A stretch of DNA of 64,000 bases from an uncultured Bacteroidales bacterium. Lineage in GTDB: Bacteria; Bacteroidota; Bacteroidia; Bacteroidales; UBA932. Location of the stretch: the NCBI GenBank assembly GCA_944323845.1, contig CALUUA010000009.1, positions 1-64,000 on the forward strand, given 5' to 3'. The first letter of the stretch is position 1, and each line of letters starts with the position of its first letter. Both the position numbers and the translations under genes were made by a program. Below are positions 1-64,000 of the stretch, piece after piece. Below the pieces are notes generated by a model, which was not told the origin of the DNA, did not search any database, and was given only the letters and a program-made list of their open reading frames with translations.

Positions 1-68
1 CCTCGACTTGCATGTGTTAAGCCTGCCGCTAGCGTTCATCCTGAGCCAGGATCAAACTCTTCTTTGTA
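1..68 (-). rRNA. rrs: 16S ribosomal RNA, 5' end only (partial)
   Basis: The reverse complement contains the universal 5' 16S primer region AGAGTTTGATCCTGGCTCAG (positions 60-41), followed by a Bacteroidales-type sequence ending in ACATGCAAGTCGAGG at the window edge. The mature 5' end is estimated at about position 68, eight bases before AGAGTTTGAT as in E. coli; it is not fixed by the sequence. The rest of the rRNA operon lies outside the window. The variable bases are consistent with Rikenellaceae-like Bacteroidales, but 68 bases cannot settle the genus. Confidence 0.97.
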
Positions 69-326
69 TATTTCTATATTTCTCTTAGAAGACTACCCTG
101 ACGCTTCTTGGAATTAACGTTTTGCTTCTTGCTTGATTGTTTCTTCCAGCCTTTTCAAAAAACTTCATTTTTCGTTTCTTTTGGACGATCTCTTCGTTGG
201 ACTGCGTATCGGCGGTCGGTCATTTACACTAGTAAACTCCATCCCTTCTCACTCGTCCGCCTCGACCTCGTCTCAAAATAAACTTCAAACATCTTTCGCC
301 CCTTGCGGGACCCCCTTTCTCGTTTG
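69..326 (-). other. rRNA operon leader (non-coding, about 260 bases)
   Basis: This gene-free stretch lies between the rRNA promoter and the 16S start and should be transcribed as the rRNA leader. On the minus strand it is rich in A and G runs. A segment at 150-163 reads GTTTTTTGAAAAGG on the minus strand and could be a boxA-like antitermination site; this is weak. The short open frames over it have no recognizable protein signature. Confidence 0.6.
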
Positions 327-332
327 GGGATT

Positions 333-364
333 GCAAAGGTACGCTTTTTTTCTCTTCTTCCAAA
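333..364 (-). promoter_or_regulatory. rRNA operon promoter
   Basis: On the minus strand a -7 element TACCTTTGC (341-333) is preceded by TTTGG (364-360) with about 19 bases between, a full match to the Bacteroidota consensus. The spacer is almost entirely A and G. It sits upstream of the 16S leader and downstream of the groEL terminator, as expected for a strong stable-RNA promoter. Confidence 0.85.
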
Positions 365-460
365 TCTTTTTTCCTTTTTTTTCATCAGATTCTTCTCACC
401 TGAAACACCGGAAAAAATGAAGTGTCTGAAGGACAAAAAGATATAAGATAAAGCCCGGAT

Positions 461-500
461 AAAAAAAATAATGGTGATCCCGTCCGGGTCACCATTATTT
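461..500 (-). terminator. groESL intrinsic terminator
   Basis: The inverted repeat AAATAATGGTGA / TCACCATTATTT (466-500) can form a long stem with a short GC-rich loop. Reading the minus strand, it ends in a run of T (complement of the A run at 461-468). It lies just after the groEL stop and separates groESL from the rRNA promoter that reads the same way. Confidence 0.9.
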
Positions 501-518
501 TCTACATAGGACTCACGA

Positions 519-2159
<1,641 letters not shown>

Positions 2160-2166
2160 CTATTGA

Positions 2167-2433
2167 TTAAAGTGTAGCCAGAATGTCTGACTGTTTCATG
2201 ATAAGATAGTTCTTGCCGTCGACAGTGATTTCGGTTCCTGCATATTTGCCGTACAGTACCACATCACCGACCTTGACTTCCATCGGCTCATCCTTCTTTC
2301 CCGGGCCTGCGGCCAATACCGTACCTTGCTGTGGTTTCTCTTTCGCTGTGTCTGGGATATACAATCCTCCTGCCGTCTTGGTTTCAGCCTCTTTCGGCTC
2401 CACCAGAACTCTGTCTGCTAATGGTTTGATCAT
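2167..2433 (-). CDS. groES: 10 kDa co-chaperonin GroES
   Basis: This 88-residue protein caps the GroEL ring and regulates its ATPase cycle in the cytosol. It has the family opening [13 protein letters not shown], the mobile loop [19 protein letters not shown] (residues 17-35) that contacts GroEL, and the roof segment near [12 protein letters not shown]. Size and gene order (groES then groEL) are standard. The 189-base region upstream, shared with the divergent mannose-6-phosphate isomerase gene, shows no clear -33/-7 promoter towards groES and no recognizable CIRCE element, so its heat-shock control cannot be read from the sequence. Confidence 0.99.
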
Positions 2434-2554
2434 AACTTTATAATTTTAGTATCTTGTCTTTTGTCTGACGCCCTTCGCGGACGTTCGCGGGGATATGGGC
2501 AAAAGAAGTGCCAGTGCCGGAGACTGACATATTGTCACAAAACGGGCTGAACAA

Positions 2555-2585
2555 TTGTCAGTGACATATTTTTTGCTAATTTTGC
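2555..2585 (+). promoter_or_regulatory. Promoter of the phosphomannose isomerase gene
   Basis: ATTG at 2554-2557 is followed after 19 bases by TAATTTTGC at 2577-2585, matching the Bacteroidota -33/-7 consensus. It lies about 38 bases before the start codon. The -33 site sits inside a sequence with repeated TTGTCA/TGACAT motifs (2525-2568) that could bind a regulator. Confidence 0.75.
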
Positions 2586-2622
2586 CTCCGGCCAATAAAA
2601 GACTGGCTATATTGGAATTATT

Positions 2623-3756
2623 ATGGAAAACAGAAAAAAATTATATCCCCTGAAATTCCGTCCGATCTGTCTGGACCATCCATGGGGAGAAGAAAAGATA
2701 GCCCTGGCTGATCTGGGCGTGGAAGATTCAGTGGTCGCGGAAGGATGGCTGGAGGAAAACTCCATAGGGGAAATCATGGAAACTTATCTGGAGCGTGTCA
2801 CCGGAGAAAGCGTCTACGGCTACTACGGCAGGCAATTCCCCGTTGCAGTCAAATTTCTCGACATAAAGGGCAGCATGCCGGTACATGTCCATCCTGACGA
2901 CGAGACTGCCGGGCAGAGATATGATTCTCTCGGAGGAAAGGAAATGTGGTATGTGGCGGAAGCCGGAGATGATGCCGTGATTTACCTGGGATTCAATCAT
3001 GACGTCTCCGCCCGGGAACTTTACGACAGCTGCATGGACGGTACGGTAAAAAGTATAATGAATGTCATCCGGCCGAAGAAAGGAGACGTGCTGGAAATCA
3101 GGCCCGGCATGGTACATTCTGCTGAAGGACACCTGAAGATACTGGCGGTGAAGGAAGCCTCAGAACTGCCTTTCAGACTTCACGACAGCTATGAAAATGA
3201 CCGGGAGTCGGTGGGCGAACATCTGGCGGAAGCCATGGATTTCATAATATATGATGCTTACAGCGAAAATCAGGCTGTCGTGCGGAGAGCAATGAATGCG
3301 GAGGATACCGGCATAGCCGTAAAACTCATGGAGAGTCCGGAATTCGATGCGTCGCTGATGAATCTTAAAGAGGCCGTCCACAGCGTCAGCGAACACGAGA
3401 CCGGCTATATATTATATATAGGTATGGAAGGCGAGGCGTCGGTACAGGTTCCGGTCACTGCACCTGACGGCAAAAAAGGGATGGAAGAGTACAGGCTCAG
3501 AAAAGGGGATGCCATGCTCATACCTGCCGAAGTCACTGACTTTTTCATCGTGCCGACAGACAGGGATACAGTGCTGATGGAAGTCATTGCAGGCAAACGC
3601 GACGAGACCGACGGGTACATAAATCCGGACACCGAGCCTTTCCTGGAAGGCGAAGACTACGAGGGTCTGGAAGATGAGGAGACGGAGGAGAAAGATCAGG
3701 CGGAAGCCGCCGGCATTGACGGGCCGCAGGGCCGTCACAATATGAAATGGTCGTGA
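2623..3756 (+). CDS. manA: Mannose-6-phosphate isomerase, class I (phosphomannose isomerase)
   Basis: This cytosolic zinc enzyme interconverts mannose 6-phosphate and fructose 6-phosphate, feeding GDP-mannose synthesis or mannose catabolism. The 377-residue chain has the class I cupin signatures: HPWGEEKIA near residue 25, the metal-binding VHVHPDDETA near residue 88, GGKEMWYV near residue 105, and a second cupin with HSAEGHL near residue 166. The last 30 residues form a very acidic tail (EGEDYEGLEDEETEEKDQ) not needed for catalysis in known enzymes. It overlaps the upstream end of the S4 gene region by only a few bases, implying co-transcription. The exact substrate is inferred from the family. 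Confidence 0.85.
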   Translation: MENRKKLYPLKFRPICLDHPWGEEKIALADLGVEDSVVAEGWLEENSIGEIMETYLERVTGESVYGYYGRQFPVAVKFLDIKGSMPVHVHPDDETAGQRYDSLGGKEMWYVAEAGDDAVIYLGFNHDVSARELYDSCMDGTVKSIMNVIRPKKGDVLEIRPGMVHSAEGHLKILAVKEASELPFRLHDSYENDRESVGEHLAEAMDFIIYDAYSENQAVVRRAMNAEDTGIAVKLMESPEFDASLMNLKEAVHSVSEHETGYILYIGMEGEASVQVPVTAPDGKKGMEEYRLRKGDAMLIPAEVTDFFIVPTDRDTVLMEVIAGKRDETDGYINPDTEPFLEGEDYEGLEDEETEEKDQAEAAGIDGPQGRHNMKWS

Positions 3757-3758
3757 TT

Positions 3759-4229
3759 ATGGAAGAAGTGAGGATAGACAAATACCTTTGGTCGATAAGG
3801 GTTTTCAAGACCAGAAGCGATGCTACGGATGCATGCAAGGGCGGAAAGGTCAGGGTAAACGGGAATGACATAAAGCCGTCGAAGACTGTCAGGCCCGGAG
3901 ACACGATCACAGTCAGGAAAGGGGCCATTTCGTACCGGTACAGGGTGCTTGCCCTGATAGACAAGAGGCAGGGCGCGAAGCTGGTTCCGGAATATGCGGA
4001 AAACATCACGCCGCAGGAAGAACTCGACAAGCTGAAATCCCCTGTAGAGACGTTCTTTCTCAAAAGGGACAGGGGAAGCGGGAGACCGACGAAGAAAGAA
4101 AGAAGGCAGATGGATTCCCTCTGGGATGCCCTCAGTTTCGATGTGCCGGATGATGTGGCCGAAAAATTCGCCGCAGAATTCGGATTCGATGACGAGGATG
4201 ATGAAAATTATGATGAAAACAGAGAATAA
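3759..4229 (+). CDS. S4-domain RNA-binding protein, Hsp15-like
   Basis: The first 60 residues form an S4 RNA-binding fold: MEEVRIDKYLWSIRVFKTRS, then KGGKVRVNGNDIKPSKTVRPG. Proteins of this HslR/Hsp15 type bind stalled or free 50S ribosomal subunits; that role is inferred here. The C-terminal half carries a KLKSPVETFFLKRDRGSGRPTKKERR-type basic segment (split here by length limits only) and an acidic tail of Asp/Glu repeats. ATG at 3759 is preferred because it places MEEVRIDKYLW at the N-terminus like homologues; an in-frame ATG at 3747 overlaps the upstream gene. The gene is closed by the terminator at 4303. Confidence 0.85.
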   Translation: MEEVRIDKYLWSIRVFKTRSDATDACKGGKVRVNGNDIKPSKTVRPGDTITVRKGAISYRYRVLALIDKRQGAKLVPEYAENITPQEELDKLKSPVETFFLKRDRGSGRPTKKERRQMDSLWDALSFDVPDDVAEKFAAEFGFDDEDDENYDENRE

Positions 4230-4302
4230 TTTCACATAATCCCTGCAACAAACGGAAATCTTCCTGCATCTATATTGCAGGTTTAGGTTTTAGTACACGT
4301 TT

Positions 4303-4337
4303 AGGTGTCTGGTCGGAAAGGGTCAGGCACCTTTTTT
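4303..4337 (+). terminator. Intrinsic terminator after the S4-domain gene
   Basis: AGGTGTCTG and CAGGCACCT form a stem around a ten-base loop, followed by six T residues (4332-4337). It closes the manA-S4 operon and lies between convergent genes. A smaller stem CCTGCA/TGCAGG lies just upstream at 4263-4281. Confidence 0.85.
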
Positions 4338-4356
4338 CATGTCCGCCTCTGAATCC

Positions 4357-5331
4357 TTATTCTACAATACGGATATTGTCCAGCCACAGGATATTTCCGA
4401 CACCGCCGTAGAAAGCCTTTTCCGAAGAGGCAAGGAAGGTCAGGACCATGAAATTCGGAGTCTCGCCGGCGTCGGCCCAGCCTTCTTCCTCCACCACCAC
4501 TTTCCGGCCTTTGCTGTTCAGCGTGTAGAATGCCGTTTCAGGATCTGTTTTCAGTCCCATATAGTCCTGATAGAACGGTTCGCCTGTAATATCCCCGTAT
4601 GCCACGTCTATCCTGAAACCGTTCACCCATTCAGGCGCATCCTCGTCGAAACGGTGGATGGCCGTGCCTACACGAAGGGCATGGACGGATCCGTCTTCCT
4701 CTTCCCATCGTTTCTGAAGCATCATGACGGCTATCGGATAATCCGGATATCCCATCTCCTTTTTCGGGGAAAAGCCTGTGCCCCGGATGACTTCATGGCC
4801 GACTTCAGCCTTATAGTCGAAAATCAGGGCTTCCGGCCTGCCGTCATATGGAATACCGTACAGGACTTTGGTCATCGGAGCCTTGGTATCCCGGATTGGC
4901 TCCTCCAGTTCGCCCACGAAGAAAGCCCCCTGACAAGTCACATCCATGTTTATGAGTCCCATGACCTTGACAGATTCAATATGCGTCTCGAGTCTGGCGC
5001 AATACCCCTCTCCCCTTTTTTCAGGATACACGGTATTGCTGGTCTTCGTCACTCCGGCGACTATGGCCAGAACGTTGTTCGTTCTCCACAGATATCCTTC
5101 CGGAGCAGAATACGGCTCCTTTGTCCGTACCACTTCCTGATTTCCGTAAAACTCATAAAGTCTGGAGATTTTCCCGCCGATGATTCCTGATTCCTTTACT
5201 TCGCGCACCGACCACCTGTCGAGATTGCCGTAAGAATTGAGAGTATCCGCGATACTTTGTGCAGACACCTGAGCCGCGGGAAAGCAGGCAAGTGCCAGAC
5301 CGGTTAAGAAAAAAATAATTGTCCGTCTCAT
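4357..5331 (-). CDS. PCMD-domain secreted protein (putative carbohydrate metabolism domain)
   Basis: The 324-residue protein has a clear signal peptide (MRRTIIFFLTGLALACFPA, cleavage near AQVSAQ) and so acts outside the cytoplasm. The C-terminal 200 residues look like the PCMD fold found in Bacteroidales surface proteins: conserved GTGFSPKKEMGYPDYPIAV, HRFDEDAPEWVNGF and the terminal SSEKAFYGGVGNILWLDNI, a jelly-roll-like ending. Proteins of this kind are thought to bind glycans, but no ligand is known. It is transcribed alone, divergent from the M6 protease gene and convergent with the S4 gene. Confidence 0.75.
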   Translation of the reverse strand: MRRTIIFFLTGLALACFPAAQVSAQSIADTLNSYGNLDRWSVREVKESGIIGGKISRLYEFYGNQEVVRTKEPYSAPEGYLWRTNNVLAIVAGVTKTSNTVYPEKRGEGYCARLETHIESVKVMGLINMDVTCQGAFFVGELEEPIRDTKAPMTKVLYGIPYDGRPEALIFDYKAEVGHEVIRGTGFSPKKEMGYPDYPIAVMMLQKRWEEEDGSVHALRVGTAIHRFDEDAPEWVNGFRIDVAYGDITGEPFYQDYMGLKTDPETAFYTLNSKGRKVVVEEEGWADAGETPNFMVLTFLASSEKAFYGGVGNILWLDNIRIVE

Positions 5332-5383
5332 AAAAATTGCTTAAATATGCAGTCCGTATTCGGGAAGGGCCCCCTACAGCGGA

Positions 5384-5420
5384 TTGCCGATGCGCCACAG
5401 CATACGCGGCGTATCGGCAA
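5384..5420. repeat. Inverted repeat between divergent genes
   Basis: TTGCCGATGCGCC (5384-5396) and GGCGTATCGGCAA (5408-5420) are inverted copies differing at one base, separated by 11 bases. The repeat lies in the 110-base region between the PCMD gene and the M6 protease gene, where no clear -33/-7 promoter is visible. It could be an operator or an RNA hairpin in the protease 5' leader. There is no T run, so a terminator is unlikely. Confidence 0.6.
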
Positions 5421-5441
5421 CAAATATAAGGAATTTTTATT

Positions 5442-7673
5442 ATGAAAAAGAAACTGCTGATAGCTGCGTCCGCAGCAATGGCTATAGCGTTTTTCTTTTG
5501 CCCCGGCAATGATGAATGCTTCGCCAGACCGGCCATACGCGGGCTGTTCGATCTGTACCAGCCTGACGGGACTTCCATAAAGGCCAGACTTTCAGGCGAC
5601 GAATTCATGAAAATCCTGACCACTTCCGACGGATGCGCCATAAGTCAGGGTGAGGACGGATGGTATTACTACACCTGTTATGATCAGGACGGATACAGGG
5701 TAAGGACGGAATACAAGGCCGGACAGGATGCCCCTGCCGATATAAAGAGCAAGTGCCGAATCATACCGTATGACCTGCTTTCCGCCAGAGCCGCAGAGAA
5801 AAGGGCTGCGGCTTATGAGAGAGAAGAGGACAATGTGCTGGTCAGGACCAGAGCTGCCGGAGGCATTGCCACCCGGAGCGGTGGCACCTCCACCGAAAAG
5901 CACGGCATAGTGATTCTGGCACAGTTCAGCGACTTGAAATTCCAGAGCGGTCATACAAGGGCGAGTTTCGAGGCATTGCTGACAGAGCCGGGATACAGCG
6001 CGAACGGGGCTGACTGTTCGGCCATCGACTATTTCAACGAGCAGTTTTCGGGACTTTTCACTTTCTCGTTCGATGTCAGCGACATAGTGACCCTGCCTCG
6101 TAACTACGCCTACTATGGGGCCAACGACAATTCAGGGGAAGACAAGAATGCGGCGCAGATGATCATCGATGCCTGTACGCTGGCTGACAGTCAGATAGAT
6201 TTCTCCAGATACGATGATGACGGAGACGGTCAGGTGGACAATGTCTTCGTGTTTTTCGCGGGAGGCGATGAGGCCGACCAGGCGGGAGAAGACCATATCT
6301 GGTCTCATGCATGGTATATTCTGGACGGGGCCGGAGAGCGGCTGGTTCTGGACGGGGTGTATATCAACAGGTACGCCTGCACTTCGGAACTTTCCCGGAA
6401 TATGGACACCGGACGGTTCGGCATGGCCAGCATAGGCACTTTCTGCCATGAGTTCAGCCATACTCTCGGGCTTTCCGACTATTACGACACCGACTATGAA
6501 CAAAGCGGAGGCTATGCCGATGCCATGTGGACGTCTACAGCCCTGATGGACGGAGGGAACTTCAACAACAACGGCTGCACCCCGCCGAATCTGACGGCAG
6601 TGGAGCTTGATGAGCTGGAGCTTTTCGAGCCGGTCATGCTCACCGCAGGCACCCATGTTCTGGAGCCGATAAACGAAAGCAGACAGTATTACAGGATGGA
6701 CACTGATACAGAAGGGGAATATTTCCTTTTCGAGTGCCGGGCCGAAAAAGGATGGGACAAATACATCGGAGGCAGCGGACTGCTTATATACCACATCGAC
6801 AAATCGCGTAATTCCACCGGGTTTTCGGGAGATTACGGAAATCTCACCGCAGCTGAAAGATGGATGTACAACATGGTGAACTGCAAACCTGACCATCAGT
6901 GCGCGGATCTGGTGGAAGCCGACCCTTCCGTACAGGGCACTGCCTATGAATATCAGCAGAATGTGTCAAAGGTGTTTTTCCCGTACACCAAAGGCTCTTC
7001 GAAACATGATTCATTCTCCGCCCTCACCGATCCGGCATTCGTGTACTGGAACGGAAACGCATCCCCTTTAGCCATTTCCGGAATAAGAAAGGAGGGGAAT
7101 AACATAGTGATGACGGTAAGCGAATTCGACGGCGATGCGCCGAAAGTGGGAAACGTGTCATCCGAGGTTTTCCAGGATGCAGCCATCATATCATGGACAT
7201 CTTCGGACCAATCTGTCGAAACCGGATACATACGCTGGAAAAAGAGTTCCGGCTCCGATGAATATACGGTACAGCCTGTAGACTGTTACGAGCCGGGCAA
7301 GTTCGCCTGGACCATAGACGGACTGACTCCGCGCACGCCATACAAGTGCGAGTTGTACTTCTCCGAGAACGCAGACGATGCAGTGACATGCAGCTTCATG
7401 ACCAAGTCGCCGAGAGAAGTCAATTATCCGTTCATATATCTTTTCAATGTACGAAGGAATCAGGACGGCACCTACCCGTTAGGGAGCAGGTTCCCGCTGC
7501 GCCTGTACAATGCATACGATGCCGAGAAAATCATATGGTACATGGACGGGCAGGAAGTGGAGACAGGCCCGGACGGATATTATACTCCGGCCGCTTCAGG
7601 TGTCATGAGAGCCGAGATTTTCTACAATGACGGGACGAAAAGCATCGTAGAGACGAAGATAGTGATCAAATGA
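5442..7673 (+). CDS. Secreted M6-family metalloprotease with C-terminal fibronectin III domain
   Basis: This 743-residue secreted zinc protease resembles the immune-inhibitor-A group (M6). A signal peptide ends near residue 30. The zinc site is H336-E-F-S-H-T-L-G-L-S-D-Y-Y-D349 (HExxHxxGxxD), with the Glu as catalytic base and the usual downstream Met region MWTSTALMDGG. The N-terminal 100 residues (YQPDGTSIKARLSGDEFMK, a common opening for this family) are probably a propeptide. Residues about 565-655 form a fibronectin type III fold ending in LTPRTPYKCELYF, and the last 85 residues form another beta domain. No C-terminal sorting signal is evident. Target proteins are unknown. Confidence 0.85.
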   Translation: MKKKLLIAASAAMAIAFFFCPGNDECFARPAIRGLFDLYQPDGTSIKARLSGDEFMKILTTSDGCAISQGEDGWYYYTCYDQDGYRVRTEYKAGQDAPADIKSKCRIIPYDLLSARAAEKRAAAYEREEDNVLVRTRAAGGIATRSGGTSTEKHGIVILAQFSDLKFQSGHTRASFEALLTEPGYSANGADCSAIDYFNEQFSGLFTFSFDVSDIVTLPRNYAYYGANDNSGEDKNAAQMIIDACTLADSQIDFSRYDDDGDGQVDNVFVFFAGGDEADQAGEDHIWSHAWYILDGAGERLVLDGVYINRYACTSELSRNMDTGRFGMASIGTFCHEFSHTLGLSDYYDTDYEQSGGYADAMWTSTALMDGGNFNNNGCTPPNLTAVELDELELFEPVMLTAGTHVLEPINESRQYYRMDTDTEGEYFLFECRAEKGWDKYIGGSGLLIYHIDKSRNSTGFSGDYGNLTAAERWMYNMVNCKPDHQCADLVEADPSVQGTAYEYQQNVSKVFFPYTKGSSKHDSFSALTDPAFVYWNGNASPLAISGIRKEGNNIVMTVSEFDGDAPKVGNVSSEVFQDAAIISWTSSDQSVETGYIRWKKSSGSDEYTVQPVDCYEPGKFAWTIDGLTPRTPYKCELYFSENADDAVTCSFMTKSPREVNYPFIYLFNVRRNQDGTYPLGSRFPLRLYNAYDAEKIIWYMDGQEVETGPDGYYTPAASGVMRAEIFYNDGTKSIVETKIVIK

Positions 7674-7699
7674 AACCCTTACAGGCAAAACAAGACGAG

Positions 7700-8149
7700 A
7701 TGAAAAAAATGCATATATTCAAATCCGCAGATACAGGTGCGCACGGCGCAATATTCCTGATAACTGCGTTCGCGTGGCTGTCCGTTCTGTCCGGCTGCGA
7801 CAATTTCAATATGGGACAGTTCACCGGAAACGATGACATAGGGCTTATGGTGAAAGGCGAGTATGCCATCCGTTATGATGCCGAAGACTCCCAGATAGGA
7901 ATGAACGAGCTCCGGAACGAATTCTGGGTCACTGACCGGAATATGGCCGATTATTTCATCCTGAAATGCAGTTCGTTTCCCGGAGAAAGCGAGACCGTCA
8001 AGGCTGATCTGACATATACTACCGTAGATAACCTGATACGGAAGAAGAACCTGACTTTCGAAGTGACACAATACGACCAGTCTTCCGACAAGATCCATCT
8101 TTGGTGTCAGTCCGAAAGGATAGGTCTCATAATAAAGGTTCTCCGGTAA
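7700..8149 (+). CDS. Small lipoprotein of unknown function
   Basis: No family is recognized. The N-terminus has a hydrophobic stretch ending in the lipobox LSVLSGC, so the mature protein should be a lipid-anchored protein of roughly 115 residues starting CDNFNMGQF. It is rich in acidic and aromatic residues and looks like a compact beta protein. The frame stays open from an ATG at 7670 that overlaps the protease stop (ATGA); ATG at 7700 is chosen because it gives a signal peptide of more normal length, but 7670 would imply translational coupling. The tight link to the M6 protease suggests a partner or inhibitor; that is inference. Confidence 0.7.
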   Translation: MKKMHIFKSADTGAHGAIFLITAFAWLSVLSGCDNFNMGQFTGNDDIGLMVKGEYAIRYDAEDSQIGMNELRNEFWVTDRNMADYFILKCSSFPGESETVKADLTYTTVDNLIRKKNLTFEVTQYDQSSDKIHLWCQSERIGLIIKVLR

Positions 8150-8183
8150 TGTACGGAAGAAAACCGCCATTGGAAAATTTTAT

Positions 8184-8192
8184 TAAATTTGC
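8184..8192 (+). promoter_or_regulatory. -7 element upstream of tpiA
   Basis: TAAATTTGC matches the Bacteroidota -7 consensus 55 bases before the tpiA start. No TTG lies at the ideal distance upstream, so only half of the promoter is supported. Confidence 0.55.
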
Positions 8193-8246
8193 ACGCGGTT
8201 CCGGAAATGGAATCAAATCGGACAAACAGATAAAACAGGAATAATC

Positions 8247-8999
8247 ATGAGGAAAAACATTGTCGCAGGCAACTGGAAAATGAACACCACAGTGGCCGAA
8301 GGTATTGAACTCGCAGAGGCGGTAGCCGCAAAATCATCTGAAGTACCTTCTTCAGTACAGCTCATCATCGCTCCGCCATTCACCCATCTGGTACCTGTAT
8401 CGCAGGCCATAAAAGGCACAGCGATAGGTCTGTCGGCACAGAACTGCGCCGATAAGGAAAAAGGCGCCTACACCGGCGAAGTCTCTGCAGACATGCTGGT
8501 TTCAGCCGGATGCACCTACACCATTCTCGGACATTCGGAAAGGAGGCAGTACTATGGAGAGACTGATGCCACACTTGTGGACAAGGTGAAACTTGCCATT
8601 TCAAAGGGACTCTCCCCTATCTTCTGCGTCGGGGAAAATCTCGAGGAACGCGAGGCCGGACGCCATTTCGATGTAGTGTCATCGCAGATCAGGAACGTGC
8701 TCTACACGCTTTCCGGGGAGGAAATGTCGAAAGTCATCATAGCATACGAACCTGTATGGGCCATAGGTACCGGCAAGACAGCTTCTGCCGCACAGGCTCA
8801 GGAAATCCATGCATGCATCAGGAAGGTGGTGGCCGAAAAATTCGGCGCTCTGGCAGAAGATATCACCATTCTTTACGGCGGAAGCTGCAAGCCATCCAAT
8901 GCAAAGGAACTCTTCGCCTGCCCTGACATCGACGGCGGCCTTATCGGCGGCGCCGCTCTGAAGGCAGATGATTTCATAGCCATAGCATTGTCATTCTGA
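8247..8999 (+). CDS. tpiA: Triosephosphate isomerase
   Basis: This cytosolic glycolytic enzyme interconverts dihydroxyacetone phosphate and glyceraldehyde 3-phosphate. The 250-residue TIM barrel is complete: NWKMN near residue 7, catalytic His96 in GHSERR, catalytic Glu168 in [15 protein letters not shown] with the mobile phosphate loop, and GGSCKPSNA and GGLIGGAAL near the end. Start and length agree with the family. It lies 11 bases before the M49-like gene, so the two may be co-transcribed despite unrelated roles. Confidence 0.99.
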
Positions 9000-9010
9000 A
9001 GCCGGGTTTT

Positions 9011-10612
9011 ATGAAAAAATACTTGATTATATTGGCAGGAGCCGCTGCAATGGCGGTCTCCTGCCATACTCGAATTAACGATGACCTGCAGGCCAGGGTC
9101 GATGAGTATGCTACGGTCGAAGTGAAATCGCCGCTCATAGATGCATTGTCCGACAAGGACAGACAGGTGCTGAATCTGCTTCGCGAAGCCGGCAAAGTGA
9201 TGGACGGGCTGTTCTGGAAACAGACTTTCGGGGACAAGGGCGAAATGGATGTGATTGATGACAAGGCCATGAAGGACTTTGCCATGATCAATTACGGTCC
9301 GTGGGACAGGCTGGAAAATAACGAGCCGTTCGTTCCCGGCTACGGAGAGAAACCTCTGGGGGCGAATTACTATCCTGCCGACATGACAGCGGAGGAATGG
9401 GAGGCTTTCGATGATCCGGACAAGTTCAGCCAGTACACCGTCATCAGAAGAGATGAAGACGGGAAGCTGAAATGTGTCTGGTACAGAGATGAATATAAAG
9501 AGGAGATCGAGCTGGTATGCCGGTATCTGGAAGAGGCTGCCGCCATCACTGAAAACGCAGGCCTGAAAAATTATCTAACGAAGAGGGTCGAGGCCTTCAG
9601 GACAGACGATTATTTCGAGAGCGACATGGCCTGGATGGACATGAAGGACAGCAAGATAGATGTGGTCATAGGGCCTATAGAGAACTATGATGACAAGCTG
9701 CACGAACTCAAGACTTCATACGAATGCTTCATTCTTCTGAAGGATGAGAAGAGAAGCCAGGAGCTTGAAAAGTATGTGTCCATGCTTCCTGAGTTGCAGA
9801 AAATGCTGCCATGTCTCCCGGAATACAAGACTTTCGTGCCGGGAACGTCGTCCGACCTGAATGTCTACGATGCGATTTACTATGCGGGCGACTGCAACTG
9901 CGGCAGCAAGACCATAGCCATAAATCTGCCTAACGATGACAGGGTGCAGGCTGCAAAGGGAGCGAGAAGATTACAGCTCCACAACAGCATGGATGCCAAG
10001 TTCGGGAAGATTCTGCTTCCTATCGGAAGGCTTCTGATAGAGCCTGACCAGCAGAAACATCTGCGTTCCGAAGCCTTCTTCTGGAATGTGACATTCCATG
10101 AAGTGGCGCACGGACTGGGCGTAAAGGAGACAGTGAACGGCAAAGGCAGCGTAGACGAAGCCATGGGGGCTGAAAAGACCACCTGGGAGGAAGCCAAGGC
10201 CGACATTCTGGGGCTTTTCATGGTCTGCCGTCTCATCGACATGGACGAGATACCTCTGATATCGAAAGAAGATGCCATCACCACCTTCATCGCCGGGCTC
10301 GTCAGGTCTGTACGCTTCGGGGCAGCATCATCGCACGGAAAGGCGAACATGATGTGCTACAATTATCTGAAGGAAAACGGGGCTTTCTCCCGGAACAAGG
10401 ATGGGCAATACCACATCGACTTCCAGCAGGCGCTGAAGGCCATAGACTCCTGGTCGGAACTGATCATCAGGACACAGGCGACAGGCGATGCGGATTTCGC
10501 GAAAAAATTCTCTCAGGAATACGCCACTGTATCGGAAGCGCTTTCGGCTGACATAGCCAACATAAACGCCCATAACATACCGAGAGACATAAAATTCGAT
10601 TTCGTCTGGTAA
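9011..10612 (+). CDS. M49-like zinc-dependent hydrolase (dipeptidyl-peptidase III relative), lipoprotein
   Basis: The 533-residue protein starts with a lipoprotein signal (MKKYLIILAGAAAMAVSC), so it is anchored in the envelope. Residues 363-370 read HEVAHGLG and residues 393-398 EEAKAD, an arrangement like the HExxGH and EExxAE/D zinc motifs of dipeptidyl peptidase III (M49), but with His spacing HExxH instead of HExxGH. Flanking segments such as GANYYPADMTAEEWEAF near residue 120 are typical of Bacteroidota M49 relatives. The expected activity is removal of N-terminal dipeptides, but family members in this group are little tested. Confidence 0.75.
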   Translation: MKKYLIILAGAAAMAVSCHTRINDDLQARVDEYATVEVKSPLIDALSDKDRQVLNLLREAGKVMDGLFWKQTFGDKGEMDVIDDKAMKDFAMINYGPWDRLENNEPFVPGYGEKPLGANYYPADMTAEEWEAFDDPDKFSQYTVIRRDEDGKLKCVWYRDEYKEEIELVCRYLEEAAAITENAGLKNYLTKRVEAFRTDDYFESDMAWMDMKDSKIDVVIGPIENYDDKLHELKTSYECFILLKDEKRSQELEKYVSMLPELQKMLPCLPEYKTFVPGTSSDLNVYDAIYYAGDCNCGSKTIAINLPNDDRVQAAKGARRLQLHNSMDAKFGKILLPIGRLLIEPDQQKHLRSEAFFWNVTFHEVAHGLGVKETVNGKGSVDEAMGAEKTTWEEAKADILGLFMVCRLIDMDEIPLISKEDAITTFIAGLVRSVRFGAASSHGKANMMCYNYLKENGAFSRNKDGQYHIDFQQALKAIDSWSELIIRTQATGDADFAKKFSQEYATVSEALSADIANINAHNIPRDIKFDFVW

Positions 10613-10631
10613 ACATTTCCAGCCGCAAGCC

Positions 10632-11612
10632 ATGAATGTACTCATATACCACGATTCAGTCATTCCCGCCTTCAGATACGGGGGTACGCAGAGGGTGATA
10701 TGGTCCCTGGGCAAGGAACTTGTCCGGTTAGGGCACAAGGTCACTTTCCTGTGCAGGAAGGGGTCGGAATGCGATTTCGCCAGAGTGCTCCACATAGACC
10801 CTTCCCTGCGCATCGAGGAGCAGATTCCTGATGACATAGACGTGGTACATTTCAACGGGGAGGTATTTCCATGCAAGGGAAAGCCTTACATCGTGACCTA
10901 CCACGGGAATTTCATGTCCGGAAAGCTGGACAGGAACGCCGTTTTCGTGTCCGCGAATCATGCGGCCAGATATGAAAGCCGGTCTTTCGTCTACAACGGG
11001 CTGGACTGGAGCGAATATGGAAAAGTCTGTCTTTCGGAGAGGAAAACTTACTGGCATTTCCTCGGCAAGGCGGCATGGAGCGTAAAGAATGTCAGAGGCG
11101 CGATAGATGTCGTCAGAAGAATCCCGAAAGCCAGACTTTACGTGCTGGGAGGATACCGGTTCAATTTCAAGATGGGGCTGCGTTTCACTCTGACGCCCAA
11201 AGCCAGATTCTGCGGGATGATTGGCGGTGAGGAGAAACTGGAGATACTCAGGCATTCGGCCGGGCTGATTTTCCCTGTCATCTGGGACGAACCTTTCGGC
11301 CTCGCCATGACTGAAAGCCTGTATTTCGGAGCTCCGGTATTCGGGACACCTTACGGTTCTCTGCCGGAAATCGTCACTTCCGATGTCGGATTCCTGACGG
11401 ACAACGCGTCAGAGATGGCAGACCGTATCATCCACGGCCCGGAATTCAATCCCGCCGTCTGCCACGAATATGCGGCAGACAAGTTCAACTCCCAAGTCAT
11501 GGCACATGAATATCTGAAAAAATATGAAACTGTCCTTTCAGGACAATGCCTGAACGCCGTGGAGCCGCAGGCCGTCAGGCCTGACGCACGAAAACTGCCG
11601 TGGCATAAATAA
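10632..11612 (+). CDS. Glycosyltransferase family 4
   Basis: The 326-residue cytosolic enzyme has a GT-B fold. The N-terminal domain opens MNVLIYHDSVIPAFRYGGTQ with the glycine-rich acceptor loop; the C-terminal donor domain has AGLIFPVIWDEPFGLAMTESLYFGAPVFGTPYGSLPEIV (given here only as the pattern EPFGL...E, the usual nucleotide-sugar site, near residue 220). It transfers a sugar from an activated donor, but the donor and acceptor cannot be told. It stands apart from other polysaccharide synthesis genes and is followed by the hairpin repeat and terminator at 11621-11755. Confidence 0.88.
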   Translation: MNVLIYHDSVIPAFRYGGTQRVIWSLGKELVRLGHKVTFLCRKGSECDFARVLHIDPSLRIEEQIPDDIDVVHFNGEVFPCKGKPYIVTYHGNFMSGKLDRNAVFVSANHAARYESRSFVYNGLDWSEYGKVCLSERKTYWHFLGKAAWSVKNVRGAIDVVRRIPKARLYVLGGYRFNFKMGLRFTLTPKARFCGMIGGEEKLEILRHSAGLIFPVIWDEPFGLAMTESLYFGAPVFGTPYGSLPEIVTSDVGFLTDNASEMADRIIHGPEFNPAVCHEYAADKFNSQVMAHEYLKKYETVLSGQCLNAVEPQAVRPDARKLPWHK

Positions 11613-11620
11613 GACGTTTG

Positions 11621-11755
11621 AGTGGGTAGATCAAAAGTCTCGAAGTGACCGCGATCGCAGGAAGCGAGATCCCCCTAACGGGGGATATTGGTCAGCCTTT
11701 CGAAGAAAGGCAAGAGGGTGACCCAAAAGGAATTTTGTGTCACCCTTGCCTTTTT
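11621..11755 (-). repeat. Multi-hairpin intergenic repeat, copy A
   Basis: On the minus strand this stretch matches copy B at 41790-41927 (plus strand). Shared blocks in order are a hairpin around GGGTGAC...GTCACCC, the mini-hairpin GCCTTTC-TTC-GAAAGGC (11711-11695), a C5/G5 stem with a four-base loop, and a conserved block TCGCTTCCT-CG-TCGCGGTCACTTCG then GACTTTTGA. It fills the gap between the convergent GT4 gene and the PUL minus operon. Its function is unknown; it looks like a mobile or regulatory RNA-type repeat. Confidence 0.8.
11709..11755 (+). terminator. Intrinsic terminator after the GT4 gene
   Basis: GGCAAGAGGGTGACCCAAAA pairs with TTTTGTGTCACCCTTGCC around a GGAA loop (11709-11750), followed by five T residues. 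It stops plus-strand transcription from the GT4 gene. The same stem may also end minus-strand transcripts of the PUL. It is part of repeat copy A. Confidence 0.9.
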
Positions 11756-11771
11756 CCAGTGAACAGATCCG

Positions 11772-12878
11772 CTATTCGGACTGACTGCCGCCCGGAACTT
11801 CAAGCACAGGAGGAATGATATTCAGAATGAATTCCTTTACCTGTGTGGAAGACTCCTGATAGTTCTTTCCCGGATCCGGAAAGCCTACGGTATTCGAGCC
11901 GACGAAAGTCACAGTATATGAACCCGGTTCCGTATAGACATGTTCGAAACTGTCCACATCTGTCTGCAGGTTCCGGATCACCTCAGCCTGATCGGCCTCT
12001 ATGGTCAGGAATGCACGAGGGATGGAAAACAGCCAGCTTCTGGTATTATAGTCAAGGGAGCTGTCAGAGTCCGGACGTTTATAGTACGCCCCGGCGAAAA
12101 CGATATCCTGCGTGGCATTGAGACGTATGCTGCCGTTGCCGTTGTTCACCAGATATGCATTTTGGCCACGGTAGTTATCGAATGCGATATCGTCTATGGC
12201 AGTATCCATCATAAGGGTCTGTCCCATGATGGAATTCAGAGTATAAGTCATTTCGACTCCGCCAGGGAAATAAACAGTCAGGTTTCCGATGACCCAATAT
12301 GTATCCATGTAAGTATTCGGCGTATCATTCCTGTTAGGATTCCAGAAGAATGCCAGACAGAAATTCTCCTCAATCACAGACACATCGGGGAATTTTACCC
12401 TCACGGGATCATACTCGTTGTTGTTCTGGCCTTCACTGTCATACGGAATCCTTGTCCAGCCCTGCATACCGCCAGTGTACATGGTATTTACCATAGTTCT
12501 GTCGTCATCGGGATCATCGCCGGCCAGTCCATTGAACTGATCGGTGTAATAAATTTCCAGAGCTTCATTATCTCCTTTCGTAGGGCCCTGCCGATGCTGG
12601 ATCTGCATGAAGAGCACTACCGAATCCACGGTTTCCGCCGAAGTCTGGTAACGGTTCCTGTAAATGTACTCATGTCCCGGCTCGCCGCTGTAGAATATCA
12701 GATTATCAGGATCTCCGCTGATATTGAAAACTACGGGGTCACCTACCTGATATGTGTTTCCGGCATCCAGAGTGACATTGAAATCCACTTCAGAATATAT
12801 GTCAGCCTGCTCGCAGCCTGCGGCTGCAGACAGCACGCAGAGAACGGCGACGATATATGGTATAATTCTTTTAGTCAT
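11772..12878 (-). CDS. DUF5017 surface lipoprotein of the PUL (SusE-position)
   Basis: The protein starts MTKRIIPYIVAVLCVLSAAAGC, a lipoprotein signal with Cys near residue 22. It then shows the DUF5017 pattern: FNVTLDAGNTYQVGDPVVFNISG, followed by FYSGEPGHEYIYRNR, which is diagnostic of this Bacteroidales family. The C-terminal 80 residues look like a PKD-type domain (FEHVYTEPGSYTVTFVGSN). It occupies the position of SusE/SusF and probably binds the same glycan as SusD at the cell surface. ATG at 12878 is preferred over one eight codons upstream because it gives a normal signal peptide. It is the last gene of the minus operon. Confidence 0.8.
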   Translation of the reverse strand: MTKRIIPYIVAVLCVLSAAAGCEQADIYSEVDFNVTLDAGNTYQVGDPVVFNISGDPDNLIFYSGEPGHEYIYRNRYQTSAETVDSVVLFMQIQHRQGPTKGDNEALEIYYTDQFNGLAGDDPDDDRTMVNTMYTGGMQGWTRIPYDSEGQNNNEYDPVRVKFPDVSVIEENFCLAFFWNPNRNDTPNTYMDTYWVIGNLTVYFPGGVEMTYTLNSIMGQTLMMDTAIDDIAFDNYRGQNAYLVNNGNGSIRLNATQDIVFAGAYYKRPDSDSSLDYNTRSWLFSIPRAFLTIEADQAEVIRNLQTDVDSFEHVYTEPGSYTVTFVGSNTVGFPDPGKNYQESSTQVKEFILNIIPPVLEVPGGSQSE

Positions 12879-12908
12879 ATCTGCAAATTTTACAATCAAC
12901 AATTCAAT

Positions 12909-14858
12909 CTACCACAATGGATTCTGGTCAAGTTCCGTATTCACGTCCAGCTCTATCGACGGGATAGGAAGCACGATATGACGGTTCTGGACGGCACTTG
13001 CTATATTCGAAGCCAGAGATGAAGTATTTCCGGAACCCCAGTTCGTATCCAGAGCATCGTCTATATACTCCCTCATTGCTGACACGAAGATTCCCCATCT
13101 GATAAGGTCATATTTGCGAAGAGACTCGAAGCAGAGTTCCCTTCCCCTCTCGTTCCGCACGAGCTGACGGAAAGCCTCTTTCGAGGAGTATTCGGAGAAA
13201 TCCCTCGTGGATATGCCGGCTCTTTTGCGGACTTCCACTACGGCATCGAATGCATCCTGAGACGGAGCTCCCTTATACTCATTGTATGCTTCGGCGTACA
13301 TCAGAAGGACATCCGCATAGCGCAGGATAGGATAGTTTACCGGAGTATAAGTACCCCTGTCTCCCTTCACTCCTTCATAGATGGTTTCCCTGCGGTATTT
13401 CCCGCAGTTCCTGACACCTCTTCCTATGGACGGCCACGTCTCGGTAGTGTTCGGAGAAACCCTGTACGGCGTCCTGTCTATACCCGCCGTCCATTGTGTC
13501 GTCACTTTGTTTGCCGTGAAATCGCCTCCGGCATAGTTATACGGACACATGTTCCAGAACTGCCTCTTATCCCAATGCACGTCTTCCTTCTGTTCCAGAA
13601 AACCGTCCTCAGCCCAGCTGTTCTTGTAATCTTCTGGTACAATTCCGTTAGTTTCAGGGAAGAAATCCTTGAGAGCATTGTTAATATTCGACCCTCCGCC
13701 GATTTCATTTTCCTCGTCGGTCCTGTCGGTAGCCCAGTACAGGTTCCAGAGTTTGAGGGAACCGTTGTACTGACCGTAGGCATAGTTGCAGTTAAGTTCA
13801 TCGTAAGTTCCGACCTTTGCCGAAGACTGCAGGCCTATAAGGTCACCGATACGGCCGTTGCTCCACTGGTCGGAGCTGGATCTGTTGCCCATGAAATCAG
13901 CCTCCCACATGGATTCCCTGTATTCGACATCGTAAATGTCGGAAATCATATTGATGAAGATCTGGGCGTAGTCATCGTTCAGACGGTGTCTCTTGCTGTC
14001 TATCACTGACTTGGAATACTTCATGGCTTTGCCGAAGTACTCATGCTTCATAGTCTCGTCGGTACCCTGTATAGACTCGCCCGCCATAAACAGGTAGACT
14101 CTGGAGAGGATTCCGCATATAGTGGACGGCGTCACCCTCGAAGGGGCGTTTGTAAGATCCTGTGACGCCAGTATTTCAGCCAATACAGGATCCGCGGCTT
14201 CAGGGTCGGTAGGAATATCCGGCAAAGACTGTCCGGCAACATCGTCTGTACCTTCTTCATCGCCTTCATCTCCTTCCGGTTCATCATAGTAGGAATAAAG
14301 GACTTCTTCCATCTGCGATGCAGCCCACTTCAGGACTTCAAGCTGCGGAGTCGCCGGACAGCTGGTCTTGTCCTCGAGAATGCTGATAGGGACAGTCCTC
14401 AAAGGAACATCCCCCCAGGCCTGCGCCAATATGAAATGATAGAAAGCCCTTAGGAACTTCGCCTCGTTGTAATATTCATGCTCGGTGTCATACTCCGAAT
14501 CCTCGGCTGCCTCCATGAAATTGTTGGCGTTGTTGATTCCCTTGTAGATTACAGTCCATGCCTCATACACCTCCTGCGATGTGGCATCATGCCTGTACCA
14601 TACGGAATTGTTGCTGGTCGTAGGCCTGTTGTAATAACAGAGGTCATCGGTATTGGAGAGCATCAGGGAATAATAGTTCCCGTAAAATCCTTCATTGTTG
14701 ATGACTCCGTACACTCCGGCCAGACCATAAAGAAGCTCGCCCTCGGAATTGTAGAAATTCCCTTTCACAATCACCTCCGGTTTCACGTTCAGAAAACTGC
14801 ACGAAACTGCGGACAGGGCTACGGCAAAAGTTATAATAGTATTTATCAGTTTCTTCAT
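12909..14858 (-). CDS. susD-like: SusD/RagB-family glycan-binding lipoprotein
   Basis: This 649-residue outer-membrane lipoprotein captures oligosaccharides and hands them to the SusC channel. It has a lipobox (AVSCSF, Cys near residue 20), the family start FLNVKPEVIVKGNFY, tetratricopeptide-like helices with EAKFLRAFYHFILAQAWGDVPL (split by pattern: FLRAxxHFxLxxxWGDVPL near residue 133), and the C-terminal YPILRYADVLLMYAEAYNE with ERGRELCFESLRKYDLIRWG. The gene is 20 bases after SusC on the same strand, the obligate pair. Length is slightly above average because of an acidic loop near residue 200 (EGDEGDEEGTDD). Confidence 0.96.
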   Translation of the reverse strand: MKKLINTIITFAVALSAVSCSFLNVKPEVIVKGNFYNSEGELLYGLAGVYGVINNEGFYGNYYSLMLSNTDDLCYYNRPTTSNNSVWYRHDATSQEVYEAWTVIYKGINNANNFMEAAEDSEYDTEHEYYNEAKFLRAFYHFILAQAWGDVPLRTVPISILEDKTSCPATPQLEVLKWAASQMEEVLYSYYDEPEGDEGDEEGTDDVAGQSLPDIPTDPEAADPVLAEILASQDLTNAPSRVTPSTICGILSRVYLFMAGESIQGTDETMKHEYFGKAMKYSKSVIDSKRHRLNDDYAQIFINMISDIYDVEYRESMWEADFMGNRSSSDQWSNGRIGDLIGLQSSAKVGTYDELNCNYAYGQYNGSLKLWNLYWATDRTDEENEIGGGSNINNALKDFFPETNGIVPEDYKNSWAEDGFLEQKEDVHWDKRQFWNMCPYNYAGGDFTANKVTTQWTAGIDRTPYRVSPNTTETWPSIGRGVRNCGKYRRETIYEGVKGDRGTYTPVNYPILRYADVLLMYAEAYNEYKGAPSQDAFDAVVEVRKRAGISTRDFSEYSSKEAFRQLVRNERGRELCFESLRKYDLIRWGIFVSAMREYIDDALDTNWGSGNTSSLASNIASAVQNRHIVLPIPSIELDVNTELDQNPLW

Positions 14859-14878
14859 AATAGAATATCCTCCATCCG

Positions 14879-17800
14879 TCAGAATGTAAATGAAACACCG
14901 GCAGTCAGGCCGAAAGCCCTCGGATATGCAGACCAGTCAAACCCTGGAGTAAGCACCGAATTTCTGGTAGAAACTTCAGGATCCGGTCCGGAATAGTTTG
15001 TCCATGTCCAGATATTGTCTGCCGATATATACACGCGCATGGTATCGAAATGCATGGCTCTGAGCGCCCTTCTCGGAAGAGTATAGCCGAGGGACACGTT
15101 CCTGAGCTTGAGGAAGGAACCGTCTTCGATCACCCTTGAAGAATATACGAACATGCCTTCCGCCCCGATTCTCGGAATGTCGCTGTCAGGCCGCTCCACC
15201 GCATCGAACCTGCCGGCATATGAAGCCAGCTGGTTAAGGTTCGAGATAGAACCGTTCTCGAAAATAAGCCTGTTGGCATTCAGGATATCGTTGCCATAGC
15301 TCCATGAGAAGAAAATGTTCAAGTCGAATCCGTAGAAATAGAAGGAGTTACCGAAACCTCCGGTGTGTATCGGCTGTCCGCAGCCTATGATAGTACGGTC
15401 GTTGTCATCGACCACGCCGTCATGGTTAATATCCCTGTATTTCGGATCACCCGGCCTGATTTCCGATCTGGCCACGCTTGAGAGGGCCGGAACCTCATCG
15501 CGGAGAGTCTGGCCGATGAAATCATCAGCCTTGTATGTGCCGTCATAGATGTATCCGTACATCATTCCTGACGGTTTTCCGACCTGAGTGATATACGGGC
15601 TCTGGCTGTTGAACCTCTGATCCCATGATACGGAAGTAAGCAATGAAGACTGTCCCATATTCAGGGCGGTTACCTTGTTCCGGTTGAAAGCAATGTTGAA
15701 GGATGTGGTCCACTGGAAATTCTTCTTGTTTATGTTCAGTGTCTCCAGCGATATTTCCCATCCCGTATTCCTCATCGAACCGATGTTCATCATGGCATTC
15801 TCGAAACCGGATGAAGACGGGATGGTGGCATTCAGAAGAAGGTCATAAGTATTCTTCATGTACCAGTCCACAGTCAGCTTTATCCTGTCGTTCTCGAAGA
15901 AAGAGAGGTCGATACCGGCATTCCACTGCTCGGTGGTCTCCCATTTCAGCCCTTTATTTCCGAGATTGCCCGGATAGTATCCTGAAACTATCTCACCTCC
16001 GAAAACATAGTCACCGGTATCGGTGCTTCCCGGATTCACCACCAGCTGAGGATAGAAATCATAAGGGGTAGTGGTCCTGTTGTTACCTGTCAGACCCCAG
16101 GACAGACGGAGTTTACCGTTTTTCAACCAGCTGCTGTTTTTCAGAAGCTCTTCCCTGTTGAAGTTCCAGGCCAGGGAACCTGAAGGGAAATAGCCCCACT
16201 GATTGTCTTTCGGGAATCTGGAAGAGCCGTCGGCCCTGAACGAGGCTGTCAGGTAATATTTGTACTTGTAGTTGTACTGAAGCCTGAAAAGGCCGGACAT
16301 CATTCTCCAGTTATACTCCCATGGGGTCACGGTCTGATAATGACCGGTATGCATACCGTTGAGTCCCAGAGACTCGGTAGTCATGTTTGTCGAGCGGGTA
16401 CCCTTGTAGTCATTCGTCTGTCCCTGGAAAGTAAGACCGCCGAGGAGGGTCAGATGATGAACCCTGCGGATATGCTTGGTCCATGTGAGAGTGTTCTCAT
16501 TCAGCCATGTCACCCAATTAGTCCAGTATATGGCACCGTTTATGCCGTTTCCTGAAGGAGAGCCTTCATAACCGGTATAGGTCATCGAACCGTTGAACTC
16601 TTCCCTGCGGCGTTCCTGCAGGGTATAGGTACCTGTCACCTTGAGCACCAGATCCGGAATGATGGTATATGTGAGTCCCAGCTGCGCATTCATATAGTCC
16701 TGAATCGTCTTGCGGTATTCATTCCTTACCGAAAGCGCCGGATTGAAACGATAGTCGTTCGGACCGATAAGTTCAGGGTCATCCATCGGAGTGATCAGGA
16801 ACTCGTCGTCCGTAATGGATGTATCCCACAGAGGCTTGGTAGGACGATATCCCCATACGGAATAGATCAGCCAGCCTGAAGCCGAGGAAGACTGCTGTGC
16901 GGCAGTAGGATTTGTTCCGCTGGTTATCGATCTGGAATAGTTCACGTTCAGGTCCGCCTTTATCTTCTTTCCTATGTTCTGGGAAAAGTTGATTTTCCCC
17001 TGATATCTCTGGAAATTGGAATTTACGATGATACCGTCCTGATCGAGTACGGAAAAGCTGACTGCATACCTGTTTCCGGCTTCCTTGCTTCCACCCGAAA
17101 GCGAAATATTGTAATTCTGCACGAGAGCCGTCCTGTATATCATATCCTGCCAGTCGTAAGTCCGGGCATTCTTATAATCCTCGACGGTATTCATCTGGAC
17201 GCCATGGTCGTAAAGATAGATGTTCGTACCGCCCGTAGCAGCGTACATGTCTGTCTGGAAATCAACGAATTCATAGGCATCCATCAATTCGATCTTATTG
17301 TAAATCTTGTTCGCTGTCCATGAAGCGCTGAAATTGACCTTCGGCTTGCCTTCCACACCCTGCTTGGTGGTGATCACTATCACACCGTTCGCTCCTCGGG
17401 CGCCGTAAATCGCCGTTGCGGAAGCATCCTTCAGGATATCTATGGACTCGATGTCAGCCGAACTCAAGGAAGTGGCCAGAGAACTTTCTGACGGGAAACC
17501 GTCGATCACATAAAGAGGTGCGGAACTCTGGGTCAGAGAGTTGTTTCCCCTGATGGTGATGTTCGCCTCGGCGCCCAGGGATCCGTCCGAAGTGGATACC
17601 ACCACTCCGGCCACACGGCCTGTAAGGGCCTGATCGAAGTTCGGTATCGGGGCCTTCATCATTTCACCCATATCGACCTTGCTCACGGCGCCGGTAAGGT
17701 CTCTCCTGGTCACGGAACCGTAACCGACGCTCACCACTTCGGCTGCATCGAGAGAGAGCTGCTCTTCACCCATGGAAACATTGATCGTGCTGCGTTTGGC

Positions 17801-18061
17801 CACAGCTTCCTGTATTTCTTCGAAACCCAGGCAGGAGAATATGAGGGTGGCGGAAGGAGGGACCGTAATGGTATAGTTTCCATCCATGTCAGTCACTGTT
17901 CCGTTCGACGTGTTCCCGGACTCGAACACTGTCACCGCAATCAGCGGCTCCCCCTGCTTGTCCGTAACCCGTCCCTTGACCTCAAGATTCTGAGCTGACA
18001 TATCCCACGCGGATGCTGCGAGAATGGCCAGCGTCGTCAATAGTACAGTTAGTTTATACAT
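14879..18061 (-). CDS. susC-like: SusC/RagA-family TonB-dependent outer-membrane transporter
   Basis: This 1060-residue beta-barrel imports oligosaccharides through the outer membrane with energy from TonB-ExbBD. After a signal peptide it has a carboxypeptidase-D regulatory-like domain (LEVKGRVTDKQGEPLIAVTV), the TonB box/plug start VVSVGYGSVTRRDLTGAVS near residue 110, the plug motif DGFPSESSLA and SADIESIDILKDASATAIYG near residue 205, then the long barrel ending in FGLTAGVSFTF. All features of the SusC signature are intact. It lies 62 bases downstream of the PL8 lyase gene and 20 bases upstream of SusD, so all four minus genes probably form one operon. Confidence 0.97.
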   Translation of the reverse strand: MYKLTVLLTTLAILAASAWDMSAQNLEVKGRVTDKQGEPLIAVTVFESGNTSNGTVTDMDGNYTITVPPSATLIFSCLGFEEIQEAVAKRSTINVSMGEEQLSLDAAEVVSVGYGSVTRRDLTGAVSKVDMGEMMKAPIPNFDQALTGRVAGVVVSTSDGSLGAEANITIRGNNSLTQSSAPLYVIDGFPSESSLATSLSSADIESIDILKDASATAIYGARGANGVIVITTKQGVEGKPKVNFSASWTANKIYNKIELMDAYEFVDFQTDMYAATGGTNIYLYDHGVQMNTVEDYKNARTYDWQDMIYRTALVQNYNISLSGGSKEAGNRYAVSFSVLDQDGIIVNSNFQRYQGKINFSQNIGKKIKADLNVNYSRSITSGTNPTAAQQSSSASGWLIYSVWGYRPTKPLWDTSITDDEFLITPMDDPELIGPNDYRFNPALSVRNEYRKTIQDYMNAQLGLTYTIIPDLVLKVTGTYTLQERRREEFNGSMTYTGYEGSPSGNGINGAIYWTNWVTWLNENTLTWTKHIRRVHHLTLLGGLTFQGQTNDYKGTRSTNMTTESLGLNGMHTGHYQTVTPWEYNWRMMSGLFRLQYNYKYKYYLTASFRADGSSRFPKDNQWGYFPSGSLAWNFNREELLKNSSWLKNGKLRLSWGLTGNNRTTTPYDFYPQLVVNPGSTDTGDYVFGGEIVSGYYPGNLGNKGLKWETTEQWNAGIDLSFFENDRIKLTVDWYMKNTYDLLLNATIPSSSGFENAMMNIGSMRNTGWEISLETLNINKKNFQWTTSFNIAFNRNKVTALNMGQSSLLTSVSWDQRFNSQSPYITQVGKPSGMMYGYIYDGTYKADDFIGQTLRDEVPALSSVARSEIRPGDPKYRDINHDGVVDDNDRTIIGCGQPIHTGGFGNSFYFYGFDLNIFFSWSYGNDILNANRLIFENGSISNLNQLASYAGRFDAVERPDSDIPRIGAEGMFVYSSRVIEDGSFLKLRNVSLGYTLPRRALRAMHFDTMRVYISADNIWTWTNYSGPDPEVSTRNSVLTPGFDWSAYPRAFGLTAGVSFTF

Positions 18062-18123
18062 CAGTTTAAGATTATTAATTATATGCTAATAATGTGGGTA
18101 ATTCCGGCAGTTGCCGCAGGCAA

Positions 18124-21100
18124 TCAGATTTTCTTCAGACAGAATTCCACCGGTATGCCGTCTACGCATGAAGCAGTGACAGTGGTTTTCCCGTCTGCGC
18201 GGCTTGTCTTCACCTTTTCATCCGGTGAAACGAGATCCCAGTTCCCGTCGATGACGACGGTTTTCACGATGACCTGACTCGGCTGCGGAGTGGTATATGC
18301 CTTCTGCGTGATGCCGAGGTCTGGAGTGCAGATACTCATCACGACATTTCCGTCCTCCCGCGTGCGTTCCATGACCATGGTTTCCGCATCTATCGAGACT
18401 ATCGGAAGATACGGTCTGGCTTCCTTGCCTTTAGGCAGGGCTGCGAAAGCATCGGCAGATGCAGTGCCGTCATAGGCCTTGTAACATGCGTAGGCCGTAA
18501 TGCCGGTGATGTGGTCGTTCACTACATGGGCGGCATTGTCTTTCCTTATGACCGTATAAGGGAGCTTCTTCGAGAATTTGTTCACATCCTTTCCGGCAGG
18601 CTGTATCAGCATCATGTACTCATATGAAGCATTCTGAGGCGATACGCCGTGATCTATGTATGCGGTGACGAAATCCCCGTTACCCGTCTTCTTCTTGGTA
18701 TCGGAAGGCGATGTCTGGTTCTGCTTCACGACCGTAAGGCCGGCCGCATCAGGAATGATGAAATAATTGCCGAGAGGGTCGTTCAGGACAGCCTGCCCTT
18801 CCCCGGCAAACCTGTATGTGGACGGGAACGGGAAGTCCCCGAAGAAATCATCGTTTATATCCACCACGAGTCCCTCCGGATCCTCTATCGTGAGCTGATA
18901 CAGGGTAGTTTCGGTCGGATATCCGTAATTCTTCGTATTCGAGATTCCGCTGCCGATATACACGATCCTGTTGTCGAAGCAGAAGACGCTTTTCGTGGCT
19001 GTAGCTCCGGCGCAGAAGTTCTGTCTGTCCTTCTCTACATACGTAAAGGCCATCATGCCGTTCATTCCTTCAAGAGAGGATACGCCCGGGAAACGGGAAT
19101 CGTTTCTCTCCATGAGAGTTCCTTTCAGCGGGCTGTCGAGCATTTCAAAAGGCAGATGCACCGTCGTGGCTCCCGGCATACGGTTCCAGTCCCAGCCTTC
19201 CTGAGAGAATCCGCTGGCCTTCGCGGATACAGGCTTGCCGGCACCGATAAGCTGGGCTGTACCATAGCTCTGATATCGGCCGAAACGGTTGTCGGCAGCA
19301 TATATCTCGGCGCTCCAGACATCGGAGTTATATGCCTTGAGCGAAAGCATCCAATTATCCCTTCTGTGAATGCCGAGAGCAGCATAATTCAGCACGAAGA
19401 AGCCTTCAGGCGCATCTGATGCCCCTGAAACCCCTGCATTACGCAAGGCTGAAAGCGTTTGGGGATTCGCTCCGCCGAGGTAGAAGTATGCTCCTCCCAG
19501 ATCCGGATCCGCATCAAGGCCGGAACCGGTAAGGTCACCCAACAAAGCCAGTGAAGCGAAGGCCTCGATGTCGGCTTTCGGAATAAAGCCGTTGAACGGG
19601 TGACGGCCGCAGATACCCACGCCCCAATCAGTCAGGTTACAATAATCGCGCATGGTCAGAAGGGCATGCTTGAATGTCTTCCTGGCGTCTTCGTCAATCA
19701 CGAAATCAGTATCCTTAGTATAATGGCAGAAATCGCCCACGGCCGCGAATGCTCCGACAGAATAAGCCGGATAATGGCCTCCATGATGGAATGAGGTGCC
19801 GTCCACTTTCAGTCCGCCCAATGTTCCCGGCGAATATGACAAGGAACCGGAGAGCCAGCGGCCCAGATTCTTCATCTTCATATACCTTGAGGCCGGATCG
19901 GTGTCAAGCATGGCGGATATGAGCTTGGCATCCAGCAGCGTATGCCAGCTGTCCAGAATCTCGTCCCTGCCGTAGACGAACGGTTTCCGTGTCTCCTGAA
20001 GACCGCTCCAGTATTCAAGAACCTTCCGGTACTCATCCAGTTTGCCGGCCGCCGCCAATTCATCGCGGAACAGCCATATCCCCCTGTAAAGTTCCCTGAT
20101 CTGATATCCGTAATGGTGGTTGGTACCCTGACCGCTGCCATAGGCAAAACCCTGGTCTATAGCATGGTCCATGGCGTTTATCACCTTGTCGAGATTGCCG
20201 GTATTACCGGTATAGGAATAATCCTGTGCATAATAGTCCACCATCTGGCCGATGAAACGGATACGCATCTCGCCGAGAGAATTGTTGAACTCGTCATCGC
20301 TCAACAGAGGGGCTCCCGTCACCGAACCGTCAGGAAGACGCTGGATATAATATTTATTATAAGTGTCGTCCGCTCTCTTGAGCAGGGTGTTCTTCACATA
20401 ATTGTCGCTGGATCTTCCGGCCTTTATCACTTCGTCCATTCTGGACTCGACCAGTTCCAGCATCTTCTCCTGCTCAGGAGTCACGGGAACAGGATCTTCC
20501 TGCGGATATTGCTCCCACTCCCAGAGGCGGCACCAGTGCCACATGTTCCTCTGCAGGTTATAGTTGTTCTCCGGAATCTGCATGTCCGGGGTTATCTGCG
20601 CATGCAGCTGCTTTGTAGAGAAAGTCACCCTGTCAATATAGATGGTGCCCTCCGGAGCGGAAGCAGGAGGGGCTATGGTCATCCGCGCGACATTGGTGGA
20701 CCTTTCCTTCAGTTTCTTGTCACCGTAATGTCCGTACGGCGACAGCATGTCTTCGTATTTTATCCAGGCCGTGCGCCAGCCGGTAAAATTCATATTGAAA
20801 TCGAAATGGCAGATTTCCTCTTCGTCCCAGTTCCAGAAAGTGAACCGGAGAGGACCGTTCATAGGTGCGGTATTGTATATCCAGATCATCAGCCCGGCCC
20901 TGTTGACTTTCATGGAAGCCTCGATATCCGTACAGTTATTGAAGACTATGGCCGCCTGACCCTGCCATGAGAATTTCAGGGAAGTCTTGCCGTCCTTGAA
21001 CTTTTCAGTAGACGGGACAAGTTCACCGTTTCCGGTCACACGCACAAATCCCGGGACACCTTTTTCAAAATTATATTGCGAGTTTATGGCTGCAAAGCCT

Positions 21101-21150
21101 GACGAGCAACAAACGGATAGGAATAAAAAGAATACGAAAAGCCGTCTCAT
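18124..21150 (-). CDS. Polysaccharide lyase family 8, chondroitin ABC lyase-like (minus arm)
   Basis: This is a secreted lyase of about 1008 residues with the chondroitinase ABC layout: an N-terminal jelly-roll (FEKGVPGFVRVTGNGELVP... to residue 200), an alpha/alpha toroid, and a beta-sandwich. The catalytic residues seen in the Proteus ABC lyase are present: His456 and Tyr463 in HHGGHYPAYS, an Arg in ICGRHPF, and a Glu in WSAEIYAADNRFGRY. It should cut uronic-acid-containing glycosaminoglycans by beta-elimination, leaving unsaturated ends. ATG at 21150 is chosen: it gives the signal peptide MRRLFVFFLFLSVCCSSGFA, and an upstream ATG at 21189 lies inside the promoter spacer. Confidence 0.88.
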   Translation of the reverse strand: MRRLFVFFLFLSVCCSSGFAAINSQYNFEKGVPGFVRVTGNGELVPSTEKFKDGKTSLKFSWQGQAAIVFNNCTDIEASMKVNRAGLMIWIYNTAPMNGPLRFTFWNWDEEEICHFDFNMNFTGWRTAWIKYEDMLSPYGHYGDKKLKERSTNVARMTIAPPASAPEGTIYIDRVTFSTKQLHAQITPDMQIPENNYNLQRNMWHWCRLWEWEQYPQEDPVPVTPEQEKMLELVESRMDEVIKAGRSSDNYVKNTLLKRADDTYNKYYIQRLPDGSVTGAPLLSDDEFNNSLGEMRIRFIGQMVDYYAQDYSYTGNTGNLDKVINAMDHAIDQGFAYGSGQGTNHHYGYQIRELYRGIWLFRDELAAAGKLDEYRKVLEYWSGLQETRKPFVYGRDEILDSWHTLLDAKLISAMLDTDPASRYMKMKNLGRWLSGSLSYSPGTLGGLKVDGTSFHHGGHYPAYSVGAFAAVGDFCHYTKDTDFVIDEDARKTFKHALLTMRDYCNLTDWGVGICGRHPFNGFIPKADIEAFASLALLGDLTGSGLDADPDLGGAYFYLGGANPQTLSALRNAGVSGASDAPEGFFVLNYAALGIHRRDNWMLSLKAYNSDVWSAEIYAADNRFGRYQSYGTAQLIGAGKPVSAKASGFSQEGWDWNRMPGATTVHLPFEMLDSPLKGTLMERNDSRFPGVSSLEGMNGMMAFTYVEKDRQNFCAGATATKSVFCFDNRIVYIGSGISNTKNYGYPTETTLYQLTIEDPEGLVVDINDDFFGDFPFPSTYRFAGEGQAVLNDPLGNYFIIPDAAGLTVVKQNQTSPSDTKKKTGNGDFVTAYIDHGVSPQNASYEYMMLIQPAGKDVNKFSKKLPYTVIRKDNAAHVVNDHITGITAYACYKAYDGTASADAFAALPKGKEARPYLPIVSIDAETMVMERTREDGNVVMSICTPDLGITQKAYTTPQPSQVIVKTVVIDGNWDLVSPDEKVKTSRADGKTTVTASCVDGIPVEFCLKKI

Positions 21151-21177
21151 CTGGTTATCAGTTATAATGCATTTCGA

Positions 21178-21209
21178 CAAATATACCACTATTTTTCAAA
21201 CGCACAAAA
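21178..21209 (-). promoter_or_regulatory. Promoter of the PUL minus operon
   Basis: On the minus strand TTTTG (21209-21205) and TATATTTG (21185-21178) are separated by 19 bases, a full match to the Bacteroidota consensus. The predicted start of transcription is about 20-25 bases before the PL8 ATG at 21150. It argues against the longer reading frame starting at 21189. Confidence 0.85.
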
Positions 21210-21245
21210 TGAAAAAAGAATAATTATCAACAAGTTCAAGAATAT

Positions 21246-21276
21246 TTTGCCTTGCAAAGATTTTTAATTAAATTCG
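21246..21276 (+). promoter_or_regulatory. Promoter of the PUL plus operon
   Basis: TTTG (21246-21249) is followed after 19 bases by TAAATTCG (21269-21276), one mismatch from the -7 consensus. It lies 70 bases before the GH88 start. Together with the minus promoter it makes the single divergent control region of the locus. No obvious direct repeat for a regulator is visible between them. Confidence 0.7.
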
Positions 21277-21346
21277 CAAAATGATTGCGCAGTCCCGACA
21301 CCAGGCTGCGGACAGACACCGGAACTGATAACTAAACTATATCGAC

Positions 21347-22552
21347 ATGAAAATCAAATTCCTTTCTGCACTGGCGCTAACAGTGGCTGCCGTGCAGTGC
21401 GCACCCCAGACAGACATCATCCAGGAAAATGTGGACAATGCCGCAGTCCAGCTGAAGTCTCTCATCGAGGCATCCGAAGCAGGCGACACTGTCAGGATAC
21501 CTTCCACATACCAGAACGGGGAAATCGTTTACGTACCTACAGATGACTGGGTAAGCGGATTCTTCGCCGGAACGCTGTGGTACATGTATGAACTGACCGG
21601 CGACGAATACTGGGCAGACCACGCCAGAAAACACACGGAGATTCTGGACTCCATCCAGAACCTGAAATGGCATCACGACATCGGCTTCATGATTTATGAC
21701 AGCTATGGAAACGGACTGAGACTCAAGAATATCGACGGATATCAGGATGTTATAGTCAATTCCGCCAAATCCCTTTCCACCCGCTTCAGACCGGGAGCCG
21801 GAGTCATCCAGTCATGGGATTCGGACAAGGGCTGGCAGAGCGAAAGAGGCTGGAAGTGCCCTGTAATCATCGACAACATGATGAATCTGGAGCTCCTGAT
21901 GAAGGCTACATGGTTCACGGGCGATTCTACATATGCAAAAATAGCCATCAGCCATGCCGACCAGACGCTGAAGAATCATTACCGTCCGGACTACAGCACC
22001 TACCACGTGGTGGACTATGATCCCGAGACCGGCGAAGTGCGCGGAAGATATACGGCACAGGGCTATTCTGACGAGTCCGCATGGGCAAGAGGTCAGGCCT
22101 GGTCCCTCTACGGCTTCACTGTAATGTACAGATACACAGGAGATGCCAAATATTTCGAAAGGGCTGAAAAAGTGGCGGATTATCTGTTCAATCATCCGAA
22201 CATGCCGGAGGATCTCGTACCTTACTGGGATTTCGACTGCCCGGACATTCCGGACACTTACAGGGACGTATCGTCAGCAGCTATCATAGCTTCGGCTCTG
22301 TATGAAATGTACGGCTTCACCGAAAACGCCTTGTATAAGGAAAAGGCCGACAAGATCATCGAATCGCTCTCATCTCCGGAATACAGGGCCGCACAGGGTA
22401 CTAACGGAGGATTCATCCTCATGCATTCGGTAGGCAGCCTTCCTCACGGAAGCAGCATAGATGTTCCGCTTAACTATGCAGACTACTACTTCCTCGAAGC
22501 TCTTATAAGAAAAGGAAACATAGAAAAAGGGTTCGCGCCTGTAAAGTATTGA
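21347..22552 (+). CDS. Unsaturated glucuronyl hydrolase, GH88
   Basis: This 401-residue hydrolase removes the 4,5-unsaturated uronic acid from the non-reducing end of disaccharides made by lyases. It has an N-terminal signal (MKIKFLSALALTVAAVQC, a possible lipobox ending AVQC) and an (alpha/alpha)6 barrel: VPTDDWVSGFFAGTLWY, WHHDIGFMIYDSYG with Asp111, IIDNMMNLELL with Asp176, and ARGQAWSLYGF. Asp111 and Asp176 fit the two catalytic aspartates of the family. It opens the plus operon, one base before the second PL8 gene. The same GH88-sulfatase-PL8 grouping is known from chondroitin sulfate loci of Bacteroides. Confidence 0.93.
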   Translation: MKIKFLSALALTVAAVQCAPQTDIIQENVDNAAVQLKSLIEASEAGDTVRIPSTYQNGEIVYVPTDDWVSGFFAGTLWYMYELTGDEYWADHARKHTEILDSIQNLKWHHDIGFMIYDSYGNGLRLKNIDGYQDVIVNSAKSLSTRFRPGAGVIQSWDSDKGWQSERGWKCPVIIDNMMNLELLMKATWFTGDSTYAKIAISHADQTLKNHYRPDYSTYHVVDYDPETGEVRGRYTAQGYSDESAWARGQAWSLYGFTVMYRYTGDAKYFERAEKVADYLFNHPNMPEDLVPYWDFDCPDIPDTYRDVSSAAIIASALYEMYGFTENALYKEKADKIIESLSSPEYRAAQGTNGGFILMHSVGSLPHGSSIDVPLNYADYYFLEALIRKGNIEKGFAPVKY

Positions 22553-22553
22553 C

Positions 22554-25500
22554 ATGCGTACAGTTTTCTGTATAATTTCGGCCTTGGCGCTAATATTCTC
22601 TGCCGGCGCCAGGGTCGTTGACTTCAATCCTGCCACAGGCGTACTCTCTTTCGAAAACGGGACTTACCCTGCCGTAGCCGGCAGGGCATCATCCCTTTCG
22701 GTTTCGGACAGACATTACAAACTTGGCGGGCACTCGCTGCTGTGGGAGTGGAAAAAGCGCGGGGCGCAGTTCATCATCCCCGGCGAAGTGCCTTATCTGC
22801 CCGAAAACCCGAATCCTGCAGAAACTTCTGTCTCGACATTTGTTTTCTGGGTGTATTCTCCTGTCAGCATAGACGGGAAAATGCGCATTGCCTTCTACAA
22901 GGGAGAGAAGGAATGCTGCCATTTCGAATACGGTCTGGGATTCACGGGATGGAGAGGAGCCTGGGTAGCATTCGACAGGGATATGACCGGAAAGCCTGAA
23001 ACCGGTATGGACCGGGTAGTGATTTCGGCGCCGGAAGACTGCCGGAAAGGGGAACTCTATTTCGACGGCATCATCACTTCGGCATTCGAAGATGTCCGCC
23101 ACCATACTCCCGACTGGCAGGCTCCGTATGTGAACAAGGATACGAAGTCCCACTGGCTGGTACTCAACGACAGCTGGAACCTGAAACTTGACATCGACCG
23201 GGCAGAGACCATTTCAGAAAACGAGATAAAGGATCTCGAGACGATCAGAGACAGATTCATCGACCTTGTTACGGACGGCAGGCAGCCGTGGGGAATGGAA
23301 AAAGTCAGGAAAACGTATGAAAGCTACGGCATCACGGAAAATCCTGACGGCACTGTAAAAGGCAAGCCCGTTTTCTTCACCAGATACGGAGAGACATACA
23401 TCAATCTCGGGATAAAGGACGCGTCCGGCCGGTTCGGAAAGAACGGACAGCTGCTCAGACAGGCGAATGACAATCTGCTGCAGTTCGCCATCGCATGGAA
23501 AAACGAGTCCGACCCGATTCTGAAAGCCGAAATCGCAGGCATGTATATCAGCCTCACGAGACATCTGCTCGATCAGGGATTCGAAGCCGGAAGCGGTCTG
23601 GGCACCGTCCACCATCTGGGCTACAGCATGAGGAACTTCTACACCGCACCTGTCATCATGAAAGAGGTTCTCGAAGAGGCAGGGCTGGCAGAGCGGGTGC
23701 AGGCTGCCATGGAATGGTTCTCAGGCGTGGGCGAAGTGAAGACTGCCCCCGAAATTCCGGGTATGGACATAGATGCGTTCAACACTTCCCTCATGGGACG
23801 TGTCGCCTCAATCATCATGCTGCAGGATTCCCCGTACAAAGCGGCTTACATGAAAGCTCTCTCCCGCTGGGTGGACAACGGATTCAAGTACGCAGACGGC
23901 CTTAAGCCGTGCTTCAAATCGGACGGCACGGTAATGCACCACAGAAAAGCATATCCTGCATATGCGACAGGAGGCTTCGACGGCGCAGTCAATGCGGTAT
24001 GGATGCTTCACGGAACCGGATTCGCCATCTCCGGGGAAAGTCACGGGATATTGAAGGACGCCCTTCTGGAAATGAGATTCTACTGCAACAGGGAAAGCTT
24101 TCCGCTCGCCATGTCGGGCAGGCATCCTGACGGGAAAGGTGCCTTGATTCCAAGGCAATACGGACTTCTGGCGGAAGCCGGCTCGCCTGACGGGCGGCTG
24201 GACATAGATCCGGAACTCGCCGCGGCATATTTGAGAGTGGACGGAGACGGAAAATACGCCAAAACCTTCTCGGAAGCAGGAATTTCCGCAGAAAAGGATC
24301 CTGCAGGATGCCATGTCTACGGATATGACTGCTCGATGTCCCACCGAAGAGACGGCTGGCTTGTGACCTTCGCAGGACACAGCCGCTACATCTGGTCCGC
24401 TGAAATTTACAATGGCGCTAACCTTTACGGACGTTATCTGACCCACGGAAGCATGCAGATCATGGGAGACCCGATAGGGCATGTATCCATGTCCGGTTCC
24501 GGTTTCAGCGTTGACGGATGGGACTGGTGCCACATACCTGGCACTACGGCAGCCGTGATACCTATGGAAGAGATGAAAGCCAATGTGCTTAACGTGGACG
24601 AATTTTCGGGATATGAAGAAATGCTCCTTTCCGATGAATGGTTCGCCGGAGGCGTGAGCCACAAAGGCATGGACGGAGTGTTCGCCATGAAACTGCACGA
24701 GCATGACAAGTACAACGGCTCACTCCGCGGCAGGAAATCGTTCTTCGCTTTCGGGAACAGGATCGTGGCCCTCGGGTCTGGCCTGCAGAACGGACTCGAA
24801 GGCTCGGAACTGCACACTACCCTGTTCCAGAACTCCATGCCCGGCAGCAAGAGCCAGACTCCGGTATACACCTCCGGAGACAGCCTCACGGTGGTAAGGG
24901 ACAGGTTCGGCAACGCATTCTTCGTGAAGGGAGACAATGTCGTGTACACATCCGGCATCCAGCACTCCTTCCACGAGGAGACGTCAGAGCCTACTGAAGG
25001 ACGGTTCGAAAAGGCCTATATCCGTCACGGGGAAATCGTGGAAAACGGGAAATACGAATACATGACCGTCGTACACGCCTCCGAAAAGGAGCTTGAAGAA
25101 TATATCGGAAGCCTGCCTTACGAAGTGAAAAAATGTGACGATGACGCCCATATTGTTATAGACAAGACCAGCGGGACACACGGGCTTGCTGTCTTTGAAG
25201 GCATTGCCGAAGGCGATGATGAAATATTGGCGGAAGCCACCCCGTCGCTCATCATGTACAGCTGCGGGAACGGAACTATGACATTGAGCGTAAGCAATCC
25301 TGATCTGGCGTTGTACAGCGGGCCGAGCGATGAGGTCTTCGATGAAGACGGAAAAAGGATAGAGCGAAGCATTTACGGGCGCAAATGGGTCGATGACGAT
25401 TGCCGGCCTGTGTCAGTGACTGTGTCTCTGTACGGAGACTGGACCGTGACCGACAGCGGGACTTCGGATGTGAAGGTTTCGTGCGGGAACGGAAAGACCA

Positions 25501-25562
25501 CCCTTGTCTTCACTACACGTGAAGCCAGAACGGAGGAAATACAGCTTGAACGGATTAATTGA
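22554..25562 (+). CDS. Polysaccharide lyase family 8, chondroitin ABC lyase-like (plus arm)
   Basis: This second PL8 lyase has 1002 residues and the same three-part build as the first. Signal peptide MRTVFCIISALALIFSAGA; N-terminal jelly-roll with the shared pattern CHFEYGLGFTGWRGAWVAF; catalytic His463 and Tyr470 in MHHRKAYPAYA; Arg in MSGRHPDGKG; Glu in WSAEIYNGANLYGRY. It is a diverged paralogue of the minus-arm lyase, not a recent duplicate. The pair may split endo and exo cleavage or different sulfation patterns, which cannot be read from the sequence. It starts one base after the GH88 stop and ends just before the sulfatase. Confidence 0.88.
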   Translation: MRTVFCIISALALIFSAGARVVDFNPATGVLSFENGTYPAVAGRASSLSVSDRHYKLGGHSLLWEWKKRGAQFIIPGEVPYLPENPNPAETSVSTFVFWVYSPVSIDGKMRIAFYKGEKECCHFEYGLGFTGWRGAWVAFDRDMTGKPETGMDRVVISAPEDCRKGELYFDGIITSAFEDVRHHTPDWQAPYVNKDTKSHWLVLNDSWNLKLDIDRAETISENEIKDLETIRDRFIDLVTDGRQPWGMEKVRKTYESYGITENPDGTVKGKPVFFTRYGETYINLGIKDASGRFGKNGQLLRQANDNLLQFAIAWKNESDPILKAEIAGMYISLTRHLLDQGFEAGSGLGTVHHLGYSMRNFYTAPVIMKEVLEEAGLAERVQAAMEWFSGVGEVKTAPEIPGMDIDAFNTSLMGRVASIIMLQDSPYKAAYMKALSRWVDNGFKYADGLKPCFKSDGTVMHHRKAYPAYATGGFDGAVNAVWMLHGTGFAISGESHGILKDALLEMRFYCNRESFPLAMSGRHPDGKGALIPRQYGLLAEAGSPDGRLDIDPELAAAYLRVDGDGKYAKTFSEAGISAEKDPAGCHVYGYDCSMSHRRDGWLVTFAGHSRYIWSAEIYNGANLYGRYLTHGSMQIMGDPIGHVSMSGSGFSVDGWDWCHIPGTTAAVIPMEEMKANVLNVDEFSGYEEMLLSDEWFAGGVSHKGMDGVFAMKLHEHDKYNGSLRGRKSFFAFGNRIVALGSGLQNGLEGSELHTTLFQNSMPGSKSQTPVYTSGDSLTVVRDRFGNAFFVKGDNVVYTSGIQHSFHEETSEPTEGRFEKAYIRHGEIVENGKYEYMTVVHASEKELEEYIGSLPYEVKKCDDDAHIVIDKTSGTHGLAVFEGIAEGDDEILAEATPSLIMYSCGNGTMTLSVSNPDLALYSGPSDEVFDEDGKRIERSIYGRKWVDDDCRPVSVTVSLYGDWTVTDSGTSDVKVSCGNGKTTLVFTTREARTEEIQLERIN

Positions 25563-25570
25563 AAAAAATC

Positions 25571-27115
25571 ATGGATACAAAAAAATATCTGGTACCGCTT
25601 TCGGGTCTTGCTCTCGCGGCTTGCGGAGGGACTGTTCAGGAAAAGCCGAACATAATATACGTCTTTCCGGACCAGTTCCGGAACCAGTCATTGGGATTCT
25701 GGAACGAGGAAGAGTATGCTGGAGCTGTCAAATGGACGGCTGACCCGGTAAAGACACCGAACCTGAATGCTTTTGCGGATGAGGCCGCTGTACTGTCACG
25801 GGCCGTCAGCACATGCCCGTTGAGCAGTCCCTACAGAGGGATATTCCTGACAGGGATGTATCCCGAGAGGAGCGGAGTTACGCTGAACTGCATGGCTCTG
25901 CGTCCTGAAAGCACCCTTAATCCTGATGCGGTATGCATTTCGGACGTGCTTGCGGCGAACGGATACAGCTGCGGATATATCGGGAAGCTCCACGCAGAAG
26001 TTCCCATGAAGAACGACCCGGCGAATCCGGGACATTATGTAAGCGACCGCGATCCGGAATGGGACGCATATACACCGCCTGAGCGCAGACACGGATTTTC
26101 GTACTGGTATTCATACGGGACTTACGATGTCCACAAGGATCCTCACTATTGGGATACCGACGGGGTCAGGCATGATCCGCATGAGTATTCCGTTAAGCAT
26201 GAAACGGACAAGGCTATCGCATTCCTCAGGAACAGGGACGGAGAACGGAAGGACGGAGCTCCTTTCTTCCTGGCATTGGCCTATAATCCGCCTCACAGCC
26301 CTTACGAAAGTCTGGACGACTGCATGGAGGAGGACTATGAACTTTACAGGGCGATGGACTATTCGGAACTCTATGTAAGAGCCAACGCCGACACTACCCT
26401 GTCGAAGGCCCCTGCGGCCAGATACTACTTCGCGAATGTGACCGGAGTGGACAGGGAATTCGGAAGGTTGCTCGAGGAGCTGGAGCGGCTCGGGCTGGAC
26501 AAGAATACTATCGTGGTATTCACTTCGGACCACGGAGAAACGATGTGCAGCCACGGGACATTAGATCCGAAAAATTCCATTTACACCGAGTCCTTCAACG
26601 TTCCTTTCATGATCCGGTATCCTGAGAAGATAAGGCACCGCATAGATTCCACCCTGCTCTCCACGACCGACATCATGCCTACACTGCTGGCTCTGGCCGG
26701 TCTGGAAAAGGAGATTCCGGAAACAGCTGAAGGCAGGAACCTCGCACCTGTACTGCTCGGAAACGGAGAAAGCTGCGACATACCGTCCGCAGCCCTCTAC
26801 ATCAGGAATCTCGACGGGGAGAAAGACGCCGACGGTATGGTACACGGGATTTTCCCTGAAGCCAGAGGAGTAAAGACCGACAGATATACCATGGAAATCT
26901 GCATAGACAGGGATAATGAACTGAAAAGGGTGCTGATATTCGATGACTGGAATGATCCGTACCAGCTTCACAACATTTCATGGAAAGAGAACCCGGATCT
27001 TTTCGCCTCATTGTGCGAGGTGCTGGAAGACAAACTGGAGGAAGCGGACGACATCTGGTTCCGGGAAGGGATTATGGACAATTTGTCTCTGAATCATGGT
27101 GTTCATAACAAATAA
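25571..27115 (+). CDS. Sulfatase family S1, serine-type formylglycine site
   Basis: This 514-residue enzyme hydrolyses sulfate esters from glycans, probably in the periplasm or at the surface; the start MDTKKYLVPLSGLALAACGG is a lipoprotein-type signal. Active-site pattern S85-S-P-Y-R89 followed by GIFLTG is the sulfatase signature with Ser where many have Cys; it must be converted to formylglycine by an anaerobic sulfatase-maturing enzyme, which is not in this window. Metal ligands are visible in NIIYVFPDQFRNQS and TSDHGETMCSHG. ATG at 25571 is chosen over a TTG at 25559. Position specificity (4-O, 6-O, 2-O) is unknown; its operon neighbours point to a glycosaminoglycan substrate. Confidence 0.9.
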   Translation: MDTKKYLVPLSGLALAACGGTVQEKPNIIYVFPDQFRNQSLGFWNEEEYAGAVKWTADPVKTPNLNAFADEAAVLSRAVSTCPLSSPYRGIFLTGMYPERSGVTLNCMALRPESTLNPDAVCISDVLAANGYSCGYIGKLHAEVPMKNDPANPGHYVSDRDPEWDAYTPPERRHGFSYWYSYGTYDVHKDPHYWDTDGVRHDPHEYSVKHETDKAIAFLRNRDGERKDGAPFFLALAYNPPHSPYESLDDCMEEDYELYRAMDYSELYVRANADTTLSKAPAARYYFANVTGVDREFGRLLEELERLGLDKNTIVVFTSDHGETMCSHGTLDPKNSIYTESFNVPFMIRYPEKIRHRIDSTLLSTTDIMPTLLALAGLEKEIPETAEGRNLAPVLLGNGESCDIPSAALYIRNLDGEKDADGMVHGIFPEARGVKTDRYTMEICIDRDNELKRVLIFDDWNDPYQLHNISWKENPDLFASLCEVLEDKLEEADDIWFREGIMDNLSLNHGVHNK

Positions 27116-27120
27116 TATAG

Positions 27121-27128
27121 TAAATTTG
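27121..27128 (+). promoter_or_regulatory. -7 element before the DUF4988/beta-helix gene
   Basis: TAAATTTG is an exact -7 match 25 bases before the next start codon. The expected -33 position has GTG instead of TTG. It could give the two DUF4988 genes their own internal promoter. Confidence 0.45.
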
Positions 27129-27152
27129 GACAATTAATTAACACTATAACTG

Positions 27153-29744
27153 ATGAGAAAATTTTATCTGACAATGGCCTGCCTCATGGCGGTTGCTCTC
27201 GGATGGACATCCTGCGTCAAGACAGACGAGCTTGAAGGCAAGCTGGACGGAATCGAGGACAGGATCGAGGCGCTGGAACAGCAGGCTGTAGAGATCAACA
27301 GAAATGCTACTGCCGCATATGTCCTGCACACTGAAGGACTTGTGGTCATGGACATCAAGGCATACGACGACGGACGGGTCTATAAAATGGAGATGAGCGA
27401 CGGAAGCGCCTTGACGATTTATGTAGCCGAAGACGGGGGAAACGTATCACCTGTAATAGGCATTGATCAGGACGGAAACTGGACCCTCACCCTCTGGGAC
27501 GAGACACAGACCATAGCTGAAATGGGAACTTCGAATCCGATAGTCCCTCAGGTCCGTGCAGTGGAGGATCCTGAAAACCCTGACAAAATGGTATGGCAGA
27601 TATGTACTGACGGAACGAACTGGGAGTACATCACCGGTTCGGACGGGAAGCCGGTACACGCCACAGGAGAAAGCATCACGGATTCATTCTTTACAAGCGT
27701 AGTATATGACGAGGCCGGGAAAAAAGTGTCCATAGAGATGGCTGACGGAAAGGAACTTTCCCTGCCGGTCTATGAAGGCATCACGATGGAGATCTACGAC
27801 TTCGACATGGAGAAAGGCGCGAGCATATACAGGAATGAAATGAAGACATTCTTCGGAGAATTCACTCCTGACGTCGTGAATGCGTATATCAAATGTCCGG
27901 ATGACTGGAAAGCCGAAATCATCGATATGGGAGACGGAAGACACCAGTTCATCGTGACAGCTCCGGGAGAAGGCGAAGGCAGCCACGAAGTCCAGGTATA
28001 TCTCGAATCCGACGAACATTATCTGAGGATATATACTTTCAGATTCGATCTGGTTCCGGAAGACTTCAATTCCGCCTATACTCAGGCGTGGCGTGAATTC
28101 TACGCCAAGGATCCCAATAATGTCCTGCTCGACTTCTCATATGCAGGCTACGACCACGGAGAGTCTGCTCCCGAATCGGTGACCGTCACGGAAAACGCCG
28201 ACGGCACCTGCACGGCGAGCAACGGCTACAAAGTCTACAACATAAAAAGCTACGGAGCGATACCGGACGACAATGCCAGCGACAGGGAGGCTTTCATAGC
28301 CATGCTGACGGAAGCCCTCGGCCCGCCTGTGCCCAACACGGCAGGGGACCAGCTGGTATTCCCGCATCCCAATTCTCCCAGAAATGTCATATTCTATTTC
28401 CCTGAAGGCGAATACATTCTCCATACGGCAGCGGACAATGTAGGTGACAGAAGCCAGTCGATAATAATCAGGGGAAGCAATATTATTCTCAAGGGAGCCG
28501 GCAAGGAAAAATCCACGGTCACAATGACAGACCCTAACCTGCCGTCCAGTTCCGCCCTGTACTCATCCCCGGATATGATACAGCTGAAACACAACACAGG
28601 CATACAGTACAGCAATACCCTCGCGGAAGTCGCAGGAGACTCTCCCAAAGGCTCTTTTTCCGTCACTGTCAGCGGGACACCGAATCTGAAGGCCGGAGAC
28701 TGGGTATGTCTCTACCTGAAAAACGGGGAACTGGAACTGGTGAAGAAGGAACTTGCCCGAGATGATGTGAATCCTGATTCCGACTGGGTCATCGTCGACA
28801 ATGGCGATGAGCAGGACACCGGCGTAGTCGTAAAGGACATACATCAGATAAAATCGGTTTCCGGGAACACTGTCACCTTCTACGAGCCGATTATGCATGA
28901 AGTGGAAGCCAGATGGGGATGGAAAATCGTCGGCTACCAGCATTACAAGAATGTAGGAGTGGAAGACATCACATTCAAGGGGAATGCAAAAGAAGATTTC
29001 GACCACCACGCATCATGGGAATATGACGGTGCCTACAAGCCTGTAAGCATGACCAGAGTGGTGGACTCATGGATGAGGAATGTAGGATTCATCAGCGTGA
29101 GCGAGGCATGTTCCATAATAGAAAGTGCGAACGTGTCTGTCTACAAATGCGGCATCTCAGGACAGAGAGGACATTCGGCAATAAGATCGCAGGCCTCCTC
29201 AAGAGTGTTCATCGGAGCCGTTACCGACGAGTCGACAGGACGCAGGATGGACGATCTCGGACATGAAGTCACCGGGTCCGATCCTGACGAGATCACGGGA
29301 CAGTATCACGCTGTAGGTGTGTCGAAGGAAAGTCTGGGAGCCGTCCTCTGGAGGAACACATGGGGAAGCGACGGATGTTTCGAGGCACATGCGACACAGC
29401 CTCGTGCCACACTCATAGACTGCTGCACAGGAAGCTTCAGAAGATGGAGACAAGGCGGAGACGCAAATCAGATGCCGAATCATCTGTCGGACCTGACAAT
29501 ATGGAATTTCAAGAACACGACTCCGTTTTCCGGCGAATGGATATGGTGGGATCAAAGCTCTGCCTGGTGGAAATTCATGCCGCCTATAATCGTAGGATTC
29601 CATGGCAGCGCCATTGATTTCAATGAAGAACAGACACTCCGCGACGAGAGCAACGGCGTCCCTGTAGAACCTGAATCACTGTATGAAGCCCAGTTGAAAA
29701 ACCGGCTTGGCTATGTGCCGGGATGGCTTACAGGGCTGAAATAG
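27153..29744 (+). CDS. DUF4988 lipoprotein with right-handed beta-helix domain (putative glycan-active protein)
   Basis: This 863-residue protein is lipid-anchored (MAVALGWTSC, Cys near residue 21). Residues 24-50 form a short coiled coil (ELEGKLDGIEDRIEALEQQ), followed by a DUF4988-like module (VSPVIGIDQDGNWTLTLWD, ICTDGTNWEYITGSDGKPV). From about residue 355 a pectate-lyase-like beta-helix begins: YKVYNIKSYGAIPDDNASD, VIFYFPEGEYIL, IIIRGSNIILKGAG. The C-terminal 110 residues (ATLIDCCTGSFRRWRQGG, WWKFMPPIIVGFHGS) resemble DUF4955. Beta-helix proteins of this kind include lyases and glycosidases, and the PUL context suggests an enzyme on the same glycan, but no catalytic residues can be assigned. 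Confidence 0.7.
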   Translation: MRKFYLTMACLMAVALGWTSCVKTDELEGKLDGIEDRIEALEQQAVEINRNATAAYVLHTEGLVVMDIKAYDDGRVYKMEMSDGSALTIYVAEDGGNVSPVIGIDQDGNWTLTLWDETQTIAEMGTSNPIVPQVRAVEDPENPDKMVWQICTDGTNWEYITGSDGKPVHATGESITDSFFTSVVYDEAGKKVSIEMADGKELSLPVYEGITMEIYDFDMEKGASIYRNEMKTFFGEFTPDVVNAYIKCPDDWKAEIIDMGDGRHQFIVTAPGEGEGSHEVQVYLESDEHYLRIYTFRFDLVPEDFNSAYTQAWREFYAKDPNNVLLDFSYAGYDHGESAPESVTVTENADGTCTASNGYKVYNIKSYGAIPDDNASDREAFIAMLTEALGPPVPNTAGDQLVFPHPNSPRNVIFYFPEGEYILHTAADNVGDRSQSIIIRGSNIILKGAGKEKSTVTMTDPNLPSSSALYSSPDMIQLKHNTGIQYSNTLAEVAGDSPKGSFSVTVSGTPNLKAGDWVCLYLKNGELELVKKELARDDVNPDSDWVIVDNGDEQDTGVVVKDIHQIKSVSGNTVTFYEPIMHEVEARWGWKIVGYQHYKNVGVEDITFKGNAKEDFDHHASWEYDGAYKPVSMTRVVDSWMRNVGFISVSEACSIIESANVSVYKCGISGQRGHSAIRSQASSRVFIGAVTDESTGRRMDDLGHEVTGSDPDEITGQYHAVGVSKESLGAVLWRNTWGSDGCFEAHATQPRATLIDCCTGSFRRWRQGGDANQMPNHLSDLTIWNFKNTTPFSGEWIWWDQSSAWWKFMPPIIVGFHGSAIDFNEEQTLRDESNGVPVEPESLYEAQLKNRLGYVPGWLTGLK

Positions 29745-29803
29745 AATCCGGACACGTAGTCTGAAACGGAAAATTGAAAGGAAAATAATAAAACCACAAT
29801 AAA

Positions 29804-32059
29804 ATGAAACTGAATTTCAATAATTTAGCCAAATGGGCGGCTGTGATTATAGGCAGCGCAGCCATATTCTCCTGCTCTGACCTGAACGAACTCGAAGAGA
29901 GGATTGATGACCTCGACAGCAGGGTCACCGCCTTGGAGAAACAGATTCCGGCTCTGAATGAAAGCGTTAAGGCAGTGTCGGAACTTATCAAGGAAGGCGC
30001 AGTCATCACCAAAATAGAATATTTCGGCACGGACAAGATCGAAGACGGCGAAATTCCATATTATGAAATCACCGTTTCCGGAGAGACGGAGCCATACAAA
30101 CTTGTCAGCGGCAGCATAGGAAATATCCCTGCCATCGGCATTAATGAAAACGGCAACTGGACCATGGACGGAACGGAAATCATTGTCGGAGGCTCGGCTG
30201 TCAGCGCAGAAGCGGACGCGCCTGAATTCCGTATCAACAACGGATACTGGGAAGTCAAGACCGACGGGGAATTCGAACAGGTATTGGACGAGGCAGGAAA
30301 GCCGGTTCCGGCCACAGGCACTGAAGGTTCCGACATATTCGATGACGTAGTATATGACGAGGCCGAAGGCGTGCTCAGGATCACCATGTCAGAAGGCGGA
30401 AAGACGATAGAAGTCCCTGTCATCTCAGCTGATGAATTCTCTTGCGTGATATACTATAACGATCAGCCGGCTGACTACGATACCCCTATAGAGTTCGGAC
30501 TCGGAAGCGTCATGACATTCTCTGTGAAAATGACGGGTGTCGTAAGCACGATCATAGAGCAGCCTCGCGGATGGCAGGCCGAGCTCGGCGATGAAACAGG
30601 CGGTACGGCCACACTGACAGTCACGGCTCCGTCATCCATAGCACAGACGAAAATATCAGCCAGCACAGAAAACGATATCACGATCCACGCTCTGAACGCA
30701 GACGGACTGTCCACGTTCGCCAAGATACAGGTAAAGGTTCTGCCTGGCACCAAACCTGTCGTAACAGTATCTGCATCCGAAGCAGGATACACCTCACTCG
30801 GCTTCACTGTCACTTGCTCGAATGAAGCGGCTCTGGACGGGACATACTCATACAAATATCTGCTTTATACCGAGGACACTCCGGCACCTTCAGAGTCCAC
30901 CTTCGGCACAGCTGAAACCGGGACAGAAACCCTCTCGCTCACAAGCACGTCTGACGGTCAAGCCATAAGCTATGGCAAGAACTATATACTCTATGTCCTT
31001 CCGGTCAATACTCTTGAAGACGGAACTGCCGTAAACGGAGACATTTCCGCCACAAAAGCAGCCACAAAGACCGCCGCGACATATAAGGAACTGTATGATG
31101 CCGGAGTAGCCATAACTATAGCAGGCAAGACATATGACAATACGACATACGGCGAGGCCGGTACTTTGAGCGGAAACATCACATCCCTCGCAAACAAGGT
31201 CAACTTTGTAGACGGAGACATCGAACTGAACATAAGCGGCAATATCGAAGGTATAATCCTGATCGGAAACAATATCTCCGAAAAACCTGCAGTCACATTC
31301 CAGGCTGCACTGAAAATCGCACCTCAAGCTTCGTCAGCGTTTGTACTTCACAATCTTGAACTGACGAACAACGGGTATGATGGCGTATATTACTCACAGC
31401 TTGCAGCAACCGCTACACTGGAATACATATGCGTGGATAACTGCAAGGTAAATCTCGACAAGCATATCCTGACGATAGGCGCTTCAGATGCACGCACATT
31501 TACAGATGTGCATATATCGAATTCAGATTTCAAGGTTCCTGAAGGACAGGTGGAGAAATATCTGATAGGAGCAAATTCCGGAACAAGGTCTGCCAATTCC
31601 GTCACGATAGAAAACAATGTCTTCTACAGCAGTGCTGCAGGAAACAATTTCTTCAGGCTGGTATTCTTCCCTGGAATGGCTCTTACTGAGCTGAATTTAA
31701 GGAACAACACTTTCTACAATATAGAAGGACACACCAATACGGACTTCTATTTCAGATTCAACACAGTCTCTACGATAGACATAAGTAACAATCTGATGTA
31801 TAATGAAGTCATAAACAATGGAAAGAATTACAGTCTGCTGAACTGCAATTCAGGTACATATCCTTCACAGGGCACAGCTTCGAACAATTACTACTATATG
31901 GAGGAAGGAAGAGCGTGCAACCTGTTCTATGCTGCAAACTACACATCAAGCATAGAAAACACGAAACGGGCCGGAACAGATCCGCTTTCAGTGAAGGATG
32001 TTGAAAACGGCATATTCACTACATCCGCCGAATATCCGAACTGCGGGGCACAGAGGTAA
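29804..32059 (+). CDS. DUF4988 lipoprotein with Ig/fibronectin-like and parallel beta-repeat domains
   Basis: This 751-residue lipoprotein (AAIFSCSDL, Cys near residue 24) shares the N-terminal plan of its upstream neighbour: coiled coil LNELEERIDDLDSRVTALEK, then the DUF4988-like IPAIGINENGNWTMDGTEI and FRINNGYWEVKTDGEF. Next comes an Ig-like segment, a fibronectin-type domain (PVVTVSASEAGYTSLGFTV, residues about 320-420), and a C-terminal 320-residue region with repeated N-rich turns (LTNNGYDGVYY, IENNVFYSS, LRNNTFYNI, ISNNLMYNE) typical of a right-handed beta-helix such as DUF4957/DUF5123. It probably binds glycans at the surface. It is the last PUL gene, closed by the 36-base palindrome. 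Confidence 0.7.
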   Translation: MKLNFNNLAKWAAVIIGSAAIFSCSDLNELEERIDDLDSRVTALEKQIPALNESVKAVSELIKEGAVITKIEYFGTDKIEDGEIPYYEITVSGETEPYKLVSGSIGNIPAIGINENGNWTMDGTEIIVGGSAVSAEADAPEFRINNGYWEVKTDGEFEQVLDEAGKPVPATGTEGSDIFDDVVYDEAEGVLRITMSEGGKTIEVPVISADEFSCVIYYNDQPADYDTPIEFGLGSVMTFSVKMTGVVSTIIEQPRGWQAELGDETGGTATLTVTAPSSIAQTKISASTENDITIHALNADGLSTFAKIQVKVLPGTKPVVTVSASEAGYTSLGFTVTCSNEAALDGTYSYKYLLYTEDTPAPSESTFGTAETGTETLSLTSTSDGQAISYGKNYILYVLPVNTLEDGTAVNGDISATKAATKTAATYKELYDAGVAITIAGKTYDNTTYGEAGTLSGNITSLANKVNFVDGDIELNISGNIEGIILIGNNISEKPAVTFQAALKIAPQASSAFVLHNLELTNNGYDGVYYSQLAATATLEYICVDNCKVNLDKHILTIGASDARTFTDVHISNSDFKVPEGQVEKYLIGANSGTRSANSVTIENNVFYSSAAGNNFFRLVFFPGMALTELNLRNNTFYNIEGHTNTDFYFRFNTVSTIDISNNLMYNEVINNGKNYSLLNCNSGTYPSQGTASNNYYYMEEGRACNLFYAANYTSSIENTKRAGTDPLSVKDVENGIFTTSAEYPNCGAQR

Positions 32060-32079
32060 ACAGACCTTAAGACCGACTG

Positions 32080-32121
32080 AAGGAAGGAGACTAAAAGCGC
32101 GCTTTTAGTCTCCTTCCTTTT
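32080..32121 (+). terminator. Terminator of the PUL plus operon (perfect 36-base palindrome)
   Basis: GGAAGGAGACTAAAAGCG at 32082-32099 is followed directly by its exact reverse complement to 32117, then TTTT. The stem extends by two A-T pairs outwards. No unpaired loop bases remain, so the hairpin must open a few central pairs. The T run also forms the start of the -33 element of the next promoter. Confidence 0.85.
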
Positions 32122-32150
32122 GGTCGGGACTCTGTTTTTCACTATCTTCG
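32118..32150 (+). promoter_or_regulatory. Probable tyrS promoter
   Basis: TTTTG at 32118-32122 and TATCTTCG at 32143-32150 are 20 bases apart, one base over the ideal and with one mismatch in the -7. It lies 31 bases before tyrS and overlaps the tail of the preceding terminator. Confidence 0.55.
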
Positions 32151-32180
32151 CATGATAAAAACGGAAACAGGAACAAAACG

Positions 32181-33470
32181 ATGAAAAATTTTGTCGAAGA
32201 ACTCAGATGGAGGGGCATGATACAGGATATCATGCCGGGAACAGAAGAGAAACTGATGGAAGGACCTACGGCCGCCTATGTAGGCATAGACCCGACCGCA
32301 GATTCGCTTCACATAGGTCATCTGGTAAGCGTAATGATATTGAAGCACTTCCAGAACTGCGGACACAAGCCGTTCGCCCTCGTAGGAGGAGCTACCGGGA
32401 TGATCGGCGACCCGTCCATGAAATCCCAGGAAAGGAATCTTCTGGACGAGGAAACCCTGACCCACAACGTAGCCTGCATCAAAGCCCAGCTTTCCCGCTT
32501 TTTAGACTTCGATTCGGATGCGCCGAACAAAGCCGAACTGGTGAACAACTATGACTGGATGAAAGGATATTCATTTCTGGACTTCGCCAGAGATATCGGC
32601 AAGCATATTACCGTGAACTACATGATGGCAAAAGATTCTGTAAAGAAACGTCTGTCATCCGAATCACGGGAAGGCATGTCTTTCACGGAATTCACTTACC
32701 AGCTCCTTCAGGGATATGATTTTCTCTACCTGTACCAGCACAAAGGCTGCACTCTCCAGATGGGAGGCAGCGATCAGTGGGGCAACATCACTACCGGTAC
32801 TGAACTTATCCGCAGGAAACTCGGAAAAGAGGCTTTTGCACTCACCTGCCCTCTCATCACCAAGGCTGACGGAGGAAAGTTCGGGAAAACGGAAAAAGGG
32901 AATATCTGGCTCGATGCGGAAAGGACGTCACCGTATCAGTTCTACCAGTTCTGGCTGAATGTCTCCGATGAAGATGCCGCGAGATACATCAAAATATTCA
33001 CCATGCTCGGCAGGGAAGAAATAGAGGCTGCCATAGCCGAACATGCGCAGGCTCCGCACCTGAGGTCGCTCCAGAAACTTCTCGCAAAGGAAATCACCGT
33101 CATGGTCCACGGGAAAGAAGAATACGAAAAGGCAGTAGAGGCTTCCAACGTGCTCTTCGGCAATGCCACTTCCGAAACCCTGAAGCATCTGGACGAAAAG
33201 ACATTCCTTCAGGTTTTCGACGGCGTGGCGACATTCGGTATCGGACGTGACAAATTGCCGTCAGGCATCATAGATCTTCTGGCTGTCGAGACGCAGGTGT
33301 TCCCGTCCAAGGGTGAATGCAGGAAAATGATTCAGGCCGGAGGCGTGAGCATAAACAAGGACAAGGTCACCGATATCGGAGCGATGATAGGCACAGAGCA
33401 CCTCATCGGAGGAAAATATATTCTGGCACAGAAGGGAAAGAAGAACTATTTCATCATCAAGGTAAACTAA
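32181..33470 (+). CDS. tyrS: Tyrosine-tRNA ligase
   Basis: This cytosolic class I aminoacyl-tRNA synthetase joins tyrosine to tRNA-Tyr. The 429-residue protein has the HIGH motif in [10 protein letters not shown] near residue 42, the tyrosine-binding segment [13 protein letters not shown] with [12 protein letters not shown] near residue 195, and the KMSKS counterpart as KFGKTE near residue 233. The C-terminal S4 domain ([23 protein letters not shown]) binds the tRNA. Its stop overlaps the rbfA start codon (TAATG), so tyrS, rbfA and probably the permease gene are co-translated from one message. Confidence 0.98.
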
Positions 33471-33814
33471 TGGAAGAAAAGAATACCAGACAGCAGAAAG
33501 TGGCTCGTGAGATCCAGCGGCATTTCGCGGAAATCCTGCGTTCGAAAGGCATGGCGGCATTCGATGGAGCCATGCTGACAGTCAGCGAAGTGAGAATCAG
33601 TCCGGATCTGTCGGTAGCCTATATCTATGTCAGCATATTTCCGTCCGAAAAAGCCGGAAAAGTGATGGATATCCTGAAAGAAAACACGAAAGCGCTTCGG
33701 GGCGAGCTCGGGAACAGAATCGGCAAACAGCTGAGGATCATTCCCGAAATCAATTTCTTCCAGGATACGACCCTCGACTACGTGGCCCGCATCGAAGAAC
33801 TGCTGAAGAAATAG
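33470..33814 (+). CDS. rbfA: 30S ribosome-binding factor RbfA
   Basis: This 114-residue protein binds immature 30S subunits and helps the 5' end of 16S rRNA mature, notably in the cold. The KH-like fold is visible in [40 protein letters not shown] and the conserved LRGELGNRIGKQLRIIPEINF. ATG at 33470 is chosen: it overlaps the tyrS stop and gives the normal length, whereas the reading frame is open 51 codons upstream inside tyrS. Confidence 0.95.
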   Translation: MEEKNTRQQKVAREIQRHFAEILRSKGMAAFDGAMLTVSEVRISPDLSVAYIYVSIFPSEKAGKVMDILKENTKALRGELGNRIGKQLRIIPEINFFQDTTLDYVARIEELLKK

Positions 33815-33825
33815 ACCTTCCAGCC

Positions 33826-35067
33826 ATGAACCTGCCGCTCTTTTTCGCCGGAAGATACCTGTTTGCAAAGAAATCGCACAATGTCATCAACATCATCTCT
33901 GCAATCAGCGCCGCCGGCATGGCCATAGGTACTGCAGCCCTGATCATCATACTGTCGATATACAACGGCTTCGATGCTCTGGTCAAGGATATGCTGAACG
34001 ACTTCGACCCCGACATACTTATCACTCCCGCCGAAGGGAAGGTTTTCGTGCCGGAAGGTGAGACCTATGACTGGATCTACGCCCGGGATGAAGTCCTCAA
34101 CATGAGCTGCACACTCACAGAAAACATCTTCGTGAACTATGATGGCAGGCAGAGTATGGTCACGGCCAAAGGCGTGGACTGGGTATATGAAGAAGAGTCT
34201 CCTGTGCGGAATCATATCCGTACAGGAGATTTCACTCTGCACAGAGGAGATGTACCTCTGGCTGCGGCAGGCAGCTCGCTGGCCTATAATCTGGGCATCA
34301 ATCCGAGATTCGTCACCCCGCTGGAACTGTATTTTCCCTCTCGCACACGGAATTTCTCCATTTCTAACCCTGCCGCTTCCATAGAATCCGTAAACGTCTG
34401 GCCCTCCTGCATTTTCGCCATCAACAGCGAGATAGATGAAAAATATGCCATAGTCCCGATAGAAGTGATGAAAGAACTCCTTGAATACGATGACGAAGTG
34501 TCGGGAGTGGAAATAAGGCTGAAGGACAGCTGCACCGCAGATAAGGCGGCAGCTCTTGTCGGAGAAATATCGGACAGACTCGGCCCCGGATTCGAAGTAA
34601 AGGACAGATTCGGGCAGAATCCGTCCCTGTACAAGATGATGAGATATGAGAAACTGGCCATCTTCTCGATACTTATTTTCATAGTCATCATAGTGGCTTT
34701 CAACATCTTCGGCTCACTGACCATGCTAATCATGGAAAAACGCGAAGACATCGGCATCCTGCGTGCCATGGGAATGCAGGAGCGCAGCATCAAAGCCGTA
34801 TTCACTCTGGAAGGATGGCTGATTTCCCTGCTCGGGCTTGCTGCAGGACTTGCGCTCGGCATCGGAGCCGCCCTGATCCAGCAGCATTTCGGAATAATGA
34901 AAATGCCCGGAAACTTCATAGTCCAGGCATATCCGGTAATTCTGTCGGCAGGAGATGTCATCATCACCGCCGTAAGCGTGGCAGCCGTCGGCTGGGTAAT
35001 CGCCAGGCTGCCTGCAGGAATCATCAGTCGTCGATATCGACCAGACGGAACTGGTTGTCAAAGGTAA
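33826..35067 (+). CDS. FtsX-like ABC transporter permease (LolC/LolE family)
   Basis: This 413-residue inner-membrane protein has the MacB/LolCE plan: a first membrane helix near residues 20-45 (INIISAISAAGMAIGTAALII), a large periplasmic domain, and three C-terminal helices (IFSILIFIVIIVAFNIFGSL; ISLLGLAAGLALGIGA; VIITAVSVAAVGWVIARLPA). Such permeases work with an ATPase in lipoprotein release or export; no ATPase gene is nearby. The gene follows rbfA by 11 bases. Its last 14 codons overlap the convergent PepSY gene by 44 bases, so the extreme C-terminus (ISRRYRPDGTGCQR) is unusual. Confidence 0.88.
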   Translation: MNLPLFFAGRYLFAKKSHNVINIISAISAAGMAIGTAALIIILSIYNGFDALVKDMLNDFDPDILITPAEGKVFVPEGETYDWIYARDEVLNMSCTLTENIFVNYDGRQSMVTAKGVDWVYEEESPVRNHIRTGDFTLHRGDVPLAAAGSSLAYNLGINPRFVTPLELYFPSRTRNFSISNPAASIESVNVWPSCIFAINSEIDEKYAIVPIEVMKELLEYDDEVSGVEIRLKDSCTADKAAALVGEISDRLGPGFEVKDRFGQNPSLYKMMRYEKLAIFSILIFIVIIVAFNIFGSLTMLIMEKREDIGILRAMGMQERSIKAVFTLEGWLISLLGLAAGLALGIGAALIQQHFGIMKMPGNFIVQAYPVILSAGDVIITAVSVAAVGWVIARLPAGIISRRYRPDGTGCQR

Positions 35068-35461
35068 GTTCGAGTCTGTTCGTGAGCTTCACTTCATAGC
35101 CCCTGTAACCTTTTTCTATCTGGACAAACTGCGTGTCCGGGAAATTAGTCTTCACATATTCGCGTATCTGAACCGGCACCAGCTCCTCATTCAAGGTAGA
35201 ATACCTGCAATCCACTTCTTTCCACTCTCCCTGACCGCTGAATTCGACTTTGGTCCCTTTCGTCAGAATCACCTCATACGAGAGTTCCATGAAATCAGAC
35301 TCCTCTTTCACATACGAAACCTTCTCATTCGGGAAATATTTCTTCATGAACTTCTGGGCTTTCGCCGGAAGCTGTTCGAAAGGGATGATCCTGTCATTGT
35401 CTGCACTTGCAATACCTGCGAACATCAGCATGGATGCGATAATAAACATAAACTTTTTCAT
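35024..35461 (-). CDS. PepSY-like (DUF2874) periplasmic protein
   Basis: The mature start is MKKFMFIIASMLMFAGIASA, a signal peptide; the 145-residue protein is therefore exported. It contains two PepSY-like repeats typical of Bacteroidota: IIPFEQLPAKAQKFMKKYFPNEKVSYVK and VPVQIREYVKTNFPDTQFVQIEK (both split here as patterns FxxLPxxAQxFxxxYFP and IxxYxxxxFPxxxxVxIE). Such proteins resemble beta-lactamase-inhibitor-like folds and are often controlled by an adjacent two-component system. The gene lies 86 bases after the histidine kinase on the same strand. ATG at 35461 is chosen because upstream codons have no signal sequence. Confidence 0.85.
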   Translation of the reverse strand: MKKFMFIIASMLMFAGIASADNDRIIPFEQLPAKAQKFMKKYFPNEKVSYVKEESDFMELSYEVILTKGTKVEFSGQGEWKEVDCRYSTLNEELVPVQIREYVKTNFPDTQFVQIEKGYRGYEVKLTNRLELTFDNQFRLVDIDD

Positions 35462-35547
35462 GACAATAAAATTTTTACGGTTAATGATCAGTTTTTCTGA
35501 TGCAAAATTCAGGAGAGATTCTGAAAAGAAATTGAAATTCCGGAATT

Positions 35548-36822
35548 TTATTGTCTTTTTACGGAAAAAACATGCATGTTTCCGGAAAAAGCATATGTCA
35601 GAGAGAGTCCGTAGTTCCTGCAAATCGAATCCGCTATCGCCAGACCTATACCTGTAGAACCTTCAGTAGCGGACTGCGACCGGTAAAACCTGTCGAATAT
35701 CATATCCCCGTCCAAAGGTCTGTCACCCGGATTCGAGACCGAGAAACCGGACTTATCCATATGCACGGTGATGACAGCTTCTGTCCGGCTGTGCAGGTAA
35801 GCGTTCTTCAGAAGATTCCTGACCAGAATGACTGCCAGCTGCTCGTTCACCTCATGGATGAACGGAGCCATGATATCCATATCCACCCGCACGCCGCGGT
35901 TCTGATATATTTCGGAAAACATTTCTTCAGAATCCCTGAAGAGCGTGGAGAAATCCACCGGTGACGTTTCGGGAAACTGACCGTTCTCTATGCGTGTCAG
36001 CAGAAGAAGGGTCCTGTTAAGCCTGATCAGGCCCTGAAGCTCCCTGTGAACCTTTACCAGCTCTTCAGCCTGACCGGGGGTAAGGTCCGGCGAATCGAGG
36101 AGCATCTCTATCCTGTTGCTGCACGAGGCTAACGGAGTCTGAAGCTCATGCGAGGCATTGCCTATGAAGCGTTTCTGTTCCAGATACTGGGTATCGAAGC
36201 GGGAAGCCGCATTCCTGATGGTATCTGCAAGACGGCGGAATTCCGTGATATTCGTATCCGACGGCACAGGAGGCATTGTTTTTCCCGGATTATACTCGTC
36301 CAGCCACCGCAGCATGGCTTTCAACGGCTTCATGTTGTAATTCACGACCCAGACGGAGATACCCAAAACCGACAGTAGCATAAGCACATACAGACCGATT
36401 ATCCACCAGAGCAGGGAACGCTGGATATCCTCCTTCTCGAATGTAGGGACAGCCACCTTGAGCTCGAAAAACCGGTCTTCGCTGTCACGGAATATCCGTG
36501 TCAGGATCCTTGCCGACTCGAACTCGGACTTGGCTGACATGAAAACCTCCTGATACTCGAAGGTAATCCACGGCCTGGACATGGCATAGTCGCGGGTCAC
36601 CTCCTTTATATAATAGGTATTGTTTGTACCGTTGTCATCGGAAGGCAGTTCCACCCCGGAAAGTTTCCGTATGATGAGCCCGTCGGAATAGTCCACCAGA
36701 GAATCGTCCGTCTCATCATTTATTTCATCCACTGTAGCCAGATAAAAGCAGAATGCCCATCCTGTCAGCAGGATGGTCAATGCGACCGCGAGCCACGCGG
36801 TAATTTTCAGCAAAAGTCTCAT
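35548..36822 (-). CDS. Sensor histidine kinase
   Basis: This 424-residue inner-membrane kinase senses an envelope signal and phosphorylates the adjacent response regulator. Two membrane helices (near residues 10-30 and 140-160) flank a periplasmic domain of about 110 residues; a HAMP-like linker follows. The phospho-acceptor is His225 in NASHELQTPLAS. The ATP-binding domain has N, G1 and G2 boxes in VRNLLKNAYLHS, FSVSNPGDRPLDGDMIFDRF and STGIGLAIADSI. The start overlaps the response regulator stop (ATGA), a sign of translational coupling. The signal is unknown. Confidence 0.95.
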   Translation of the reverse strand: MRLLLKITAWLAVALTILLTGWAFCFYLATVDEINDETDDSLVDYSDGLIIRKLSGVELPSDDNGTNNTYYIKEVTRDYAMSRPWITFEYQEVFMSAKSEFESARILTRIFRDSEDRFFELKVAVPTFEKEDIQRSLLWWIIGLYVLMLLSVLGISVWVVNYNMKPLKAMLRWLDEYNPGKTMPPVPSDTNITEFRRLADTIRNAASRFDTQYLEQKRFIGNASHELQTPLASCSNRIEMLLDSPDLTPGQAEELVKVHRELQGLIRLNRTLLLLTRIENGQFPETSPVDFSTLFRDSEEMFSEIYQNRGVRVDMDIMAPFIHEVNEQLAVILVRNLLKNAYLHSRTEAVITVHMDKSGFSVSNPGDRPLDGDMIFDRFYRSQSATEGSTGIGLAIADSICRNYGLSLTYAFSGNMHVFSVKRQ

Positions 36823-37505
36823 TTGTCATCCGGTATTGTCAGCCTGTACCCGAAGCCGTACACCGCCTTTATCTCAATGTCCGCCCCCATATCCTGAAGT
36901 TTGCGCCGCAGATTCTTCATTTGCGCGTACAGGAAACTGAAGTCATCCGCCTGATCTATGTGGTCACCCCATATGGCCTCGGCCAGAACGGCCTTGTCCA
37001 CCATATGCCCCGGCCGGTGCATGAAATATTCGAGGATTGAAAACTCCTTTTTCAACAGCTCGACCTGCCTGCCGTCAATATATACCCTGCCGGCTTCCGG
37101 TTCCATGACCACGTTGCCGCACCTGAGGGAAAAATCCCCGTCCCTGCGGCTTCTTCTGGCGACACTCCTTATTCTGGCCGAAAGTTCCGCCAGATGGAAA
37201 GGCTTGGCCAGATAGTCGTCCGCCCCGAGCTCCAGACCTGCCACCTTGTCATCTATGGAATCCTTTGCGGATATGATTATGACATTCGTATTCGTGGCCG
37301 GTTTCCTGACCATGGACAGAAGGTCGAGCCCGCTGCCTCCGGGAAGCATTATGTCCAAAAGGATGCAGTCATATGAATATATGCCAAGTTTCTGGACAGC
37401 CTCATGGAAACCGGATGCACATTCCACGATATAGCCGTCCTTACGGAGAGCGGCAGCCATCACTTCCATAAGCGACACGTCATCTTCCACAATCAGTATT
37501 TTCAT
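36819..37505 (-). CDS. OmpR/PhoB-family response regulator
   Basis: This 228-residue cytosolic transcription factor has a receiver domain (MKILIVEDDVSLMEVMAAAL, phosphorylated Asp51 in CILLDIMLPGGSG, Lys in DDYLAKPF) and a winged-helix DNA-binding domain (LLKKEFSILEYFMHRPGHMV to VYGFGYRLTI). ATG at 37505 is chosen; an upstream start at 37562 would add 19 residues not seen in the family and lies near the divergent polA promoter. It heads a response regulator-kinase-PepSY operon, so the PepSY gene is its likely target. Confidence 0.96.
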   Translation of the reverse strand: MKILIVEDDVSLMEVMAAALRKDGYIVECASGFHEAVQKLGIYSYDCILLDIMLPGGSGLDLLSMVRKPATNTNVIIISAKDSIDDKVAGLELGADDYLAKPFHLAELSARIRSVARRSRRDGDFSLRCGNVVMEPEAGRVYIDGRQVELLKKEFSILEYFMHRPGHMVDKAVLAEAIWGDHIDQADDFSFLYAQMKNLRRKLQDMGADIEIKAVYGFGYRLTIPDDK

Positions 37506-37578
37506 ATTGCTTCCGTATTGAATCTCATAAAGATAATTCTTTTTTCGGAAATTGGCCGGCAATAAAGAATAAATACAC

Positions 37579-37586
37579 TATCTTTG
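37579..37586 (+). promoter_or_regulatory. -7 element of polA
   Basis: TATCTTTG is an exact -7 match 20 bases before the polA start codon. A TTG lies 24 rather than 19 bases upstream, so the -33 is weak. Confidence 0.5.
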
Positions 37587-37606
37587 GAAGCCAATCTTTT
37601 GCGAAA

Positions 37607-40252
37607 ATGGAAAAGAACATCTACCTGATAGACGGTCATGCGCTGATATTCAAGATGTACTATGCTTTCATACGCAGGCCTATGATCAACTCCAAAGGTG
37701 TCGACACTTCCATCCTCTTCGGATTCACCAAATATATTCTGGAACTGATAGAGCGGGAAAAGCCGACCCATATAGCAGTGGCTTTCGACCCTCCGGGAGG
37801 GACTTTCAGAAATGAACTGTATCCTGAATACAAGGCCACAAGGGAAGAAACGCCGCAGTTAGTCATCGACGCACTGGAGCCTCTTACCGAAATCTGCAAG
37901 GCCCTGAAGATACCCGTACTCATGGTACCGGGGTTCGAAGCTGACGATGTCATAGGTTCCGTATCCAGAATGTGCGAAAAAAAGGGGTTCACCGTTTTCA
38001 TGGTAACTCCAGACAAGGATTACGGACAGTTGATTTCGGACCATATCATACAATACAAACCCGGCAAGGGCGGCGGGGAAAGGGAACTCGTGGACAGGAA
38101 GGCGATCTGTGAAAAATACGGAATCGAAAGGCCGGAGCAGGTGATAGACATGCTGACCATCTGCGGGGACGCATCCGACAATGTACCCGGAGTAAAAGGC
38201 ATAGGAGAGGTAGGCGCAGGGAAGCTGATAGCCAGATACGGTTCCGTAGAAAACATATACGGACATCTCGACGAACTGACTCCACGGCAGAAATCGGCCT
38301 TCGAAGAAGCAAGGGACCATATCGGACTGAGCCACAAACTGGTGACCATAAAGACCGACGTGGATGTGGAACTCGATCCGGATCAGGCCGCAATCAGCCG
38401 CGACTACGGTCCAGAGGCGGCGGCTCTGTTCGAAAAATACGAATTCAAGTCGCTTTCACGGTTCATAAGCCATATTGCGCCCCGGAAGAAGGACGATGCC
38501 TCCGGACAGATGGAACTGACAGAAGTGTCTGCCGAAGAATTCTGCCGGATAGCCGGGCGTACCGGGATTTTCAGCATGGTAGCCAACTATGCCGGTGAAG
38601 GTGTGTTATCCGTCATTACAAGATTGACGGCAGGTACAACGGCCGACGGCAAGAACTACTGGGCCTGCGGGAACTGCGGGGATTTCAAGTCCATTGTCGA
38701 AGACAGCCGGATAACGAAATGCGGATATGATTTCAAGTCGATGATAAACGCATTGGACAGGGAAAAAATCGCTGTGGAAGGGTCTCTTCTGGATATAGAA
38801 CTGATGCATTATCTCATCAATCCGGAGAAAAGCCACAAGGTGGACATCCTGTCGATGACATATTTAGGCATAAGCATAGACGAAAGTGACGGACAGCCGG
38901 TACAGAAATCGCTCTTCGAGGAAAACGGGCAGCAGGAAGAGAGCTCCAGAAGCCGCGAGGCCGTGGCTGAAACGATGCTGGCGGAAAAGATTCTCCAGGA
39001 ATTGCGCAGCACAGGAGCGGACAGGCTTTACCGGGAAATAGAAGAACCGCTGATACGGGTGCTGGCGAGGATGGAACGCACGGGGGTGAAAGTGGACCTG
39101 GGACAACTGAAGGATTTCGCGGCACGGCTCAGGATGGAATTGTCCGAAATGCAGGCGCGCATCCGGGAAATGGCCGGAGAGCCGGAACTGAACATCTCAT
39201 CGCCGATGCAGGTCGGCATAGTGCTTTTCGAGAAGCTGGGACTGGATCCCAAGGCGAAGAAAACAGGAAGCAAGGGATATTATTCCACCGATGAAGAGAC
39301 TTTGGCTGCCATTCAGGACAAGCATCCGATAGTCGGGGAAATACTGGAGTTCAGGGCGGTCAAGAAACTGCTTTCAGCCTATATAGAACCTTTCCCGAGC
39401 TATGTGAATCCTGTCACAGGAAAAGTACACACCACGTTCAATCAGGCACTTACGGCTACAGGACGGCTCAGTTCAGCCCGGCCGAACCTCCAGAACATAC
39501 CTATCCGTACAGAAAGGGGAAGGGAAATCCGGAAAGCATTCATACCTTCATATCCTGACGGTGTGATAATGTCCGCAGACTACTCGCAGATAGAGCTGCG
39601 GATCATGGCCCACCTGAGCGGAGACGCCCATTTGACGGAAGCATTCAGACAGGGTCTGGACGTCCATGCGATTACGGCATCCAAGATATTCGGCATCAGC
39701 CCCGAAGAAGTGACGGCCAAACAGCGGAGAATAGCCAAGACGGCGAATTTCGGAATCATGTACGGCATCTCTGCTTTCGGACTGGCGCAGAGACTGAAAA
39801 TCCCGCGTCAGGAAGCGAAGAAAATCATCGACGACTATTTCATGAATTTTCCGACAGTCTCCGCCTTCATTTCTGACACCATAGCCTTCGCCCGCGAACA
39901 CGGATATGTGGAAACCCTGTTCGGGAGGAGAAGATATCTCCCGGATATCGGCTCGCGGAATGCCACGGTCAGGTCTCTCGCGGAACGGAATGCGGTCAAC
40001 GCCCCTATTCAGGGAACTTCGGCCGACATCATAAAGATAGCCATGGCCGATGTGGACAGAGAGCTTCAGGCCATGGAGATGAGGAGCAGGATGGTGCTGC
40101 AGATACACGACGAACTGGTATTCGATGCAGTTCCCGATGAAATCGAAGCTTTGGAAAGAATCGTCGTGGAAAAAATGCAGAATGTAATAAAATTGTCAAT
40201 ACCTTTGACGGTCGAATGCAATTATGGAAAAAACTGGCTCGAAGCTCACTGA
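37607..40252 (+). CDS. polA: DNA polymerase I (proofreading domain apparently inactive)
   Basis: This 881-residue cytosolic polymerase fills gaps and removes RNA primers. Residues 1-290 are the 5' nuclease (YLIDGHALIFKMYYAF, FDPPGGTFRNELYPEYKATR, DNVPGVKGIGEVGAGKL). Residues about 300-460 match the 3'-5' exonuclease fold but lack its DxE motif (RTGIFSMVANYAGEGV in its place) and the NxxxD motif, so proofreading is probably lost. The polymerase domain is intact: DYSQIELRIMAHLSGD, RRIAKTANFGIMYGISAFGL and the HDELVFD motif near the end. Its 3' end overlaps the ECF sigma gene by 29 bases. Confidence 0.97.
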   Translation: MEKNIYLIDGHALIFKMYYAFIRRPMINSKGVDTSILFGFTKYILELIEREKPTHIAVAFDPPGGTFRNELYPEYKATREETPQLVIDALEPLTEICKALKIPVLMVPGFEADDVIGSVSRMCEKKGFTVFMVTPDKDYGQLISDHIIQYKPGKGGGERELVDRKAICEKYGIERPEQVIDMLTICGDASDNVPGVKGIGEVGAGKLIARYGSVENIYGHLDELTPRQKSAFEEARDHIGLSHKLVTIKTDVDVELDPDQAAISRDYGPEAAALFEKYEFKSLSRFISHIAPRKKDDASGQMELTEVSAEEFCRIAGRTGIFSMVANYAGEGVLSVITRLTAGTTADGKNYWACGNCGDFKSIVEDSRITKCGYDFKSMINALDREKIAVEGSLLDIELMHYLINPEKSHKVDILSMTYLGISIDESDGQPVQKSLFEENGQQEESSRSREAVAETMLAEKILQELRSTGADRLYREIEEPLIRVLARMERTGVKVDLGQLKDFAARLRMELSEMQARIREMAGEPELNISSPMQVGIVLFEKLGLDPKAKKTGSKGYYSTDEETLAAIQDKHPIVGEILEFRAVKKLLSAYIEPFPSYVNPVTGKVHTTFNQALTATGRLSSARPNLQNIPIRTERGREIRKAFIPSYPDGVIMSADYSQIELRIMAHLSGDAHLTEAFRQGLDVHAITASKIFGISPEEVTAKQRRIAKTANFGIMYGISAFGLAQRLKIPRQEAKKIIDDYFMNFPTVSAFISDTIAFAREHGYVETLFGRRRYLPDIGSRNATVRSLAERNAVNAPIQGTSADIIKIAMADVDRELQAMEMRSRMVLQIHDELVFDAVPDEIEALERIVVEKMQNVIKLSIPLTVECNYGKNWLEAH

Positions 40253-40823
40253 CCTGTCCGACAAGGAACTGATACACCTGGCTCTGGAACAGAATCAGAT
40301 GGCTTATATCGTGCTGTTCAGCAGATACAATATCGGGGTAAGAAGCCATATTTCGAAATATGTCTCCCAGAACGAAGACATAGAGGACATCATGCTGGAA
40401 AGTTTCCAGAAGGCATTCAGCCAGATGGCGATGTATAATCCGGAATACAAGTTCTCGACATGGCTTTTCAGAATCGCGAGGAACACGGCTCTGGATCACA
40501 TCGGCAGGAAAGACAGGGAGAAGAACAATCTGCCCACCACCTCCATCAGCGAACAGCTGTCCGAACTTAACGAAATACCGGCACCCGTCCACAACCCTGA
40601 AGAAGATATAATAAAGCAGCAGGAGTACGACAAATGGATAGCCAATATCGACAAGCTGAAGGATGACTACAGGACGGTGGCGAAGATGAATCTGATAGAC
40701 AATTTCGGATACAAGGAAATCGCAGATGCGCTGGATCTCCCCATAAACACGGTTAAAACAAGGATACGGCGGGCCAAGGAACAGCTGCTGAAGATGATGA
40801 ACGTATCGGACGAACTGCAGTGA
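40224..40823 (+). CDS. ECF-family RNA polymerase sigma factor
   Basis: The 199-residue protein has sigma region 2 (YIVLFSRYNIGVRSHISKY, EDIMLESFQKAFSQM, FSTWLFRIARNTALDHIGRK) and region 4 (MNLIDNFGYKEIADALDLP, NTVKTRIRRAKEQLLKMM). ECF sigma factors direct RNA polymerase to a small regulon. No membrane anti-sigma gene follows, so the control is unclear; the link here is to housekeeping genes polA and rsmG. The start overlaps the polA 3' end in another frame, implying transcription from the polA promoter. Confidence 0.92.
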   Translation: MEKTGSKLTDLSDKELIHLALEQNQMAYIVLFSRYNIGVRSHISKYVSQNEDIEDIMLESFQKAFSQMAMYNPEYKFSTWLFRIARNTALDHIGRKDREKNNLPTTSISEQLSELNEIPAPVHNPEEDIIKQQEYDKWIANIDKLKDDYRTVAKMNLIDNFGYKEIADALDLPINTVKTRIRRAKEQLLKMMNVSDELQ

Positions 40824-40847
40824 ACGCTTATCCTCAAAACAAGGGAC

Positions 40848-41522
40848 ATGACATTCGAAGAATTCATAAAAACCGCCGAAGCCGCTTTCGGAAAGCTGGA
40901 AGACAGGCAGATAGAGCAATACAGGCAGCTCATGGACCTGTATCAGGACTGGAATGCCAAGATAAACGTGATATCCAGAAAAGACATCGACAGGCTCTAT
41001 GACCACCATGTGTTGCACTCGCTGGCCATAGCCAGATACATGAAATCCGCCCTGCCGCAAGTTTTCGATGAATTAAGGTGCCCTTCGGGCAATGTCAGTA
41101 TCCTCGACATAGGGACAGGAGGAGGATTCCCCGGCATTCCTCTGGCCATCCTCTTTCCAGGCGGGAAATTCACGCTCTGCGACTCAATCGGGAAAAAAAT
41201 CAGGGTAGCCTCTGCCGTGGCGTCCTCCATCGGACTGGAAAATGTGACCGCCGTCAATGCCAGAGCCGAATCCCTGCCCGGGAAATACAGGTTCATCGTA
41301 TCGCGGGCCGTGACATCCATCGAGAACTTCCTGCCTTGGACAAAAGGGAAATACTCGGACGGAATCCTGTACCTCAAAGGCGGAGATGTGGCCGAAGAAC
41401 TCGGTCTGGCCATGCAGAAATACCATATCCGTCCGGGCTCGATACACACATGGAAAGTGGATTCATGGCTGGATGATGAATATTTTAAAGGAAAGATGGT
41501 GATTTTCTTCGAAGGAAAGTGA
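40848..41522 (+). CDS. rsmG: 16S rRNA (guanine-527-N7)-methyltransferase
   Basis: This 224-residue cytosolic enzyme methylates G527 of 16S rRNA using S-adenosylmethionine. The SAM site is ILDIGTGGGFPGIPLAI near residue 85; other family features are NVISRKDIDRLYDHHVLHSL near residue 42, RAESLP and the RAV motif in FIVSRAVTS. Length is normal. It lies 24 bases after the ECF sigma gene and is followed by a separate strong promoter for rpmH. Confidence 0.95.
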   Translation: MTFEEFIKTAEAAFGKLEDRQIEQYRQLMDLYQDWNAKINVISRKDIDRLYDHHVLHSLAIARYMKSALPQVFDELRCPSGNVSILDIGTGGGFPGIPLAILFPGGKFTLCDSIGKKIRVASAVASSIGLENVTAVNARAESLPGKYRFIVSRAVTSIENFLPWTKGKYSDGILYLKGGDVAEELGLAMQKYHIRPGSIHTWKVDSWLDDEYFKGKMVIFFEGK

Positions 41523-41537
41523 AATTTGGAAAAATAA

Positions 41538-41569
41538 TTTGTATTTAAACCGAAAAACACTACCTTTGC
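41538..41569 (+). promoter_or_regulatory. rpmH promoter
   Basis: TTTG (41538-41541), exactly 19 bases, then TACCTTTGC (41561-41569): a full consensus match. The -7 element is the same sequence as that of the rRNA promoter, which fits a highly expressed ribosomal protein gene 34 bases downstream. Confidence 0.85.
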
Positions 41570-41603
41570 ACTCCCTATTTCAGGAAAATAAAAACACAAG
41601 ATA

Positions 41604-41756
41604 ATGAAAAGAACATTCCAACCTTCACAGCGCAAGCGTCGCAACAAACACGGTTTCCGTGAGCGCATGTCTACTCCTAACGGCCGTCGTGTTCTTGCTT
41701 CACGCCGCCGTCATGGACGCAAGAAACTTTCCGTTTCTTCAGAAGACAGATTCTAG
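41604..41756 (+). CDS. rpmH: 50S ribosomal protein L34
   Basis: This 50-residue basic protein belongs to the large ribosomal subunit. The translation starts [20 protein letters not shown], continues with the family signature [20 protein letters not shown], and ends [11 protein letters not shown] before TAG at 41754-41756. It is far shorter than most open frames and easily missed. It has its own promoter. The usual dnaA/rnpA neighbours are absent, as is common in this phylum. Confidence 0.98.
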
Positions 41757-41789
41757 GAAGACGGAAATTTGTTTTCCGGAAAAAGAAAT

Positions 41790-41823
41790 GAGGGTGACCA
41801 AAAAGGAATTTTTGGCCACCCTC
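41790..41823 (+). terminator. rpmH terminator-like hairpin
   Basis: GAGGGTGACCAAAAA and TTTTTGGCCACCCTC pair around GGAA with one mismatch. No long T run follows outside the stem, but the stem itself ends the short rpmH unit and may serve both convergent genes. It is the first module of repeat copy B. Confidence 0.7.
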
Positions 41824-41927
41824 AAACGTCTTTCTTCGAAAGACTATACCCTTCCAAACCCCCTGCACCCCCTATAGGGGGATTTCGCTTCCTCCGGTCG
41901 CGGTCACTTCGTGACTTTTGACCCACT
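41790..41927 (+). repeat. Multi-hairpin intergenic repeat, copy B
   Basis: Modules in order: the GGGTGACC hairpin; mini-hairpin GTCTTTC-TTC-GAAAGAC (41828-41844); a spacer; CCCCCTATAGGGGG (41868-41881); and the block from TTTCGCTTCCT to GACTTTTGACCCACT with a further GTCAC-TTC-GTGAC stem. It matches copy A at 11621-11755 on the opposite strand. It lies between convergent rpmH and the DoxX-like gene. Confidence 0.8.
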
Positions 41928-41952
41928 GCAATTTTGTCATATGGGGGACATC

Positions 41953-43194
41953 TCACAGCAGCAGCATTACTGCAAAGCAGAAAAGGAAAAACGCCTGAAA
42001 AAAAAGATTCCCCACGGTTCCGTAGGACAACAATGGTTCCGTAGGATCTTCCTTTCCGAGTTCGGCCACGCGGTTTTCATTCGGCAACGCCCTGAAGGCC
42101 CACTTCCTGACCAAAAATCCGTCAGCGAAGAACGTGGCCCCTCCATTCGATCTGTTCAGCGAAACAAGGGTCTTGTAATCAGAATAATAGAATACTTCCC
42201 TGAGGAATCCGGTATCGGCGCCTTCTTCCTGTTCCAAAGACGAAAGTATCCCTTCTCCCTTTTCAGGGGACACGGCTGCCAGCAGAAGCGGACGGAAACC
42301 GCTGTCTGCAGAAGACCGGAGAAATCCGGCCAGAGCCCTCCATTTCCGCGGAGAAAGACCGTCCACATCATACACGCTCACTACCATGACCTTAGGGCTG
42401 ACAGCCAGATAATCATAAGATTCTCCGGAAGCATCCATGACAGGCAGAGTCACTATGGATTCGTCCCAACCTCCTGTCTCCTTTCTGACCGTCTCTGTCG
42501 AAACATAAGTCCATGTGGAATCGGGCAGGTCGTCCAACGAAAATTCTCTGGTCTTGCCGTCCTTTTCATAGATGAACACGGCTTCGTATTCATCTCCGGC
42601 AAAATGGGCATTGTCCATATGTCTCTCGGATGCCGCCAGACGTGCAGAGGCCGAATATCCGGTAAAATCCACCACCGGTATATACAGAAGTGAGTAGACT
42701 CCGAACAGAACAAGGGCGGCCGTGACGAAAGAAAAGGCTACATATTTCCGTTTCTTCGGACGGCCGAGAGCCGAAAACGGGAAGAATGAGGCACAGCACA
42801 GAGCCAGAAGCACCAGATTCTTGACGAAAGTCTGCATGTGGGTCAAATGGATGGCTTCGCCGAAACAGCCGCAGTCCATGGCCGGATTGAAGACCAGCAG
42901 GGCGACCGATATCAGCATGAAGACGCACATGGCAGAAAGGGTGATGATTGCCGTTATCTTCCGCCATAATCCTGTGATGAGCGCCGCACCCAAAACGGAT
43001 TCGGTGAGGGACACTGCCACGGCCGCCGGCATGGAAATGAAGGAAAGGAAATCCAGATGCATGAATTTCAGATATTCCTCCACTATCAGTTTCGTTCCCA
43101 CCGGATCCATCAGCTTGAAGACACCGGACACGAAAAACACGATGCCGACCAGATAACCGCAGAACCGCTTGCTGCGCTCCAATATTATATTCAT
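41953..43194 (-). CDS. DoxX/MauE-like membrane protein with redoxin-like C-terminal domain
   Basis: The first 150 residues form four membrane helices of the DoxX/MauE type: GYLVGIVFFVSGVFKLMDPVG, VAVSLTESVLGAALITGLW, TLSAMCVFMLISVALLVF, then MDCGCFGE with a Cys-x-Cys pair, a hallmark of MauE-type redox proteins. A further helix precedes a soluble part of about 200 residues that looks like a thioredoxin-type fold (LAVSPKVMVVSVYDVDGLS, GGATFFADGFLVRKW) but has no CxxC. The final helix is hydrophobic. The function is unknown; a role in envelope redox balance is inferred. It follows tmk by 12 bases in the same operon. Confidence 0.75.
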   Translation of the reverse strand: MNIILERSKRFCGYLVGIVFFVSGVFKLMDPVGTKLIVEEYLKFMHLDFLSFISMPAAVAVSLTESVLGAALITGLWRKITAIITLSAMCVFMLISVALLVFNPAMDCGCFGEAIHLTHMQTFVKNLVLLALCCASFFPFSALGRPKKRKYVAFSFVTAALVLFGVYSLLYIPVVDFTGYSASARLAASERHMDNAHFAGDEYEAVFIYEKDGKTREFSLDDLPDSTWTYVSTETVRKETGGWDESIVTLPVMDASGESYDYLAVSPKVMVVSVYDVDGLSPRKWRALAGFLRSSADSGFRPLLLAAVSPEKGEGILSSLEQEEGADTGFLREVFYYSDYKTLVSLNRSNGGATFFADGFLVRKWAFRALPNENRVAELGKEDPTEPLLSYGTVGNLFFQAFFLFCFAVMLLL

Positions 43195-43206
43195 GACTTA
43201 TGTTCT

Positions 43207-43899
43207 TTATCGTGAAACAGGGAAGATGACCTTGTCCGCGGCGGATCTGACCATGGAAAAGATATCGTCAGGCGGCAGCATTGCGCCGTCGGAAGCGGCG
43301 CAGTCTATCCTGACGAAATCCGGATCTGTCCCGCACTGCTCCCTGTAGACTTCGCGCACCCTTTTCTGGAAGGACATATCTGCCTCATGTATGTCCCTGC
43401 CGCCTTCAAGATAATCCCTGTCGCTCCCCTGCCGGGATGATGACAGCTTCCGCTCCACGAATCCTATGGGCACATCCAGAAAAATATTCAGATCAGGGAC
43501 AGGGAGGCCGAATTCATGGTATTCCGTAGTGAAAATCCAGTCTTTGAGTGCATTTCTCTCCTGACTGTCAGCCAGTTTGGCGCACTGGTAAGCCACGTTG
43601 GAATACACGTACCTGTCCAGAAGGATGGTCTTTCCTGCCGACAGGGCGGCCTTCATCTGCGGGGCGGCCTGATGCCTGTCTTCAGCATACAGGAGTGCCA
43701 CTAACTGCGGATGGACCGAATCAATGTCGCCGAAATCCCCTCTGAGGAATCTGCTGATGAGACTCCCGTACACAGGGCTGTCATATCGCGGGAAATGGAT
43801 ATAGTCCACATCTCCGCATACCGATTCCAGATACTTTCTCAATTTCCTGACCTGGGTGGACTTCCCTGCCCCGTCCAGTCCTTCCAATACTACAAGCAT
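43207..43899 (-). CDS. tmk: Thymidylate kinase
   Basis: This 230-residue cytosolic kinase converts dTMP to dTDP for DNA synthesis. The Walker A loop is EGLDGAGKST near residue 6, the DRY motif is LLDRYVYSNVAYQ near residue 90, and the thymidylate-binding PRYDSPVYG lies near residue 38. The LID region SSSRQGSDRDYLEGG is longer than in E. coli, as in many Bacteroidota. It starts the tmk-DoxX operon and is divergent from folP. Confidence 0.95.
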   Translation of the reverse strand: MLVVLEGLDGAGKSTQVRKLRKYLESVCGDVDYIHFPRYDSPVYGSLISRFLRGDFGDIDSVHPQLVALLYAEDRHQAAPQMKAALSAGKTILLDRYVYSNVAYQCAKLADSQERNALKDWIFTTEYHEFGLPVPDLNIFLDVPIGFVERKLSSSRQGSDRDYLEGGRDIHEADMSFQKRVREVYREQCGTDPDFVRIDCAASDGAMLPPDDIFSMVRSAADKVIFPVSR

Positions 43900-43920
43900 A
43901 TTTATTCCTCGGAAAATTAT

Positions 43921-43951
43921 TTTGTAAAGATACTAGAAAAGGATATTTTTA
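43921..43951 (+). promoter_or_regulatory. folP promoter (overlapping tmk promoter)
   Basis: TTTG (43921-43924), 19 bases, then TATTTTTA (43944-43951), one mismatch at the last -7 base. It lies 34 bases before folP. It overlaps almost entirely with the tmk promoter on the other strand. Confidence 0.6.
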
Positions 43952-43955
43952 CAAA
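43925..43955 (-). promoter_or_regulatory. tmk promoter (overlapping folP promoter)
   Basis: On the minus strand TTTG (43955-43952), 19 bases, then TATCTTTA (43932-43925). It lies 26 bases before tmk. The -7 of each promoter abuts the -33 of the other within the inverted repeat TTTGTAAA...TTTACAAA. Confidence 0.65.
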
Positions 43956-43984
43956 CGATTTCAGGAAACAAGAAGGAAAAGGAA

Positions 43985-44827
43985 ATGGCGGATCCGGACA
44001 GGGAAATATCGGTAATGGGGATTCTGAATCTTACCGACGATTCGTTTTACGCCGGCAGCAGATGCCTGGGGGCGGACGGCGGCATTGACCTGAAACAGGT
44101 CATCGGAAAAATCAGGCAAATGTTCGCCGACGGTGCCGGAATAGTGGACATAGGGGCCTGCTCGTCAAGACCGGGAGCCGTCCTTCCCGACAGCGCGGAG
44201 GAATGGCGCCGTCTCCGCCCCCTGATTGCAGTACTCAGGGATGAGTTTCCTGACGGGCTCTTCTCCATAGACACTTTCAGGGCAGACATAGTCAGCAAAT
44301 GCCACGATGCCTTGGGCCACTTCATAGTCAACGACATATCTGCAGGTGAAGACGATCCGCAGATGTTGGAGACCGTCGGAAGCCTCGGCCTCGGATATAT
44401 TGCCATGCACAAGAGAGGAAGGCCTGCCGACATGCAGGAGCGGTGCAGTTACCGGGATGTCGCCGGAGAAATTCTGGAATATTTCGAGGATTTCGGTGTC
44501 AGGGCTGGAAAAGCCGGCATACGGGAGTGGATACTGGATCCGGGATTCGGTTTCGCGAAGACCCTTGACCAGAACTACGCCCTGCTGCGCGATCTGGACA
44601 GGCTCACGGCCGCCGGCAGGAAAATCCTCATCGGCATTTCACGGAAAAGCATGATATACAGACTTATAAACGCTTCTCCGGAAGATTCCATGACACAGAC
44701 ACAGGTCCTGCACATGGCTGCGCTTGAGCGCGGAGCCGACATACTCCGGGTCCATGATGTCGCGGAAACCGTCCGCACGGTAAGGCTCTACAGAAAACTG
44801 GAAGGAAGTGCGGCAGATTTTTCCTGA
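43985..44827 (+). CDS. folP: Dihydropteroate synthase
   Basis: This 280-residue TIM-barrel enzyme joins 4-aminobenzoate to dihydropterin pyrophosphate in folate synthesis and is the sulfonamide target. Loop 1 reads MGILNLTDDSFYAGS, compared with the usual NVTPDSF; GAGIVDIGACSSRPGA is the pterin site; FSIDTFRADI, FIVNDISAG, ILDPGFGFAKT and the final LRVHDVAETVRTV complete the family pattern. The changes in loop 1 (Val to Leu, Pro to Asp) are unusual. It is followed by purB with its own -7 element. Confidence 0.94.
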   Translation: MADPDREISVMGILNLTDDSFYAGSRCLGADGGIDLKQVIGKIRQMFADGAGIVDIGACSSRPGAVLPDSAEEWRRLRPLIAVLRDEFPDGLFSIDTFRADIVSKCHDALGHFIVNDISAGEDDPQMLETVGSLGLGYIAMHKRGRPADMQERCSYRDVAGEILEYFEDFGVRAGKAGIREWILDPGFGFAKTLDQNYALLRDLDRLTAAGRKILIGISRKSMIYRLINASPEDSMTQTQVLHMAALERGADILRVHDVAETVRTVRLYRKLEGSAADFS

Positions 44828-44854
44828 TTTCATGCTTATATGGGCGAGTTTCAC

Positions 44855-44863
44855 TATCTTTGC
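44855..44863 (+). promoter_or_regulatory. -7 element of purB
   Basis: TATCTTTGC is an exact -7 match 27 bases before the chosen purB start. A possible TTG start codon at 44860 lies inside it and so can be excluded. No good -33 is seen. Confidence 0.55.
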
Positions 44864-44889
44864 AGGATATAGTCATCAAAAAATTTGAA

Positions 44890-46230
44890 ATGAACAGCGA
44901 TTCACTTTTGGCAGTATCACCTGTCGACGGACGATATGAACGTCAGACGGAACCTCTCAGGCAGTATTTCAGCGAATTCGCACTGATCCGCTACAGAATC
45001 CGTGTGGAAATCGAATATTTCATCGCCCTTTGCGAAATTCCGCTTCCGCAGCTGGCTGATTTCGACAGGGGAAGGTTCGATGCCCTCCGGGCAATATACA
45101 GGAATCTGACTCCGGAAGACGCCAGAAGGGTGAAAGATATAGAGAAGGTGACCAACCACGACGTGAAGGCCGTGGAATACTTCATAAAAGAGAAATTCCG
45201 GGAAATGGGTATAATCAAATGGGGTGAATTCGTGCATTTCGGCCTGACATCGCAGGACATAAACAACACCTCAGTACCCCTTTCTCTCAAAGAAGCGGCA
45301 GAGGGCTGCTGGCTGCCTCTCCTGAATGAGGTTCTGGATATTATCCGGAAAATGGCTGAAGAATGGAAAGACATCCCGATGCTGGCCAGAACGCACGGAC
45401 AGCCGGCTTCTCCGACGAAGGTGGGGAAAGAGTTCAAAGTATTCCAGGTGCGTCTGGAAGAACAGATACGGCAGTTCGCCACCCTGACATACCCGGCCAA
45501 GTTCGGAGGCGCGACAGGGAACATGAACGCGCACAAGGTCGCATATCCCGACATGGACTGGATAGACTTCGGGAACAGGTTTGTGGCCTCCCTCGGACTG
45601 AAAAGGTCGTTCCCTACCACCCAGATAGAGCATTACGACAATCTGGCTGCCATCTTCGACAACATGCGCAGGATAAACACCATCCTGATCGACATGGCCC
45701 GGGACATCTGGACCTATATTTCGATGGAATACTTCAGGCAGAAAGTGAACAAGAACGAGGTCGGGTCTTCCGCCATGCCGCATAAGGTAAACCCGATAGA
45801 TTTCGAGAATGCCGAAGGCAATCTCGGGATGGCCGATGCAGTGCTGACATTCCTGTCGATGAAACTGCCTGTCTCCAGACTTCAGCGCGACCTGACCGAT
45901 TCGACCGTACTCAGGAACATAGGAGTGCCGGTAGCCCACCAGATCATAGCCCTGAATTCCCTGAAAAAGGGGCTGGGAAAACTCATTCTGAACGAAACAG
46001 CCATAGAGGCAGATCTGGAAAGGAACTGGGCCGTGGTGGCGGAAGCCATACAGACCATCCTGCGCCGGGAGAATTATCCGGATCCTTATGAAACGCTGAA
46101 AGCGCTGACGCGCACCGGAGCCGCCATCAACCGTGAAACCATTTCCGGCTTCATCGACGGTCTCGATGTCAGCGATGAGGTGAAGGCGGAGCTTCGGGCC
46201 ATCACCCCTATGACATATACCGGATTCTGA
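44890..46230 (+). CDS. purB: Adenylosuccinate lyase
   Basis: This 446-residue cytosolic enzyme catalyses two fumarate-releasing steps of purine synthesis (SAICAR to AICAR, adenylosuccinate to AMP). The start SLLAVSPVDGRYERQTEPL is standard. Active-site pieces are TNHDVKAVEYF, HFGLTSQDINNTS with catalytic His, ARTHGQPASPTKVGKE, and the signature loop EVGSSAMPHKVNPIDFENAEG near residue 290. ATG at 44890 is chosen because the upstream TTG falls in the promoter. It is convergent with the FtsB-like gene. Confidence 0.97.
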   Translation: MNSDSLLAVSPVDGRYERQTEPLRQYFSEFALIRYRIRVEIEYFIALCEIPLPQLADFDRGRFDALRAIYRNLTPEDARRVKDIEKVTNHDVKAVEYFIKEKFREMGIIKWGEFVHFGLTSQDINNTSVPLSLKEAAEGCWLPLLNEVLDIIRKMAEEWKDIPMLARTHGQPASPTKVGKEFKVFQVRLEEQIRQFATLTYPAKFGGATGNMNAHKVAYPDMDWIDFGNRFVASLGLKRSFPTTQIEHYDNLAAIFDNMRRINTILIDMARDIWTYISMEYFRQKVNKNEVGSSAMPHKVNPIDFENAEGNLGMADAVLTFLSMKLPVSRLQRDLTDSTVLRNIGVPVAHQIIALNSLKKGLGKLILNETAIEADLERNWAVVAEAIQTILRRENYPDPYETLKALTRTGAAINRETISGFIDGLDVSDEVKAELRAITPMTYTGF

Positions 46231-46271
46231 ATGCGACTGACGGACGGCGCAATTTTACGCCATATCGGAAA

Positions 46272-46607
46272 TTACTCCTTGTCAGTCTCCAAAATATAGA
46301 CATCTTCGCCGGGAGCAGCCAGATGGAACTGCTCTCTGGCGAATTTTTCAAGCGTATCCCTGTCAGTGACCAGAAGATCTATCCTGGCATCCAGGTCCTG
46401 AAGTTCCTGCCGGTATGATGAAATCTGCTTTTCCTGACGTGAAAGCTCCATTCTGGCATCTATCCAGTTGAAAATATTGCTTCCGGGCTTGAAAAGCACG
46501 AAAAGCAGGAAGACAGCGGTGATGATGACCACATATCTGGCAAATCTCTTGTGTCCGCCTTTTCTGAATATTTGTCTTAATGTCGTCATTCCGAAAGATT
46601 TTTCCAT
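46272..46607 (-). CDS. Septum formation initiator, FtsB/DivIC family
   Basis: This 111-residue bitopic membrane protein of the divisome has one membrane helix (FARYVVIITAVFLLFVLF, residues about 22-40) and a periplasmic coiled coil (ELSRQEKQISSYRQELQDLDARIDLL, shown only as heptads from residue 55). The short C-terminal part EKFAREQFHLAAPGEDVYIL matches the family end. It should pair with FtsL/FtsQ-type proteins at the septum. ATG at 46607 agrees with the divergent promoter; an alternative is six codons later. Confidence 0.88.
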   Translation of the reverse strand: MEKSFGMTTLRQIFRKGGHKRFARYVVIITAVFLLFVLFKPGSNIFNWIDARMELSRQEKQISSYRQELQDLDARIDLLVTDRDTLEKFAREQFHLAAPGEDVYILETDKE

Positions 46608-46610
46608 TAA

Positions 46611-46642
46611 TTTTCTTTATTCAACAAATTTAGCTAAATTTG
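46611..46642 (+). promoter_or_regulatory. Promoter of the nucleotidyltransferase gene (half of a mirror promoter)
   Basis: TTTTC (46611-46615), 19 bases, TAAATTTG (46635-46642). The -7 is the right half of the perfect palindrome CAAATTTAGCTAAATTTG at 46625-46642. The start codon lies 34 bases downstream. Confidence 0.65.
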
Positions 46643-46656
46643 AAGAATATAGAAAA
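46625..46656 (-). promoter_or_regulatory. Promoter of the FtsB-like gene (half of a mirror promoter)
   Basis: On the minus strand TTTTC (46656-46652), 19 bases, TAAATTTG (46632-46625). Same elements and spacing as the plus promoter, mirrored about the centre of the 18-base palindrome. The gene starts 17 bases downstream of the -7. Confidence 0.65.
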
Positions 46657-46676
46657 CATTCTAAATTAAAACATAA

Positions 46677-47606
46677 ATGAAACCAACTTTACTTGTACTT
46701 GCTGCCGGTATGGGCAGCCGCTATGGCGGACTCAAACAGATGGACGGACTCGGCCCTAACGGGGAGACCATCATAGACTATTCCATTTTCGATGCCGTCA
46801 AATCAGGATTCGGGAAAATCGTCTACATCGTGCGCGAATATTTCCTCGAGGACTTCAAGTCGATGGTAGAAAAAAGATACAAGAACGTCACCTGCCCTGA
46901 CGGCTCTCCGCTGGAATTCGATTATGTGACACAGGAACTGGACAAGATTCCGGAGGGTTTCAAGCTGAATCCGGAGAGGGAGAAACCTTGGGGTACAGCC
47001 CATGCGGTGCTTATGGCCAAAGATGTCATCAAAGAGCCTTTTGCAGTTATCAACGGCGATGACTATTACGGGAAAGACTCGTTCAAGATCATGGCAGACT
47101 GGCTTATGGCACATGCGGACAAGAAAGGGGAATACTGTCTGGTAGGGTTCGAGCTGGACAATACGCTTTCCGAGTCAGGCGGAGTGTCCAGAGGACTCTG
47201 CACGGCTGACAGCCAGCACTACCTCACCCATGTAGAGGAGCACCACAATGTGGAAAAGGCGGAAGACGGAAAGGTTTACGCGGACAACAGCAAGGGAGAA
47301 AGGATCGAAGTAGACGGAAAGGCTCTCTGCTCGATGAACATGTGGGGCTTCACCCCTGACTATTTCGAGAACAGCAAGGACGTATTTACAGACTTCCTGA
47401 AGGAGAACATCAACGAACTGAAAAAGGAATTCTACATCCCTTATGCTGTCGACCACATGATCAAGAACGGTCAGGCGAAGGTGGAACTTCTCTCCACTCC
47501 TTCACGCTGGTTCGGTGTCACCTACAAACAGGACAGGCCGGGCGTAGTGGCCAAGTTCCAGGAATTTGCCGACAAGGGGGTTTATCCGACACCTCTGTAC
47601 AAATAA
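46677..47606 (+). CDS. Sugar-phosphate nucleotidyltransferase-like protein
   Basis: This 309-residue cytosolic protein has the nucleotidyltransferase start LVLAAGMGSRYGGLKQMDGLG (residues 5-25), a variant of the GxGxR...PK signature, and the catalytic-type FAVINGDDYYGKDSFKIM near residue 120. The end (STPSRWFGVTYKQDRPGV) is typical of a family of Bacteroidota NTP transferases of unknown product. It may activate a sugar phosphate with UTP or another nucleotide. It stands alone with its own promoter, near a MurU-like gene but on the other strand. Confidence 0.8.
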   Translation: MKPTLLVLAAGMGSRYGGLKQMDGLGPNGETIIDYSIFDAVKSGFGKIVYIVREYFLEDFKSMVEKRYKNVTCPDGSPLEFDYVTQELDKIPEGFKLNPEREKPWGTAHAVLMAKDVIKEPFAVINGDDYYGKDSFKIMADWLMAHADKKGEYCLVGFELDNTLSESGGVSRGLCTADSQHYLTHVEEHHNVEKAEDGKVYADNSKGERIEVDGKALCSMNMWGFTPDYFENSKDVFTDFLKENINELKKEFYIPYAVDHMIKNGQAKVELLSTPSRWFGVTYKQDRPGVVAKFQEFADKGVYPTPLYK

Positions 47607-47629
47607 ACGGTCGGTGACAAAACCTGAAT

Positions 47630-47699
47630 GAAGCCGGCTCAAAAGGGTACTTTCTTGAAATTCAGCCTTTTGGGTCGGCTTCGTCTTGCTTCGAAAGAC
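47630..47699 (+). repeat. Hairpin pair resembling repeat copies A and B (copy C, remnant)
   Basis: GAAGCCGGCTCAAAAGG (47630-47646) and CCTTTTGGGTCGGCTTC (47666-47682) can form a 17-pair stem with two G-U pairs. Directly after, GTCTTGC-TTC-GAAAGAC (47683-47699) is the mini-hairpin of copies A and B with one mismatch. The C5/G5 stem and later block are missing. It probably ends the nucleotidyltransferase transcript. Confidence 0.65.
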
Positions 47700-47724
47700 A
47701 AATCCTCTTTTTTACGTCTATATC

Positions 47725-48609
47725 ATGTCGATTTTTTCACCCAAACGGAAAGTCAAGGCATCGTATAATCTGATGTCCGACTTCAACTGGTATCTTCCCG
47801 ACATAAAAGGGATGTTCATCCTGCTGGCATTGCTCCTGGCAGGAGCACTTATCGCGAATTTCGTCACTGCCGCCCTGATGCTTGTTCCCGGCTGGGCAGA
47901 GAGCGGCGGGGACTATATGTTGCTTATATCGTACCCTATAATGTTCATACCTCCGCTGCTGTACGCTTCCGGGCGCAGCAAGTTCAACAGGGATTTCGAC
48001 ATGACGGAAGCTGTCCCTCTCGACGGGAACAATTTCGGGAAGACCGGCTTCTGGGGTCTTGCCGTCATGTCCGTCATCGCCACTATAGCTGCAGGCATCG
48101 TCATGGATCCCCTTTCGATGCTTCTGCCCCCTACCCCCGAGTGGTTCGACAAACTGAACGAACAGATGCTGACAGGCACACCGCTTTGGGCGACTCTGTT
48201 ATCGGTATCGGTTTTCGCCCCTCTTTTCGAGGAATGGCTGTGCCGGGGACTGGTATTGAGAGGGCTTTTGAGGAAAATGAAGCCCGTGTGGGCGATGATC
48301 ATATCGTCATTGTTCTTCGCTTTCATACACCTGAACCCATGGCAGGCTCTTCCGGCCTTCATTCTGGGTATGCTCTTCGCCTATGTGTACTACCGGACAG
48401 GTTCGCTGAAGCTGACCATGCTGATGCACTGCACGAACAACACTTTCGCCGCCCTTGCCGGGCAGAATGAGGCATTCCGGGAAATGAGTTCCTATAGCGA
48501 GTTCATGGCCGCGTGGCAGTATGTCACCCTGATAGCGGCAGGACTCTTCCTTACAACGCTCTTCATCGCGATTCTCCGCAAGACTACGGCTGAAGGCTGC
48601 CGTTCCTGA
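47725..48609 (+). CDS. CPBP-family intramembrane glutamic protease
   Basis: This protein of 294 residues spans the inner membrane about eight times. The family motifs are EEWLCRGLVLRG (EExxxR), FFAFIHLN (FxxxH) and HCTNN (HxxxN), which form the active site of CPBP/Rce1-type proteases. The N-terminus and the substrate are unknown. ATG at 47725 is chosen over one 13 codons upstream because the extra residues overlap repeat copy C. The stop lies 26 bases inside the convergent MurU-like gene. Confidence 0.9.
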   Translation: MSIFSPKRKVKASYNLMSDFNWYLPDIKGMFILLALLLAGALIANFVTAALMLVPGWAESGGDYMLLISYPIMFIPPLLYASGRSKFNRDFDMTEAVPLDGNNFGKTGFWGLAVMSVIATIAAGIVMDPLSMLLPPTPEWFDKLNEQMLTGTPLWATLLSVSVFAPLFEEWLCRGLVLRGLLRKMKPVWAMIISSLFFAFIHLNPWQALPAFILGMLFAYVYYRTGSLKLTMLMHCTNNTFAALAGQNEAFREMSSYSEFMAAWQYVTLIAAGLFLTTLFIAILRKTTAEGCRS

Positions 48610-49333
48610 TACGTTCTTCGACGAGGGCAAGCGATTCAGGTTTCCCGACATCTATCAGATCGAGGCTTTCGGGGACAACTCCGTAAATCGGGTACTCCGC
48701 CGCAACATCCAGATAGAAATCCATTATGGAGAATTTCCCTTCATAATGTTTTCTGCGGAACAGGCCGAAGACTTCATGGGACAGGATATGTATGCCGGAA
48801 AAAGCATATTTCCTGCAGGACCGCACATCCGGATGCGGATAAGGGCTGCGGATCTGGCCGGTGGATACATTTGTCCATCCCACAAGCCTCATCCGGTCAT
48901 CGAAAAGCAGATAACGGGATGTCGGCCGGTCGCTTACCGCCAGAGTAGCCAAGGCGTCTTCCCTGACGGAAGAGTCGAGCCAGCCCAGATCGAGATCGGA
49001 TATGATGTCGACATTGTGGACCAGAAAACGTCCTTCTCCCAAAAGTGGTTCAGCATACAATATCCCGCCACCGGTATCGCGGAGCATGTCGCTCTCGTCC
49101 GAAATGCTTATCCTCACTCCCGGAATGCAGACCGAGGAGATGTATTCTTTTATCATGCCGGCAAAATGATGGACATTCACCACGATGTCATCATAGCCTG
49201 CCGCCGCAAGTCTGTCGATGACATGGTGCAGAAGAGGCTTTCCGCCGACGGGTACCAGAGCTTTCGGCATCCTGTCGGTGAGCGGTTTCAGTCTGGTGCC
49301 GAGACCTGCCGCGAATATGAGCGCCTTTTTCAT
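48584..49333 (-). CDS. MurU-like nucleotidyltransferase (sugar-1-phosphate uridylyltransferase)
   Basis: This 249-residue cytosolic protein has the nucleotidyltransferase signature MKKALIFAAGLGTRLKPLTD with MPKALVPVGGKPLLHHVI (GxGxR and PK motifs). DIISDLDLGWLDSSV holds a metal-binding region. Size and sequence fit MurU, which turns N-acetylmuramic acid 1-phosphate into UDP-MurNAc in the cell-wall recycling shortcut. The call is strengthened by the neighbour two bases upstream, an AmgK-like kinase that makes that substrate. It could also use another sugar phosphate. Confidence 0.78.
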   Translation of the reverse strand: MKKALIFAAGLGTRLKPLTDRMPKALVPVGGKPLLHHVIDRLAAAGYDDIVVNVHHFAGMIKEYISSVCIPGVRISISDESDMLRDTGGGILYAEPLLGEGRFLVHNVDIISDLDLGWLDSSVREDALATLAVSDRPTSRYLLFDDRMRLVGWTNVSTGQIRSPYPHPDVRSCRKYAFSGIHILSHEVFGLFRRKHYEGKFSIMDFYLDVAAEYPIYGVVPESLDLIDVGKPESLALVEERIRNGSLQP

Positions 49334-49335
49334 CG

Positions 49336-50769
49336 TCAGAATTTCTTTTCCACCCCCTGTTCCCTGTGGACAAGGGATATTTCAAGACCATATTTTCCGT
49401 GCAGATGCTCTGCAAGAGCCTCGGCACAATAGACGGAACGATGCTGACCGCCTGTGCAGCCGAATGAAAACATAAGGTCGGTAAAGCCTCTGGAGATATA
49501 TTTCTCCACATGGGCGTCCGCCAGGGCGAAGACATTGGTCAGGAACGGTGCTGCCTCTCCCCTGCTTTCCAGAAAATCCTTGACCGGCTTGTCCATTCCT
49601 GTCAGCTCCTTGAACTGAGGATATTTGCCAGGATTATGCATTCCCCGGCAGTCGAATACGTAGCCGCCTCCATTGCCGGAGGCATCCTCGGGGATTCCTT
49701 TCCTGTATGAAAAACTGAAAATACGTATTTTAAGTTCAGATGAAGGGCAGCTGCATTCTTTTGAACGGCCGGCGAAACGCGGAAGTGCGGTCATGCGCGT
49801 CAGAAGTTCCGACAGATAAGGGCAGATGCCGCCGATATGGGGCAGAAGCTCTTTCAGATTGGACACGGCATACGGGATACTCTCCAGAAAATGCCTTTTC
49901 CTCTCGAAATAGCCCCGGAAACCGTAGGCCCCGAGTACCTGCAGGGTCCTGAAAAAGACAAACAGACGCAATGTCTCCCGGAAGCTGTCGCCGTCCACCT
50001 TCCTGTACCTCCCGAGGGAGGCAATGTAAGTGTCCACAAGTTCTTCCTTAAGCTGCCGGGGGAAATCCGATCTGGCCTGCCAGACGAAAGAAGCCACGTC
50101 ATAGTAGACAGGGCCGCGTCTTCCTCCCTGAAAGTCTATGAAATACGGGACATCGCCCCGGATCATGACATTTCTGGACTGGAAGTCACGGTACATGAAA
50201 GTGTCGGCCTCGACAGCTGCCAGCGCCTCCGACAGATGCCGGAAATCGTCCTGCAGCTTCACCTCGTCGAATTCCAGACCCGTGGTCTTGAGAAAACAAT
50301 ACTTGAAATAGTCCAGATCGAACATGAGAGTCTGCGGAGTGAATGGAAGACTGTGATAGCATCGCGAGAAATCCCATCCTGCAGCTCCTTCCACCTGGAT
50401 TTTCGGAAGTTCTGCTATGGTCTTCCTGAGCAACGAAATTTCCTCCGGAGAATAGTCGTGTTTCAGCCTTCCCGCGGATATTCTGTCGAACAGGCTTTCC
50501 GTACCGAGATCTTCCTGAAGATAGTACATGCGGTCTTCACTCATCGCATAGACGCGCGGCACGTTGATTCCTTTCGACGAAAAGTGAGACGCCAGAGAGC
50601 AGAAAGCCTCGTTTTCCCCGGCTTCGGTTCCCGCAACGCCGATGCAGGAAAAGTCATCTGCACTGATGCGGAAATATGTCCTGTTGCTGCCGGAAGATGT
50701 AAGCTGCACTATTTTTTCAGGCATAATCCCGGTACAGGACTTGAACAGTCTTTCGAGTTCGGTCTTCAT
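49336..50769 (-). CDS. AmgK-like sugar kinase fused to a RapZ C-terminal domain
   Basis: Residues 1-310 of this 477-residue protein are an aminoglycoside-phosphotransferase-fold kinase like AmgK, which phosphorylates N-acetylmuramic acid at C1: YLQEDLGTESLFD, the catalytic YRDFQSRNVMIRGDVPYFIDFQ and GPVYYDVASF. Residues about 325-477 match the RapZ C-terminal domain: IRIFSFSYRKGIPED, YVFDCRGMHNPG, LTGMDKPVKDFLESRGE and the phosphate-binding FSFGCTGGQHRSVYCAEAL. In E. coli that domain binds glucosamine 6-phosphate and regulatory RNAs. ATG at 50769 is chosen because the longer frame begins with TTG upstream of a -7 element. The stop is two bases before the MurU-like start. Confidence 0.85.
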   Translation of the reverse strand: MKTELERLFKSCTGIMPEKIVQLTSSGSNRTYFRISADDFSCIGVAGTEAGENEAFCSLASHFSSKGINVPRVYAMSEDRMYYLQEDLGTESLFDRISAGRLKHDYSPEEISLLRKTIAELPKIQVEGAAGWDFSRCYHSLPFTPQTLMFDLDYFKYCFLKTTGLEFDEVKLQDDFRHLSEALAAVEADTFMYRDFQSRNVMIRGDVPYFIDFQGGRRGPVYYDVASFVWQARSDFPRQLKEELVDTYIASLGRYRKVDGDSFRETLRLFVFFRTLQVLGAYGFRGYFERKRHFLESIPYAVSNLKELLPHIGGICPYLSELLTRMTALPRFAGRSKECSCPSSELKIRIFSFSYRKGIPEDASGNGGGYVFDCRGMHNPGKYPQFKELTGMDKPVKDFLESRGEAAPFLTNVFALADAHVEKYISRGFTDLMFSFGCTGGQHRSVYCAEALAEHLHGKYGLEISLVHREQGVEKKF

Positions 50770-50789
50770 TTCTCCACTCTTGTTTTCGT

Positions 50790-50821
50790 CAAAATTAAGG
50801 CATAAAATCGGCAATGGCAAA
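50790..50821 (-). promoter_or_regulatory. Promoter of the AmgK-RapZ/MurU operon
   Basis: On the minus strand TTTG (50821-50818), 20 bases, TAATTTTG (50797-50790). It lies 21 bases before ATG 50769 and excludes the upstream TTG start. Confidence 0.6.
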
Positions 50822-50904
50822 ATTTCATGTCCGTTCCACGCACAGAAAGCCGGAAAGGAACATCATTCCCGTGCATTTGTGAGAGTATTATGACAAATTT
50901 ATGT

Positions 50905-50913
50905 TACTTTTGC
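50905..50913 (+). promoter_or_regulatory. -7 element of pncB
   Basis: TACTTTTGC matches the -7 consensus 22 bases before the chosen pncB start. The nearest TTTG is 25 bases upstream, longer than ideal. Confidence 0.5.
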
Positions 50914-50934
50914 AATCTTATAAAACATTTGGCC

Positions 50935-52419
50935 ATGTTAAATAACGCATATTGCTCCGACAAGTACCAGTACACGATGGGAAAGTCCTTTTATGAAAGC
51001 GGCTTCACCGGGAAAACCGCCATTTTCAACCTGTTCTACAGGAAGGCTCCGGAAAACAACAACTGGGCAGTCGTCAGCGGAGTGGAAGAAGTGCTGGAAA
51101 TGGTCATGAATCTGGGGAAAATGCCTGAAGACTTCTTCGCGAAATTCCTCCCCGGCGATGAATATGCCGAATTCAGGAAATATCTGGCAGGAATGCGTTT
51201 CACCGGAAATATCTATGCCATGAGAGAGGGCGAAATCGTGTTTCCGAACCAGCCTGTCATCATAGTGGAAGGGCCGATGATAGAAGCCCAGGTGCTCGAG
51301 ACCCCCATGCTCTGCATCATGAATCATCAGATGGCCGTGGCTACAAAGGCCTCCAGAGTATGCCGGGCCACGAACAAGCCTGTCAGCGAATTCGGTTCGA
51401 GGAGGGCTCACGGGCCGTGGGCGGCGGTGTACGGAGCCAAGGCAGCCATCATAGCAGGATGCGCCAACACGTCCAACATCCTGACAGGGGCCGTCTTCGG
51501 ATGCGGCTCTACCGGTACGATGGCCCACAGTTACGTGACGTCATTCGGCTGCTCTGTCGCCGGAGAGTATCAGGCCTTCGATACTTACATCAAGACTCAC
51601 CGGGGAGAAGCCCTTATCCTGCTGGTAGATACTTACGATACCCTGAAATGCGGAGTCCTGAACGCCATCCGGGCCTACAGGGACAACGGCATTGACGACA
51701 GCTATCCTCTGATGTACGGCATAAGGCTGGACAGCGGGGACCTCGCCTACCTCTCCACGGAGTGCCGCAGGATTCTGGACGACCATGGGATGAAGAACTG
51801 CAAGATATTCGCAACGAACTCTCTCGACGAATACATCATTTCGGATCTGGAAAGGCAGGGAGCGTGCATAGATTCATACGGAGTGGGCGACGCCATAGCC
51901 ACGAGCAAGGCCAATCCGTGCTTCGGCAATGTGTACAAGCTCGTACAGATAGACGGAAATCCCGTGCTCAAACGTTCGGAAGACAAGGCTAAGCTGATAA
52001 ACCCGGGATTCCAGATTACATACAGGATCATGAAGCATGACCCGGAAGCCGGGGATGTTTTCAAGGCCGATGTCACCTGTCTTCGCGGCGACAGCCTTTC
52101 GCAGAAAATAGAAGCCGGAGAAACCTTCACCATATACGACGAGTACGACAGATACAAGTCCAAGACTTTCGAAGCCGGCGCATACACCGCATCCGCACTT
52201 CAGTCCAAGGTCATGGAAAACGGCAGGATATGCTGCGAAAGCCATACTCTGGCCGAAAAGAAGGCGTACTACAACAGGACTTTGAGCCTTTTCAGCCCGA
52301 GCGAAAGGAGGCTTATAAATCCTCACTATTACAAGGTGGACATTTCGGATGACCTTTATGACACCAAAATGGGTATCATCGACAAACTTTCAAGGGAAAT
52401 CCATGAATTTCATATCTGA
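50935..52419 (+). CDS. pncB: Nicotinate phosphoribosyltransferase
   Basis: This cytosolic enzyme of 494 residues makes nicotinate mononucleotide from nicotinate and PRPP, the first step of NAD salvage. Family features are SDKYQYTMGKSFYESG at the start, the active-site EFGSRRAHG near residue 155, NTSNILTG and GTMAHSYV near residues 180-200, and the phosphate-binding IRLDSGDLA and FATNSLDEYI. ATG at 50935 is chosen since the longer frame would begin before the promoter element. It is followed after three bases by pncA, the enzyme that supplies nicotinate. Confidence 0.96.
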   Translation: MLNNAYCSDKYQYTMGKSFYESGFTGKTAIFNLFYRKAPENNNWAVVSGVEEVLEMVMNLGKMPEDFFAKFLPGDEYAEFRKYLAGMRFTGNIYAMREGEIVFPNQPVIIVEGPMIEAQVLETPMLCIMNHQMAVATKASRVCRATNKPVSEFGSRRAHGPWAAVYGAKAAIIAGCANTSNILTGAVFGCGSTGTMAHSYVTSFGCSVAGEYQAFDTYIKTHRGEALILLVDTYDTLKCGVLNAIRAYRDNGIDDSYPLMYGIRLDSGDLAYLSTECRRILDDHGMKNCKIFATNSLDEYIISDLERQGACIDSYGVGDAIATSKANPCFGNVYKLVQIDGNPVLKRSEDKAKLINPGFQITYRIMKHDPEAGDVFKADVTCLRGDSLSQKIEAGETFTIYDEYDRYKSKTFEAGAYTASALQSKVMENGRICCESHTLAEKKAYYNRTLSLFSPSERRLINPHYYKVDISDDLYDTKMGIIDKLSREIHEFHI

Positions 52420-52422
52420 AGC

Positions 52423-53016
52423 ATGAAAGATTCGGCACTGATCATTGTGGACATGCTAAACGATTTCATCGACGGCTCGATGGCATGTCTCAACGCAAAG
52501 GAAGCCGTGAACGCAGTATCCGCGTTCATCGACGGCAAGACATCGGCGGAGTCCGGAGATGATGACGAAAACGGCATTTTCGGACAGTTTCCTATCCTGT
52601 TCATCTGCGACCATCATCCGGCAGACCACTGTTCTTTCAGGGAAAACGGCGGTCCGTGGCCTGTACACTGCAAGACAGGAACAAGAGGCAGCGCCATCCA
52701 TGACAAACTGACACCCTACGTTTCGGAGGAACTGACTTTCTATAAGGGGTGCTCCCCTGACGAAGAGCAATATTCGGGATGGGAAGGCGTGAACAAGGCC
52801 GGCCAGACAGTCGGAGAAGTTCTTGACCTGCTGGATACGGAAGAAGTGTACGTCTGCGGCATAGCCACCGAATATTGCGTAAAGGCCACTGTCATGGATC
52901 TGGTCAGGGCAGGGAAAAAAGTCACTGTCATCGGAGACGCCTTGGGATATGTGGACAAGGAAGGACACCTCAAGGCATTGGAAGAAATTCGGGCGGCCGG
53001 AATCCGCATAATATAG
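52423..53016 (+). CDS. pncA: Nicotinamidase
   Basis: This 197-residue cytosolic hydrolase converts nicotinamide to nicotinate for PncB. The catalytic Asp is in LIIVDMLNDFIDG, the metal-binding CDHHPADHCSF gives Asp and His ligands, and the nucleophile Cys is in YVCGIATEYCVKATV (C in TEYCV). GGPWPVHCKTGTRG is also conserved. A loop near residues 38-50 (SAESGDDDENGIFGQ) is an insertion compared with E. coli. It is translated from the pncB message, three bases after its stop. Confidence 0.96.
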   Translation: MKDSALIIVDMLNDFIDGSMACLNAKEAVNAVSAFIDGKTSAESGDDDENGIFGQFPILFICDHHPADHCSFRENGGPWPVHCKTGTRGSAIHDKLTPYVSEELTFYKGCSPDEEQYSGWEGVNKAGQTVGEVLDLLDTEEVYVCGIATEYCVKATVMDLVRAGKKVTVIGDALGYVDKEGHLKALEEIRAAGIRII

Positions 53017-53053
53017 CCAAAAGATTGAGCAGCAAGGCAGAAAATCCGCGGAT

Positions 53054-53085
53054 TTTGTTATTTGAAAAATTATTTCTACCTTTGC
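53054..53085 (+). promoter_or_regulatory. Promoter of the Porin_10 gene
   Basis: TTTG (53054-53057), exactly 19 bases, TACCTTTGC (53077-53085): full consensus. It lies ten bases before ATG 53095 and shows that the upstream in-frame ATG at 53062 is not used. The -7 is the same as in the rRNA and rpmH promoters. Confidence 0.85.
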
Positions 53086-53094
53086 CGGCTCGAT

Positions 53095-55770
53095 ATGAAG
53101 AATTTTATATCAAAAATATGGTTTCCGGCAGTGCTGACCATGACAGCCGCCTTCCAGTCATTCGGTATAGATGCAGGAAGATATGTCAGAGGTTCAGTCC
53201 AGCAAGACAGCCTGACGGCCGCCATAGGGGAAGCAGACAGTATTCTGGCCCGGGATGGAGTCGTGACCGACTCTCTCGTCGCCAATGACACTGTTTTCGT
53301 TTCCGACACCATTACAGGTTCTCCTGCAGACTCTCTTCCGGCGCGGGACACTATCGTCATTCCCGACTCGCTCAGATACACCGACACACTCAAGTTCAAA
53401 TACTACATTGCACTCAAGGACAGCGTCACACGGGCTGCCGTCAGAGACTCATTGAGGAGCATCGGCGACTCGCTTGGACTCCACAGGCTTGATTCTCTTG
53501 TTTTCAAGGATTCCACCGAGACGGCGATAAGGGATTCCATAGCGTGGTTCAACTCATTGTCCCGGAGGGACAGGAAAAAATATCTGGCTGAGCTCAGGGA
53601 CGCGCAGAAACTTGTCGAACTGGACAGTATTCTGGCCGCAAAGGACAGCATCAGGGCATACAAGGACAGCATCATAGAAAATACTCCGCGTATTCTCAAT
53701 ACCTATGTCCTTCCCGACTCCATGCAGTACAAGCGTCTGGTCATGTGGGATCACGACAGGTATTTCAACGATATCAGACTTCGGGAAAACGACACGACAT
53801 ACAATTACCACTTCACCGAATATCCTTTCCTGAAGGACGATGTGAACGCCGTTTACTTGGGTGTAATCGGCTCGCCTACGGAGACTTATAACTTCTTCAA
53901 GAGGGAGGAGGCCGAAAATGCCGTGTTCTATACCCCATACATGGCGTACAGCTACACCCCTGAAAATCTCCCGATGTACAACACGAAGACCCCGTACACG
54001 GAACTGGCTTATTGGGGGACGCTGTTCGCCAACGCCGAAAAGGAGGAAAGCAATGTCAGGGTAATGACCACCCAGAACATCCTTCCCGAACTCAACCTGA
54101 GGCTGGAATACAACAGGTTCGGCGGAAACGGAATGCTCCAGAACGAGGATACTGACAACAGGACCTTTGTGGCTGCCGCCAATTATCTCGGCAAGAAGTA
54201 TTTCATGAATGTCGGCTATATCTACAACCGGATAGAGAAAAGCGAGAACGGAGGTATCATAGACAATTCATGGATCAGGGATACCACTGTGGATGCCCGG
54301 GAAATAGCGGTACGTCTGAAAGAGGCCGGAAATACCGTGAAGAAAAACACTGTCTTCCTCGACCAGTCATACAGGATACCGTTCGACTTCCTGTCGAAGG
54401 AGGCAAGGGAAGAAAGAAAGGCCAGGAAGGCGGAAAAGGCATTCAGGGACAGCCTGATGGCTACCGGCGACACAGCCGCCATCAGCCGATATCTTCTGGC
54501 ACAGGCCGAGAAGGAGGCCGCTTCTGCCATGAGCGCAGACAGCATCGACACTGACATCACCACGGCTTTCATCGGCCACTGTTCCGAATATTCGGTCTAC
54601 ACGAAATCGTACTATGACGAAATATCATCCAGCGACACCGACGGCAGGGATTTCTTCGGAAACAACTTTTATCTGAATCCGACTGCCAGCCGCGACTCTT
54701 TAAGGGTAATGAAGCTGGACAACAGGATTTTCCTGCGTCTTCAGCCATGGTCCAGCGACGGGATAGTCTCCAAACTGGATGTGGGAATCGGGGACAAGCT
54801 CTTGAACTATCATGATTTCAACAGGCTCAGCTACCTGCAGAAGAGCAAACCGGTGGTGCGGAACTCCGCATATCTGTATGCAGGAGCGCAGGGGCAGCTG
54901 AAGAAATACATGCATTGGAACGCCACAGGCAGGTACACATTCCTGGGAAGCGAAATAAATGACTTCTCGGTGAATGCCAATTTGTCAGTCAACTTCTATC
55001 CTTTCAGAAGGCACAGGAACAGTCCTCTGAACCTTAATTTCCACTTTGAGACAAGTCTCAGAGAGCCAGACTATTATGAACAGCATTTGCATACCAACCA
55101 TTACTGGTGGGACAATAATTTCGGGAAAGTGTCCACCACGAAGGCCGAGGCCTCGCTCAATATTCCGGTATGGAATTTGAGCGCGTTCTTCGGATATGCA
55201 TTGCTGGGCAACAACATATACTACGATAACCACGGATCAATACAGCAAAACGAAGTACCGATGAGCGTCATGACAGCCTCTGTCATGAAAAACTTCAGGC
55301 TTTGGAATTTCCACTTTGACCACAAGGCGCTTTTCCAGCTCTCCTCGAACGAGGATGTGCTGCCGCTGCCTATGCTGGCCCTGAATTTCAGGTATTATTT
55401 CCAGTTCAATGTGGTCAGGGATGTGATGCAGATGCAGATCGGGGCCAATGCTACCTTCGAGACGAAATGGCATGCTCCTGCCTACAACCCGGTTTTGGGC
55501 GTATTCCATACCCAGAACGAGGAAATGTACGGCAACTGCCCTTACATTGATGTTTTCGTGAACATCCAGTGGAAGAGGGCATGCATCTTCATCAAGGCTG
55601 TGAACTTAGGTATGGGCTGGCCGAACAAATCGGCGGACTACTTCAGCGCACACCATTACATCAGGCCGCAGCAGGCCTTTAAAGTGGGTATTTTCTGGCC
55701 GTTTTATGTTCAACCTAAGAGGGTCTCCAATTTCGGGGACTCAAAAGAGCTGGGAAGCTCGCAGAAATAG
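53095..55770 (+). CDS. Putative outer-membrane porin (Porin_10 family)
   Basis: After a signal peptide, this 891-residue protein has an unusual Asp-Ser/Thr-rich stretch (residues about 30-190: repeated DSL, DTI, DSI units), then a large beta-barrel rich in alternating aromatic residues. Motifs such as DRYFNDIRLRENDTTYNYHFTE (split as DRYFxDxxxxxxDTxYxYHxxEYP) and LGVIGSPTETYNFFKREE near residue 265 mark the Bacteroidota putative porin family. The end FKVGIFWPFYVQPKR is a typical barrel terminus. The protein is probably a general or glycan-linked outer-membrane channel; its substrate is unknown. It is followed by the MltF-like gene after ten bases. Confidence 0.85.
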   Translation: MKNFISKIWFPAVLTMTAAFQSFGIDAGRYVRGSVQQDSLTAAIGEADSILARDGVVTDSLVANDTVFVSDTITGSPADSLPARDTIVIPDSLRYTDTLKFKYYIALKDSVTRAAVRDSLRSIGDSLGLHRLDSLVFKDSTETAIRDSIAWFNSLSRRDRKKYLAELRDAQKLVELDSILAAKDSIRAYKDSIIENTPRILNTYVLPDSMQYKRLVMWDHDRYFNDIRLRENDTTYNYHFTEYPFLKDDVNAVYLGVIGSPTETYNFFKREEAENAVFYTPYMAYSYTPENLPMYNTKTPYTELAYWGTLFANAEKEESNVRVMTTQNILPELNLRLEYNRFGGNGMLQNEDTDNRTFVAAANYLGKKYFMNVGYIYNRIEKSENGGIIDNSWIRDTTVDAREIAVRLKEAGNTVKKNTVFLDQSYRIPFDFLSKEAREERKARKAEKAFRDSLMATGDTAAISRYLLAQAEKEAASAMSADSIDTDITTAFIGHCSEYSVYTKSYYDEISSSDTDGRDFFGNNFYLNPTASRDSLRVMKLDNRIFLRLQPWSSDGIVSKLDVGIGDKLLNYHDFNRLSYLQKSKPVVRNSAYLYAGAQGQLKKYMHWNATGRYTFLGSEINDFSVNANLSVNFYPFRRHRNSPLNLNFHFETSLREPDYYEQHLHTNHYWWDNNFGKVSTTKAEASLNIPVWNLSAFFGYALLGNNIYYDNHGSIQQNEVPMSVMTASVMKNFRLWNFHFDHKALFQLSSNEDVLPLPMLALNFRYYFQFNVVRDVMQMQIGANATFETKWHAPAYNPVLGVFHTQNEEMYGNCPYIDVFVNIQWKRACIFIKAVNLGMGWPNKSADYFSAHHYIRPQQAFKVGIFWPFYVQPKRVSNFGDSKELGSSQK

Positions 55771-55780
55771 GAGATTTGTT

Positions 55781-56851
55781 ATGAAAATTACAGGAAAAAT
55801 GCGCTCTTCAATGAGGTATTGCGCCGCTTTTGCTCTGGTCTTCGGATCAGTGACCATAGGCGAAAGATCCAACGCAGTGGACAGTGCGAGTCCTTATGAA
55901 ACATTCGGAGGCGACACAGTCAGATGCGTGATCAACACCGGAAACGAAAACTATGGAAGAAACGGTTTCAGGACAGGCTTCAGCTATGATCTGCTTCGTG
56001 AATTCGGCAGGCACATAGGAGCCGAGGTAAAAATCACCCTTGCAGACAACCACTGCGACTATGTGGATTCTCTGGAGAAGGGAACGATCGACATCATGGT
56101 GCTGCCGGACACGTGCGACCATCACGGAAACGGAATCATCCTGTCCAGAAAGATCGACAACATGGTATGGGCAATCAACAGTGATGACATAGCCAAAATC
56201 AAGGAAGTCAATACGTGGATAGCCACATACACGGAAACGGAGGCCTACCGTCGGATGTGGGTACAATACCACAAAGCCGTAAATCCTCTGTCCAAGTTCG
56301 AAAGGGGGATGATTTCATCGAAGATAAGCCCTTATGACAAGCTCATAAAGGAATACGCCGGAAAACTCGGATGGGACTGGAGAATGCTGGCGGCCGTCAT
56401 CTATCAGGAATCCAAATTCTCGATCAACACGGTTTCGCACAGGGGCGCCACAGGCCTCATGCAGGTAATGCCTGCCACGGCCCGGTATTATGGAGTGACG
56501 GACCTTCTGGATCCTGAAGAGAACATCAAGGCCGGAACCATGCATCTGGCCCGACTCGAAAGGCTGTACGGAGATGAAGGAATGACCGATTTCGAAATGA
56601 TAAAGTTCGTTCTGGCATCATACAATGCCGGTGAAGGAAGGATAGCCGACTGCAGGAATCTGGCGGCCGCCAGAAATCTGAACACAAACAGATGGGATGA
56701 CATACTGAAAGTCATTCCGTCCATGAGGGAGGATGCCACGCTGCAGGAAGTGAATCTGAAGTTCGGCAAGTTCAACGGAACCGAAACCATGAACTATGTC
56801 GACAATATCCTGAACATCTATTCGGCATTCTGCGAAATCTGCCCTGCATAG
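55781..56851 (+). CDS. Lytic transglycosylase, MltF-like
   Basis: This periplasmic enzyme of 356 residues cleaves the glycan strand of peptidoglycan. The C-terminal domain is a goose-lysozyme-type SLT: YQESKFSINTVSHRGATGLMQVMPATA with catalytic Glu in YQESKF, then LASYNAGEGRIADC. The N-terminal part resembles a solute-binding SBP_bac_3 domain (FSYDLLREFGRHIGAEVKI, DIMVLPDTCDHHGNG) as in MltF but is only about 150 residues long, so it may be a reduced sensor. A signal peptide is visible at the start. ATG at 55781 is chosen because upstream codons overlap the porin gene. Confidence 0.88.
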   Translation: MKITGKMRSSMRYCAAFALVFGSVTIGERSNAVDSASPYETFGGDTVRCVINTGNENYGRNGFRTGFSYDLLREFGRHIGAEVKITLADNHCDYVDSLEKGTIDIMVLPDTCDHHGNGIILSRKIDNMVWAINSDDIAKIKEVNTWIATYTETEAYRRMWVQYHKAVNPLSKFERGMISSKISPYDKLIKEYAGKLGWDWRMLAAVIYQESKFSINTVSHRGATGLMQVMPATARYYGVTDLLDPEENIKAGTMHLARLERLYGDEGMTDFEMIKFVLASYNAGEGRIADCRNLAAARNLNTNRWDDILKVIPSMREDATLQEVNLKFGKFNGTETMNYVDNILNIYSAFCEICPA

Positions 56852-56873
56852 TCCGGCATGATTCACCCCGGCG

Positions 56874-58046
56874 TCAGCTCATTCTGACGGTTTTCGCAGG
56901 ATCGACACGTGAAATGAACATTGATGGCAGCAGAAGCAGCAGCATTATCACCAGATAGGCTGCCGCATCTGCTGCCAATATTTTAAACAATTCGAGATGG
57001 ACCGGAACAAAGGAAATGAAATAATTTTCCGGGTCAAGAGTAATGACACGGGTCGCATTCTGGACGGCGCAGAAAATAAAGGCGAGCAAATTGCCGGCAG
57101 CCATCCCTTTCAATACAAGAGAAGACGCCGAGCGCAGAAAGACTCCGGCGATGGTACGATCTGTCATCCCCAATGACTTGAGAATCCCTATTGTGGATAT
57201 ATTTTCGAAAAGAAGTATGAGCAGGCCTGAAATCATGTTGAATCCGGCCACGACAGTCATAAGGACAAGGATGACCATGACATTGAAATCTATCAGGGCC
57301 AGCCAGTCGAAAAGCTGGGGCTCCGACTCGGCCGCCGAAATACTGATGACAGACCCGTCCTCGTCGGCTGAATACAAGAGGGTCATGGCTCCGATCTCCG
57401 CAGCAATGCTTTTCATGGTCTCCTCCGACCGGTAAGGTTCTTCCAAAAGAATCTCGAAAGCCGATACCTGATCTTCCGACCATCCGTTAATTCTTCTGAT
57501 ATCGGACAGCGAGGCATACACTACCAGCCGGTCGTCGGCTTCCGTCAGGGCCTCATACACCGAATCTATCCTGAATTTCCTGACTTTCACCCTTTCCCCT
57601 ACAAAATAAGCCTGAAAACTGTCTCCCGGTCCTGATGACAACATGTCTGCCAGCCGGGAAGGGATGCTGACTGCAAGCGATGAGGAATCAGACGGGATGA
57701 AAGTCTCTGTCCCCTTGAAGAGTACGCCATGCACTATGCCGTCCTTCTTCACTATCCCGGCCCTGTAGATGACAGGGCTTACCGACTTTACGCCGCGAAG
57801 CGAATCTACGTGGGGAAGATACGACGGATATCTGTTTATCGGGGAATTTTCCGACAGCCAGTCCATGTCGGAAGGAATCAGCCGGACATCGCCGGCTGCA
57901 GACGATATGGCATCACGGATTTCCTTGCGGAACCCGGAGGACACGGATACGGCTATGATCATCACCAGAAAACTCAACGCGATGGAAATGACTGCCGTCT
58001 TTCCCCGGAAATGCAGTCTTCGCGAAATGAATCCGGTGACATCCAT
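56874..58046 (-). CDS. FtsX-like ABC transporter permease
   Basis: This 390-residue inner-membrane protein has four helices: GKTAVISIALSFLVMIIAVSV near residue 20, then three C-terminal ones (FNVMVILVLMTVVAGFNMI; MAAGNLLAFIFCAVQ; LAADAAAYLVIMLLLLLP), with a large periplasmic domain. It belongs to the same LolE/MacB-like family as the protein at 33826 but is not a close copy. It follows the M13 peptidase gene by seven bases on the minus strand. No ATPase gene is next to it. Confidence 0.85.
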   Translation of the reverse strand: MDVTGFISRRLHFRGKTAVISIALSFLVMIIAVSVSSGFRKEIRDAISSAAGDVRLIPSDMDWLSENSPINRYPSYLPHVDSLRGVKSVSPVIYRAGIVKKDGIVHGVLFKGTETFIPSDSSSLAVSIPSRLADMLSSGPGDSFQAYFVGERVKVRKFRIDSVYEALTEADDRLVVYASLSDIRRINGWSEDQVSAFEILLEEPYRSEETMKSIAAEIGAMTLLYSADEDGSVISISAAESEPQLFDWLALIDFNVMVILVLMTVVAGFNMISGLLILLFENISTIGILKSLGMTDRTIAGVFLRSASSLVLKGMAAGNLLAFIFCAVQNATRVITLDPENYFISFVPVHLELFKILAADAAAYLVIMLLLLLPSMFISRVDPAKTVRMS

Positions 58047-58053
58047 GTGCTTC

Positions 58054-60066
58054 TTACCAGATGATTACGCGTTCCTCTTCAGGACGGTACATGGCATCTC
58101 CTGCCTCTATGCCGAATGCATCGAAGAATGTCTGGAGATTCCTCAATGTGACATTTACCCTGTTTTCACCGAGGGAATGCACATCCAGTCTGGTCAGTCT
58201 TGCCTTTTCCTGATCAGTGATGTTCATGGCCCATATGTTGGCATACGACAGGTAAAATCGCTGTTCTGCAGTAAATCCGTCGATATCAGCCGGCCTTTCT
58301 CCTCCGAAGGAATTCTGAAGAGCCGTATATGCCACGCGGAGGCCGCCCTGATCAGCTATATTCTCGCCAAGGCATAATGCCCCGTTTGCCTTCAGGCCCG
58401 GGAGGACAGTGACCGAATCGAACTGGGCCACAAGGACATCAGTCATTTTCCTGAAAGCTTCCTCATCCTCCGGTTTCCACCAGTCGGTCATATTGCCGTT
58501 CTTGTCGAAGTGCCGGCCCTGATCATCGAAGCCGTGCGTCATCTCATGACTGATGACCACGCCTATGGCTCCGTAATTGACTGCATCATCCGCCTCCGGA
58601 TTGAAGAAAGGAGGCTGGAGGATGGCTGCCGGGAAGCATATCTCGTTCGTGGCAGGGTTATAATAGGCGTTGACGGTCTGAGGGCTCATGAGCCACTCTG
58701 TCTTGTCCACCGGTTTCTGAAGTCTGGAGAAATTGTCCGCCATATTCCATGCCCTGATGTTGCGCACATTCTCCATATATGTCAGTGTAGGATTGATTAT
58801 CAGGGAGGAATAATCCTTCCATGTGTCCGGATACCCTACCTTCACCACTATGGCATCCAGTTTTTCCTTGGCGAAGGTCTTGGTAGAGTCGGACATCCAT
58901 TTCAGAGAATCAATATGCTCGGCAAGGGCTGTCCTGATGTTGGACACCATGACAAGCATGGCATCTTTCGACGACTGAGGGAAGTATGTTTCCACATAAA
59001 GTTTGCCTACGGCTTCAGGCAAGAGGCTGCTGGCTACGTCCAAAGAACGCTTCCACCGCGGCTTCTTTTCCTTGGCTCCGGCCATGGTCCGGCTGAAGAA
59101 GTCGAAATATGCATCGTAGAAATCCTCTCCGAGCACCGTGCAGAACTCTGAAATGTGCTGTGCAGCCAAATATTTCTTCAACTGTTCCTGACTGAATGCA
59201 GTGAACAGGGAATCGAGGCCTTTCAGATACGAAGGCTGGCCGACGATGATTTTGTCCGGTTCTTCGATACCGAGTTCCCTGAACCATGCCCCGAAATCGA
59301 AGGCAGGATATGCCGCCTTGAGATCCTTGGCGGAAATCGGATTGTATGATTTCTTCACGTCACGCAGCTCTACTGCCGACCATGAAATCTCCGCTATTGC
59401 ATCTTCTACCTCAAGCACTTCGGCCGCCACCGTATCAGGATTTTCCATGCCGGCGAGACCGATTATGCGGGCCAGATACTGTCTGTAGGCATCTTTGATA
59501 CCTGCATTGGCCGTATCCAGATAATAGTCCCTGTCCCCCATGCCCAGACCTGACTGAGAAATATACAGGACATTGGCATCGCTGTTCACCATGTCTGCGG
59601 ATACATATCCTGCAAAAAAAGGAAATTCGGCGACCGAATGCATCCTCGCCACGACCTCGGCCAGAGATCTGCTGTCACTGATGGCCGCTATCTCATCGAG
59701 ACCTTTCTTCAGAGGAGCAGCCCCTTCCGATGAAAGTCTGGCCGAATCCAGCCCCATAGAATACAGGTCATTGATTTTCTGGGCCTCGCTGCCCGGTACG
59801 GGACTGCTTTCGGACAGATTCTCGAACAGCTGGCGGATCTGCTTTTCATTGTTGTCTATAAGTTCATTGAACGTCCCGTAACGGGCATATTCCGGCGTCA
59901 ACGGATGCGAATCCATCCATCCGCCTGTGGCATATCTGTAAAAATCCTCACCCGGGTCGACACTCAGATCCATATTGGAGATGTCGAGCGCAGGCCTGGC
60001 ATTTTCGGGCTGTCTACATGAAATCACTGCAGCAAGTGCAAACATAAGACATACAATTCTATTCAT
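58054..60066 (-). CDS. M13-family zinc metallopeptidase (neprilysin/PepO type), lipoprotein
   Basis: The chosen 670-residue protein begins MNRIVCLMFALAAVISC, a lipoprotein signal. It is an envelope zinc endopeptidase of the neprilysin family: VISHEMTHGFDDQGRHFD near residue 515 (HExxH with Glu catalytic), the third ligand in LGENIADQGGLRVAY, and NAYYNPATNEICFPAAILQPPFF. The last residues VIIW end like other M13 proteins with a C-terminal Trp. Start at 60066 is preferred over 60093 because 60091-60098 is a consensus -7. It is co-transcribed with the downstream permease. Confidence 0.94.
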   Translation of the reverse strand: MNRIVCLMFALAAVISCRQPENARPALDISNMDLSVDPGEDFYRYATGGWMDSHPLTPEYARYGTFNELIDNNEKQIRQLFENLSESSPVPGSEAQKINDLYSMGLDSARLSSEGAAPLKKGLDEIAAISDSRSLAEVVARMHSVAEFPFFAGYVSADMVNSDANVLYISQSGLGMGDRDYYLDTANAGIKDAYRQYLARIIGLAGMENPDTVAAEVLEVEDAIAEISWSAVELRDVKKSYNPISAKDLKAAYPAFDFGAWFRELGIEEPDKIIVGQPSYLKGLDSLFTAFSQEQLKKYLAAQHISEFCTVLGEDFYDAYFDFFSRTMAGAKEKKPRWKRSLDVASSLLPEAVGKLYVETYFPQSSKDAMLVMVSNIRTALAEHIDSLKWMSDSTKTFAKEKLDAIVVKVGYPDTWKDYSSLIINPTLTYMENVRNIRAWNMADNFSRLQKPVDKTEWLMSPQTVNAYYNPATNEICFPAAILQPPFFNPEADDAVNYGAIGVVISHEMTHGFDDQGRHFDKNGNMTDWWKPEDEEAFRKMTDVLVAQFDSVTVLPGLKANGALCLGENIADQGGLRVAYTALQNSFGGERPADIDGFTAEQRFYLSYANIWAMNITDQEKARLTRLDVHSLGENRVNVTLRNLQTFFDAFGIEAGDAMYRPEEERVIIW

Positions 60067-60090
60067 AATCATGTTTTTGATACAATCGTA

Positions 60091-60098
60091 CAAAGATA
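60091..60098 (-). promoter_or_regulatory. -7 element of the M13 peptidase gene
   Basis: TATCTTTG on the minus strand is an exact -7 match about 25 bases before ATG 60066. The -33 position has no TTG. Confidence 0.55.
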
Positions 60099-60171
60099 CT
60101 GATTAATTTAAAACGAATTTTATTTTTTTGCATATTTGCACCCGAAAAACCGTCGGAAACATAATTTTTCC

Positions 60172-61140
60172 ATGACATCCGGAAATTTGACAAAGAAAAT
60201 CATAGGATTCATCAGATCCTGGGCCCTGCCTTCAGCCATTGTGACAGGGATACTTCTGTATGTCATTTATGACAATATTCCCGGACTCGCGCCAGCCGGG
60301 CCTTATCTGAAAAAGACAGTGGACATACTCCAGCCTCTGCTCATCTTTTCCATGCTTTTCCTGTCATTCTGCCGTATCGAGCCGAAGGATCTAAGACCGA
60401 GGAAATGGCATGTATGGCTGTTGCTGACACAGGCTGCAGGTTTCTCCATGCTCGCAGCCGCCATGATACTCATGCCGGATTACCATTGGAAAGTCCTGAT
60501 AGAAGGAGCCATGCTGTGCCTCATATGTCCCACGGCCACCGCAGCCGCTGTGGTCACGGCCAAACTTGGAGGCGACTTGCCTGGAATCACGGCATACACC
60601 ATCCTCATAAACATGGTCACGGCCGTACTGGTGCCTGTATTCCTGCCTTTCGTCCACCCGGAAGACGGCATTTCCTTTTTCACAGCTTCGAGCATGATAC
60701 TCGCAAGGATATTCCCAATGCTGATAGCTCCGTGCCTGCTGGCTTTCCTCGTGAGGTATCTGGCTCCGCACCTGCATGAATGGCTGTTGAAATTCGACAA
60801 TCTGCCTTTCTACCTGTGGTGCGTATCCCTTACGCTCGCGATAGCCATGACCACAAGGTCTATCGTACACAGCACGACTCCTGCCATATATCAGGTATGT
60901 CTGGCAGCTGTCTCGCTCCTCTGCTGCGCCTTCCAGTTCATGGCAGGAAAAAAGATAGGGAAAAGATACGGAGCCGCCATCACTGCCGGACAGGCTCTCG
61001 GACAGAAAAACACGGTATTCGCCATCTGGATGGGCTATACCTTCATGACGCCGGTATCCTCGATTGCCGGAGGATTTTACTGCATCTGGCACAACCTATT
61101 CAACTCATACCAGCTGTACGAACGCTCCCGCAGGAAATGA
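60172..61140 (+). CDS. BASS-family transporter (bile acid:sodium symporter-like)
   Basis: The 322-residue inner-membrane protein has about ten hydrophobic helices (ALPSAIVTGILLYVIYDN; LLIFSMLFLSFCR; LLTQAAGFSMLAAAMIL). CPTATAAAVVTAKLGG near residue 118 and QALGQKNTVFAIWMGYTFM near residue 280 correspond to the crossing helices and substrate/sodium sites of BASS transporters. Its substrate is unknown; an organic anion is expected. ATG at 60172 is chosen because the longer frame starts at a TTG within the promoter region. It ends directly against the convergent TPR gene. Confidence 0.85.
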   Translation: MTSGNLTKKIIGFIRSWALPSAIVTGILLYVIYDNIPGLAPAGPYLKKTVDILQPLLIFSMLFLSFCRIEPKDLRPRKWHVWLLLTQAAGFSMLAAAMILMPDYHWKVLIEGAMLCLICPTATAAAVVTAKLGGDLPGITAYTILINMVTAVLVPVFLPFVHPEDGISFFTASSMILARIFPMLIAPCLLAFLVRYLAPHLHEWLLKFDNLPFYLWCVSLTLAIAMTTRSIVHSTTPAIYQVCLAAVSLLCCAFQFMAGKKIGKRYGAAITAGQALGQKNTVFAIWMGYTFMTPVSSIAGGFYCIWHNLFNSYQLYERSRRK

Positions 61141-62079
61141 CTATCTGGACAGATATTCAAGCCGTGTTTCGGCTGCCAGCCTTTCTGTCTCCGGAGCGAC
61201 TCCGATGAAATCAGCCAGATACTTTTTCTCCAGTTTCGTGTTCTTTTCCTGACGTGCCAGCAGAATGATATTCCTCAGCGCGCCGTAATCGTCAGGCTTT
61301 ATTTTAAGCACCTTACGATAATATTTAAGAGCACTCCGGCTGTCCTTGGCCACCACGAGATCGTAAGTGCCCATATTGGACAGGAATACGGGATCCTTCG
61401 GATCTATCAGCAGCATCCTTTCGGAGAGAGTCCTGAATGCATTGTACGCAGAAGGTGTTCCCAGTCTGAAAAATGCCGAACAGTATTCCTGCATCGCCTG
61501 TCCGAAGAAGTCTTCCCCGATCTCATATCCTGGATACTCCCATTCATACCCTTCCTGATCCTTGTCGACAAGCGACAACAGATATGACAGCGCCATGTCA
61601 GGGCTTCCTTTCTCATATGACATCAGGGCAGTCACTTTAGTGAAGCGAAGATCTATCCTGAACGGATATGCGGATATGGCCTTGTCCAGATAACGCATGC
61701 CGGACGAGAAAAGGTCGTCGTCATAATCCACTTCCTGAAAATAATAGATATCCGTACCTGTAGAATCTTTCAGCGACAAGACAGGTTCTGCCCCTAAATA
61801 TTTTTTCTGCGGCTTGACCACCACCGATGTGGACTGGGCCTTGGTGAAATAATAGTTGAACCATGCCGTAAGCATGTCGGCATTGAGGGAGTCCACAGCC
61901 ATCCACTGATTAAGGACAGTTTCCACGCCCACCCCGTCATAACCGAGTTTGGACACTATCAGTTCATATCTTCGGGCGTATGTCCCTGACAATTCTTCCT
62001 TTGTCTGCCCGGACATTTCCGGATCATGCGCCATGGCGCAAATCAGGACGAGAGGCAATATCAATGACTTTCTTTTCAT
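61141..62079 (-). CDS. Exported TPR-type protein of unknown function
   Basis: The 312-residue protein begins MKRKSLILPLVLICAMAH, a signal peptide. It contains helical pairs typical of tetratricopeptide repeats, clearest in DPVFLSNMGTYDLVVAKDS and ALKYYRKVLKIKPDDYGAL (residues about 235-275). The family is common in Bacteroidales, placed next to tRNA/rRNA genes or protease genes, but has no known role. ATG at 62079 is chosen over GTG at 62085. A hairpin TTGCCC-GAA-GGGCAA at 62095-62109 lies between it and RsmF, upstream on the same strand. Confidence 0.7.
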   Translation of the reverse strand: MKRKSLILPLVLICAMAHDPEMSGQTKEELSGTYARRYELIVSKLGYDGVGVETVLNQWMAVDSLNADMLTAWFNYYFTKAQSTSVVVKPQKKYLGAEPVLSLKDSTGTDIYYFQEVDYDDDLFSSGMRYLDKAISAYPFRIDLRFTKVTALMSYEKGSPDMALSYLLSLVDKDQEGYEWEYPGYEIGEDFFGQAMQEYCSAFFRLGTPSAYNAFRTLSERMLLIDPKDPVFLSNMGTYDLVVAKDSRSALKYYRKVLKIKPDDYGALRNIILLARQEKNTKLEKKYLADFIGVAPETERLAAETRLEYLSR

Positions 62080-62114
62080 AAACACAGTTATTTATTGCCC
62101 GAAGGGCAACCTAA

Positions 62115-63485
62115 TCATTCGACATCCATTCTGATGCGCCTTTCCGGCGGCATCAGGCTGTTGCATCGGTTTCCGAGATTCTTGACGAAGCCGAGAGGCA
62201 TCCCGTCATGACAGATAAGCACATAACCCTTTTCCATGTCATGCAGGGCAAGCGAATCCCTGTGAAGGAATTTCAAAGCAGTATTCCTGTCAGTCTCCGC
62301 CGCAGGGCAGGCCTCTTTCCGGAAGCGGATATTCAGGGCAAGGTCCGGATGCGGGACCAGATCGCGGCCTTTCCGCGTAAAGGCTGCACATCCTGAGGAA
62401 ATCATCTTCAGCTTGTCTTCGGCATATGACATTTCGGCAGCTATCGCGGAAGGAACGGCCTTGAGCAAACCGTTCTTGTCTGAAACCGACACCGGAACAG
62501 TGAAAAAATCCTGCACCGCGCCTGACGACGGTTCCTGCCTCGGAGGACGACCTGTTCGATCCATCCTCGGCTGCGGGGCTGTCTTTTTCAGGACGGCGCA
62601 ATACTGCCCCTCCCCTTTTACAAGTCCGGGCACAAGGCAGCAGCCATACTCCGTAGCCAGGACACCGGGAGGAAGGGTTTCCTTTTCCGGGTATATTATT
62701 TCAGCCCCGAGATTATCCGATATCCAGCGGACATTGTCATCATTCTCGAACCTGTTGAAAGTACATGTCGAGTATATCAGATATCCACCTTCGGAAAGGG
62801 CGGGCCAGACATCCGCTATTATGCGCTTCTGCCTCGCCGCGCAATAGGCCACGTTGTCGGCAGACCACTGCGCCACGGCTTCTTCATCTTTTCTGAACAT
62901 GCCTTCGCCGGAGCACGGCACATCAGCCAGGACGATGTCGAAAAATCCTTTCAGATTCCCGAATCCCGCAGGATCGGCCGAGCACACAGCCACGCAAGGA
63001 TCGCCCCAGACGGCGACATTCGAAGCCAGCACCGAAGCTCTGGACCTGACCACTTCATTAGAGACAAGCAGGAAACCGTCTCCGAATGCGGAACGCAGCG
63101 ATGCGGCCGCGTCTGTCGTCTTGCCGCCCGGAGCCGCGCACAGATCAAGAACCCGGACCGCGGAAGGCAGCTCCACGGCTCCGATGACAGACCTGAGCAG
63201 ATAGCCGGGATACATGGCAGAAGAGTCCTGAACATAATAGCATCCGGCATGGAAAAGAGGATCCAGAGTAAACACGGGACGGCTGTCCAACATCATCCCG
63301 TATTCGGACCACGGCACCCGTACCAGGTCGGATATCCTGTCATGTATATCGGCCGGGAGTTTCGACGGATTCCAGCGTACAGACACCGAGGCCGGTTCTT
63401 CCAGCGCAGCTATGGCAATTCCGGCATTGTCCTCCCCTAGCGCGTCACTCAGATACCCGGCGAACAGCTCATTTGCCGAAACCAT
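62115..63485 (-). CDS. rsmF: rRNA cytosine-C5-methyltransferase (RsmF/NOL1-NOP2-Sun family)
   Basis: This 456-residue cytosolic enzyme methylates a cytosine of rRNA with SAM. The SAM site is VLDLCAAPGGKTTDAA near residue 120; motif IV is DVPCSGEGMFRKD and motif VI IYSTCTFNRFENDDN, with the two catalytic cysteines. The C-terminal 120 residues carry an RsmF-type PUA-like domain (GYVLICHDGMPLGFVKN). ATG at 63485 is chosen; it overlaps the previous gene by 17 bases, while an upstream start at 63530 would overlap more. It is in an operon pyrE-SRPBCC-rsmF. Confidence 0.92.
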   Translation of the reverse strand: MVSANELFAGYLSDALGEDNAGIAIAALEEPASVSVRWNPSKLPADIHDRISDLVRVPWSEYGMMLDSRPVFTLDPLFHAGCYYVQDSSAMYPGYLLRSVIGAVELPSAVRVLDLCAAPGGKTTDAAASLRSAFGDGFLLVSNEVVRSRASVLASNVAVWGDPCVAVCSADPAGFGNLKGFFDIVLADVPCSGEGMFRKDEEAVAQWSADNVAYCAARQKRIIADVWPALSEGGYLIYSTCTFNRFENDDNVRWISDNLGAEIIYPEKETLPPGVLATEYGCCLVPGLVKGEGQYCAVLKKTAPQPRMDRTGRPPRQEPSSGAVQDFFTVPVSVSDKNGLLKAVPSAIAAEMSYAEDKLKMISSGCAAFTRKGRDLVPHPDLALNIRFRKEACPAAETDRNTALKFLHRDSLALHDMEKGYVLICHDGMPLGFVKNLGNRCNSLMPPERRIRMDVE

Positions 63486-63927
63486 ACTGTGACGGATCAA
63501 AGCCTTCGGGCATCTTTCCTTCCGAGGCATCCGCCAGAGAAGTCACCATCTTGTCCAGAGCTTCCTTAAGTTTGGAGCCGAGCACCATTTTCATCATGAA
63601 ATTGAGTTCGGCGGAAAACTCCACATGGAAATCAGTCTTGCCGTATTCCGGCGCAGGATCGAAAAACATGGAAAGCGAAAACCGGAAAGGCGCCCCGTCA
63701 TCCTTGAAGTCTATTCTGGAATACGGGACACGGTCTGCCACCCTTATGCCTACATTGAATCCCTGCACCGTTCCCCTGATGGAATCATAGTCCGCCTCGA
63801 CCCCCTGTTTCTTGTCTTCAGGCAGGAACTGCAGAAAGTTCCGCATATCCACGAAACCCATGTACAGTTCATAAGGCTGTCTGGAAACGATTGCATGCCT
63901 GCTTTTTATCTCCGTAGCCATAGTCAT
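63469..63927 (-). CDS. SRPBCC/START-like domain protein
   Basis: This protein of about 152 residues is cytosolic and has a helix-grip fold: FxSxH-like ATEIKSRHAIVSRQPYELY, then repeated beta-strands (VGIRVADRVPYSRIDF; FRFSLSMFFDPAPEYG; DFHVEFSAELNFMMKM) and a C-terminal helix LKEALDKMVTSLADA. Such proteins bind small hydrophobic ligands, but none is known here. ATG at 63927 overlaps the pyrE stop (ATGA); ATG at 63921 is possible. It is common for this protein to follow pyrE in Bacteroidales. Confidence 0.8.
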   Translation of the reverse strand: MTMATEIKSRHAIVSRQPYELYMGFVDMRNFLQFLPEDKKQGVEADYDSIRGTVQGFNVGIRVADRVPYSRIDFKDDGAPFRFSLSMFFDPAPEYGKTDFHVEFSAELNFMMKMVLGSKLKEALDKMVTSLADASEGKMPEGFDPSQYGFGK

Positions 63928-64000
63928 TCGCTTTTGCCCCATGTAGACGGGGAGAAACGCCATTCCTTCAGGAGATCCATATCGGAATCCTTTATATAGC
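63924..64000 (-). CDS. pyrE: Orotate phosphoribosyltransferase, C-terminal end (partial)
   Basis: On the minus strand the frame entering from the window edge encodes YIKDSDMDLLKEWRFSPSTW then GKSE and a stop (TGA at 63926-63924). This closely matches the C-terminus of Bacteroidales orotate phosphoribosyltransferase, which makes OMP in pyrimidine synthesis (pattern GYIxxxDxxxLxxWRxxPxxW). Only about 24 residues are in the window, so the call rests on that end and on the downstream SRPBCC neighbour. Confidence 0.72.
   Translation of the reverse strand, partial: YIKDSDMDLLKEWRFSPSTWGKSE

Follow-up and report, generated by a model that had tools for sequence, protein, structure and literature searches.

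A dispersed MITE-like modular repeat with a terminator-like hairpin at the 3' ends of genes in uncultured Bacteroidales

BOX elements of Streptococcus pneumoniae (boxA-boxB-boxC) are dispersed intergenic repeats with fixed ends and optional stem-loop modules, a patchy distribution and a bias towards convergent genes, and SPRITE, a dispersed terminator-like repeat consisting of a single 18-bp duplex and a U-rich tail, shows strong enrichment in the gaps of convergent gene pairs (PMC3049150). Prokaryotic MITEs such as QMITE, Chunjie and Correia are non-coding intergenic sequences of less than 500 bp that occur in internal-deletion size series and as truncated copies; a review lists terminal inverted repeats (TIRs) and flanking direct repeats among their structural features and raises MITE-made terminators as a possibility (PMC10969869). 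We describe here a repeat family with two copies in a 64,000-nt stretch of a Bacteroidales contig (the window), for which BOX, by its modularity, and SPRITE, by its terminator look, appear to be the nearest known kinds in behaviour. Compared by description and not by sequence, it resembles BOX in its fixed end modules, optional middle modules, patchiness and convergent-gene bias, but its first module lies at terminator positions, T-tracts stand outside both of its ends and, whereas the TIRs of BOX have been compared with ISSpn2, we found no significant TIR and no IS. With SPRITE it shares the look of an intrinsic terminator and the bias towards convergent genes; here, however, the hairpin with this look forms a single module within a composite of 140-340 nt, and the T-tract is external to the element. 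Its 340-nt full form, the lack of a coding match, the intergenic location and the internal-deletion series recall MITEs, from which it differs in that target duplication, a significant TIR and a related IS were not found. Class IIC introns preferentially insert 3' of the hairpins of intrinsic terminators; the likeness to them concerns target choice only, and no intron structure or reverse transcriptase was seen here. The idea of MITE-made terminators is not new, but as far as we could find the family, its modular composite form and its occupation of the terminator slot at orthologous sites are undescribed, the literature on Bacteroidales intergenic terminator repeats having yielded no description.

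We propose, with a probability of roughly 0.6, that the family is a MITE-like repeat, modular, dispersed and non-coding, which settles where a gene would have its intrinsic terminator, at the 3' end, and that its outer hairpin (H1) serves as the terminator or takes over from it. Sequence comparisons demonstrate the family with its 340-nt form and deletion series, and show that H1 covaries, that A- and T-tracts flank the copies, that these lie behind stop codons and that most of the element-free orthologous sites examined hold ordinary terminators. H1 would stop RNA polymerase chiefly for the gene opposing the element, on whose side H1 is followed by a T-tract, and in some copies for both genes; this role would keep H1 paired, and the repeat would spread as a mobile element through an enzyme acting in trans. 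Mobility is suggested by near-identical copies at unrelated sites, by the retention of both ends through internal deletions and by the patchy distribution, and we write MITE-like instead of MITE because no target duplication, significant TIR or transposase was found.

The initial annotation had described two sequences of the window, copy A on the minus strand and copy B on the plus strand, as a multi-hairpin repeat with the same order of modules, and their sequences confirm it. Both run from H1 (GAGGGTGACC..GGYCACCCTC) through H2 (GYCTTTC-TTC-GAAAGRC), the C5/G5 stem H3, a conserved block (TCGCTYCYTCC..GTCGCG) and H4 (GTCAC-TTC-GTGAC) to TTTTGACCCACC. They are 86% identical across 59 nt of the right half, a pattern scan for the conserved block returned 2 matches against 0.00 expected in shuffles, and folding against dinucleotide shuffles gave z values of -5.5 for A and -4.7 for B. 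Copy A (11622-11755, minus strand) corresponds, by BLAST pieces against the 340-nt full element, to a short, internally deleted form with end modules LH at 11695-11755 and RH at 11622-11686, the latter 85-91% identical to copies elsewhere. Its H1, with the core GAGGGTGACCC-AAAAGGAATTTT-GTGTCACCCT at 11714-11746, is lengthened by the locus-specific arms AAAGGCAAG/CTTGCCTTT into a stem spanning 11706-11753 and, read on the plus strand, leads into T5 (11751-11755); from its sequence, its fold and the covariation of the family, it looks like a putative intrinsic terminator of the upstream plus-strand gene ending at 11612. The mini-stem H2 (GCCTTTC-TTC-GAAAGGC; 11695-11711, minus strand) overlaps the extended H1 stem, so that the two are mutually exclusive. 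Within 11695-11753 the AAAGGC segment has two alternative partners, one in H2 and one in the extended terminator stem of H1, an attenuator-like arrangement noticed in this copy only. Further along the minus strand come H3, a C5/G5 stem at 11671-11684 that is a deletion junction of the longer element, and H4 (GTCACTTCGAGAC, 11637-11649), in which an A.A mismatch breaks one pair. Directly after the right end, at 11613-11622 on the same strand, 10 nt of a second TCAAACGTC-type left module survive as a remnant, and this head-to-tail junction recurs at five other loci. Copy B (41790-41926, plus strand), likewise a short form, sits between an rpmH-like gene (stop at 41757) and a minus-strand gene at 41953-43194. 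On the plus strand it comprises H1 (GAGGGTGACCAAAAAGGAATTTTTGGCCACCCTC, 41790-41823), which is followed in the minus-strand reading by the T-rich tract ATTTCTTTTTCC, H2 (GTCTTTC-TTC-GAAAGAC, 41828-41844), H3 (CCCCCTATAGGGGG, 41868-41881) and H4 (GTCACTTCGTGAC, 41903-41915), then TTTTGACCCAC.

The longest copies of the family (G063:C14, G063:C21 and G062:C23) measure 340 nt and divide into LH (1-51), M0 (52-121), M1 (122-204), which contains GAATGTCC..GGACATTC, M2 (204-283) and RH (284-340). The form present in the window (~140 nt) equals positions 1-51, 122-146 and 284-340 of this full element. The LH and RH ends are kept through deletions and M0, M1 and M2 are optional; at one site shared by two genomes (L063/L071), with flanks 97-99% identical, M1 is present in one and absent from the other. 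H3 is the junction left by the loss of M2 (CCCCTATTA...TTAGGGGG becoming CCCCTATTAGGGGG), and H2 gained its outer pairs through the loss of M0. The G061 ortholog of copy B (L049) has diverged H1 and H2 (TTTTC/GAAAA) and is without the right half. Judged from these matches, copies A and B are internal-deletion derivatives of a 340-nt element of stem-loop modules, and multi-hairpin 'RNAs' found by eye can turn out to be deletion junctions of a modular element.

The initial annotation had left it to a genome-wide count whether A and B stand alone, and they prove to belong to a dispersed intergenic family. By pattern count, the genome of the window (G000; 2.23 Mb, 31 contigs) has about 13 left halves and about 10 right halves, against 0 for reversed patterns there and 0-2 across the genomes counted; four genomes scanned with identical patterns hold 13-43 left and 10-28 right halves, and such MAG counts are lower bounds since many copies lie at contig ends. 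The family is carried by 42 of 400 sampled genomes of the genus, most of which have none, and by 18 of the 150 good genomes in this sample, a patchiness that accounts for the absence of copies in a narrower search of 36 genomes of the genus. A contig scan with the right-end block matched several uncultured Bacteroidales MAGs, along with a single Planctomycetaceae record taken as chance. Three 142-nt copies at unrelated sites are 100% identical to each other. Phage and plasmid records and viral contigs gave no family match at the sensitivity used. Three hand-picked translated stretches of the element had no match in Pfam, and a protein-coding reading was set aside on that result. As to a named RNA family, which the initial annotation had suggested looking for, the only Rfam match in the window at gathering score was a 5' SSU rRNA fragment, the repeat itself being unmatched, and nothing credible appeared for it at gathering or permissive thresholds. 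The contig edge carries the 5' end of a minus-strand 16S rRNA gene, at positions 1-67 of the window.

Covariation is strongest in the outer GAGGGTGAC hairpin, H1, a stem that the initial annotation had listed among the modules. With related copies treated as independent and shuffle fractions not to be read as probabilities, here and for the left modules below, 7 of 33 pairs are changed on both sides among 22 short-form copies (shuffled mean 1.9, 0/500 as high; slid controls 1-4), six of them in H1, one in H2 and none in H3 or H4. Across 48 left modules (H1 and H2), 8 of 21 pairs and 31 cells are double-changed (shuffled mean 10.8 cells, 0/500; slid controls 0-5 cells), and seven of these eight pairs fall among the 14 of H1. 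The compensatory change between C-G in A and T-A in B, which the initial annotation had singled out in the mini-stem, is exact, but it is a single event confined to copy A among the 22 short copies. The broader view of that annotation holds in part: pairing is kept while bases change, but its addition that the repeat is not just a shared terminator is not quite right, since convincing covariation is limited to H1, the hairpin at the terminator position, and is absent from H3 and H4. Since H2 and H3 were completed by internal deletions and H3 and H4 lack compensatory changes, these comparisons show the maintenance of one terminator-like hairpin and do not extend to selection on an entire RNA of several hairpins. 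Perfect palindromes can also persist via template-switch mutation without selection, and the H1 counts would fit such correction as well as selection. The arms of H1 run in register into locus-specific flanks, as in copy A and at L054 (GACGATAG/CTATCGTC) and L059 (TAATAG/CTATTA), and L050 bears a palindrome wholly unlike the H1 of the family. G.T and A.C mismatches in H1 are equally frequent (16 vs 16), so that G.U wobble favours neither strand as the RNA.

The position of the copies relative to genes is consistent with a role in termination. With genes called by a simple purpose-made ORF caller, crude and distinct from curated annotation, 41 of 49 copies with a left module have their H1-side neighbour directed toward the element (p = 2e-6), and the element lies at a median of about 30 nt, typically 20-60 nt, downstream of the stop codon. 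Convergent pairs enclose 32 of 63 copies against 4 of 32 control gaps (p = 3e-4), bearing out a location between convergent genes that the initial annotation had proposed to check, and divergent pairs enclose 6 of 63 against 11 of 32 (p = 0.005), the control set being small in both comparisons. Where gene order is tandem, 16 of 22 copies face the same way (p = 0.05), and several copies adjoin tRNA 3' ends. The A-content of the 10 nt before H1 is 44% against 26% further out, and the T-content of the 10 nt after the right end is 53% against 31%. A T-tract (5 of 8) follows the right end in 20/27 copies (control 11/81; p = 1e-8) and, on the opposite strand, follows H1 in 13/27 full copies (control 12/81; p = 0.001), this latter tract being outside the repeat. 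In the forward direction of the element, H1 is followed by AAACGTC and not by T, and the hairpin next to the right end is weak; termination in that direction would need the right end together with its T-tract and is less clear.

At selected orthologous sites, where hairpins were judged by eye, terminator-like hairpins whose sequence differs between species stand at element-free positions (L187-L196, L205, L243, L244, L247, L249, L253 and L254). Terminators of the AAAGCCCCTG..CAGGGGCTTTT type occupy the L113 site in G061, G062 and G066 and different ones in G000 and G065; the L163 site has a different hairpin in each of six genomes; the L182 site has GATGCAGGAGATGAACGTCTCCTGCATCTTTTTTTT in G062 (L205); and the L003 site has a canonical terminator in G063 and G065. 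The site of copy B contains canonical terminators in G065 and G063 and H1-like hairpins in G061 and G144, and no obvious terminator was seen there by eye in G208, G140 and G071. At a tRNA-Leu (CAG) site (L010), G061, G065 and G144 have hairpins framed by similar A- and T-tracts, and G000 has an H1-type hairpin. A terminator at the empty site is not a universal rule, because the L141 site showed by eye no clear hairpin in G000, G063 and G065; the element-free orthologous sites L199-L201 are without an obvious terminator. For copy A, the flanking genes were unmatched in other species. H1 also occurs alone with a T-tract, at G140:C38 (GAGAGAGGGTGGCC..GGGTCACCCTCTCTCTTTTT), G140:C49 and G071:C1 (L231, L232 and L229). 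Between L163 and L192, in two genomes, the flanks are ~98% (left) and ~95% (right) identical and the hairpins after the same stop codon are entirely different, suggesting rapid replacement of terminators within the genus. If the proposed reading is true, a repeat family would be supplying and exchanging terminators for many genes within one genus, and its occupied and empty orthologous sites in many genomes would allow a direct comparison of point change with replacement in the evolution of terminators, and would let one ask if the repeat persists because it terminates transcription. A bolder version, in which a mobile element targets intrinsic terminators, inserts at the hairpin, brings a replacement whose arms adapt to the flanks and so makes the terminators of sister species turn over quickly and wholesale, we advance only tentatively and consider rather unlikely.

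Several tests bear on mobility. The longest direct match near the ends, taken as a measure of target-site duplication, was no better than with swapped flanks (209/300 as high), in a set with no certainly young copy. The ends are only weakly inverted: as terminal inverted repeats, which in MITEs measure 4-30 bp, GAGGGTG-ACCAAAAG and GTGGGTGGGTCAAAAG reached a score attained by 6% of shuffles. In the genomes searched via recognisable ends, no left and right ends enclosed a gene as an autonomous parent would require, and no transposase linked to the element was found. Nesting of the whole element within a native terminator stem was unsupported as a rule, the 5' and 3' flanks being no more complementary than swapped pairs (63/500 as high), though single loci resemble it. 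A purely selfish MITE-like repeat, surviving only downstream of genes through the purging of insertions elsewhere and inserting into the T-rich tails of terminators, with H1 kept paired for transposition or by template switching and not for termination, would agree with the internal-deletion series with conserved ends, the patchy distribution in the genus, the identical copies at several loci and the absence of an RNA-strand sign in the H1 mismatches; the same 3'-end bias in pneumococcal BOX, RUP and IS elements has been interpreted as tolerance (PMC3049150). We nevertheless hold it to be unlikely, as many occupied sites show no separate native terminator beside the element although relatives have one there, and as other loci carry H1 by itself together with a T-tract.

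It is still less probable, and in our opinion distinctly doubtful, that H1 belongs to the host as its terminator and that the mobile unit is only TCAAACGTC...CCCACCCAC, placed immediately on the 3' side of the hairpin much as class IIC introns choose terminators. The L003 site in G061 (L050), where a GCGTGGA..TCCACGC terminator like that of G063 (L247) is directly followed by the unit minus H1, would fit this arrangement, as would L123 and L115, which differ by a unit without H1, and the six loci at which a right end runs straight into a TCAAACGTC-type left module. However, the H1 consensus is common to tens of loci in several species, which argues that H1 usually travels with the unit, and the L115/L123 difference is equally explained by deletion between ~22 bp direct repeats.

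A structured non-coding RNA or 3'-UTR regulator built from all hairpins is hardly credible: the stable folds of A and B speak for it, as does an Rfam match of copy A to PrrB/RsmZ that, at 24.9 bits, stays below the gathering score of 44, but modules are freely lost between copies, compensatory changes number one in H2 and none in H3 and H4, and at a permissive threshold the PrrB/RsmZ match is not obtained with the full-length element. Equally implausible is a REP/BIME-type sequence mobilised by a RAYT (Y1 transposase), for although the repeat is hairpin-rich, extragenic and near gene ends and G000 encodes one PF01797 (Y1) protein, the gene for this protein is flanked by an unrelated 56-nt tandem repeat and not by the element, whose 340-nt modular size is unlike that of REPs. 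The transposase-like PF01797 gene (302 aa; L036 2400-4560, G000:C20, ~15400-17560) has tandem ~56-nt repeat copies (GCGCCTAGTCCG...GGACCTGTATCATTTT) on both sides, a RAYT-like arrangement unrelated to the family described here.

Other repeats were met beside the MITE-like family. A second, larger family with ends TTAACGTCAGTTCGACGAA.../...TTCATCGAACTCACGTTAA that resemble terminal inverted repeats occurs at L107-L111, L117-L119, L122 and L244, and some of its copies enclose a TACGTC subfamily of the present element. A terminator-like hairpin with a GATTTC-type loop, GTGACTGAAAAGG...CCTTTTCAGTCAC or GAGGGTGAAAAAGGG...CCCTTTTTTCACTCTC, recurs at L195, L196, L248 and L057 and is possibly a further dispersed terminator family. 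The block GGGTGATCTGCGGCGTTGCCGGCTGGACTCGGACTTCGGTC is found twice within one intergenic region on the minus strand of L250 (G208:C104). Finally, a perfect 20-bp inverted repeat without spacer (AAGGAAGGAGACTAAAAGCG/CGCTTTTAGTCTCCTTCCTT), probably a terminator, lies at 32080-32119 of the window between two plus-strand genes.
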